Shown here: positions 1 through 25,647 of the stretch, in pieces
Position numbering within the stretch: position 1 is the first letter of the stretch
Layout: each line of letters opens with the position of its first letter
Translations under genes and position numbers: made by a program
Notes under the pieces: model-generated
What the model was told of the DNA's origin: nothing
Databases searched by the model: none
The model's input: only the letters and a program-made list of their open reading frames with translations
Virus record (IMG/VR): IMGVR_UViG_3300019487_000090
Location: 1-25,647 of that record
Strand: one strand, 5' to 3'
Source of the DNA: a virus
DNA length: 25,647 nt

Positions 1-110
1 CGACCATCGACCAACGACCATTGGCCAACGACCATTGGCCAACGACCATTGGCCAACGACCATTGGCCAACGACCATTGGCCAACGACCATTGGCCAACG
101 ACCATTGGCC
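1..110. repeat. 14-bp tandem repeat array, about 8 copies
   Basis: The unit CGACCATTGGCCAA is repeated head to tail from base 15 to the truncated last copy at 99-110. The first copy (1-14) differs by having TCGACC in place of TTGGCC. Each unit contains the 8-bp palindrome TTGGCCAA. The array begins at the window edge, so the true copy number is unknown. It ends directly before an AGGAGGATTGAC leader. It could be iteron-like protein binding sites or simple slippage expansion; nothing in the sequence decides this. Confidence 0.9.
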
Positions 111-124
111 GACAGGAGGATTGA

Positions 125-550
125 CAGGAGGAGTACGCGCGCCTGCGGGCGATCGCTGATCGTAAAGACGCTTGGGTAGACGCACGCCGAGGGAAGAATG
201 GTCGGGCGTCATATCATCCGGAGGAGGTTCCTGAAGACTGCCAGATTGAAAACACGGAACTGTCGGCTCTTGAGGTCTATGAGTTCCTGCACAATCCGCC
301 GGAGCAGTACTTCGCGTATGTGGGTGGTTGGGACCCGGTACGCAATCGGTGGGGCGGAGGTCCCCACGGCGAACTGACCACATGGGTGGGAGATCAGCTC
401 GGGACCGTCACCTTCGGCCGACGGTACGTTCTGCCCAACGGCAGCGCTCGCGTGCCGATCCGTGTCTATGGCATCAATGGTCGCGACTATCACGGCGCCT
501 ATTACGAGTCGTCGGGCAATTATGCGCGGATTCGCGCTTGCAAGGGATAG
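125..550 (+). CDS. Hypothetical phage protein, start codon missing or non-canonical
   Basis: An open frame runs from just after a TGA (122-124) to TAG at 548-550, giving about 141 residues that look coding throughout (EEYARLRAIADRKDAWVDAR near the start, VTFGRRYVLPNGSARVPIRV later). There is no ATG, GTG or TTG before the GTG at 320, which would cut off half of this plausible protein. CTG at 143 lies 11 bases after AGGAGG (126-131) and is the only near-cognate option. The leader AGGAGGATTGAC at 114-125 is the same one that precedes ATG in sibling genes (for example 2491), but no ATG follows it here. The start was probably lost by deletion or expansion beside the repeat array. Function unknown. 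Confidence 0.55.
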   Translation, partial: QEEYARLRAIADRKDAWVDARRGKNGRASYHPEEVPEDCQIENTELSALEVYEFLHNPPEQYFAYVGGWDPVRNRWGGGPHGELTTWVGDQLGTVTFGRRYVLPNGSARVPIRVYGINGRDYHGAYYESSGNYARIRACKG

Positions 551-574
551 GGGTTCCCCTCTCCCGTTGGTCAA

Positions 575-619
575 GATCGCAGAACGGATCGCAGAACGGA
601 TCGCAGAACGGATCGCAGG
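575..619. repeat. 12-bp tandem repeat (GATCGCAGAACG), 3.7 copies
   Basis: GATCGCAGAACG occurs three times at 575-610, followed by a partial GATCGCAGG that runs straight into the ribosome binding site of the gene at 635. The unit length is a multiple of three, so a shadow frame reads repeated Gln-Asn-Gly-Ser. As the repeat lies between two genes, it is best read as a slippage product in a leader. A small AGGGG-TT-CCCCT inverted repeat lies just upstream at 549-560. Confidence 0.85.
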
Positions 620-634
620 ATACAGGAGGATACC

Positions 635-847
635 ATGAAGCACCATACGACCGACCACGCCTATCGACAGGGCCGTCATGACGCGACTACGGCCATTGAG
701 AACGTGACGGCACGCGGCGAGAACGTTCACGCCTATATCAGCCGTCTGCTGGACCGGCTCGACAGCAGAGGCACCTTAGACCCGTACACCAGTGGAGCCC
801 GTTCTGCCCTCCTGGCAGCGCAGGACCACACACGGAGGTCTCATTGA
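635..847 (+). CDS. Small hypothetical protein (70 aa)
   Basis: The ATG at 635 follows a strong AGGAGGATACC leader. The 70-residue product is hydrophilic and rich in His and Arg (MKHHTTDHAYRQGRHDATTA...). It has a plausible helical middle (IENVTARGENVHAYISRLLDRL) and no membrane segment or recognised domain. Its TGA overlaps the next ATG as ATGA-type coupling (TGATG at 845-849), so it is probably co-translated with the following 53-residue gene. I do not recognise the family. The start is secure because of the ribosome binding site. Confidence 0.75.
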   Translation: MKHHTTDHAYRQGRHDATTAIENVTARGENVHAYISRLLDRLDSRGTLDPYTSGARSALLAAQDHTRRSH

Positions 848-1008
848 TGGAACGCAACTTTCGCGTTGTGTCTGTTACGGCGAGCGGATATCGCTTCGTG
901 GTCGCGTTAAGTACCACGAAAGCGGCAGCCTATAGAATGGCATGGTGTCTCCAACTTGCCGCGCGTCAGAGAACTCTGCTCACTCGCTATCTTGTCGAGG
1001 AGGTTTGA
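847..1008 (+). CDS. Small hypothetical protein (53 aa)
   Basis: The ATG at 847 overlaps the stop of the preceding gene (TGATG). The product begins MERNFRVVSVTASGYRFVVA and ends RYLVEEV. The N-terminal half has alternating hydrophobic residues suggesting a beta hairpin, followed by a helix (TTKAAAYRMAWCLQLAARQR). No domain recognised. The stop (1006-1008) lies inside the ribosome binding site of the next gene, the usual packing in this arm. Below normal ORF-length cut-offs, but the coupling and composition support it. Confidence 0.6.
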   Translation: MERNFRVVSVTASGYRFVVALSTTKAAAYRMAWCLQLAARQRTLLTRYLVEEV

Positions 1009-1021
1009 CATGTTGGCTTAG

Positions 1022-1375
1022 GTGTATCAGGCGGAACTGTTGTGTGAGGAGTGTGGTGAGAGAACGCGACGCGTCCTAGCCGCTATCGGCAAGCAACCTG
1101 AGCAGTGGAATGACGAACGCACCTTCGACTCGGACGACTATCCGAAGGGCCCCTACGCCAATGGTGGTGGAGAAGCAGAGACGCCCAACCACTGCGACCA
1201 TTGCCATGTGTTTCTGGAGAACCCTCTGACCTCCGACGGAGAGGAGTACTTTAGGGAAGCACTAGCACGTGGTAAGGGTAACGCTGAGGTATTAGCCGCG
1301 TGGGCCGATTGGTATAGCCGGCTCATTCCGGACGATGAGGAAGGCGAGGAAGACGAGGAACAAGCGGCGGCTTAG
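1022..1375 (+). CDS. Putative zinc-ribbon protein with displaced start
   Basis: The 117-residue product has two Cys pairs, C8-x2-C11 and C58-x2-C61, spaced as in a zinc ribbon, then a helical region and a very acidic tail (DDEEGEEDEEQ). The start is odd. An AGGAGG (998-1003) properly spaces an ATG at 1010, in the same frame, but its fourth codon is TAG (ATG TTG GCT TAG), and the frame then resumes with GTG at 1022. GTG is too far from the AGGAGG (18 bases) for direct initiation, so expression would need reinitiation after a three-residue leader. Otherwise the gene carries a nonsense mutation. Probably nucleic-acid binding if functional; family not recognised. Confidence 0.65.
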   Translation: MYQAELLCEECGERTRRVLAAIGKQPEQWNDERTFDSDDYPKGPYANGGGEAETPNHCDHCHVFLENPLTSDGEEYFREALARGKGNAEVLAAWADWYSRLIPDDEEGEEDEEQAAA

Positions 1376-1398
1376 CCCTGTTGGCGTCGACTCGTGTG

Positions 1399-1480
1399 AA
1401 GGTGGTCGGCCGACCACCTTACCCTCACAAGCGAGGGAACAGGCAATCATCCGCCCGAAGGGCAAACGCTCCAACGGAGC
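1399..1480. promoter_or_regulatory. Leader with one long palindrome and three small hairpins
   Basis: Bases 1399-1420 form a perfect 22-bp palindrome centred on CGGCCG. Three short stems follow at once. They are CCCTC/GAGGG (1422-1437, six-base loop), GCCC/GGGC (1453-1463, loop GAA) and GCTCC/GGAGC (1468-1480, loop AAC). They lie in the gap before the ribosome binding site of the gene at 1500. The palindrome could be an operator for a dimeric protein. The series of hairpins could instead be a structured leader RNA. No U-run follows, so a simple terminator is less likely. Confidence 0.6.
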
Positions 1481-1499
1481 AAGGATACAGGAGGGCACC

Positions 1500-2120
1500 A
1501 TGGCGTCTGGCATCATCGACACCCATGTGGGTATCGACTATGGAATGGGTCGCGCTAACGTCGACCGTGAGACAGGCATTCGGTACGGCGTGATTTCCCA
1601 GCATTCGCTTGACCTTCAAGCGTTCCACGACTCTGTTGAGCCAGTGTATCCCGGTCCTAACTGCCCCGAGTGTGGTGGGGACGTGATACCCGAAGGTGAG
1701 GTCAAGCATCGCGATCTTTGGCGCAAGCGTACCGCGTGGGGATGTTTCGACCACGCCTGCCTTGCTTGCCGCAAAGGGTTCGATTCTGGGGACTGCTACG
1801 GTGAAGAGGTCGACGGGTGGGAGTGTAACGACCCGGACTACGAACTGACCACGTGCCTTGATACGGACGTGATGGTGCTTCGTTCGCCCTACTACACGCA
1901 CGCGCAGTACTGTTCGCCGTGTGTGCCTGGCGCCGGCAGCCTTAACTCTCCCTGCAAGGACGGCCCGCGAGCGTACTGTTTCGGGCATGATTGGTTTGAG
2001 GGAGGAGTCGCACCATATCCTGTCTTTAGAACGAGTGACGATTCCGAGGTGTACCGCGCTGCCGACGGGTCGCGCGTTGACCCGGACGTGTCGGCCGACC
2101 ACGCTGCGACGGCAGCCTAG
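1500..2120 (+). CDS. Cysteine-rich conserved phage protein (206 aa)
   Basis: The ATG at 1500 has an AGGAGGGCACC leader. The frame is open further upstream to 1335, but that part overlaps the previous gene. The protein has several Cys pairs: C55-x2-C58, C87-x2-C90 and C138-x2-C141, plus C152 and C160. This suggests one or more zinc sites. The segment around TRETGIRYGV and the later SPYYTHAQYCSPCVPGAG and YCFGHDWFEGG blocks resemble a phage family I recall as widespread and uncharacterised. I infer a structural zinc fold with unknown role. It is followed after 16 bases by another small gene. Confidence 0.8.
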   Translation: MASGIIDTHVGIDYGMGRANVDRETGIRYGVISQHSLDLQAFHDSVEPVYPGPNCPECGGDVIPEGEVKHRDLWRKRTAWGCFDHACLACRKGFDSGDCYGEEVDGWECNDPDYELTTCLDTDVMVLRSPYYTHAQYCSPCVPGAGSLNSPCKDGPRAYCFGHDWFEGGVAPYPVFRTSDDSEVYRAADGSRVDPDVSADHAATAA

Positions 2121-2136
2121 CACGAGAGGAGAGGCC

Positions 2137-2340
2137 ATGTTGGGCAAGAAGGTTTTTGAGCTGATCGGTTTAGGGTGGTCTATTGTTCTGTGGCAGGATG
2201 GTCCTGACTCCTTTTCCGTCACGCAAGGCGATTATGAAAGAGTCTATCTCACTTACAATGACGCAGCAACGGCATTTGGCAACCGCGTCATGAAGACACT
2301 TGCTGATTTGGGCCGTCTTGGTTGCGAGGAGGACGAGTAG
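2137..2340 (+). CDS. Small hypothetical protein (67 aa)
   Basis: ATG at 2137 follows GAGAGGAGAGGCC. The product reads MLGKKVFELIGLGWSIVLWQ, then an acidic region and a helix (NDAATAFGNRVMKTLADLGRLG). The N-terminal part looks like an antiparallel beta unit rather than a membrane segment, since charged residues follow closely. The longer frame upstream of 2137 overlaps the previous gene and is discounted. TAG at 2338-2340 is one base before the next ATG (2342), indicating an operon with coupled translation. Function unknown. Confidence 0.75.
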   Translation: MLGKKVFELIGLGWSIVLWQDGPDSFSVTQGDYERVYLTYNDAATAFGNRVMKTLADLGRLGCEEDE

Positions 2341-2341
2341 C

Positions 2342-2494
2342 ATGGAAGAGCTTTACCGAATCAACGACGTCTTAACAGCGCTTGCCGAAGAGCTGGGTAT
2401 TCAGTTTCCAAACGACGAAACGAAGGACGAAGTACTTGACAGCCTAACTCACAAGGTTGCTGAGGCATTCGGATTCAGAGGAGGATTGACATGA
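2342..2494 (+). CDS. Small hypothetical protein (50 aa)
   Basis: ATG at 2342 lies one base after the previous stop, with GAGGAGGACGAG upstream as ribosome binding site inside the preceding gene. The product (MEELYRINDVLTALAEELGI...) is mostly helical and acidic, with a second helix DEVLDSLTHKVAEAFGF. Its TGA (2492-2494) overlaps the next ATG (ATGA). No domain recognised. Confidence 0.7.
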   Translation: MEELYRINDVLTALAEELGIQFPNDETKDEVLDSLTHKVAEAFGFRGGLT

Positions 2495-2655
2495 AGTGGT
2501 GGTTACTCACCTTTAACGCTCGGGGCGATTGGACGGGTACGGCAGGGTTTTACACTCACAAATGGGCGGAGGAGTACGCGCGACGGTATAAAGCCGCCTG
2601 TCCTGGCAGTCGCGTGGAAGTTTGGCCTAACGGATGGCAGGAGGCAGGAGAATGA
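2491..2655 (+). CDS. Small hypothetical protein (54 aa)
   Basis: ATG at 2491 follows a GAGGAGGATTGAC leader and overlaps the previous stop by four bases. The product begins MKWWLLTFNARGDWTGTAGF and contains THKWAEEYARRYKAACPGSR, a short beta-beta-alpha pattern. The EEYARR piece resembles the EEYAR at the damaged 5' end of the gene at 125, so the two may be distant relatives or share a recombined segment. The stop overlaps the next ATG (AATGA). Confidence 0.7.
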   Translation: MKWWLLTFNARGDWTGTAGFYTHKWAEEYARRYKAACPGSRVEVWPNGWQEAGE

Positions 2656-3044
2656 GACGGCCGACACTGGACACCTTCACGCGCGCATACGTCACTTGTG
2701 CCTTGTGGCTCCTTGACGAGGACCCGGGGCCCGGCGAATGGTCGGAACATGGGCGGTACACCATTGCCAACATTCACGGCGATACCCTTCGTCAAATGGT
2801 GGCCGACTGTCAAAGGTTCCAAGAGGATAACCCTGGGAACCTTGAAGAGGCATACGACTATGGGCTGACCGAAGTGCAAGCGGGTCATGACTTCTGGCTG
2901 AGTCGCAGCGGACATGGTGCAGGGTTCGTTGATCACGGAGACTCCGCCTGCTTCGATTGGCTGCAGAAAGCGGCAAGAGCGTTTGAGGAGTTTGACCTTT
3001 ACTTCGGAAATACGGGCCGGATCTATGGTTATCCGATCGGATAG
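2652..3044 (+). CDS. Conserved phage protein with DFWLSRSGHGAGF motif
   Basis: ATG at 2652 is chosen over an in-frame ATG at 2634 because AGGAGG (2639-2644) sits 7 bases before it and it overlaps the previous stop. The 130-residue protein contains AYVTCALWLLDEDPG near the N-terminus and HDFWLSRSGHGAGFVDHGD near the C-terminus. I recall this pair of motifs from an uncharacterised family common in phages of many hosts. The conserved Asp, Arg, His and Gly residues look like an enzymatic or binding site, but no activity is known to me. It sits in the small-gene operon. Confidence 0.85.
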   Translation: MRRPTLDTFTRAYVTCALWLLDEDPGPGEWSEHGRYTIANIHGDTLRQMVADCQRFQEDNPGNLEEAYDYGLTEVQAGHDFWLSRSGHGAGFVDHGDSACFDWLQKAARAFEEFDLYFGNTGRIYGYPIG

Positions 3045-3066
3045 CAGGATAGACAGGAGGATACCC

Positions 3067-3648
3067 ATGCAAGCTACCATCATGCACCACGGTTGCGAGA
3101 TTTCGTTCTGCGATACGGACGTGGTTAATTGCAGTGAATATGGCGGAAATCTTAACGACGATGGAGGCATGAATCGTTATTACAGTTGTCATTCGTTTCT
3201 GATTCACAACTATGGGCTTACGCTTGCGGTCGTCTTTGCTGCCAACGAAGGCGATTCGCTCGACATTGCCGTTGACGCGGGCAAACTCGATCGATTCAAG
3301 GTGTCGGATAAAGACATGGCCGACTATGGGGACACTGAGGAGGAGAGGGACGAACGACTCACCTACCTTGGGAACGCCAGTGAAGCGTTTGACATTGAGT
3401 CCCTTGATATCATCAAGCTGACAAATCCGCCATTCTCCCTGGTGGCCCTATTCCGCGCGGCGGCCAACGAGTCAGTGGAAGCGGCGAACGTGACCCATGA
3501 GAAGGAACGCTCTCGGCTATCGCGTGACCTCTCGTACTATCAGCTTATGGTCGAGTCAGCCAGGGAGAACCTTCGCCGCGGCAACCCCGACGGCGCCATG
3601 GCCGCTCTCTTGCGCGTGGAAGAGCTTATTCGCGAGGAGGTGCGCTAA
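3067..3648 (+). CDS. Hypothetical protein (193 aa) with C-terminal coiled-coil
   Basis: ATG at 3067 follows a textbook ACAGGAGGATACCC leader. The frame is open upstream but overlaps the preceding gene. Residues 1-120 are mixed alpha/beta with several acidic patches (YGDTEEERDERL). From about residue 130 the sequence is helical and heptad-like (EKERSRLSRDLSYYQLMVESARENLRRG, then AMAALLRVEELIREEVR), which suggests oligomerisation. No catalytic motif recognised. The next gene starts within 10 bases of its stop. Confidence 0.75.
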   Translation: MQATIMHHGCEISFCDTDVVNCSEYGGNLNDDGGMNRYYSCHSFLIHNYGLTLAVVFAANEGDSLDIAVDAGKLDRFKVSDKDMADYGDTEEERDERLTYLGNASEAFDIESLDIIKLTNPPFSLVALFRAAANESVEAANVTHEKERSRLSRDLSYYQLMVESARENLRRGNPDGAMAALLRVEELIREEVR

Positions 3649-3656
3649 CCCTGGCT

Positions 3657-3995
3657 TTGCGTTACTGCGGCGAACTGACCGTCCGCGTTCACTTCAACGG
3701 ATCTGACTATCAAGGAACGATCAGTCATGCGGGTCGGCACCTTTGGACGTTCGCCGATCTGTGCGCGCCGAGAGTCGGGTGGGGACATGGTATCGGGTAC
3801 GACAGCTCCGAAGCGTATGACCGCGCGGCCGAAGGTGCTGTCGGCTTCGGGTCCTACTACACTACGCACAACCAAGGGCATGACGTTCCTCCTTGGGCAC
3901 CGACGCCTGAGAACGCCGATACCATTGGCGAACGCTCGGAACTGTCCTGCGACGGGTCCGGTGAGTATATCATCCGTCGCAGGAGGGAGGGTTGA
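3657..3995 (+). CDS. Conserved phage hypothetical protein (112 aa), non-ATG start
   Basis: The product (RYCGELTVRVHFNGSDYQGTI..., GYDSSEAYDRAAEGAVGF, TTHNQGHDVPPWAPT) reads as a coherent small beta-rich phage protein. No ATG is available. TTG at 3657 or CTG at 3651 are the candidate starts, 11 to 17 bases after GAGGAGG in the end of the previous gene, so translation probably depends on coupling to that gene's stop (3646-3648). The second half of the sequence around SYYTTHNQG seems familiar from phage genomes, but I cannot name a function. Confidence 0.7.
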   Translation: MRYCGELTVRVHFNGSDYQGTISHAGRHLWTFADLCAPRVGWGHGIGYDSSEAYDRAAEGAVGFGSYYTTHNQGHDVPPWAPTPENADTIGERSELSCDGSGEYIIRRRREG

Positions 3996-3998
3996 TAG

Positions 3999-4250
3999 AT
4001 GGCAGCGTGGTCACTCTATGGCGTTTTCGCCGGCAGCAAGTGGGGCATGACAACCAATAAGCGCGAAGCGTTGCGCGCGGCCAAGGAACACAAGGGGTAT
4101 GTTCGCCTGATGGCGTACCCGCGCGATACTCACTATTGGGACCCACGCACCTTTATCGTTTGCTCCGACCCGCTCGCGGATTTCCGCGCGGAGGAAGAGC
4201 GGGTCGCGCGACATCTGCTTGATGGCCTTTCATCGGCGCCGATCGCTTGA
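3999..4250 (+). CDS. Small hypothetical protein (83 aa)
   Basis: ATG at 3999 lies behind AGGAGGGAGGG, three bases after the previous stop. The product starts MAAWSLYGVFAGSKWGMTTN and continues with KREALRAAKEHKGYVRLMAY, compatible with a small beta-alpha-beta fold, then an acidic helical C-terminus. It is the last gene before the 115-base repeat-containing gap at 4251-4365. Family not recognised. Confidence 0.75.
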   Translation: MAAWSLYGVFAGSKWGMTTNKREALRAAKEHKGYVRLMAYPRDTHYWDPRTFIVCSDPLADFRAEEERVARHLLDGLSSAPIA

Positions 4251-4260
4251 CGTTCGCTTT

Positions 4261-4344
4261 ACCCTACGCAGAGAATGCGCGCTCGCTGCGAGCGTAGGGT
4301 TTGCCGCGGTACGCGCGGCCGGTGTTTGCCGCGGTACGCGCGGC
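4261..4344. repeat. Inverted repeat plus duplicated 21-bp element
   Basis: ACCCTACGC (4261-4269) and its exact complement GCGTAGGGT (4292-4300) form a 9-bp stem with a 22-base spacer. Directly after it a 21-bp element beginning GTTTGCCGCGGTACGC is present twice, at 4299-4319 and 4324-4344. Each copy contains the palindromic-looking CCGCGGTACGCGCGG core. This fills most of the gap before the gene at 4366. It could be a transcription stop followed by operator-like repeats for the next gene. No U-run follows the stem. Confidence 0.65.
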
Positions 4345-4365
4345 GAGGGATAAGGAGGAAGTACC

Positions 4366-4779
4366 ATGACTAAGACAGAGAAGTGTGCCCAGTACCAGGA
4401 TTCGCTTGAATTCCTGCGCGACCTTTGCCCTCCCGGCACAAAGGTGTATACGATTCTTCGGCGTGTCGCTGCAAGCGGTATGACACGATGGCTAGATGTG
4501 GTGGTGATGCGAGACGGAGAACCGTACCGAATCACCTGGCACGTTGCGCAACTCGGCATTGCAACATACTGCCGGCAGCGCGAGGCGCTTAAGGTCGGCG
4601 GTTGTGGTCAGGATGCAGGATTCGCCGTTGTCTATCACCTTGGTGCGATTCTATACCCGGATGGGTTTACCTGTATCGGCGCGACGTGTCGATCTAATGA
4701 CCACTTCAATGGCGATAGGGACCGTACGCCTCACCACCACGCTTCGGGCGGATACGCTCTCGATCATTCATGGCTGTAA
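4366..4779 (+). CDS. Conserved phage protein with GYALDHSWL-type C-terminus
   Basis: ATG at 4366 follows AAGGAGGAAGTACC. The 137-residue protein has the order LRDLCPPGTKVYTILRRVAASGM, LKVGGCGQDAGFAVVYHLG, CIGATCRSNDHFNGD and HHHASGGYALDHSWL. I recall this arrangement from an uncharacterised protein family present in many actinobacterial and proteobacterial phages. Conserved His, Asp and Cys residues in the C-terminal third could bind metal; that is inference. It starts a new block of the operon after the repeat-rich gap. Confidence 0.85.
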   Translation: MTKTEKCAQYQDSLEFLRDLCPPGTKVYTILRRVAASGMTRWLDVVVMRDGEPYRITWHVAQLGIATYCRQREALKVGGCGQDAGFAVVYHLGAILYPDGFTCIGATCRSNDHFNGDRDRTPHHHASGGYALDHSWL

Positions 4780-4791
4780 GGGTTTCGGTCA

Positions 4792-5031
4792 ATGACACTC
4801 TATTCCTATCATGGTCGCATGCTCGCGCCCATCGGCTCCTATCGTTACCTTGCGGCACACACGCGCGACGATGGACCGCCGATTTATGGTCACGCGCCGA
4901 TCTATGGTACGCGCGTACGTTTGTTGCCAGCCACGCGGCGGGTTGCGCACCAGGTTTTGACGCCTGCGTTCGGCGAACTGGTTTGGATCAATGTTCCGCA
5001 TACCAATGCCACACTTGACAGTGTTGAGTAG
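4792..5031 (+). CDS. Small hypothetical protein (79 aa)
   Basis: ATG at 4792 is 12 bases after the preceding stop with only a weak AAGGG upstream. This frame is preferred over two overlapping frames because its product (MTLYSYHGRMLAPIGSYRYL, later TPAFGELVWINVPH) has ordinary amino acid composition and because its TAG (5029-5031) is embedded in the next ribosome binding site, as usual here. No domain recognised. The start is uncertain. Confidence 0.55.
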   Translation: MTLYSYHGRMLAPIGSYRYLAAHTRDDGPPIYGHAPIYGTRVRLLPATRRVAHQVLTPAFGELVWINVPHTNATLDSVE

Positions 5032-5041
5032 GAGGATACCA

Positions 5042-5497
5042 ATGCCCGCTTATGTCCCGTTTCGCGATGTGCCCAAAGGAGCGATTTTCCGATTTGTCGG
5101 GGACGATGAAGGGGTTCGATGGGAGAAGTATGACTCAGACGGTTACTTTCCCAAAGGGGGAGGAGGAAGTTGGGGTTACATCTGCTGTGACCCGGAACGA
5201 CTTTGCCGCCTGTTGGAGTCTCTCCAGCTTGCCGAGAGGTGTGAAGTGACTGATACACTAGGCCGGGTCGAAGCGTTAGCCGATGCCATCATGACCGAGG
5301 TGTGGCGGTTGCAGACAGTGGGAGCTTTACCCGCCGACGTGCGCTCTTTTGAGGATCTACATGACCATTGCGACGCGAACACGCTCGTTGACGTCGCGCC
5401 ATTCGTTGAGGGGTTGGATCAGGAATACGGCAGGCTCATTGTCAACGCGGCGCAGGGAATGGTCGACGCGCGGCTGAGACAGGGGGAGGCGCGATGA
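5042..5497 (+). CDS. Hypothetical protein (151 aa)
   Basis: ATG at 5042 follows TAGGAGGATACCA. Residues 1-60 form a beta-rich domain (VPFRDVPKGAIFRFVGDDEG, then a Gly-rich turn KGGGGSWGYICC), and the rest is helical (LGRVEALADAIMTEVWRLQ, LIVNAAQGMVDARLRQ). The N-terminal pattern, a short domain beginning with FRDVPKGAIF, resembles small phage proteins I have seen, but without known function. The stop overlaps the next ATG (GATGA). Confidence 0.75.
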   Translation: MPAYVPFRDVPKGAIFRFVGDDEGVRWEKYDSDGYFPKGGGGSWGYICCDPERLCRLLESLQLAERCEVTDTLGRVEALADAIMTEVWRLQTVGALPADVRSFEDLHDHCDANTLVDVAPFVEGLDQEYGRLIVNAAQGMVDARLRQGEAR

Positions 5498-5598
5498 GAT
5501 ATTACGCCGATATGGCAGAGAAGGCAGAGGGGCTCCCTGCCCCCCCTGGTAAGGAGGCTGCTTCGGCGCCATGCCGCTCAACTCTGGTGGTCGGGTAG
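5494..5598 (+). CDS. Very small ORF (34 aa)
   Basis: ATG at 5494 overlaps the previous stop by four bases and follows GGGGGAGG. The product (MRYYADMAEKAEGLPAPPGK...) is short, Pro/Ala rich and unrecognised. Coupling and ribosome binding site support translation, but the peptide may have no independent function. About 50 bases without a gene follow before the next ribosome binding site. Confidence 0.45.
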   Translation: MRYYADMAEKAEGLPAPPGKEAASAPCRSTLVVG

Positions 5599-5648
5599 TT
5601 CGCCCGACACGCTGAGCATTTGCTTTCTGGACGATTAGGAGGATTGAA

Positions 5649-6014
5649 ATGCGGCTAGACGAACGCACTACGGAGCGGTTGCTTCTCGCCTATGGTGACC
5701 TGCCCTTCCCCGGCGGCATATTTTTCATACTACGCCCAGAGGTCAAAGGTCACCAGTGGCGCCGCGATTTCATTCCCGCTCTACTTCGGTACGCATCGCA
5801 CCTGACGGGCCGACCCGCCACGAAACGGAACCGATTAAGGGGCGGAATCACTTCGTTGATATCTGGCGTGGATGGTTTCACGCCCGACGAGGAGATGCTT
5901 TACATCACGAACGCGCGCGATGGCCGGAGCGCTCACCACTGGGCCTGGTACAACCCTGCCACGCGCGAGCTTGAGTATATCCAGGGGCCACAGCCCCAAA
6001 CTCAGGAGGATTGA
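5649..6014 (+). CDS. Hypothetical protein (121 aa)
   Basis: ATG at 5649 follows TAGGAGGATTGAA. The product begins MRLDERTTERLLLAYGDLPF and has a central basic segment (RPATKRNRLRGGITSLISG) and a C-terminal aromatic patch (HHWAWYNPATRELEYIQG). The C-terminus could be a beta hairpin. No domain recognised. Its last codons (Gln-Glu-Asp) and stop are formed by the next gene's AGGAGGATTGA leader. Confidence 0.7.
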   Translation: MRLDERTTERLLLAYGDLPFPGGIFFILRPEVKGHQWRRDFIPALLRYASHLTGRPATKRNRLRGGITSLISGVDGFTPDEEMLYITNARDGRSAHHWAWYNPATRELEYIQGPQPQTQED

Positions 6015-6015
6015 C

Positions 6016-6192
6016 ATGGGATACTTCACCGTTCGCGGCACCTCGGGTGCTTGGTTCGTGCTCTCGCCGACTGGCGAGCCGATCGGCGACAGCCGCGGCC
6101 CGATTACGTTTGCCAGTTTGCGCGCGGCGTTGCGGTTCGCCGATGCGATGAAGCTGCCTGTGGCCCTGGTGGAAACGGAAGAAGAGACATGA
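6016..6192 (+). CDS. Small hypothetical protein (58 aa)
   Basis: ATG at 6016 has the leader CAGGAGGATTGAC. The product reads MGYFTVRGTSGAWFVLSPTG, then PITFASLRAALRFADAMKLP, a beta hairpin plus helix layout seen in several small proteins of this arm. The frame upstream of 6016 overlaps another gene and is ignored. The stop overlaps the next ATG (GACATGAC). Confidence 0.7.
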   Translation: MGYFTVRGTSGAWFVLSPTGEPIGDSRGPITFASLRAALRFADAMKLPVALVETEEET

Positions 6193-6512
6193 CACAACCC
6201 CATTGGGGCCCGAACTGCGCACGCTGCGCACGGCCGGTTAACACCAACAACAGCCGCAAGCGCGATAGAGGAAAAATCTATCATGCTGAGTGTTGGAAGA
6301 TTATTCATAATGCGCAAACACTCACTCGTCAGATCAATGCCCTGATGCGTTCTGATGAGGCACGCGGCAAATATGCCTATCTGGAGACCGATGCAGGCGA
6401 TCTCATCCGCATCATCCGCGCTCGCACGCGCAACGGCCGCATGCAGGTTCTGTCGCTCTGGTCTGGCAAGTGGCTGGACACTCCAAGTCTCTCATACATT
6501 CGGGTGATATAG
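6189..6512 (+). CDS. Small protein with LIM-like zinc knuckle
   Basis: ATG at 6189 overlaps the previous stop. The 107-residue protein has C10-x2-C13 and H32-x2-C35 (CARC ... HAEC), the spacing of a single LIM-type or treble-clef-like zinc knuckle, with a basic linker between (NNSRKRDRGK). A helix follows (QTLTRQINALMRSDEARG), then a basic C-terminal beta region (RIIRARTRNGRMQVL). This suggests nucleic-acid or protein binding; target unknown. It precedes the tiny ORF and the damaged HNH gene. Confidence 0.75.
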   Translation: MTQPHWGPNCARCARPVNTNNSRKRDRGKIYHAECWKIIHNAQTLTRQINALMRSDEARGKYAYLETDAGDLIRIIRARTRNGRMQVLSLWSGKWLDTPSLSYIRVI

Positions 6513-6522
6513 GAGACCGCGC

Positions 6523-6555
6523 ATGCTAGCGATTGAGATTGTGGTTGTGTTGTAA
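6523..6555 (+). CDS. Tiny hydrophobic ORF (10 aa) before HNH gene
   Basis: ATG at 6523 follows AGGAGACCGCGC, and the frame MLAIEIVVVL ends in TAA at 6553-6555. The peptide is almost entirely hydrophobic. It may be the stub of a membrane-peptide gene cut by insertion of the neighbouring HNH element, whose ATG overlaps this stop. A comparable hydrophobic micro-ORF stands before the second HNH remnant (9511). Translation is unproven. Confidence 0.35.
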   Translation: MLAIEIVVVL

Positions 6556-7211
6556 TGAGAAAGCAAACAATGGGTGATCTAGAGTCGCGCTTTTGGTCCA
6601 AAGTAGATCGTCGCGGGCCTGATGATGGCTGGAGTTGGAAGCCGGTGAAAGCGCCGGAAAGGTATGGATCATTCTTGATGTTCGGCAGGCGTCATGGCGC
6701 TCATTGAGTTGCTTTCTACTTCGCCAACGGCAAGTGGCCACAACCTTTCTGTTTGCATTCATGCGACAATCCTATTTGCTGCAATCCAACCCACTTGCGC
6801 GAAGGCACGCCAGGAGAGAACTTGGAGGATATGGTTACTCGCGGACGGGCGGCTCATGGTGATCTCCATTGGTCCAAGGCGCTTCCTGAGCGCATAGCTC
6901 GCGGAAACCGTCATGGATCGCGCACACATCCCGAAAGAGTCGCTCGGGGCGAGCGGCATGGCTCACGAACGCATCCAGAGCGCGTTCTGCGTGGTAATCT
7001 GCATCCGTGTCGTCGGCATCCGGAAGCAGTGCGTCGAGGCGAGACACATGGAATGTCCAAACTCAATTGGGCTCGCGTCGACTATATTCGTGCCCGGTAT
7101 GCGCCTGGCAACACCAAGATGAAATGGATTGCCCAGTTACCTGGCGTCGATGCCAGCTTGATATGTCTCGTTGTTCACAACCGGATATGGAAACAAGCGC
7201 CGGGTTCGTAA
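6555..7211 (+). pseudogene. HNH homing endonuclease interrupted by an in-frame TGA
   Basis: From ATG 6555 the frame reads SRFWSKVDRRGPDDGWSWK and GSFLMFGRRHGAH, then TGA at 6705-6707, then continues in the same frame as VAFYFANGKWPQPFCLHSCD, NPICCNPTHLREGTPGENLE and DMVTRGRA. That is a typical HNH endonuclease with core C..CDNPICCNPTHL. In the family the residue after GAH is normally Arg, so CGA to TGA by one transition explains the stop. After the core come diverged copies of a basic unit with HGSRTHPERV, usual in these enzymes, and a helix-turn-helix-like end. Unless TGA is read through, the protein is inactive. An internal start downstream (6753) would keep the His-Cys core but lose the N-terminal part. 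Confidence 0.85.
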
Positions 7212-7288
7212 CTATGGATTGCAATTGCATCTGGTCAGATTAACTCACTCGCGCCCACGGGCGCACTTATTGATAGAAGGGATTGACA

Positions 7289-8077
7289 ATGACGACTGAC
7301 ATTCAGACACTGGCCGGAGAGATCGCGACGGCCCTCGGCGGGGGCTGGACCTGCGAAGAGCCCAAAGAGGAGTTTGGAGATTACATCTGTTATCTGCGGC
7401 ATGCTGACGGATATGTGCTGCGCCTCTACATCTATCGCGACAAGACGCGCCTGTTTATCGCCGGAATGTATCCCAAGACGCGCGACGGCCAGCGGGTGAG
7501 CAGCTACAGCGACAAGGCCGACCCGGAGATCACTTGCGCGTTCGCTCGCGGGTCTGCGGCCATCGCGAAGGAGATTGAGCGGCGGCTCCTGCCGCCCTAC
7601 CTGGAGATGTGGGCGGAAATGAGCGAGCGCGCCCGCTCCCACGACGCGCACGAGGAGGGCAAGGAACAGGCCAAACTCCGGATCATGGCTGCCGTCCCGC
7701 TCGACTTTAATCAAGATACCGATACCGCTGACTTCCGCTTCAAGAACGGCGGCGACTTCTACGGAGATGTTCGTATGAACGGTCCTGACTCGGTCGAGAT
7801 CAAGATACGCAGCGTTGCTCTCACCCGCGCGTTGGAAGTTCTGCGCGTCCTGCTCGGACCCCGAGACATCGCGGCGGAGATCGTCAGTGTCACCGCCCGG
7901 ATGGCCGAGAGGCAAGCGGAGGTGGATGACCCGGGCAGCATTCGCTTCTCCCTTACGGGTGAGCAACTTGAGCGGTTCGACCGCCACCACGAGGAGTTCC
8001 TGACGGATCTACGCAACCGCCGCGCCGAGCTGCAGGCGCTGGCCGAGCGCGTCAAGGGGCTGGAGGTGACGGAATGA
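7289..8077 (+). CDS. Hypothetical protein (262 aa), helical C-terminus
   Basis: ATG at 7289 follows GAAGGGATTGACA. Residues 1-90 are mixed alpha/beta (EIATALGGGWTCEEPKEEFG, VLRLYIYRDKTRLFIAGMYP). The middle is charged, and the last 100 residues are helical with heptad character (AEIVSVTARMAERQAEVDDP, HHEEFLTDLRNRRAELQALA), suggesting a coiled coil. I do not recognise the family. A GCGCC/GGCGC hairpin (about 7250-7266) lies in the 77-base gap before it. The stop overlaps a tiny downstream ORF. Confidence 0.75.
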   Translation: MTTDIQTLAGEIATALGGGWTCEEPKEEFGDYICYLRHADGYVLRLYIYRDKTRLFIAGMYPKTRDGQRVSSYSDKADPEITCAFARGSAAIAKEIERRLLPPYLEMWAEMSERARSHDAHEEGKEQAKLRIMAAVPLDFNQDTDTADFRFKNGGDFYGDVRMNGPDSVEIKIRSVALTRALEVLRVLLGPRDIAAEIVSVTARMAERQAEVDDPGSIRFSLTGEQLERFDRHHEEFLTDLRNRRAELQALAERVKGLEVTE

Positions 8078-8109
8078 CAAAGCGAGGTCAAATACTCGCC
8101 CGGAGATGA
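8074..8109 (+). CDS. Tiny ORF (11 aa), doubtful
   Basis: ATG at 8074 overlaps the previous stop (GGAATGACA) and encodes MTKRGQILARR. It ends at a 7-bp hairpin, GACCCGC/GCGGGTC (8108-8124). It may be only a by-product of coupling. The remaining gap to 8222 holds a second weak stem (CTCGC/GCGAG) and nothing else that I can identify. Confidence 0.2.
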   Translation: MTKRGQILARR

Positions 8110-8222
8110 CCCGCCTTGCGGGTCCCCTTAACCCTACACTCGCCATTCCAAAGTAGCGAGCGCCAGTTCATTGTGGATCGGCGAAGGGGGATGGAGGGAG
8201 AACACCAAGGAGACACCGACCG

Positions 8223-8432
8223 ATGAGAACGATCAACACACCATTCGACCGCGCCCAGAAGCGCGCTTTCGACCTCTGCCAGCGCACCCACGAGACCTAT
8301 TACGTGACACACGACAGCCTGGACGCGCCGGGCGAGTATCACGTGGTCTCCGAAGAGGACATCGGCAGCCTGGAGCACGTGCGCTTTAGTGCCCGCTGGA
8401 CCGGAAGCGCCGTCCACGGGACACGGGGATGA
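8223..8432 (+). CDS. Small hypothetical protein (69 aa)
   Basis: ATG at 8223 follows AAGGAGACACCGACCG. The product (MRTINTPFDRAQKRAFDLCQ, then THETYYVTHDSLDAPGEYHV and VSEEDIGS) looks like a compact alpha-beta unit. No domain recognised. TGA (8430-8432) overlaps the next ATG as ATGA, so the two are co-translated. Confidence 0.7.
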   Translation: MRTINTPFDRAQKRAFDLCQRTHETYYVTHDSLDAPGEYHVVSEEDIGSLEHVRFSARWTGSAVHGTRG

Positions 8433-8887
8433 GTCGTCGTCAGGGGCTCGATCCCCGCTACGCGTTCAAGCGCCTCTCGCTTGAAAAGCCGGGCCATGTG
8501 CTGTTTTGCGATGGTCCGGACTCCTGGTTCGAGAAGATCGACATGAACGCCATCCCCGCGGATGTCAGCTTCGTACTGGTGCCGCGGGAGACCGGCGGCT
8601 CTTACGGTGCCGGCTGGATTCGGTCCGTGGAGACCTCGGGACCCGTGGAGCTGATTCCGGTGTCGGCCTCGCTATGCGCCGCGATTGTGCGCGGCGATGG
8701 GGTCTGGGTCGGCTATGCCGATCCAGACACCTACCAGGCCGAGGTGCGCTGGCATGCCGGCCACGCACGAACCGGGAGCGATGACGGATATTGCCGGTGG
8801 CGGATGAAGACATTAACCGCGCCCAACACGGGCGATGACCGCGAGAACGACGAAATACTGCGATGCCTGCCTCACCGTGCACGATGA
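8429..8887 (+). CDS. Hypothetical protein (152 aa)
   Basis: ATG at 8429 overlaps the previous stop. Residues 15-110 are rich in beta structure and Gly (PGHVLFCDGPDSWFEKIDMN, VLVPRETGGSYGAGWIRSVE, VRGDGVWVGYADPD). The last 40 residues are polar and low in order. The 3' end overlaps the next small gene by 53 bases in another frame, unusually long for this genome, so the C-terminus may be non-essential or may have arisen by extension past a lost stop. Function unknown. Confidence 0.7.
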   Translation: MSRRQGLDPRYAFKRLSLEKPGHVLFCDGPDSWFEKIDMNAIPADVSFVLVPRETGGSYGAGWIRSVETSGPVELIPVSASLCAAIVRGDGVWVGYADPDTYQAEVRWHAGHARTGSDDGYCRWRMKTLTAPNTGDDRENDEILRCLPHRAR

Positions 8888-8975
8888 GTGCGACATCCGC
8901 GTAACAGCCGATCTTCGGCGGTTGTGCGTCTGGTGTTGCGACGAGGAAGGCGCCTGCGCCGTGATGCCGCACTGA
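8835..8975 (+). CDS. Small zinc-finger-like protein (46 aa)
   Basis: ATG at 8835 starts a 46-residue product with C9-x2-C12 and C31-x2-C34 (CDAC ... CVWCC), the spacing of a small zinc ribbon, plus extra Cys residues. It overlaps the preceding gene by 53 bases, and GGGCG is only a weak ribosome binding site. The zinc-ribbon spacing in this frame is the main argument that it is real. The gap that follows carries a GCCCG/CGGGC hairpin (8990-9004). Confidence 0.55.
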   Translation: MTARTTKYCDACLTVHDECDIRVTADLRRLCVWCCDEEGACAVMPH

Positions 8976-9021
8976 CACACCCCGCCTCGGCCCGCCGGCC
9001 GGGCGTCGAAAGGAGACATCC

Positions 9022-9261
9022 ATGAGCACCTGGAGTGCTGAAGACCCGATGCAAATGACCGACAACGATCTGTGGGAGCGGTATTTCGCAAACGGCTCCA
9101 TGATCGAACAGGCCGAGCTATTCGAGGGCATTGAGGAAGTCACCGGCTACGTCGTCCACCAGATTGACGAGCACTATCCCGAAGACCAGCCACTCATTGA
9201 GGCGATTTCCCAGCGCCTGTTTGAGATCATGGTTAACGCCGAACTCAATCAATCGGTCTAA
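9022..9261 (+). CDS. Small acidic hypothetical protein (79 aa)
   Basis: ATG at 9022 follows AAAGGAGACATCC. The product is acidic and helical (DNDLWERYFANGSMIEQAEL, then FEGIEEVTGYVVHQIDEHYP, then LIEAISQRLFEIMVNAELNQ). Acidic helical small proteins in phages are often inhibitors or DNA mimics, but nothing here proves that. It is followed by a strong hairpin. Confidence 0.7.
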   Translation: MSTWSAEDPMQMTDNDLWERYFANGSMIEQAELFEGIEEVTGYVVHQIDEHYPEDQPLIEAISQRLFEIMVNAELNQSV

Positions 9262-9273
9262 CACCCCTACCCC

Positions 9274-9298
9274 GCCCCGGCGCTCACCCCGCCGGGGC
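9274..9298 (+). terminator. GC-rich hairpin after the 9022 gene
   Basis: GCCCCGGC (9274-9281) and GCCGGGGC (9291-9298) form a perfect 8-bp stem with a nine-base loop. The following bases (TCGTATG) are not a U-run, so it is at best a weak intrinsic terminator or an RNA-stabilising end. Confidence 0.45.
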
Positions 9299-9322
9299 TC
9301 GTATGCGGATGACTGAGAAACG

Positions 9323-9520
9323 ATGAAGTGCGAAACGTTCGTGGTGCGTTGGTATGTTCCCGCCCTGAGCCAGTGGATCGACGTCGCGACGTGTCGAACC
9401 TTAGAAGAGGCTAACAGCTCTGCGCTCTGGTTCCGCAAGAAGATGAGCGATTGTTGGAAGGGCGATCTGAAGATTGGCATTGTTCGTATCGTAGAAGAGG
9501 AGATGATTCAATGGAGTTGA
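9323..9520 (+). CDS. Small hypothetical protein (65 aa)
   Basis: ATG at 9323 has a weak upstream GACTGAGAAACG. The product starts MKCETFVVRWYVPALSQWID and reads like a beta-hairpin/helix protein (ATCRTLEEANSSALWFRKKM, LKIGIVRIVEEEM). Its layout resembles the 53-residue gene at 847 (beta hairpin, then a helix), so they may be paralogues, but similarity is weak. The 3' end overlaps a hydrophobic micro-ORF. Confidence 0.6.
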   Translation: MKCETFVVRWYVPALSQWIDVATCRTLEEANSSALWFRKKMSDCWKGDLKIGIVRIVEEEMIQWS

Positions 9521-9561
9521 TACTCTTAATCGCAGTTCTCTACGCCATCTTCTGGCGTTAA
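9511..9561 (+). CDS. Hydrophobic micro-ORF (16 aa, possible membrane peptide)
   Basis: ATG at 9511 follows GAAGAGGAGATGATTCA and encodes MELILLIAVLYAIFWR, almost entirely hydrophobic and long enough to span most of a membrane. It overlaps the previous gene by 10 bases. The ribosome binding site is good. With the peptide at 6523 it is one of two hydrophobic micro-ORFs located directly before an HNH element. It could be a real small membrane peptide or a stub of an interrupted gene. Confidence 0.4.
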   Translation: MELILLIAVLYAIFWR

Positions 9562-9606
9562 GGTACGCTTCTTGCACGGCTCGTTGGTGGGAGGTCGACG
9601 GAGCCG

Positions 9607-9843
9607 ATGAAAACACCAGAGGAGCGGTTTTGGAGCAAAGTCGATAAACGCGGCCCGAATGATTGTTGGCTCTGGATGGCAAGCCAAAATCCTAAAGGGT
9701 ACGGTCAATTCTCGATCTATGGGAAATGTCAACTGGCGCATAGGATTGCGTTCTTTCTGACATCTGGCCGTTGGCCTACGCCTAATTGTCTTCATGATTG
9801 CCCTCTTGGAGACAATCCAGCATGTTGTAATCCTGACGGATAG
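9607..9843 (+). pseudogene. HNH homing endonuclease, C-terminally truncated
   Basis: ATG at 9607 opens a frame reading ERFWSKVDKRGPNDCWLWMA, YGQFSIYGKCQLAHRIAFFL and NCLHDCPLGDNPACCNPDG, then TAG (9841-9843). This matches the HNH gene at 6555 up to CCNP, where intact relatives continue with a His-Leu and a DNA-binding tail. The final His of the metal site and the tail are missing. Just downstream, CATGAGGAAGAACATG resembles the expected His-Glu-Glu-x-Asn-Met continuation shifted by one frame, so a small deletion plus frameshift is likely. Probably inactive. The 45 bases before it show no feature. Confidence 0.8.
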
Positions 9844-9847
9844 CTAC

Positions 9848-10375
9848 ATGAGGAAGAACATGATCGAAGATTTGCGCGAAGCTGGCCGCTTTCAGTTAGC
9901 GCTCAACACGCTCGGCATGGCCCTGGATGATCTGCTGGCCCCAACGTCGGGCCCCAACTCTCAATCGGACGAGACGTTGCGGCTGATCCACCTTCGGCTG
10001 GAGCATCTAGAGCGCGCCGTGGAGGTGAAAGGCTCAACTGACGGACTGCCTGCTGACGACCGCCTTGCCGCCCTGGTTGCGGACCAGGAAGAGTTCAGAG
10101 GCGCTGTAAGCACTTCCAATCACATAGCGTCGTTGCTGATAAAGCGAGTGGAAGAACTGGAGCAGCGCATGCAGGAGCCGGGGCCCGCTGTCGGCCCGGA
10201 CTATACGTTTGTGCCGACGCGCAACGAATTCGCGACACTATCCGCGCACGTGGCCGTGCTCACCGGAGAGATGGAAGCACTTCGACAGGCGCTGGAGCGC
10301 AAGCATCAGAACGACCAGACTTGGCGCAGCATGATTGGCAACGTGCTCGGCATAAGGAGACCGCCTCGTGAGTGA
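9848..10375 (+). CDS. Hypothetical coiled-coil protein (about 175 aa)
   Basis: The frame is open from 9794, but that part overlaps the HNH remnant, so ATG 9848 or 9860 is used; AGGAAG (9851-9856) favours 9860. The protein is helical with heptads (LRLIHLRLEHLERAVEVKG, ASLLIKRVEELEQRM, LSAHVAVLTGEMEALRQALE), indicating a long coiled coil or a helical bundle. No enzymatic motif. Its 5' end may derive from, or have been altered by, the HNH insertion and decay. Confidence 0.65.
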   Translation: MRKNMIEDLREAGRFQLALNTLGMALDDLLAPTSGPNSQSDETLRLIHLRLEHLERAVEVKGSTDGLPADDRLAALVADQEEFRGAVSTSNHIASLLIKRVEELEQRMQEPGPAVGPDYTFVPTRNEFATLSAHVAVLTGEMEALRQALERKHQNDQTWRSMIGNVLGIRRPPRE

Positions 10376-10676
10376 TGATGAGATCGTCGAGGACCGGGAT
10401 GCTGATGGGCTTCTCATCTGCTGGAATCGTCATCTGCCCCGGCGCGTATGGCTCAACCCGCGCCCCAGGGAGGTGTGGCTCCTACCGAGCCCCGAGGCCG
10501 CGCTGGCGCGACTGGCAACCGCCGACGACGAGACCGACACGGCCCGATGGACGCGGAAGATGGCGCGCATGGCGGCTCGGAGCCATGTTATGCCGCTTCC
10601 TGTCCCGGAAGACGCAACGGGCTTCTTTACAGTTGCGGTCCAAGCGGGCTGGCTATCCGGTGGATGGATACAATAG
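10368..10676 (+). CDS. Hypothetical protein (102 aa), GTG start
   Basis: GTG at 10368 follows TAAGGAGACCGCCTC and overlaps the previous stop by eight bases. The product begins MSDDEIVEDRDADGLLICWN, then RHLPRRVWLNPRPREVWLLP. The rest is Ala/Arg rich and helical, ending in a hydrophobic Gly-Trp segment (FFTVAVQAGWLSGGWIQ). No domain recognised. Confidence 0.7.
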   Translation: MSDDEIVEDRDADGLLICWNRHLPRRVWLNPRPREVWLLPSPEAALARLATADDETDTARWTRKMARMAARSHVMPLPVPEDATGFFTVAVQAGWLSGGWIQ

Positions 10677-10685
10677 GAAGGGTAC

Positions 10686-10946
10686 ATGGAGTTTTTCAGA
10701 TATTCGATTTCCGAACGCATGTGCAAGGCGATGAAGCAACTCTCTGGTGAGACGATGTTGATTCGTCTGCCAAAATCCGGCACATGGTTGATTGAAGGCG
10801 GCGATTTCGTGAATCCCTGGACCGTCAAGGCGATGATCGGTCGCCAGTATCTGGAGGCCGCACCAAACTGTGTGGGACCGCCCTACGTCCTCAGCGACTT
10901 TGGGCGTGAAGAGTTAAACGCCGCTTTGCGCGGTGAAAGGAACTAA
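10686..10946 (+). CDS. Hypothetical protein (86 aa)
   Basis: ATG at 10686 follows ATAGGAAGGGTAC. The product (MEFFRYSISERMCKAMKQLS ... MLIRLPKSGTWLIEGGDFVN ... YVLSDFGREELNAALRG) has the look of a small winged-helix-like protein: N-terminal helix, then beta strands, then a terminal helix preceded by LSDFGRE. That fold assignment is inference. The next gene starts five bases after its stop. Confidence 0.65.
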   Translation: MEFFRYSISERMCKAMKQLSGETMLIRLPKSGTWLIEGGDFVNPWTVKAMIGRQYLEAAPNCVGPPYVLSDFGREELNAALRGERN

Positions 10947-10951
10947 GGTTG

Positions 10952-11602
10952 ATGAGGGAAGTCGATACAATGTTGGCGAATACCTCCTACGTCGGCCCGG
11001 AGCGGCGCACGCGTTCAGGTGCCCTGCGGCGCATGTTTGTCTCCGAGATGACCCCGGAAGAGATGCGGATAGCGATGCTCACCGACGAGTTGACGGGGCT
11101 GCCGAACCGTCGCGCCTTTCAGGAACGGACATCGCAACCCGGCGAGATGTTTCTTCTCATGGACGCTTGCGGGCTCAAATACATCAATGACACGTATGGC
11201 CTGGCAGCCGGAGACGCTCTCCTGGAGCTGGTGAGTGGCTTTTTGCGCCGACTGGCGAGCATGTATGAGGGCGTTCAGGTGTTTCGGCTCGGGGGGCGCT
11301 CCGACGAGTTCCTTCTGGTAGGCCCGGCCGCAGAAGAAGCCGAACGAATGCTTGCTTTTTACCAGCTCAATCAGGAGCTGGCACGCCTACCCCTCTACTG
11401 GCACTCCTGGCAGGATCTGGCGGGAGATACATGGCGTCTGCGCGGTGTTACGGTGACCTGGGCAGTAGGACAGTGTCTTGCCAGCGCCGATCTCGCCCTG
11501 CGCACAGCCAAGACACTTGGTGAGGAGCAGGGAACGCGGCCGCAACGCGGAGAGTGCCCGCTAGGGCTGCACGTATGGAGGGCGGCTGAGGTGCTAAGGT
11601 GA
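10952..11602 (+). CDS. GGDEF-like (diguanylate cyclase-like) protein, signature altered
   Basis: ATG at 10952, with AAGG just upstream. The 216-residue protein carries the GGDEF domain landmarks in order: TDELTGLPNRRAF (44-56), LLMDACGLKYIND (68-80), YGLAAGDALL (82-91) and RLGGRSDEF (112-120). GGDEF domains make cyclic di-GMP from two GTP. Here the signature has two extra residues (GG-RS-DEF), and the second Asp of the usual D-x-D-x-F-K segment is Cys74. The first Asp (71), Asn79 and Asp80 remain. I infer a domain that binds GTP or c-di-GMP, or is inactive, rather than a normal cyclase. There is no sensor domain beyond 30-40 basic N-terminal residues. The stop overlaps the next GTG. Confidence 0.75.
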   Translation: MREVDTMLANTSYVGPERRTRSGALRRMFVSEMTPEEMRIAMLTDELTGLPNRRAFQERTSQPGEMFLLMDACGLKYINDTYGLAAGDALLELVSGFLRRLASMYEGVQVFRLGGRSDEFLLVGPAAEEAERMLAFYQLNQELARLPLYWHSWQDLAGDTWRLRGVTVTWAVGQCLASADLALRTAKTLGEEQGTRPQRGECPLGLHVWRAAEVLR

Positions 11603-11853
11603 GTATGATTGTTGCCCGTGCCCGTCAAATCCTGAACGACTGGAATGTTGCCAATCCCGGTCGTGAAATCGCCTGGGAGTGGGTCGAGGAGCTACTGATC
11701 GCTTGGAAAATCTTGGGCGAAGCGTGCTACCACGGACGAGATGAAACGGTGCCTTTTGCTCGTGCATTGGAGTTTGAGAGGCGGATACCGCCGCCGCTTG
11801 TGAGTAGTCTTCATGAGGTGATAAGTCGAAACTATCTTGGAGGCGCGGGTTAA
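11599..11853 (+). CDS. Hypothetical protein (84 aa)
   Basis: GTG at 11599 overlaps the previous TGA (GTGA) and follows CTAAGG; an in-frame ATG lies two codons later (11605). The product is helical (MIVARARQILNDWNVANPG, WEWVEELLIAWKILGEACYH, LVSSLHEVISRNYLGGAG). It is the last sizeable gene of the plus-strand arm. Function unknown. Confidence 0.65.
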   Translation: MSMIVARARQILNDWNVANPGREIAWEWVEELLIAWKILGEACYHGRDETVPFARALEFERRIPPPLVSSLHEVISRNYLGGAG

Positions 11854-11895
11854 GTGACAGCCGCCATCGCGCAGGCCGAGGGAGAAGAACTCTAA
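11854..11895 (+). CDS. Tiny ORF (13 aa), doubtful
   Basis: GTG at 11854 lies directly after the previous TAA and encodes VTAAIAQAEGEEL, ending at the terminator stem. GGAGGCGC upstream is a fair ribosome binding site. Could be a chance ORF at the end of the transcript. Confidence 0.2.
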   Translation: MTAAIAQAEGEEL

Positions 11896-11929
11896 CACTC
11901 GGGGCCCGACGTAAGCCGGACCCCGTGTT
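11895..11929. terminator. Bidirectional terminator between convergent operons
   Basis: AACAC plus CGGGG (11895-11904) pair with CCCCG plus GTGTT (11921-11929), a 10-bp stem with one bulged T. On the plus strand TCTCCTTCT follows, and on the minus strand AGAGTTCTTCT follows, so both sides are pyrimidine rich. It sits exactly between the convergent ends of the plus-strand arm and the minus-strand operon (gene end at 11939). Confidence 0.7.
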
Positions 11930-11938
11930 CTCCTTCTG

Positions 11939-12691
11939 CTACTCAACCCCACACGTTTCCTTCACGCGGCGCAACACCTCTCGAAACAGCGCGTGGCATA
12001 CGACCGAATGGACGTCCTCGGCCGCTTGGACGTCCTCCGTCCCCACCACGAGCGCAAGGTCGGCCCACCTTTCCAAGGATGACCCCACCTGGCCGATCAA
12101 TGCCATGACCCTCAGCCCGCGCTTCTTGGCCGCGCTCGCGGCGTGGATCAGGTTGGACGACTCCCCCGACGCCGAGAGGAGGAGGAGCAGGCTGCCCGGC
12201 CTCCCCCAGGTCTCTATTTGCCGTGCTAGAGCGCCGGTCCAGCCTATGTCGTTGGACCAGGCCGACCAGATCCCCGGGTTCTCCCCCAGGACATGCACGC
12301 GTGGCGTGCTGTAGGCTTTCTCGATCGGCAGCGCGTCGCAGATGCACTTCTCCAGGTCCGTAGCAAAGTGGAGCGCCGTGCAGTGCGACCCGCCATTGCC
12401 GGCGACCAGCAACAGGTGACCTGCCGCCGCGCTCTCGGCGATCAAGGAAGCGATCTCGTTTATCCACATCTCGTCAACGTCGAAGACGGCACGTGACACA
12501 GTATCCAGATACTCGCGAACATGGCTGTCATAATCTTCGGTCACAATTTTCTCCTTCGGTCGATAGCTGGCCGTCTCGCGCCAGAGAGCCTCGTAGTCTG
12601 GCCATAAACGTGTTGGGATGCCAGCCTGCGCTTGATGCATCTGATCCAGGAAGATTGCGCACCGCTCCAACAGGTTGATTGTTTCAATCAC
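11939..12691 (-). CDS. gmhA: SIS-domain protein, phosphoheptose isomerase (GmhA)-like
   Basis: The product shows the GmhA landmarks: GNGGSHCTALHFATDL (98-113), LLSASGESSNLIHAASAAKK (171-190) and AAEDVHSVVCHAL (223-235). GmhA converts sedoheptulose 7-phosphate to heptose 7-phosphate for LPS heptose. From memory of the E. coli enzyme, the zinc ligands are H61, E65, Q172 and H180; here I read His108, Asp112, Glu225 and His233, so two are replaced by other acidic residues. Two starts are possible. GTG at 12691 overlaps the amidase stop (GTGA) and gives 250 residues with a 49-residue extension. GTG at 12544 has AAGGAG six bases upstream and gives 201 residues, nearer the usual length. Last gene before the terminator. 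Confidence 0.8.
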   Translation of the reverse strand: MIETINLLERCAIFLDQMHQAQAGIPTRLWPDYEALWRETASYRPKEKIVTEDYDSHVREYLDTVSRAVFDVDEMWINEIASLIAESAAAGHLLLVAGNGGSHCTALHFATDLEKCICDALPIEKAYSTPRVHVLGENPGIWSAWSNDIGWTGALARQIETWGRPGSLLLLLSASGESSNLIHAASAAKKRGLRVMALIGQVGSSLERWADLALVVGTEDVQAAEDVHSVVCHALFREVLRRVKETCGVE

Positions 12692-13272
12692 TTGTCGTTC
12701 TCGCTCATCAGATCCCACTTGCGGTGGTGGACCATGCTCCGCAATCCAGGCAACATCTGGTAGAGCCAATCGCCGGGACACTCGGTCGCTTTAACGTCCC
12801 GGTGCCCGCTGATGGTCTCGCTCGTTTGCAGTTCGCCCCAGCAGCACAGGTGCGCACACAACTCCACGAGCGCGAGCATCTGCCGCTCGGGCATGGGGCC
12901 CTTGGTGTAGCGCCCCTCGCACTCGATCCCCCAACAAGTGCGGTTAACATGGGTGACCCCGGCATGGGCGCCCTGGATCACTTGGCTGTGAAGTTGCGCT
13001 GCGTTCAGCGTCCCCTGACGGCCCTCCAGGATCAGGCCGGAGCGCGTCACCAGAAAGTGATGGCCACTGTCGCTCCAGCCGCGGTCTATGTGATCCTTCT
13101 GGATCGCTCGTGCGACGCGGAAGCATCGCTGTCGCTCCAGGAACGCCAGTGGAAGAGGCCAGGCATTCGCTCCTGCGGTGTGATGGATGATTACCCCCTC
13201 CGCAGGCGACCAGCTCAGACGTGAATTGTCGACGGGCTTTGCGCCCCACTGTTTGGTGGTGATGATTTTCAA
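12688..13272 (-). CDS. Endolysin: N-acetylmuramoyl-L-alanine amidase (Amidase_2/PGRP fold)
   Basis: The 194-residue protein has the zinc amidase pattern: VIIHHTAGAN (28-36, His ligand), AIQKDHIDRGWSDSGHHFLV (56-75), GRQGTLNAAQLHS (84-96), CWGIECEG (113-120), ISGHRDV (154-160, His157) and TECPGDWLY (163-171, Cys165). It cleaves the bond between N-acetylmuramic acid and L-Ala of peptidoglycan to release virions. No signal peptide or separate cell-wall-binding domain is present, and the size fits a single-domain lysin of a Gram-negative phage. ATG at 13272 is chosen; its upstream ribosome binding site is weak. The stop overlaps the next gene (GTGA). No obvious holin is seen nearby. Confidence 0.93.
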   Translation of the reverse strand: MKIITTKQWGAKPVDNSRLSWSPAEGVIIHHTAGANAWPLPLAFLERQRCFRVARAIQKDHIDRGWSDSGHHFLVTRSGLILEGRQGTLNAAQLHSQVIQGAHAGVTHVNRTCWGIECEGRYTKGPMPERQMLALVELCAHLCCWGELQTSETISGHRDVKATECPGDWLYQMLPGLRSMVHHRKWDLMSENDK

Positions 13273-13303
13273 CGATTCTGCTCCATGTCGGTAAGGTGGT
13301 CAG

Positions 13304-13630
13304 TCACAGCAATTGTTCGGACGGACAACCTCGGGACACGTAGTCGAACGCACGCTCTTTTTCCGACTGGGAGAGTTCCAGATTTTTGAGCGGTATGTGC
13401 GTTGGCGCTGCTGGCGCGTCTTCATTCCAGAAAGCTACCAGAAGATGCCCAGGACGTTTTGGAGGATATTCGCGAACCACAACCCCGATGTGAACGTCAT
13501 CCGCTTTGACATAGCCTTGCTCGTCGCAATCCGGTACATACCACACTATGTCTCCCGGCTCAATCGGCCTCCAATTCTTGTGAGCTTGCTGCCGTCGCCG
13601 CATCTCCTCGGTGTAGTCAAAAACGTTCAA
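13304..13630 (-). CDS. Hypothetical protein (108 aa), TTG start
   Basis: TTG at 13630 lies seven bases after CAGGAG. The product (MNVFDYTEEMRRRQQAHKNW, then EPGDIVWYVPDCDEQGYVKA, then VHIGVVVREYPPKRPGHLLV) has the beta-strand pattern of a small SH3-like or chromo-like barrel in its centre. The C-terminus is polar. Unrecognised; lies between the lysin gene and other unknown genes of the minus operon. The 61 bases before it hold only a 13-codon frame without ribosome binding site. Confidence 0.7.
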   Translation of the reverse strand: MNVFDYTEEMRRRQQAHKNWRPIEPGDIVWYVPDCDEQGYVKADDVHIGVVVREYPPKRPGHLLVAFWNEDAPAAPTHIPLKNLELSQSEKERAFDYVSRGCPSEQLL

Positions 13631-13691
13631 TTAATTCTCCTGATGGTCATTAGACACAACTCCATGGGCCATTTTTTGGTGGCGGAATTTT

Positions 13692-13991
13692 TCACGCGTC
13701 CTGCGTTTCGCCTCCGCTGGCCCGCAGCATCTCCATTTCAATTTCCGTCAGGTAGGTGCCGTGCTTACTCCAGGTCCGATGTTTGATCACCGCCGGACAT
13801 AACGTAAATATGTGACGGTGATGGGCTGTCACCATGAGGGCGCGCAGGTGCGAAATCTCGGCGTGTAATGCTGGATCGTTTCCGATCTCCCGAACGATAT
13901 CCTCCAATCCTTTGCCGAGACGATAGGTGTCGTAGTGTCGGCGGCGGTGTATCGCACTTGCGGTCGTCCAGGATAGCTGCTTAACACTCAC
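13692..13991 (-). CDS. Hypothetical protein (99 aa)
   Basis: The frame is open to 14078, but GTG at 13991 overlaps the stop of the upstream gene (GTGA) and follows GGAGGAACGCG, so it is the likely start. The product (VSVKQLSWTTASAIHRRRHY, then LEDIVREIGNDPALHAEISH, then TEIEMEMLRAS) is largely helical. No motif recognised. Part of the run of small genes between terL and the lysin. Confidence 0.65.
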   Translation of the reverse strand: MSVKQLSWTTASAIHRRRHYDTYRLGKGLEDIVREIGNDPALHAEISHLRALMVTAHHRHIFTLCPAVIKHRTWSKHGTYLTEIEMEMLRASGGETQDA

Positions 13992-14278
13992 CGCGTTCCT
14001 CCGCACGCCAGGATGTCGTTGGCCATGTCTTCGTAAGCCTGCGCGTGCATAGCGAAGAGCATGACACCCTCCAGACACTTGTGAGCTACCTGCTCATGAG
14101 ACTTGATGATTTCGCGTTGCAAGCGCGGAAAGATCAAAAAGCCCAGCCAATTGCGGCGACTGCGTTCGGCCTTTATTGCCCATTGTCGATAGCGCAGGCC
14201 GTTCAGGAACGCCTCGACATGACACAGCTTGGCCTGATGATCGAGCCAGCCGACGCTAACCGGTTGATTCTCACTCAC
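13988..14278 (-). CDS. Hypothetical helical protein (96 aa)
   Basis: GTG at 14278 overlaps the stop of terL-C (GTGA) and follows GGAGGGTATCATCG. The product is helical (DHQAKLCHVEAFLNGLRYRQ, then HEQVAHKCLEGVMLFAMHAQ, then YEDMANDILACGGTR) with a short hydrophobic stretch (RNWLGFLIF) too short and too flanked by charge for a clear membrane anchor. Family not recognised. Confidence 0.65.
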   Translation of the reverse strand: MSENQPVSVGWLDHQAKLCHVEAFLNGLRYRQWAIKAERSRRNWLGFLIFPRLQREIIKSHEQVAHKCLEGVMLFAMHAQAYEDMANDILACGGTR

Positions 14279-15033
14279 CGATGATACCCTCCATAACTGC
14301 CGTGCGTCGAGTCGACCGCGCGCTCTTCCTCGGCGCGGCCGAACAGCTTTTCACTCTCCCACCACTGGTAGCGGCCCTGTCGCTCTTCCTCCGTCATCTC
14401 TTCCTCGGCCTTGACCTCGCTCGCGCGCAGGGTTCCGTCGGTATGAACGGCGTACGCCTGCTCGAAATTTCCGGTCTGTGCATGGCCGATCCAATACCCG
14501 ATTACAACGGCGTCTCCGGCATCAGTTGATCCGCCCCCCTCGCCGCCCTTATGCTTGCGAAGCCTGGCGCGAATGTCATCCTTCGACTCCAACTTGATCT
14601 GACCACTGGCGGTGGTGGTCCAGCGCGGAGCGGTCAAATCGGCCAATAGATCATCGTCAGGCGGAAGCTGTAGCCCTCGTCCAAGCTGGGGATCAAGAGC
14701 TTCACGTAAAATCCACCAGGAGGCAGCTCTTACATTTAGGAAAGAAAGAGTGCCACTGGCATCGGTCACGTCAGTTCGATTGGAGGCGTTATAGGGAACA
14801 ACCGGCTGACCCAGTTCCCGCAGGCGATCGAAAACACCGCTTCCAACGCCGATAATATCAATGCCTACGGCCATTGGGCGCCAGCTTATCGCAAGGTCGA
14901 AGATGCGTTGCGCCGTCTCCATCGTGTCGGCTTTCTTCCAGCGATGTAGCACATCTACCCGTAATCCTTTCCAAATGGCAACGACTGTGGAATCGGCGCC
15001 CTCTCGGGCAATATCACAACCAAACGCAATCAT
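14275..15033 (-). CDS. terL: Terminase large subunit, C-terminal nuclease half (split terL)
   Basis: This 252-residue protein is the RNase H-like nuclease of a large terminase, which cuts the concatemer during packaging. Visible are GCDIAREGADSTVVAIWKG (5-23, first catalytic Asp7), VGIDIIGVGSGVFDRL (57-71, Asp59), SKDDIRARL (150-158) and STDAGDAVVIGYW (169-181, Asp171/Asp174). There is no ATPase motif; those are in the separate gene at 15523. ATG at 15033 overlaps the stop of the intervening HNH gene (ATGA), so translation is coupled. In ordinary TerL proteins this domain follows the ATPase in one chain. The long acidic C-terminus (AEEEMTEEERQG) could contact the portal. Confidence 0.9.
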   Translation of the reverse strand: MIAFGCDIAREGADSTVVAIWKGLRVDVLHRWKKADTMETAQRIFDLAISWRPMAVGIDIIGVGSGVFDRLRELGQPVVPYNASNRTDVTDASGTLSFLNVRAASWWILREALDPQLGRGLQLPPDDDLLADLTAPRWTTTASGQIKLESKDDIRARLRKHKGGEGGGSTDAGDAVVIGYWIGHAQTGNFEQAYAVHTDGTLRASEVKAEEEMTEEERQGRYQWWESEKLFGRAEEERAVDSTHGSYGGYHR

Positions 15034-15533
15034 GGATTTTCAGCCTTAAGATGGCGCCATGTCTTCCCATTTCTAATCTGGTAAATGGTATTCTTGTGGA
15101 CGCCAAATAGATTGGCCATTTTAAAAGCAGATATGTTTCTTCGCTGACCAATATATTCGACGCGCCCATCATTCAAGAGTGCTCTCCCATGCCGCTCTCC
15201 AATGTCTCGAACGCGACCGGGATCGGTTTGTAAAATACTGCGCCCTTGCCGGATCATGTCACGCATGTTATCCAATGTCGTGCCGAGCAATAGATGTGCG
15301 GGATTGCAGCAAGGTGGATTATCACATTTATGGAGAACCGACAACCCAGGGGGAATGGGACCGTTGGCGATCGCCCAAACAATGCGATGAACGCTACGGC
15401 GGCGGTAGTGATCTCGAATACGCCCGTAGCCGAATTTTTGCTTTTGGCCTAACCGTGGCCAGCATTCGTCCGTCTTGCCGATTCTTACTCTATCCCAAAC
15501 ACGTTCGATTAGGGGTTTGTGTCTATTGGGCAT
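15030..15533 (-). CDS. HNH homing endonuclease inserted between the two terL halves
   Basis: The 167-residue protein reads ERVWDRVRIGKTDECWPRLG, FGYGRIRDHYRRRSVHRIVW, AIANGPIPPGLSVLHKCDNP, then PCCNPAHLLLGTTLDNMRDM: a complete HNH zinc-finger core. The C-terminal 30 residues (SAFKMANLFGVHKNTIYQIR) form a resolvase-like helix-turn-helix for DNA binding. Such enzymes cut specific sites in gene copies lacking the insert and spread by repair. ATG at 15533 lies 11 bases inside the end of terL-N, and the stop overlaps the terL-C start, so the gene fills the whole gap with no space for a group I intron. It appears intact, unlike those at 6555 and 9607. Confidence 0.92.
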   Translation of the reverse strand: MPNRHKPLIERVWDRVRIGKTDECWPRLGQKQKFGYGRIRDHYRRRSVHRIVWAIANGPIPPGLSVLHKCDNPPCCNPAHLLLGTTLDNMRDMIRQGRSILQTDPGRVRDIGERHGRALLNDGRVEYIGQRRNISAFKMANLFGVHKNTIYQIRNGKTWRHLKAENP

Positions 15534-16494
15534 CTACCTGCCTCCACCGGCTTTGCGCCACTTCTACCCAATCCGGCGGGATAACGCCGTCTTCCTGCTG
15601 AGCGCAAAACTCACCAAGAACATGTGCCTGAAACAGATAACTCATTTCTCCCCACTGGCGTCGGCGCGACTCGACCCACTCAGGTTCGATACGCCCCGCT
15701 GCAAGAGCCCGATCTAACGTAACATGGATGACGTGCCAATCCTCGTAACCTTCCTTGCGGTTCTGGATCTCGTAAAAACGTCCTTCCGGCCGCCCAGGTG
15801 TTGAGATGACAAGGGCATACGCCTCCTTGCTAGTACTGAAACAGCCCTCCAACGCGTCAAAGAACGCTTTGTCAATGCTCTTTGCTTCATCAAAGATCAT
15901 TGCTATGGAAGAGGCATGGCCTCCCTCCATGCTTGCGGGGTCCGTTGCCGTAGCTGCGTACGCGTGACCCGTGGTTAGTGTCAACCGTTCCAGCAACATC
16001 TCGGTTTTAGCATCGTAGGGAGTTCGGCCAACTCGGTCCCATCGTATACGGCGAGCCGTCTTGCGAATCTCGGGCCAGAGATAGTCCTTGAGTTGCCGTC
16101 CGACACTTGCGGTCGATCCAATCTTCCAGTCCGTCGCGGCATCTCGCGTCAGAGCCATCCAATGCAGCATCACTGAAGCGATAAAACTTTTGCCAAGACC
16201 TCGCGGGCCTCGCACGCATACGCGCTTCTTGGCGGGGAGTGCTGCTAATATCTCCGCCTGATACTCAGCCAATCCTTCATTCGGCCCCCATCGAAGGCAG
16301 TCGTGTGCGAAGGCAACTGGATCGTTCCAATATCGCTCTTGAAATGGCGTCCGCCGATTAGAAACGCTCATCTCTTCCTGGCGCAGCTCGTGATAAACAC
16401 CGACGACCTCCTCGGGAGTGGCCACCTCCAGGAGGCTGCGTGCCATCTCCTCGATCTGCGCGTCGGTCCAGTCGCCCGAAAGGAGATCAGACAT
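15523..16494 (-). CDS. terL: Terminase large subunit, N-terminal ATPase half (split terL)
   Basis: This is the packaging motor ATPase. Walker A is RGPRGLGKS (95-103), Walker B IAMIFDEAK (197-205, catalytic Glu203), with coupling motif STPG (231-234). An upstream adenine-binding region surrounds GLAEYQAEIL. The sequence ends EDGVIPPDWVEVAQSRWRQV plus three residues, the linker that normally leads into the nuclease domain, so the protein stops exactly at the domain border. ATG at 16494 overlaps the end of terS by eight bases; the frame is open to 16557, but that part overlaps terS. 323 residues here plus 252 in the downstream half match one normal TerL. Whether the halves assemble as two chains is inference. 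Confidence 0.93.
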   Translation of the reverse strand: MSDLLSGDWTDAQIEEMARSLLEVATPEEVVGVYHELRQEEMSVSNRRTPFQERYWNDPVAFAHDCLRWGPNEGLAEYQAEILAALPAKKRVCVRGPRGLGKSFIASVMLHWMALTRDAATDWKIGSTASVGRQLKDYLWPEIRKTARRIRWDRVGRTPYDAKTEMLLERLTLTTGHAYAATATDPASMEGGHASSIAMIFDEAKSIDKAFFDALEGCFSTSKEAYALVISTPGRPEGRFYEIQNRKEGYEDWHVIHVTLDRALAAGRIEPEWVESRRRQWGEMSYLFQAHVLGEFCAQQEDGVIPPDWVEVAQSRWRQVDAQ

Positions 16495-17221
16495 CGTCGG
16501 TCGTCTCCTCGTCGTCTCCCAGGCCGTGCACCTCTGCGGAATAGTTCCAGGGAACAAGCGCCGTCGCGGCGTCCGTTATTTCTTCCGTCTCTGCCTCCGT
16601 CACCTCGACGTCGATCGGCGGCTCCTCCTCGTTGCCAGCGGCGAGCGCCTGCCCCATTCGGGCGCTGACGGAGGCCAGAACCCGCTCCCGCACCTCGGCG
16701 GGCATGGCCCGGAGTACGTGCTGGACAGTAACCGTGATAGCGGAATCGTCGCGACGGTGTAGCCCCGAAATCTTTGCCAGTTCCCGCCCGGCGGCCTGCG
16801 CGTCGTAGAGTTCGATCTCAGCAGAGCCATCTTTCCCCACTTTGATTTTTTTGATCAGGTGAGTGAGACCGAGTTCCCTCGCTTTGCGCAAGCTTGGACG
16901 GGGCACTTCATCGGGGTCATCGGGGTCATTGGGGTCACTCCAGAAGTCGCCCATGTCACCGCGAGCATGGGAGGCAAAAAGCGCGAGGATCTCCATGGGC
17001 GCCATGTGGCGGCTCGTCCACTTCTCGATATGGTAACGAACTGAGGGGTCGTTGAGGAAACGTTTTGCTACGCGCCGGAGCGCTTGTTCATCATCACTAA
17101 TTCCAGCAAGGCGTGCAGCTTCAACCGCGTCACCGCGGCAGCGTCCGAGGTAGAATTCTAGCCAAAGCCGTTTCTGAGGAGTAAGAGTTGGCTCTGATGG
17201 TCCAGGCAATGCTTTTGGCAT
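16487..17221 (-). CDS. terS: Terminase small subunit
   Basis: The 244-residue protein begins with the DNA-binding pattern of small terminases: LTPQKRLWLEFYLGRCRGDA, VEAARLAGIS, ALRRVAKRFLNDPSVRYHIE. The following MAPMEILALFASHARGDMGD, LIKKIKVGKDGSAEIELYDA and AAGRELAKISGLH fit the same family. It recognises the packaging site and loads TerL. A run of Asp-Pro repeats (DPNDPDDPDEV) is encoded by a short 9-bp tandem repeat near 16905-16940. The acidic C-terminal tail probably contacts TerL. ATG at 17221 has no clear ribosome binding site. A sigma-54-like promoter lies 210 bases upstream. Directly adjacent to terL-N. Confidence 0.88.
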   Translation of the reverse strand: MPKALPGPSEPTLTPQKRLWLEFYLGRCRGDAVEAARLAGISDDEQALRRVAKRFLNDPSVRYHIEKWTSRHMAPMEILALFASHARGDMGDFWSDPNDPDDPDEVPRPSLRKARELGLTHLIKKIKVGKDGSAEIELYDAQAAGRELAKISGLHRRDDSAITVTVQHVLRAMPAEVRERVLASVSARMGQALAAGNEEEPPIDVEVTEAETEEITDAATALVPWNYSAEVHGLGDDEETTDDV

Positions 17222-17287
17222 ACTGAAGATGATACCGCTACGGATATCGCCCGCGCCAATCGGCGCGTGTCAGCCATCGACCGCACT

Positions 17288-17374
17288 TTACGAAGGCGAG
17301 ATAAGGAGGGACCGAACTTTCGCGGGTCCGGCCCCCTGAATGGTTGCAGTCCTGTCGCGTTCCGCGACGTCCAT
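17288..17374 (-). CDS. Small leader ORF (28 aa) before terS, doubtful
   Basis: Just downstream of the promoter at 17431 an AGGAGG (complement of 17391-17396) correctly spaces an ATG at 17382 that gives only Met-Lys-stop. Its TGA overlaps a second ATG at 17374 (TGATG), which opens MDVAERDRTATIQGAGPAKV and ends at 17288. This arrangement could make the 28-residue peptide by reinitiation, or be a regulatory leader for terS. The rest of the 17222-17544 gap has no other convincing gene. Confidence 0.35.
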   Translation of the reverse strand: MDVAERDRTATIQGAGPAKVRSLLISPS

Positions 17375-17430
17375 CACTTCATCTGTAAGTCCTCCTGTAT
17401 ATTCTGTGGTTTGACACACCATCTGCCAAC

Positions 17431-17450
17431 CTTGCAAAAAGTATGCCAAA
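17431..17450 (-). promoter_or_regulatory. Sigma-54-like promoter of the packaging/lysis operon
   Basis: On the minus strand the sequence is TTTGGCATACTTTTTGCAAG. It carries the -24 GG (in TGGCA) and the -12 GC (in TTGCA) separated by exactly 10 bases, as in the RpoN consensus TGGCAC-N5-TTGCW. Transcription would start near 17422, about 25 bases before an AGGAGG and upstream of terS. TTTGGCATACTT and TGCAA are shared with the site at 18276. It needs sigma-54 and an activator protein; no enhancer site was identified. A match to a short consensus is not proof. Confidence 0.6.
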
Positions 17451-17544
17451 CGGATCGTCGACGGCCGGTACGGTACGGCTCTTGCTGCCTCCTTTATGAG
17501 CATATCCTACCCTCTAATCGTCTGCTTTCAGAGTTGACCGATCC

Positions 17545-18186
17545 TTAGAGCCATCGAACGCGCGGCTCGCCCCGGTAACCCTTTTGCCAAATGAAAAAGG
17601 CAAAGGCCGTGGCGTTGGTCTTGCCATCTTCCGAAAACGACGGCCGCTTGCTACACACTTCCACGGCGCGAGGCGGAAATTCCTTGAACAGTCCGTCGCG
17701 CCGCCCCTGTCCTTCCAAAAACGCCAGCCGTAACAGAAACCCGAGTTGACCGCCATCCCGGAGAAGCAAGAGGCCCGCGCGGACGAACGCTTCGGCGCAG
17801 GCATAGGGTGGATTTCCTATGACCAGATCATATTCGAGTCTGATCTGGTGGGCGCACACAGGGAAGTCACCTGTCAACCATCCATCATACTTCTCCGGTC
17901 GTTCCACGTCACGAATCTCTACTCCATAGATGAACGCGCTCGGCCACAGTCTTCGTGCCACTTTACCCCATCGACCCGAACCCGCCCCCAGATCCAAGAT
18001 ACACGGACGTGTCACCTGAACCTCTAGCGCAGCCAAGCATCGCTCGACGGTGCTGTAATCGGTCTCATAGTGATCGTTCGGCATTCGGCCTAGCCCATCC
18101 GCTCGCTTGAGATGCACCGAGCGCGGGGCGCGGAACGACGCGTCCAGCGATGCAAGGATAGGGTACTGAGTGTCTCGCCCCTCCAC
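17545..18186 (-). CDS. DNA adenine methyltransferase (NPPY type)
   Basis: The frame is open to 18339, but GTG at 18186 follows a good GGAGG at eight bases and is taken as start, giving 213 residues; ATG 18084 is the alternative. Residues 64-74 (LDLGAGSGRWG) are the AdoMet-binding motif I, and 122-128 (VIGNPPY) is the catalytic motif IV of N6-adenine (or N4-cytosine) methyltransferases. The C-terminal FGKTNATAF-like region and FFIWQKGY close the fold. No target recognition domain is evident and no restriction gene is nearby, so it is an orphan enzyme, perhaps protecting phage DNA from host restriction. First gene of the minus operon. A terminator hairpin stands just before its ribosome binding site. 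Confidence 0.88.
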   Translation of the reverse strand: MEGRDTQYPILASLDASFRAPRSVHLKRADGLGRMPNDHYETDYSTVERCLAALEVQVTRPCILDLGAGSGRWGKVARRLWPSAFIYGVEIRDVERPEKYDGWLTGDFPVCAHQIRLEYDLVIGNPPYACAEAFVRAGLLLLRDGGQLGFLLRLAFLEGQGRRDGLFKEFPPRAVEVCSKRPSFSEDGKTNATAFAFFIWQKGYRGEPRVRWL

Positions 18187-18203
18187 GGTTCGTCCTCCAG
18201 ATA

Positions 18204-18234
18204 CAAAAAGAGGGGCGGTCAATCGACCGCCCCT
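18204..18234 (-). terminator. Intrinsic terminator just before the methyltransferase
   Basis: On the minus strand AGGGGCGGTC and GACCGCCCCT (18211-18220 and 18225-18234) form a perfect 10-bp stem with a 4-base loop, followed by CTTTTTG (complement of 18204-18210): a textbook rho-independent terminator. It lies about 30 bases after the predicted start from the sigma-54-like promoter at 18276 and ends 18 bases before the methyltransferase start codon, so it acts as an attenuator or as the end of a short leader RNA. Confidence 0.8.
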
Positions 18235-18275
18235 GAAGTAGGGATGTTTTAGTAAGGAACACTCGTCAATGAACA

Positions 18276-18295
18276 TTGCACGAAGTATGCCAAAA
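18276..18295 (-). promoter_or_regulatory. Sigma-54-like promoter, minus strand of the divergent pair
   Basis: On the minus strand the site reads TTTTGGCATACTTCGTGCAA, with -24 GG and -12 GC ten bases apart. Start expected near 18266. Past the -12 element it shares GTTCxTTGACGA with the plus-strand site at 18321, so the two form an inverted repeat of about 33 bases with 24 bases between. It would transcribe toward the terminator at 18204 and the methyltransferase. The repeat could also be a binding site of a phage regulator. Confidence 0.55.
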
Positions 18296-18320
18296 TGGCA
18301 GACAGCCAAGGAACAGCCCG

Positions 18321-18340
18321 ATTGGCACGGTTCGTGCAAC
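18321..18340 (+). promoter_or_regulatory. Sigma-54-like promoter, plus strand of the divergent pair
   Basis: TTGGCACGGTTCGTGCAA (18322-18339) matches the full -24 hexamer TGGCACG and has GC at -12, exactly ten bases between GG and GC. Start expected near 18349. Two small stems overlap it: GCACG/CGTGC (18326-18337) and CAACG/CGTTG. It would transcribe through the hairpin at 18394 into the helicase operon. It could equally be an operator, since it is half of an inverted repeat with 18276-18295. Confidence 0.6.
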
Positions 18341-18393
18341 GTTCGTTGACGACACGGTAAGTGTCTCCTTGCATTGATCTAGGTGTCTGTTTG

Positions 18394-18424
18394 GCCCCCG
18401 CCGACTGATGGCGGGGGCTCTTTC
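18394..18424 (+). terminator. Terminator-like hairpin just before the helicase
   Basis: GCCCCCGCC (18394-18402) and GGCGGGGGC (18410-18418) form a perfect 9-bp stem with a seven-base loop, followed by TCTTTCC. It lies about 45 bases after the predicted start from the 18321 promoter and ends at the helicase start codon, mirroring the layout on the minus side. The 3' arm GGCGGGGGC may also hide the ribosome binding site. An intrinsic terminator is likely, but the U-run is short. Confidence 0.65.
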
Positions 18425-18425
18425 C

Positions 18426-21242
18426 ATGATGAACGATTTTCTTGAACAAGAAATCATAGGGATTGGCGAACATATCGCTCCACCCTCCGTCAGGGTGCTG
18501 ACCACGAGCGACGGAAGAAAGCATCTAGTCTATAGGGGTCCTCGCGCGATCATTAGCTACTTCATCCATCTCCCGCAGGCGCGTGTCTTTGATGGTGGCC
18601 GCACTCTCTGCCTACCCGTGACGCGTGAGACGGTGATGTGTCTGGAGGTCATGGGGCGGTTGGAGGAGGCGGATGACAGCTACATCGCAGTTGTCCGGGA
18701 GTTGCTGCAGCCGAGTGCGGAGGCGCTCACTTACTATCCGGCCCCCGTGCCCAATGCACCGCCGCCGCGCCCCCACCAGCTCGCCGCCTTCGGTTGGGCA
18801 CTGGATGGGATCTTCGGCGGACGCAAAGGGTTTGTGAACGCCTGCACCTTAGGCTGTGTCGCAGGGGAGACAATCCTTAACATTAATCGCTCGGGAGCAG
18901 GGCGGGAGTACTCAATTCGCGACGTCTATCGTCGCTTTCATGGTTGTGCTCCTCAAGGGGACCGCCGAAAAAACCAAAAGTGGAAGCGTTCCATTCAGAC
19001 GTTTGCGCGGTCGCTTTGTGATGGAGAGTTTCGTCAACATCGCGTCGTCGACGTCCTCTCTCAAGGCGTAATGCCCGTTGTCAAACTTCTATTGAAGTCA
19101 GGGAAATCAATCCGCTTAACAGGCGATCATCCCGTTGCACGCCCTGATGGTTCGTGGACTCGTGTTGATGAGCTTCGGCCTGGTGATGAGGTTCTCGTAA
19201 ACGGAACTGCACTTTGTAAGAAGTGCGGCTCAAGTGATCGGGTAAGCAGCTCTAGGAACTCAAAGCATCCAGGCTATTGTTTTTTATGCATTACTCGCTT
19301 TCTACGCGGAGGTCAACGGACGCCTTCAACACTTTTTGAGCCGGACATTCAATGTATAGCCTGCGGTAGCGCTAAAGATGTACTGCGAACTAGCTATCTC
19401 AAGAACAAAGGGTATTGTCGTTCTTGTGCTCTCCGTCGCGCAGTAGACGCTCGAAGAGCAAGCGGGTGGAAAAGTCCAAGTGGACCGCAGCATCCAAATT
19501 GGAAAGGGGGGCGCTATCGCGATAACGACGGATACATCTTGATTAAAATGCCCGAGCACCCAAGGGCTCAATCAAGTGGCTATGTTTATGAACATATCGT
19601 TATCCTAGAGCAAAAACTTGACATATCAATAACCAAAGATAAACACGTTCATCACAAGAATGAAAACAAAGCAGATAATCGTCCCGAAAATTTGGAACTC
19701 CTTGATCCAAGCGAGCATCTTGTTGCTCATTCAGGGCATCGAAGACTAAATGGTGGCCGAAGCGGTAAGGGTGGCGAAGTCATCTTTATTCCCAAAGTCG
19801 ATGTTGTTGTCTCAATCGTCTCGGACGGAGAGACCGACGTTTACGACTTGGTAATGGAAGCGCCACACCACAACTTCGTGGCCAACGGAATCGTGGTCCA
19901 CAACAGTGGAAAGACCAAAATGGCCATCGATCTCATGCGCCACTTCGTACAAACCCGCGCTCTGGTCATCGGCCAGAAGATCACGTTGGAGCAGTGGCAA
20001 GAACAACTCGCCCTCTATTGGCCCGAGGCGGAAAGTTACATTCTGCACCAGCAGGGGAGTCTGGAGAACCGAAAAGCCTATCTGGCCGATATCCGCAGGT
20101 GCGAATCCGTGCCTCCCTATCGTATTATCCTCGTCAATTGGGAAACTGTCGCCGCGCTGGAGAAGGACCTCAAGAAGTTTGGCAAATTCGATCTGATCGT
20201 GGCTGATGAATCCAGCCGTCTTCTCAGCCGCACCACCGCCATGGCCCGGGCTGCGAAGGCCCTGGCGTGGCGTCACGCCTGGTATACGATCGCGATGACA
20301 GGGACACCGATCCGTAAAAGTGTCGAGGACCTCTGCGCGCTCGGCCAGTTTGTGGATAGCTCTGTATTCGGCTCCCGCATTGCCGAATTTCGCCAGCAGT
20401 ATTGCGACGAGTTATGGACGAGCAACCATCCTCTGTCGGTGCCCAAACCCGAGCGCGTGGCGGAGCTGGTTACGAAGTTCTACTCCTTCGGCTATCGCGT
20501 GAGCCGAGCGGCCGTCGATATGCCGGAGCCCGAGCGACGCGTCGTTCACCTGAAGCCTTCCCAGGAACAGGTCGAGCAACTGGAGCGTATCGACCGCGGT
20601 GAGACCTGCGAGGCCAGCAACGTCCTCGCGCGTATCATCCGCCAGCAGCAGGTGACGGCGGGCTTCGCGATGGCGCCCCATGACGCTCCCGCCGCCACCT
20701 GGGACGGAGAGCACGAGCAGATCCTTCGACCGCGCCCTCTGCACAATCCCAAACTGGATTGGATCATGGACTACCTGGAGGAGGCGTGGGACACCGAGGA
20801 CGGCAAGTTCCTGATCTGGACGCGTTTCATCCCTGAGATCGATCTCCTCCATCAGCGGCTCGTCGACCGCTGGGGGAGCAACGCCGTCGCACGGCTGGAC
20901 GGCAGCACTCCGGATGCGCGCCGCCAGGAGATTCGGCGGGCCGTCAACGACCGGTTGAACCCGCTTCGTGTATTGGCATGCAATTTGCAGACAGGTGCAA
21001 TGGGGCTGGATCTGCCGGGGATTGACATAATGGTGTACCATTCGTCCACGTTCGATTATGTCAACCGCGTGCAGTCGGAGGGGCGTGGAACACGCCTTGG
21101 GCGCACGAAGCCCTGCCAGATCATTGATCTCGTCCTGACCGGCACCATCGACGAGCATATCGCCGACGTGCTGGCGCAAAAGCAGTCCGTCCATGACCTG
21201 CTGGTAGGCCAGGGATTTCGACAGTTCCGTGAGGGTTCATGA
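18426..21242 (+). CDS. SNF2-type DNA helicase/translocase precursor with intein
   Basis: The precursor is about 938 residues; removing the intein (144-493) leaves about 588. The exteins join as TLG + SGKTKMA, restoring a Walker A loop. Downstream are motif II FDLIVADESSRLL, motif III AMTGTPIRKS and motifs V/VI TGAMGLDLPGIDIMVYHSST and NRVQSEGRGTRLGRTKPC, typical of superfamily 2 SNF2-like helicases of phages. Such proteins translocate on DNA during replication or recombination. ATG 18426 (or 18429) is preferred because an upstream in-frame ATG at 18408 lies in the loop of the hairpin; none has a good ribosome binding site. It leads an operon with two recombination genes, and its stop overlaps the next ATG. 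Confidence 0.9.
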   Translation: MMNDFLEQEIIGIGEHIAPPSVRVLTTSDGRKHLVYRGPRAIISYFIHLPQARVFDGGRTLCLPVTRETVMCLEVMGRLEEADDSYIAVVRELLQPSAEALTYYPAPVPNAPPPRPHQLAAFGWALDGIFGGRKGFVNACTLGCVAGETILNINRSGAGREYSIRDVYRRFHGCAPQGDRRKNQKWKRSIQTFARSLCDGEFRQHRVVDVLSQGVMPVVKLLLKSGKSIRLTGDHPVARPDGSWTRVDELRPGDEVLVNGTALCKKCGSSDRVSSSRNSKHPGYCFLCITRFLRGGQRTPSTLFEPDIQCIACGSAKDVLRTSYLKNKGYCRSCALRRAVDARRASGWKSPSGPQHPNWKGGRYRDNDGYILIKMPEHPRAQSSGYVYEHIVILEQKLDISITKDKHVHHKNENKADNRPENLELLDPSEHLVAHSGHRRLNGGRSGKGGEVIFIPKVDVVVSIVSDGETDVYDLVMEAPHHNFVANGIVVHNSGKTKMAIDLMRHFVQTRALVIGQKITLEQWQEQLALYWPEAESYILHQQGSLENRKAYLADIRRCESVPPYRIILVNWETVAALEKDLKKFGKFDLIVADESSRLLSRTTAMARAAKALAWRHAWYTIAMTGTPIRKSVEDLCALGQFVDSSVFGSRIAEFRQQYCDELWTSNHPLSVPKPERVAELVTKFYSFGYRVSRAAVDMPEPERRVVHLKPSQEQVEQLERIDRGETCEASNVLARIIRQQQVTAGFAMAPHDAPAATWDGEHEQILRPRPLHNPKLDWIMDYLEEAWDTEDGKFLIWTRFIPEIDLLHQRLVDRWGSNAVARLDGSTPDARRQEIRRAVNDRLNPLRVLACNLQTGAMGLDLPGIDIMVYHSSTFDYVNRVQSEGRGTRLGRTKPCQIIDLVLTGTIDEHIADVLAQKQSVHDLLVGQGFRQFREGS
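18855..19904 (+). other. Intein with HNH endonuclease inserted in the helicase Walker A loop
   Basis: A 350-residue intein starts at Cys (CVAGETILNINRSG, block A) and ends with VANGIVVHN (blocks F/G, His-Asn); the next extein residue is Ser. Block B is KSIRLTGDHPVARPDGSW, followed by VDELRPGDEVLV. The middle has two zinc-knuckle copies (CKKCGSS ... CFLC and CIACGSA ... CRSC) and an HNH domain (GYVYEHIVILEQKL, then HVHHKNENKADNRPENLELL). It removes itself by protein splicing and can home into intein-free alleles. Insertion at the ATP-binding loop is a common intein site. The element is lower in GC than its host gene, which fits recent arrival. Confidence 0.95.
20972..20990 (+). promoter_or_regulatory. 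Possible internal sigma-54-like site in the helicase gene
   Basis: TTGGCATGCAATTTGCAG (20973-20990) also matches the RpoN pattern with ten bases between GG and GC. It lies within codons for a conserved helicase segment (LACNLQTGAMG), 250 bases before the next gene, so the match may be chance from the coding constraint. Listed only because it is as good a match as the intergenic ones. Confidence 0.25.
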
Positions 21243-22045
21243 GCAACACCGCGGTCTCGCAGTATCGCTCGGTTGATGGAGAGGCCATACCGGGCTATGT
21301 CAATATGCTCGTCTACGGTCGAGTCGGAGTCGGGAAAACGGTTTTCGCAGCCAGCGGGCCCGGTCCAATCCTCTACCTCGATCTGGACGATGGTCTGCTG
21401 TCCGTCCGACGTCCTCGCCCGGAATTGGCGGAAGAATTGAACCTGTGTGCGCCGGGCCATATCTATGCCGAGCGCGCTACCAATTGGGAGGAGTTCGTAC
21501 GGGTAATCAAGCGTGTCAACATGTGCAGCAAAATGCCCGGCTTCTTCAAGACGGTTGTGCTGGACAACATTACCACAGCACAAGTCTATTGTCTCCAGGG
21601 AAAACTCGGCGAACTTTCCGTCGAGCGGTTGCCGGAGCGGACGGACTGGAACCTTGTGCTGCAGCAACTTCGTGCGACCGTCCTGCTGTTGTGCAAGCTG
21701 CCGTGCCATGTCATTCTTATCGCTCATGAACAGGAGAAGGATCGGATCGTCGGCCCGGCGATCCAAGGTGCCGCCTACAAACAGATCCCTGGCATGGTGG
21801 ATCTGATGTGCCGTTATGAGATCCGCCCGCGCGAGGTGGACGATGAGAAGGGCGGCAAGAGGACCGAGGAGTTTCGCGTCCTGAACTTCAATGCCTCGTC
21901 CCCCGTCCCTGGCGTCAGCCTGGGCGTAGAGGCCAAGAACCGCGGCGGCTGGATGAACAAGCTGGAGAAGCCGCACTTTGGGCAGATTATCGAAAAACTG
22001 TATCCCACCGCTAACCCTAGCAATACCGAGAAAGGATCGCAATGA
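21239..22045 (+). CDS. RecA/Sak4-like ATPase, probable recombination protein
   Basis: ATG at 21239 overlaps the helicase stop (ATGA). Walker A is GRVGVGKT (27-34) and Walker B KTVVLDNITT (104-113), following the order seen in phage AAA_24/Sak4-type single-strand annealing or RecA-like ATPases. The C-terminal half has conserved QGAAYKQIPGMVDLMCRYEI and an aromatic tail. It likely promotes strand annealing or exchange with the neighbouring SSB-like protein. 268 residues, normal for the family. Its TGA overlaps the next ATG. Confidence 0.85.
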   Translation: MSNTAVSQYRSVDGEAIPGYVNMLVYGRVGVGKTVFAASGPGPILYLDLDDGLLSVRRPRPELAEELNLCAPGHIYAERATNWEEFVRVIKRVNMCSKMPGFFKTVVLDNITTAQVYCLQGKLGELSVERLPERTDWNLVLQQLRATVLLLCKLPCHVILIAHEQEKDRIVGPAIQGAAYKQIPGMVDLMCRYEIRPREVDDEKGGKRTEEFRVLNFNASSPVPGVSLGVEAKNRGGWMNKLEKPHFGQIIEKLYPTANPSNTEKGSQ

Positions 22046-22662
22046 GTGCAACGATGACCGATGAAGAACTTTTGAGCCAACTGGAGCAAGAAGCGTCAGC
22101 CCCTCCTCCTGGCGGCGGTGGCGGAGAGGCAGATGAGGAGGCGCTCCTCAACGAGGGGATCAACCCCAACATCAGCCTGGATACGATTGTGCCAGCAGGG
22201 CAATATGTGGCGCGCTTCGAGGAAGTGATCGTGAAGCGGTCGCAAAGGCGCGAGGAGCGCGATCCCAAGAACCCTCATCTTCCGGCAACCCTGAAGGGCG
22301 GCACCCTTATGCTGGAGTGTAAACTGGTGATCCTGGCAGGGGAGCACGAGGGCCGAAACCTCTACGACCGGCTGATGCTGGAGGGCAAGGGTGACGTGCG
22401 TTTGGCTCGGGTCGCCAGCGTCCTTAACCGTTACGATCGGGACCTGAAGTGCCTGACGGGCTTCCCCTCAAATCCTCCCACGGCAGGGGAGATCAAGCGG
22501 TGGCTGCTCGGTCAGGTCGTCACCGTTGAGGTCGAAATCACCCCGGAGCGAACGTGGAACGGCAAGAAACAGCCGCCTCGGAGCGAGATCGCCTTCATGG
22601 GCTACCACGAACCGCCGGCCCAGCCCACGGAGACCGCACTGGCAGCGCCCGAGTGGAAGTGA
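22042..22662 (+). CDS. SSB-like / DUF669-type recombination protein
   Basis: ATG at 22042 overlaps the previous stop and follows AAAGGATCGCA. After a flexible Pro/Gly-rich stretch (APPPGGGGGEADEEA) comes a beta-rich core: PAGQYVARFEEVIVKRSQRR, GGTLMLECKLVILAGEHEGR, NLYDRLMLEGKGDVRLARVA, then LLGQVVTVEVEITPERTWNG. This layout matches phage DUF669/SSB-like proteins that travel with Sak4 or RecT-like ATPases and bind single-stranded DNA. 206 residues. The operon with helicase and ATPase suggests a recombination-dependent replication module. It ends inside a long perfect inverted repeat. Confidence 0.8.
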   Translation: MSATMTDEELLSQLEQEASAPPPGGGGGEADEEALLNEGINPNISLDTIVPAGQYVARFEEVIVKRSQRREERDPKNPHLPATLKGGTLMLECKLVILAGEHEGRNLYDRLMLEGKGDVRLARVASVLNRYDRDLKCLTGFPSNPPTAGEIKRWLLGQVVTVEVEITPERTWNGKKQPPRSEIAFMGYHEPPAQPTETALAAPEWK

Positions 22663-22711
22663 CGCCTTCAGGCGGTGCAGCGTGGCGACCGGCACCGCCT
22701 GAAGGCGTCAC
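22659..22711 (+). repeat. Perfect 20-bp inverted repeat between the SSB gene and the tRNA
   Basis: The arms 22659-22678 (beginning GTGACGCCTTCAGG) and 22692-22711 are exact complements with a 13-base loop. The stem starts at the SSB gene's stop codon and ends one base before the first base of the split tRNA. No U-run follows, so RNase III processing, mRNA 3'-end protection or blocking of transcription into the tRNAs are all possible. A 20-bp perfect stem is exceptional in this window. Confidence 0.85.
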
Positions 22712-23121
22712 TCCGGGATCGTCTAACGGCAGGACACCGAACAGATGAGCGACTATTACAAGCAATGGCGCGCTAAAGTAATCCAAGATTTGGGCGGTGT
22801 TTGTGTCTGGTGTGGAGCGACGAATCATCTCCAAATCGACCATATCAATCCAGCTCAAAAACGCGTATCCGTGTCTAATATCTGGTCTTATTGTTCTGAG
22901 ATTGTCGAAGAAGAGTTGGCCAAGTGCCAGCTTTTGTGTGAGATTTGCCACAAGGGAAAGCATGCAGCGACCCATGGCACTTATTCTCGTTATCGACATC
23001 ACAAATGCAGATGCAATCCTTGTCGTGAGGCAGGGAACAGATATATGCGCGATTACAAGAAAAAGCGTCGCAGTCGTTCTTGGAGCCGTCAATCGAGGTT
23101 CGAGTCCTCGTCCCGGAGCCA
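22712..23121 (+). tRNA. tRNA gene split by an HNH ORF (5' half 22712-22741, 3' half about 23089-23121)
   Basis: The 5' half has acceptor TCCGGGA, a D-stem (GTCT/GGAC) and the start of the anticodon arm. The 3' half has a T-arm (CGAGG, loop TTCGAGT, CCTCG), acceptor TCCCGGA fully paired to the 5' strand, discriminator G and an encoded CCA. About 350 bases holding an HNH gene replace the anticodon region. I could not rebuild a paired anticodon stem from the flanks (5' CCGAA; 3' AGCCG or GCCGT), so the anticodon arm may be deleted, or splicing ends differ from my guess. The body resembles tRNA-Gln or tRNA-Glu, but identity is unproven. Either an intron-like insertion or a pseudo-tRNA. Confidence 0.75.
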
Positions 23122-23221
23122 GAGTAGTGACCTGCGTGGGATGGCTGCCCACGACGAAAGTGACATAACGCAGCCGCGTGCTCGCCCCGCTCCCCCGGTG
23201 GGGAGGATGAGAGCGAAATAG
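22745..23221 (+). CDS. HNH endonuclease within the split tRNA
   Basis: ATG at 22745 begins just after the 5' tRNA half (no clear ribosome binding site). The core VCVWCGATNHLQIDHINPAQ and CQLLCEICHKGKHA is a zinc-stabilised HNH domain. A Cys-rich basic segment (HKCRCNPCREAGNRYMRDYK) follows. The frame runs on through the 3' half of the tRNA (KKKRRSRSWSRQSRFESSS, where the T-arm DNA lies) to 23221, so the last 50 residues are not normal HNH sequence. The original stop may have been lost. In this family the domain cleaves DNA at the homing site; its position here suggests that the tRNA gene is the target. Confidence 0.85.
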   Translation: MSDYYKQWRAKVIQDLGGVCVWCGATNHLQIDHINPAQKRVSVSNIWSYCSEIVEEELAKCQLLCEICHKGKHAATHGTYSRYRHHKCRCNPCREAGNRYMRDYKKKRRSRSWSRQSRFESSSRSQSSDLRGMAAHDESDITQPRARPAPPVGRMRAK

Positions 23222-23287
23222 CGCAGGCCGTCAACGGAGAGACCCGCTGGAGAACCGTTTTGGGCGCGTGTCGTAAACCGTCCACCT

Positions 23288-23361
<74 letters not shown>

Positions 23362-23376
23362 CTGGCGAGGGGGGGT

Positions 23377-23399
23377 GCCGTCGGAAACGAGCCGACGGC
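23377..23399 (+). other. Strong hairpin in the tRNA spacer
   Basis: GCCGTCGG (23377-23384) and CCGACGGC (23392-23399) form a perfect 8-bp stem with a seven-base loop. Outer GGCGAG (23364-23369) can also pair with CTCGCC (23405-23410). It follows the tRNA-Met by 15 bases and may help tRNA 3' processing or stop transcription. The rest of 23400-23659 shows more stems (for example 23521-23544, a 24-bp imperfect inverted repeat) and two doubtful ORFs. Confidence 0.5.
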
Positions 23400-23430
23400 G
23401 CTCTCTCGCCCGCCCTCTCTGTTTCGCGGT

Positions 23431-23574
23431 ATGGAAGTACTTCCAGCGGAGTGGTCTGGCCGAACAGAGATCCTCGCCGAGAGGAGCAGTACTGACTGCA
23501 ACTCGGCATCAACGGCAGAAGTTCGGCACGGCGCCGTCCCGAACAAAACCGTGCGCTTCCGTCACGGCGTATGA
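23431..23574 (+). CDS. Small ORF (47 aa) in the tRNA spacer, doubtful
   Basis: ATG at 23431 opens MEVLPAEWSGRTEILAERSS and ends VRFRHGV, stop 23572-23574 overlapping the next ATG (ATGA). No ribosome binding site is visible and the DNA is rich in inverted repeats, so it may be non-coding. The ATGA overlap with the following ORF is the main support. Confidence 0.35.
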   Translation: MEVLPAEWSGRTEILAERSSTDCNSASTAEVRHGAVPNKTVRFRHGV

Positions 23575-23669
23575 GCAAGGTGGCCAAACCTCCGCTGCGG
23601 CGGGGAGCGACTGTGAAGCCAGTAAGAAACACCGGTAAATATGCGCGTCACGGAGACGCGGGCATGTAG
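23571..23669 (+). CDS. Small basic ORF (32 aa) in the tRNA spacer, doubtful
   Basis: ATG at 23571 overlaps the previous stop. The product MSKVAKPPLRRGATVKPVRN and then TGKYARHGDAGM is very basic, like small nucleic-acid-binding peptides, but it ends inside the following tRNA (stop 23667-23669), which is unusual. Translation is unproven. Confidence 0.3.
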   Translation: MSKVAKPPLRRGATVKPVRNTGKYARHGDAGM

Positions 23670-23729
23670 CTCAATGTAGAGCGTCCGGTCGATAACCGGA
23701 AGATCGAGGTGCAAGTCCTTGCGTGCCCG
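23660..23729 (+). tRNA. tRNA-Ile (GAT)
   Basis: Acceptor GGGCATG/CGTGCCC (one G-T pair), D-stem GCTC/GAGC with a short loop AATGTA, anticodon stem TCCGG/CCGGA with loop TCGATAA (GAT), T-stem CGAGG/CCTTG with a G-T and loop TGCAAGT, discriminator G, no encoded CCA. The T-loop lacks the usual TTC, a common kind of divergence in phage tRNAs. It lies two bases before the next tRNA. Confidence 0.85.
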
Positions 23730-23731
23730 TG

Positions 23732-23804
23732 GCGTGGGTAGGCCAAAGGCAGAGCCAGCGGGATACAAACCGTCGGAATGGGCGTTCGAGTCGTCCCCCA
23801 CGCC
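23732..23804 (+). tRNA. tRNA of uncertain identity, odd anticodon arm
   Basis: The frame fits standard tRNA numbering: acceptor GCGTGGG/CCCACGC, T8, A9, D-stem GGC/GCC with G18 and G19, T-stem GGGCG/CGTCC with loop TTCGAGT, discriminator C, no encoded CCA. The anticodon stem is imperfect with a 7-base loop ATACAAA (anticodon ACA, two mismatches). A 4-bp stem GCGG/CCGT instead leaves an 8-base loop, GATACAAA. Either is abnormal: an A34 anticodon, or an enlarged loop as in frameshift suppressor tRNAs. The identity cannot be set from the sequence alone. Confidence 0.7.
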
Positions 23805-23806
23805 GT

Positions 23807-24088
23807 ATGGACAAACAGAGCAAGTTCAATCAGATCTTCAACGAGCCGGTCTCCATGGGCGATTGTGGCTATGCGCTGTCGGCCGAGTTGTATCCGACGG
23901 AGTATGAAGCGGCCGCCGTCTTCAGCGCCTATCTGGAGGAGCAGGTGTCGCCCGATGACCTGGAGCGTAGCGCGGTGCGATATAGTATCCCTCCCGCAGA
24001 CGTAGAGTGGGATCGTTCTGACGGCGCCTGCTGGTGGGGCGGCGCTACCGGGCGAGGCGCCAAGCCCATCTGGTGGTACGAAGAATGA
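23807..24088 (+). CDS. Hypothetical protein (93 aa)
   Basis: The frame is open from 23723, but that overlaps the tRNA, so ATG 23807 (two bases after the tRNA) is used; there is no good ribosome binding site. The product MDKQSKFNQIFNEPVSMGDC and then GYALSAELYPTEYEAAAVFS has a helical middle and an aromatic end (WWGGATGRGAKPIWWYEE). Unrecognised. It may be expressed from the tRNA transcript; the stop overlaps the next ATG. Confidence 0.6.
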   Translation: MDKQSKFNQIFNEPVSMGDCGYALSAELYPTEYEAAAVFSAYLEEQVSPDDLERSAVRYSIPPADVEWDRSDGACWWGGATGRGAKPIWWYEE

Positions 24089-24393
24089 AAAAACTCTATC
24101 GCGGATACGCCATTACTGTCAAACGCGATCAATCACTGGCTGGCTGGGAGAATATCTACTGCACGGTCATGCGTTTGCGCGACGATTGGTTCTATATTGA
24201 CGATTTTCACAGCGGGGATTACGGTACGGTGCCCGAAGTGATCAACGAAATGAAGGCGCACGTCGACTTGCTCCTAGATTATCCCGAGGAGGTTGAAGAG
24301 GAGCGTCTGCCACCAGAGTTGCGGGCGGAACGGGAGCAGGAGTGGTGGGACGAGAAGGGACCGACCAACGAACCGGCTGAGGGCTCTCACTAA
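24085..24393 (+). CDS. Acidic hypothetical protein (102 aa)
   Basis: ATG at 24085 overlaps the previous stop (GAATGA). The product MKKLYRGYAITVKRDQSLAG, then YCTVMRLRDDWFYIDDFHSG and VPEVINEMKAHVDLLL forms an alpha-beta core followed by an acidic C-terminal half (EEVEEERLPPELRAEREQEW). Unrecognised. The next gene begins directly after the stop. Confidence 0.65.
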   Translation: MKKLYRGYAITVKRDQSLAGWENIYCTVMRLRDDWFYIDDFHSGDYGTVPEVINEMKAHVDLLLDYPEEVEEERLPPELRAEREQEWWDEKGPTNEPAEGSH

Positions 24394-25647
24394 ATGGCTG
24401 ATTGTTTTGTCGATTTGCATACGCATTCACAGTTTTCTTGTCAGGATGGGTTTGGAAACGCCGAGCAGGTGCGCGACCGCCTTCAGGAACTGGGCCACAA
24501 GGCCATGGGCCTGACAGATCATGGCGTGTCAACGGGTCATGCAGAATTCTTCCGCGTGTTCAAAGCCGCCGATCTCAAACTTGTTCCCGGAGTCGAGTTC
24601 TACCACTGTGAGGACATGGCCGTCCGCGGCGTCAAGAGCGAGACCAACCAGGAAGAGCAACGCAGCGCGCGGGCCAGCTTGCCGCACCTTACCGTCCTGG
24701 CATTGAGCCAGCAAGGCTACCAGAACCTCCTGGCGCTTCATAAGATCAGCTACCGCGAAGGCTTCTACTACCGGCCGCGCATCGACTGGAACGCCATCCT
24801 TCGCCACCAGGAGGGGCTGGTTGTGATGACAGGCTGCGTGGGTGGCCACATCGCGCGGCTCATCAACGACGATAAGGCGGAACTGGCGCACCAATGGCTC
24901 AGCTACCTCAAAGGCCGCATCGAGCATCTCTACGCCGAGATCGTCCCCATCCCGGGACTGGAGATCAGCCATCGCCACTGCCAGGTGCTCTGGACGATGG
25001 CAGGCGATCTGAAGATCCCGCGCGTCGTGACGTCCGATGCCCACTTCCCTCGGCCCGAGGATTACGCCGCCGAGGACACCATGGCAGCGCGCTCCATCGG
25101 CAAGCGTGTCGATGATCCCGATCGGAAGATCAAGCTGCCAGCCGAATGCTACCGGTGTTCGGGTGATGATATCATGGCGCGGCTGCAGACGGTTCTGCCG
25201 AAAGTATCTCGGCACGATCTGGCGCTGGCTGTAGGCCGGAGTATGAATATCGCCGATCAGTGCGAGGTGGAGCCGCCCCGGGCGTCGGGCCCGATTTTCA
25301 ATGTGGGAGTAGACGTTACGCCTGAAGGACTTCTATGGAAGTGGATAGTGGAAGGCTTCGAGTACCGAAAGTCCTCCGGGGATATCCCGGCGACGGAATT
25401 GTTACCGAGCGAGTACTACCGCGAGTTCAACAAAGCGAAGGGTGCTGGGTCTGGAAAGGCGGCTGGGCAGGGGAAGGATACTCCAGCGTCTATCTGCTCG
25501 GCAAGGGATACTACGTACACCGGCTTCTCTACGAATACTTCAGAGGAGGATTCGACCGAAAACTTGGCCTCGACCACCTCTGCCGAAACCACGCCTGCGT
25601 CAACCCATGGCACCTGGAGCCCGTTACGAGAGCCGAGAACTTGCGGC
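24394..25647 (+). CDS. dnaE: DNA polymerase III alpha subunit (PHP domain and start of polymerase), partial and invaded
   Basis: ATG at 24394 starts VDLHTHSQFSCQDG (PHP metal site His9, His11), GLTDHG (39-44), LVPGVEFY, then YYRPRIDWNAILRHQEGLVV and VTSDAHFPRPEDYA, matching DnaE-type replicative polymerases, which copy DNA with a built-in phosphoesterase domain. It proceeds as expected to about TELLPSEYYREF (25430), where DnaE sequence should run on. Beyond that the frame stays open to the window edge, but its composition (Ser/Thr/Gly rich) is that of a shadow frame, because an HNH gene is read in another frame. The gene is cut by the window end, so the rest of dnaE, or a restart after the insert, is not visible. 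Confidence 0.85.
   Translation, partial: MADCFVDLHTHSQFSCQDGFGNAEQVRDRLQELGHKAMGLTDHGVSTGHAEFFRVFKAADLKLVPGVEFYHCEDMAVRGVKSETNQEEQRSARASLPHLTVLALSQQGYQNLLALHKISYREGFYYRPRIDWNAILRHQEGLVVMTGCVGGHIARLINDDKAELAHQWLSYLKGRIEHLYAEIVPIPGLEISHRHCQVLWTMAGDLKIPRVVTSDAHFPRPEDYAAEDTMAARSIGKRVDDPDRKIKLPAECYRCSGDDIMARLQTVLPKVSRHDLALAVGRSMNIADQCEVEPPRASGPIFNVGVDVTPEGLLWKWIVEGFEYRKSSGDIPATELLPSEYYREFNKAKGAGSGKAAGQGKDTPASICSARDTTYTGFSTNTSEEDSTENLASTTSAETTPASTHGTWSPLREPRTCG
25335..25647 (+). CDS. HNH homing endonuclease invading dnaE, partial
   Basis: ATG at 25335, with GAAGGA six bases upstream, opens a frame different from dnaE. It reads MEVDSGRLRVPKV ... GCWVWKGGWAGEGYSSVYLL, then GKGYYVHRLLYEYFRGGFDR, then LGLDHLCRNHACVNPWHLEP and VTRAENLR to the window end. 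This is a complete HNH zinc core with the usual C..W.G entry, missing only its C-terminal tail by truncation at the edge. About 95 bases overlap the apparent dnaE coding sequence at the 5' side, so the endonuclease gene starts within the host gene. It is the sixth HNH element of the window. Confidence 0.85.
   Translation, partial: MEVDSGRLRVPKVLRGYPGDGIVTERVLPRVQQSEGCWVWKGGWAGEGYSSVYLLGKGYYVHRLLYEYFRGGFDRKLGLDHLCRNHACVNPWHLEPVTRAENLR

Follow-up and report, generated by a model that had tools for sequence, protein, structure and literature searches.

In a viral contig, the gene for the large terminase subunit (terL) is cut at the border between its ATPase and nuclease domains by an intact gene for an HNH endonuclease. 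The explanation favoured here, with moderate confidence, is that a free-standing homing-type endonuclease gene fissioned terL within the interdomain linker. The result would be three overlapping cistrons, and the two terminase chains would probably assemble non-covalently. The window, meaning the whole stretch of DNA that was analysed, is an IMG/VR virus record of 25,647 bases, and the split is known from this single metagenomic contig.

Anatomy of the split terL locus

The following features make up the locus, given in the direction of transcription.

16487..17221, minus strand: small terminase subunit (TerS) gene (Terminase_2), with an 8-nt overlap onto the beginning of the N-terminal half of TerL
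15523..16494, minus strand: N-terminal half of TerL, 323 aa, with a complete ATPase domain and a phrog_2 match
15541..15545, minus strand: GGAGG, a Shine-Dalgarno-like site 7 nt before the HNH ATG and inside the R-W-R codons of terL
15030..15533, minus strand: intact HNH_3 endonuclease gene, 167 aa, between the two TerL halves
15047-15044, minus strand: AAGG, a weak Shine-Dalgarno-like site ahead of the nuclease-half ATG
15034..15048, minus strand: TAA GGC TGA AAA TCC, immediately upstream of the nuclease-half ATG and read in the terL frame
14275..15033, minus strand: C-terminal half of TerL, 252 aa, an RNase H-type nuclease domain
13988..14278, minus strand: next gene of the operon, 96 aa, without a family match, its start codon overlapping the stop of the C-terminal half by 4 nt

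The ATPase half, the HNH gene and the nuclease half are three intact open reading frames that overlap head to tail. The initial annotation had placed the two terminase halves and given their lengths correctly, as the reading frames confirm. It had also described the HNH gene as filling the space between the halves and overlapping both, and the overlaps are indeed there: 11 nt with the ATPase half and 4 nt (ATGA) with the nuclease half. The ATPase half ends within the linker, at RWRQVDAQ followed by TAG at 15525-15523. The nuclease half starts with an ATG immediately ahead of the first catalytic strand. Both halves lie in the same frame, and the HNH gene lies in a different one. The outer junctions, with TerS and with the downstream gene, have kept their overlaps too.

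Identity and integrity of the two halves

Each half matches the TerL family phrog_2, the ATPase half at 2e-24 and the nuclease half at 3e-9. Used as a profile, the nuclease half also finds a solved TerL nuclease chain, 8dkr_B (6e-13). The ATPase half used in the same way has marginal PDB matches only, the best of them to T4 gp17 (0.02). Its closest named relatives are Actinoplanes phage phiAsp2 and Streptomyces phage TurkishDelight, both of which have an unsplit terminase. Judged by homology, the split protein is still a TerL of the phrog_2 kind, similar to those of phiAsp2 and TurkishDelight; what it lacks is their one-chain layout. A gene for the portal protein was not recognised on the contig.

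All of the catalytic residues examined in the two halves are intact. The ATPase half has a Walker A motif (GPRGLGKS, 16209-16186), a Walker B motif with the catalytic carboxylate (IFDE, 15897-15886) and motif III. The nuclease half has the invariant acidic residues D7, D59, D171 and D174, and with them the three acidic sites of an RNase H-type nuclease. Near-invariant residues are kept at a fraction of 0.90 in the ATPase half, the 15th lowest value of 159, and 0.97 in the nuclease half. Several such positions have changed in the N-terminal half, for example W132G and W146T. The terminal branches of the two halves rank 132 and 148 of 160, and are thus long without being extreme. Neither half contains an internal stop or a frameshift. 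The halves therefore show no sign of pseudogene decay as far as their sequences go, which does not in itself prove selection after the split, since there is no close sibling for comparison.

Comparison with unsplit relatives

Related terminases were compared at 219 distinct TerL loci holding both parts. These come from IMG/VR and GTDB contigs, and a few are named phage records. Because the search patterns were placed within the domains, the sample is unbiased against inserts at the border. The terL gene is continuous across the border in 216 of the 219 loci, and in none of the 219 does an HNH gene occupy it. Together with the family matches, this continuity upholds the earlier description of a TerL cut at its domain border by an intact HNH gene.

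Three loci are broken. One of them, L232, has a frameshift inside the ATPase domain. In the other two, L201 and L203, the break falls in the linker where the split gene is also broken, but no HNH gene is present, and both loci are found in bacterial metagenome bins (MAGs). Their inserts include stretches repeated elsewhere in the same locus. In addition, L203 has a frameshift and L201 is surrounded by bacterial-type genes. These two loci look like decayed relics. The initial annotation had named a border of this kind, broken in relatives without an HNH insertion, as evidence that would count against it; such a border is confined to these two relics, and the 216 continuous loci have none. No sibling of the split locus was found, either with or without the insert. 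MW202711, which has two features under the match, proved to be an ordinary TerL.

L201 itself is an orphan TerL in a Chloroflexi MAG, and its insert is a short one. Its two parts (3863-4762 and 4796-5359) are both open and share one frame.

In relatives of this type, the spacing between the conserved RW and the GxD strand is mostly 11-20 residues and most often 17. Between the same landmarks the split TerL has at most 12 linker codons left (RQVDAQ plus KSMIAF), which probably makes its linker shorter than that of most relatives. The expectation that no residues would be lost in comparison with unsplit relatives thus holds for the conserved residues, none of which is missing at the split. It may not hold in full for the linker, which may have lost up to about five residues when compared with the commonest length. 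In 11 of 210 relatives a methionine occupies the start position of the nuclease half, and for this reason the start codon may be native.

Linker length varies elsewhere in the family as well. In a subgroup of five TerL loci (L115, L125, L127, L160 and L174), 39-50 interdomain residues are found in place of about 17, and these linkers share an HWNW...-like stretch.

An alternative to fission into two working chains is that the insertion inactivated terL. The contig would then come from a phage that is defective or dying, or from the relic of a provirus, and the insertion would be too recent for the halves to have eroded yet. In favour of this, TerL is essential, and the T4 enzyme split at its linker does not translocate DNA; L201 and L203, broken at the same linker, are relic-like and sit in bacterial MAGs; and truncated HNH pieces occur in the same window. 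On the other side, neither half has a stop or a frameshift, every catalytic residue is kept, and the overlaps with the neighbouring genes (TerS upstream, the 96-aa gene downstream) are preserved. The contig is also viral by its IMG/VR class, and the branch lengths are not outliers. Inactivation is unlikely on this evidence, though it deserves to be taken seriously.

Introns, inteins and read-through

The initial annotation held that, because the HNH gene overlaps both halves, no intron fits. Its conclusion agrees with the covariance searches, but its argument is insufficient. K1E has an HNH gene that likewise extends into the second part of terL, yet an intron is detected there. Overlap alone therefore cannot exclude an intron; it is the missing core that does. 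Rfam covariance models were run with relaxed filters and E up to 10, and gave no relevant match to a group I intron core in the split terL region. The same search recovered the control terL introns of CB7 (1e-6) and K1E (3e-15).

A group I intron, or one of unknown type, might still remove the HNH region, so that a single TerL is made, if its core were hidden within the HNH reading frame. Introns bearing HNH genes are common in terL (CB7, SIOphi, Silence), and the terL of ICP1 is spliced too. The two halves share one frame, and if they were joined exactly within RQVDAQ...KSMIAF, as many as 12 linker residues would remain, which is inside the natural range. But a full-length HNH reading frame fills essentially the whole 490-500 nt, so that no separate core is available, and a search able to find both control introns found none here. 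Splicing by an intron is improbable.

Neither intein splicing motifs at the two extein edges nor an intein family in the halves was found. The edge sequences and the family search thus agree with the initial annotation, which saw no intein halves at either edge.

Two other routes to a single chain were considered and rejected. Read-through or a single frameshift is ruled out by the in-frame TAG, TAA and TGA and by the different frame of the HNH gene. A programmed fusion of HNH protein and TerL would be expected to use a slippery heptamer, and by eye the ATGA overlap appears to have none.

Origin of the HNH gene

The middle protein matches HNH_3 (7e-15) and the homing-type HNH PHROGs 1872, 59 and 6254. 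Its HNH motif lies at about 15392-15261 and is followed by an HTH-like C-terminal part at about 15146-15060. Set against free-standing homologues, for example the one in phage Nepra, the gene is full-length. With an HNH_3 motif, a C-terminal DNA-binding part and full length, it has the make-up of a free-standing HNH homing endonuclease. The locus as a whole is laid out like other genes split by a homing endonuclease gene (HEG), of which Aeh1 nrdA is the pattern: the HEG lies directly in the gene, there is no intron, and both parts are open.

The composition of the HNH gene is foreign to its surroundings. Its GC content is 0.49, compared with 0.57 and 0.58 in the TerL halves, and its GC3 is 0.48, compared with 0.59 and 0.60. 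Since the HNH gene differs while the two halves match each other, the composition fits one ancestral terL into which the HNH gene arrived later. There is no target-site duplication, the insert edges having only a 6-mer in common.

Alternately, the HNH protein may be a dedicated packaging partner of the split TerL, comparable to HK97 gp74, and not a selfish element. Packaging HNH proteins that adjoin the terminase are described as widespread (Kala et al. 2014, as cited in PMC7344957), and here the HNH gene overlaps, and is probably coupled to, each TerL half. The family matches point elsewhere, to HNH_3 and the homing-type PHROGs with an HTH-like C-terminus. All named HNH matches fall in the PHROG category DNA, RNA and nucleotide metabolism, and no head-and-packaging PHROG of the HK97 gp74 type is matched. 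None of the best 80 viral relatives of the HNH protein adjoins a related TerL, and other HNH elements lie on the same fragment. A packaging role is very improbable. Equally hard to credit is an assembly artefact that joined an HNH gene from elsewhere into terL in silico: the contig is a single metagenomic one and HNH genes are repeated in phages, but working start and stop overlaps (11 nt and ATGA) with a Shine-Dalgarno-like site would be rare in a chance chimera, and the repeat common to both edges is no longer than 6 nt.

The 25.6-kb fragment carries at least five HNH elements or remnants. An unrelated HNH gene (phrog_4234, 6e-30) is found at 22745-23221 on the plus strand. Two pieces of HNH genes occur on the same strand. 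One, at 9607-9843, has only the N-terminal part before a stop. The other, at about 6635-7211, includes a frame (6753-7211) that opens midway through the HNH motif and has a repeated HGSRTHPERV-like stretch. Finally, a SNF2/DEAD-type helicase gene (18408-21242, plus strand) contains an intein with an HNH_3 domain (Pfam Intein_splicing 3e-12, HNH_3 2e-7).

A proposed two-chain terminase

In the proposed fission, the process would start with the insertion of an HNH gene into the interdomain linker of terL, with neither an intron nor an intein. One gene would thereby become three overlapping cistrons, for the ATPase chain, the endonuclease and the nuclease chain. Translation of the HNH gene probably starts from the GGAGG inside the terL codons, by a ribosome leaving the ATPase half. 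The nuclease chain probably begins by termination and reinitiation at the ATGA after the HNH gene, and would use a methionine that is natively present at the same position in some relatives. The ATPase and nuclease chains, each a whole domain, would probably pair on the portal without a peptide link and package DNA.

One consequence of this model would be a working packaging motor whose ATPase domain and nuclease/translocation domain are separate polypeptides, with force passed between them without a covalent hinge. This step is more tentative than the fission itself, the considerations on either side being nearly balanced. The initial annotation stated that the halves must work as two chains, which is stronger than the known cases allow. 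It fits Aeh1 NrdA which, like gp43 of phage 25, is functional after being split by a HEG (PMC2988022). It fits less well with T4 gp17, which when split at the linker keeps its ATPase and nuclease but loses DNA translocation (PMC3012670, PMC9958956). In light of the T4 result, it would be a surprise if a motor made of two chains worked. In gp17, the complementary surface between the N and C domains exceeds 1000 square angstroms, which makes non-covalent pairing plausible, although in T4 it is insufficient.

Relation to known systems

Interruption of terL by HNH introns, which is common, or by inteins is well known. The open-access literature that was searched yielded no case of terL split at its domain border by an HNH gene without an intron, and such a split appears to be undescribed there.

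The closest parallel is nrdA of phage Aeh1, split by the HNH gene mobE (PMC2988022). There, too, an essential enzyme is made as two separate chains without splicing. The enzyme is a different one, and in terL the break lies at a domain border and two-chain function is putative. The group I introns of terL (CB7, K1E/phD2B, SIOphi, Silence) likewise place a gene for an HNH or other homing endonuclease between terL parts. In CB7 and K1E, however, there is a detectable intron core and extra non-coding sequence, whereas the split terL has no core and its insert is filled by the reading frame. The TerL intein of phage Marshall (PMC3853055) is also a mobile element inside TerL; the split terL has no intein splicing part, and the HNH-bearing intein of the window is in the helicase gene. 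Cutting T4 gp17 at the linker (PMC3012670) similarly gives an ATPase chain and a nuclease chain with the same type of border. That cut is a laboratory construct in which translocation is lost, while the split terL is a natural arrangement.

If the proposal is correct, a phage with a two-chain TerL would show that the hinge between the domains need not be covalent. It would also provide a natural two-part motor whose domains could be separately mutated, labelled and exchanged. TerL would also be added to the few essential phage enzymes known to have been fissioned by HEGs without splicing.

Other genes in the window

A gene for a SIS-domain (sugar isomerase-like) protein lies at 11939-12781 on the minus strand, directly downstream of the gene for an amidase endolysin (12688-13272, minus strand). 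A SIS-domain gene beside an endolysin gene on the same strand is unusual company for a lysis gene. On the plus strand, a reading frame of 217 aa (10949-11602) matches several PHROGs of unknown function, the best being phrog_5594 (4e-19). It has a LTDELTGLPNRRAF stretch that by eye resembles a GGDEF-type domain.

Follow-up and report, generated by a model that had tools for sequence, protein, structure and literature searches.

The window, by which we mean the whole 25,647-nt stretch of viral DNA that was analysed, contains one tRNA-Gln(UUG) gene (22712–23121) that is interrupted in its anticodon arm by an open reading frame (ORF) for an HNH endonuclease. The HNH gene has almost certainly broken this tRNA. 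It belongs to the protein family phrog_4234, and we regard it as quite probable that this is a family of free-standing homing endonucleases that insert into the anticodon arms of phage tRNA genes, kill the tRNA and sometimes co-transfer a replacement. The HNH gene is free-standing in that it is not inside an intron or intein, as no group I or group II RNA is present and the ORF fills the insert. The original prediction, made from the window alone, was that the HNH targets a tRNA gene, and this is borne out by relatives that split other tRNAs. Its view that such a homing site would be rare did not hold up, as relatives are found in tRNA arrays throughout phages and several of them split other tRNAs.

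The 5′ half of the tRNA, TCCGGGATCGTCTAACGGCAGGACACCG (22712–22739, plus strand; positions 1–29), comprises the acceptor strand, the D-arm, position 26 and the first three nucleotides of the anticodon stem. The 3′ half, TTGGAGCCGTCAATCGAGGTTCGAGTCCTCGTCCCGGAGCCA (23080–23121, plus strand), extends from position 34 to the encoded CCA (positions 34–76) and contains the anticodon TTG (23080–23082), G37 and A38, the 3′ anticodon strand GCCGT, a perfect T-arm (23094–23110), the acceptor strand TCCCGGA (23111–23117), the discriminator G73 and the CCA (23119–23121). The acceptor strands TCCGGGA and TCCCGGA form seven of seven pairs with no G–U. In a strict half-tRNA search, exactly one orphan half pair with matching acceptors was present in the 25.6-kb window, with none on the minus strand and none in dinucleotide shuffles (0/200). 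A chance origin of the halves was ruled out by these shuffles together with shifted and mirrored controls. The two halves belong to one tRNA, in agreement with the original prediction that the acceptor stem, D-arm, T-arm and encoded CCA of one tRNA are all present. The 5′ half is closest to actinobacteriophage tRNA-Gln, and the identity tRNA-Gln(UUG) was assigned from the matches of the 3′ half, which are tRNA-Gln genes in actinobacteriophages (Mycobacterium and Gordonia phages), and from the TTG at its anticodon. The phage tRNA is of the bacterial, CCA-encoding type. The split gene was called neither by ARAGORN, with or without its intron mode, nor by Rfam, so that the ARAGORN and Rfam checks proposed for the locus returned no tRNA and no intron RNA.

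The HNH ORF (22745–23221, plus strand, 158 aa) starts with an ATG at 22745. It matches phrog_4234 with an E-value of 5.5e-30 (residues 3–110 against profile positions 15–126 of 130), and its AlphaFold2 model, built with input sequences from the window and viral contigs only, has high confidence (pLDDT 93.4). Most of the top PDB structure matches of the model are HNH nucleases, but these matches are weak (best E 0.025); a PDB sequence search with the family profile gave no match, and the Pfam HNH score of the protein is 17.8 bits, under the cut-off of 21.4. The predicted HNH gene between the tRNA halves is real and a member of phrog_4234. The family-conserved part covers residues 1 to about 110 (22745–23077). 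Unlike phrog_4234, the window ORF continues past this part, with the frame open through the tRNA 3′ half to 23221 (a read-through that had been foreseen), which adds a tail of about 48 residues; a native stop near residue 110 appears to have been lost. Residues C20, C23, D32, H33, K60, C61, C65 and H69 are invariant in the family alignment. By reading of this alignment, the central HNH asparagine seems to be replaced by the invariant lysine K60, and nuclease activity is therefore not guaranteed. In addition to the HNH cysteines, an H..CxCxxC motif in the C-terminal part (H77, C88, C90 and C93 in the window protein) is invariant in the family and is perhaps a small zinc-binding DNA-recognition element.

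At the best-pairing junction found when all length-compatible junctions were tested, the inserted segment is 336 bp long (22740–23075), a correction to the HNH-bearing separation of about 350 bases given before. The borders are uncertain by a few bases, with the left one between 22736 and 22744 and the right one between 23073 and 23080. They had been expected to come from uninterrupted homologues, but an exact search of viral contigs with 25 nt of the tRNA 5′ half gave no match, and searches of viral contigs for close relatives via the upstream gene, a Sak4-like gene and the HNH gene returned one distant match only. Because no uninterrupted relative of the window locus was found in these contigs, we infer the borders from the window itself.

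The insertion lies in the anticodon arm, which is the usual site of tRNA introns, and both halves are intact, with a perfect acceptor stem and a CCA. The HNH segment could in principle be a minimal or new tRNA intron that is removed from the transcript, leaving the two halves joined as tRNA-Gln; the fold of the complete transcript is somewhat more stable than that of shuffles (z = −2.27), with the acceptor as the main contributor. In the join test, anticodon-stem pairs were counted at every length-compatible junction. Joins inside the loop give two of five pairs. The best joins lie inside the stem and give four of five pairs (the junction 22739|23076 does so with the anticodon UUG), but they place an abnormal C at position 33, where U33 is normal, and no length-compatible join in the window gives a fully paired (5/5) stem, as the original prediction had anticipated when it failed to rebuild one. 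The join test replaced acceptance by ARAGORN as evidence. That program accepts 43 artificial joins of the halves with many different anticodons, and its acceptance of a join is therefore uninformative. Group I introns have a U as the last base of the 5′ exon and a G as the last base of the intron. At the best junctions (22739|23076 and 22736|23073), the exon ends in G or A and the insert in C or A, which breaks this rule; as the junctions are estimates, this is a weaker test than the search for an intron core. In that search, the region 22600–23300 gave no Rfam match to the catalytic core of a group I intron at E ≤ 10 and no match to group I or II RNA either at the gathering threshold or at E ≤ 10, and the related loci L005, L011 and L013 gave none at E ≤ 0.1. 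We conclude that the HNH-bearing insert is not an intron, because there is no group I/II RNA and no junction restores the anticodon stem, and we consider splicing of this segment very unlikely. Of the two options originally offered, an unusual minimal intron or a disrupted tRNA, the second is favoured. With an anticodon stem that is no longer complementary and nothing present that could splice it, the window tRNA-Gln is dead, as far as sequence can establish this.

An empty and a filled allele of the same locus are available in Escherichia coli prophages. In the M37H prophage (empty), the order is antiterminator Q, tRNA-Asn, intact tRNA-Thr(tgt), tRNA-Arg and holin. In the L6-21 prophage (filled), Q and tRNA-Asn are followed by positions 1–23 of the tRNA-Thr, the HNH gene for protein WP_001568783.1 and the tRNA-Thr from position 36 onward. 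Relative to M37H, the HNH gene replaces exactly positions 24–35 of tRNA-Thr(UGU), i.e. 12 nt, with the left flank unchanged, and its stop codon TAA coincides with positions 36–38 of the tRNA. The acceptor 3′ strand has decayed in L6-21, and some E. coli copies have GCCCGCTCCA instead of GCCCGGCACCA. Excision cannot restore this tRNA-Thr, because positions 24–35 are lost; both this loss, proved by the empty site, and the decayed acceptor in some copies speak against an intron. In two further loci, L267 (E. coli KL53; 617–648) and L164, the HNH gene of L6-21 and the tRNA-Thr 3′ half lie behind the 5′ half of another tRNA, GCTGGTTTAGCTCCAATGG. The HNH gene and the Thr 3′ half seem to have moved together there.

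Presence and absence at one locus can be compared only for members of the HNH family, and in addition to M37H and L6-21 this is possible for the mycobacteriophages Tyke and Dandelion, each against Flabslab. On the left, Tyke is 100% identical to Flabslab as far as position 26 of tRNA-Gly(gcc), and the right flank, after this gene, is again 100% identical; between the flanks, Tyke has the HNH gene and a divergent, intact tRNA-Gly(gcc). The Tyke HNH (L011, 1198–1570) contains an in-frame TAG stop, and this copy is probably dead, with the locus structure persisting. Of 190 phage records with a match to the Tyke flank, 20 span most of the query in its filled form; in the others the match runs as far as the tRNA-Gly gene, which is annotated there in most of the matches listed. 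The uninterrupted tRNA-Gly form is the common one. In Dandelion, a 5′ half of tRNA-Thr(ggt) is followed by the HNH gene, an intact tRNA-Thr(ggt) and then a 3′ half with T-arm and acceptor. Flabslab has an intact tRNA-Thr(ggt) at this place, identical to the Dandelion 5′ half over 27 nt and 93.5% identical in the 3′ flank over 108 nt. The split tRNA-Thr 3′ half of Dandelion (L013, about 1743–1810) is joined to a D-arm and an anticodon arm from a different tRNA, and the resulting chimeric tRNA-like sequence scores 33 bits with Rfam over model positions 9–63. In the Xanthomonas phage LucasX, the order is a 5′ half beginning AGGGATG, the HNH gene, an intact tRNA-Gln(ttg) and a 3′ half ending in CATCCCTGCCA, with seven of seven acceptor pairs. 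Orphan half pairs around HNH genes were found in the window and in LucasX, and none in mirrored or shifted controls. The viral contigs L140 (Asn-gtt), L047 (Gly-tcc) and L189 (Asp-gtc), which come from metagenomic phages, each contain a broken 5′ part, the HNH gene and an intact tRNA with the same anticodon. A second, intact tRNA inside the inserts of Tyke, Dandelion and LucasX is a further point against an intron.

The insertion points vary: positions 24–35 are replaced in E. coli, the break in the window is at about 29/34, in Tyke, Dandelion and L140 it lies just after the anticodon, and in the tRNA-Asp(gtc) of L189 it comes later than in the others, after the anticodon arm. Since tRNA arrays are prone to recombination, such loci could also be chance mosaics, in which array recombination left tRNA halves around an HNH gene whose target is not a tRNA. 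Both the KL53 locus, where the HNH gene and the 3′ half are unchanged but the 5′ half is another one, and the chimeric Dandelion 3′ half would suit this explanation. However, the same architecture in the same part of the tRNA recurs in unrelated phages and in different tRNAs (Gln, Thr-UGU, Thr-GGU, Gly-GCC, Asn and others), the E. coli allele is a clean 12-nt replacement that leaves the left flank unchanged, and the halves in the window pair over seven of seven positions. We therefore regard a chance mosaic as unlikely. Repeated independent insertion into tRNAs is the simplest account, because hosts, phage types and tRNA identities differ. When the eight split cases were placed on the 117-member family tree, in which many forks are unresolved, they required seven label changes, at least three of which are forced by well-supported branches.

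The recurrence of the same anticodon on both sides of the HNH gene was assessed among 14 candidate 5′ halves that lie upstream of an HNH gene with a tRNA downstream. In 5 of the 14, the anticodon of the next intact tRNA is present in the expected loop window, where about 1.1 would be expected by chance (our own arithmetic; binomial P about 0.003). In Tyke, Dandelion and L140 the anticodon triplet is one base nearer the D-arm than normal. Regular-expression hits to 5′ halves in L050, L099, L091, L189 (at 1964), L036 and L093 were judged to be chance matches or parts of other tRNAs and were not counted as splits, but those with a tRNA downstream still count towards the 14. Where the tRNAs upstream and downstream of an HNH gene are both intact, they never share an anticodon (0/34), and the pattern is thus limited to broken 5′ halves. 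This is most naturally read as an incoming tract having carried a tRNA with the anticodon of the broken one.

Beyond the split cases, relatives of the HNH protein were detected by tblastn in mycobacteriophages, Streptomyces phages and a Xanthomonas jumbo phage, mostly among tRNAs, and more were added when viral contigs and genomes were searched by alignment. A tRNA lies within 250 bp of 117 of the 168 distinct HNH domains (70%), compared with 39% at shifted positions in the same loci, and a tRNA starts at the end of the HNH domain in 40%, compared with 19%; this control is conservative, as the shifted positions are inside the same arrays. Of the 88 tRNAs at the HNH 3′ end, 78 are on the same strand as the HNH gene (78:10). 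The family phrog_4234 favours phage tRNA arrays, with most of the relatives beside tRNAs and not inside them. In three phages, the next intact tRNA begins within the HNH coding sequence (Skinny, L012, 1114–1575; Zaria, L004, 2471–2900; Magritte, L014, 1141–1516), so that the last HNH codons double as tRNA acceptor sequence. In Skinny, a gene for an RtcB-like RNA ligase (L012, 1749–2700) directly follows the HNH/tRNA-Glu pair in the tRNA array.

In the window, the split tRNA-Gln has as neighbours in a small array tRNA-Met(cat) (23288–23362, plus strand; ARAGORN, and 67.3 bits with Rfam RF00005) and tRNA-Ile(gat) (23659–23730, plus strand; ARAGORN, Rfam 61.1 bits). Directly abutting the latter is a weak tRNA-like gene, Cys(aca) (23731–23805, plus strand), which is called by ARAGORN, scores 27.9 bits with Rfam against a gathering score of 29 and is possibly decaying. 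The window contains no replacement tRNA-Gln. Upstream, a self-match revealed a perfect 21-bp inverted repeat with a 13-nt loop (22658–22712; arms 22658–22678 and 22692–22712), which spans the stop codon of the upstream gene and touches the first base of the split tRNA; no T-run follows the hairpin. The gene for an SNF2-type helicase (18408–21242, plus strand) contains an intein (Intein_splicing, PF14890, residues 213–499) with an HNH_3 homing domain, which is a second mobile HNH element of the same phage fragment.

HNH genes in phage tRNA arrays are already known, and so is SegB of T4 and T6, a free-standing GIY-YIG homing endonuclease of the phage tRNA region (Brok-Volchanskaya 2008, in the form in which it is cited in PMC2988022 and PMC13096335). 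SegB cleaves inside the tRNA genes of T-even phages and drives the inheritance and amplification of the region (PMC2988022, PMC13096335). The HNH family resembles SegB in its position among phage tRNA genes; it differs in that the window protein is an HNH and not a GIY-YIG enzyme, and in that SegB lies between tRNAs (tRNA-Arg/tRNA-Ile, PMC2988022), with neither splitting of a tRNA nor a same-anticodon replacement reported. The HNH gene might, like SegB, be kept as a useful phage gene that amplifies or exchanges tRNA arrays against tRNA-cutting defences of the host, with the split as a by-product. The amplification of a tRNA segment driven by SegB overcomes Septu (PMC13096335), and the HNH family is likewise associated with tRNA arrays. 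However, the in-frame stop of the Tyke copy and the lost stop of the window copy fit a selfish life cycle, and no amplification is seen in the window, which makes a role of this kind highly improbable. The splitting of other tRNA genes by related nuclease genes in unrelated phages, often with an intact tRNA of the same anticodon behind, points to a selfish nuclease whose landing site is the tRNA anticodon arm.

In mycobacterial and mycobacteriophage tRNA arrays, HNH homing endonucleases are the most widespread coding gene and have been proposed to spread or diversify tRNAs, according to PMC5966550 and PMC6409571 (and Pope 2014 as cited there). The relatives found here come from the same phage groups, but the text consulted in PMC5966550 and PMC6409571 mentions no anticodon-arm insertion, empty site or same-anticodon replacement. 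Mob-type HNH genes split genes in T4-like phages, namely mobE in nrdA of Aeh1 and mobA in gene 60 of T4 (PMC2988022). In both situations a free-standing HNH gene splits a conserved functional part of its host gene; the hosts of mobE and mobA are protein-coding and still work as split proteins, whereas a tRNA cannot. A group I intron is present in the anticodon region of a bacterial tRNA-fMet (Bonocora and Shub 2001, as far as it is cited in PMC3984707). The window element shares with the group I introns of bacterial tRNAs an endonuclease gene in the anticodon region, but it has neither ribozyme nor splicing. As of 2014, every known phage intron lay in a protein-coding gene, although phage tRNA genes are numerous (PMC3984707). 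In the open-access literature searched, we found no description of an HNH gene that splits the tRNA itself or of a same-anticodon replacement.

Cleavage and homing by the HNH family are what we infer from these arrangements. In a mixed infection, the HNH protein would introduce a nick or a cut into an uninterrupted tRNA gene, at or close to the anticodon arm, and the HNH gene would be copied in when the damage is repaired with the HNH-bearing genome as template. As a target the anticodon arm makes sense, being conserved and found in many phages. The left junction would fall at the border between the D-arm and the anticodon arm, whereas the right junction would have two possible places. In the window and in E. 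coli it would lie within the tRNA that was hit; in Tyke, Dandelion, LucasX and others it would lie further on, so that a tRNA is transferred along with the HNH gene. Several relatives would in this way have received, directly after the HNH gene, an intact tRNA with the same anticodon, and the loss would be repaired in the same event; the intact tRNA is observed in this position, and the repair would follow from it. The window, with no replacement tRNA, may represent a recent or harmful state, or the loss may be tolerated since the phage tRNA is dispensable. More tentatively, and in our view rather doubtfully, the HNH could act as a drive that cuts the anticodon arm and travels with a divergent tRNA that has the same anticodon and resists cutting, so that invasion both breaks and replaces the resident tRNA. 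If this were true, the window copy would be one without its rescuing tRNA, either through loss or from the outset, and repeated invasions would seed phage tRNA arrays, swap their members and make them larger.

It is debated why phages have arrays of tRNAs and by what route they acquire and rearrange them; phage tRNAs counter tRNA-cutting defences. The family would be an example of a homing endonuclease that occupies a non-coding host gene and needs no splicing there, at the cost of losing a dispensable phage tRNA or of bringing a spare. The E. coli M37H and L6-21 prophages are a ready-made pair for an assay, and a nuclease of the anticodon arm that often carries a tRNA with the same anticodon would provide a concrete, testable route for the spread of tRNA genes.
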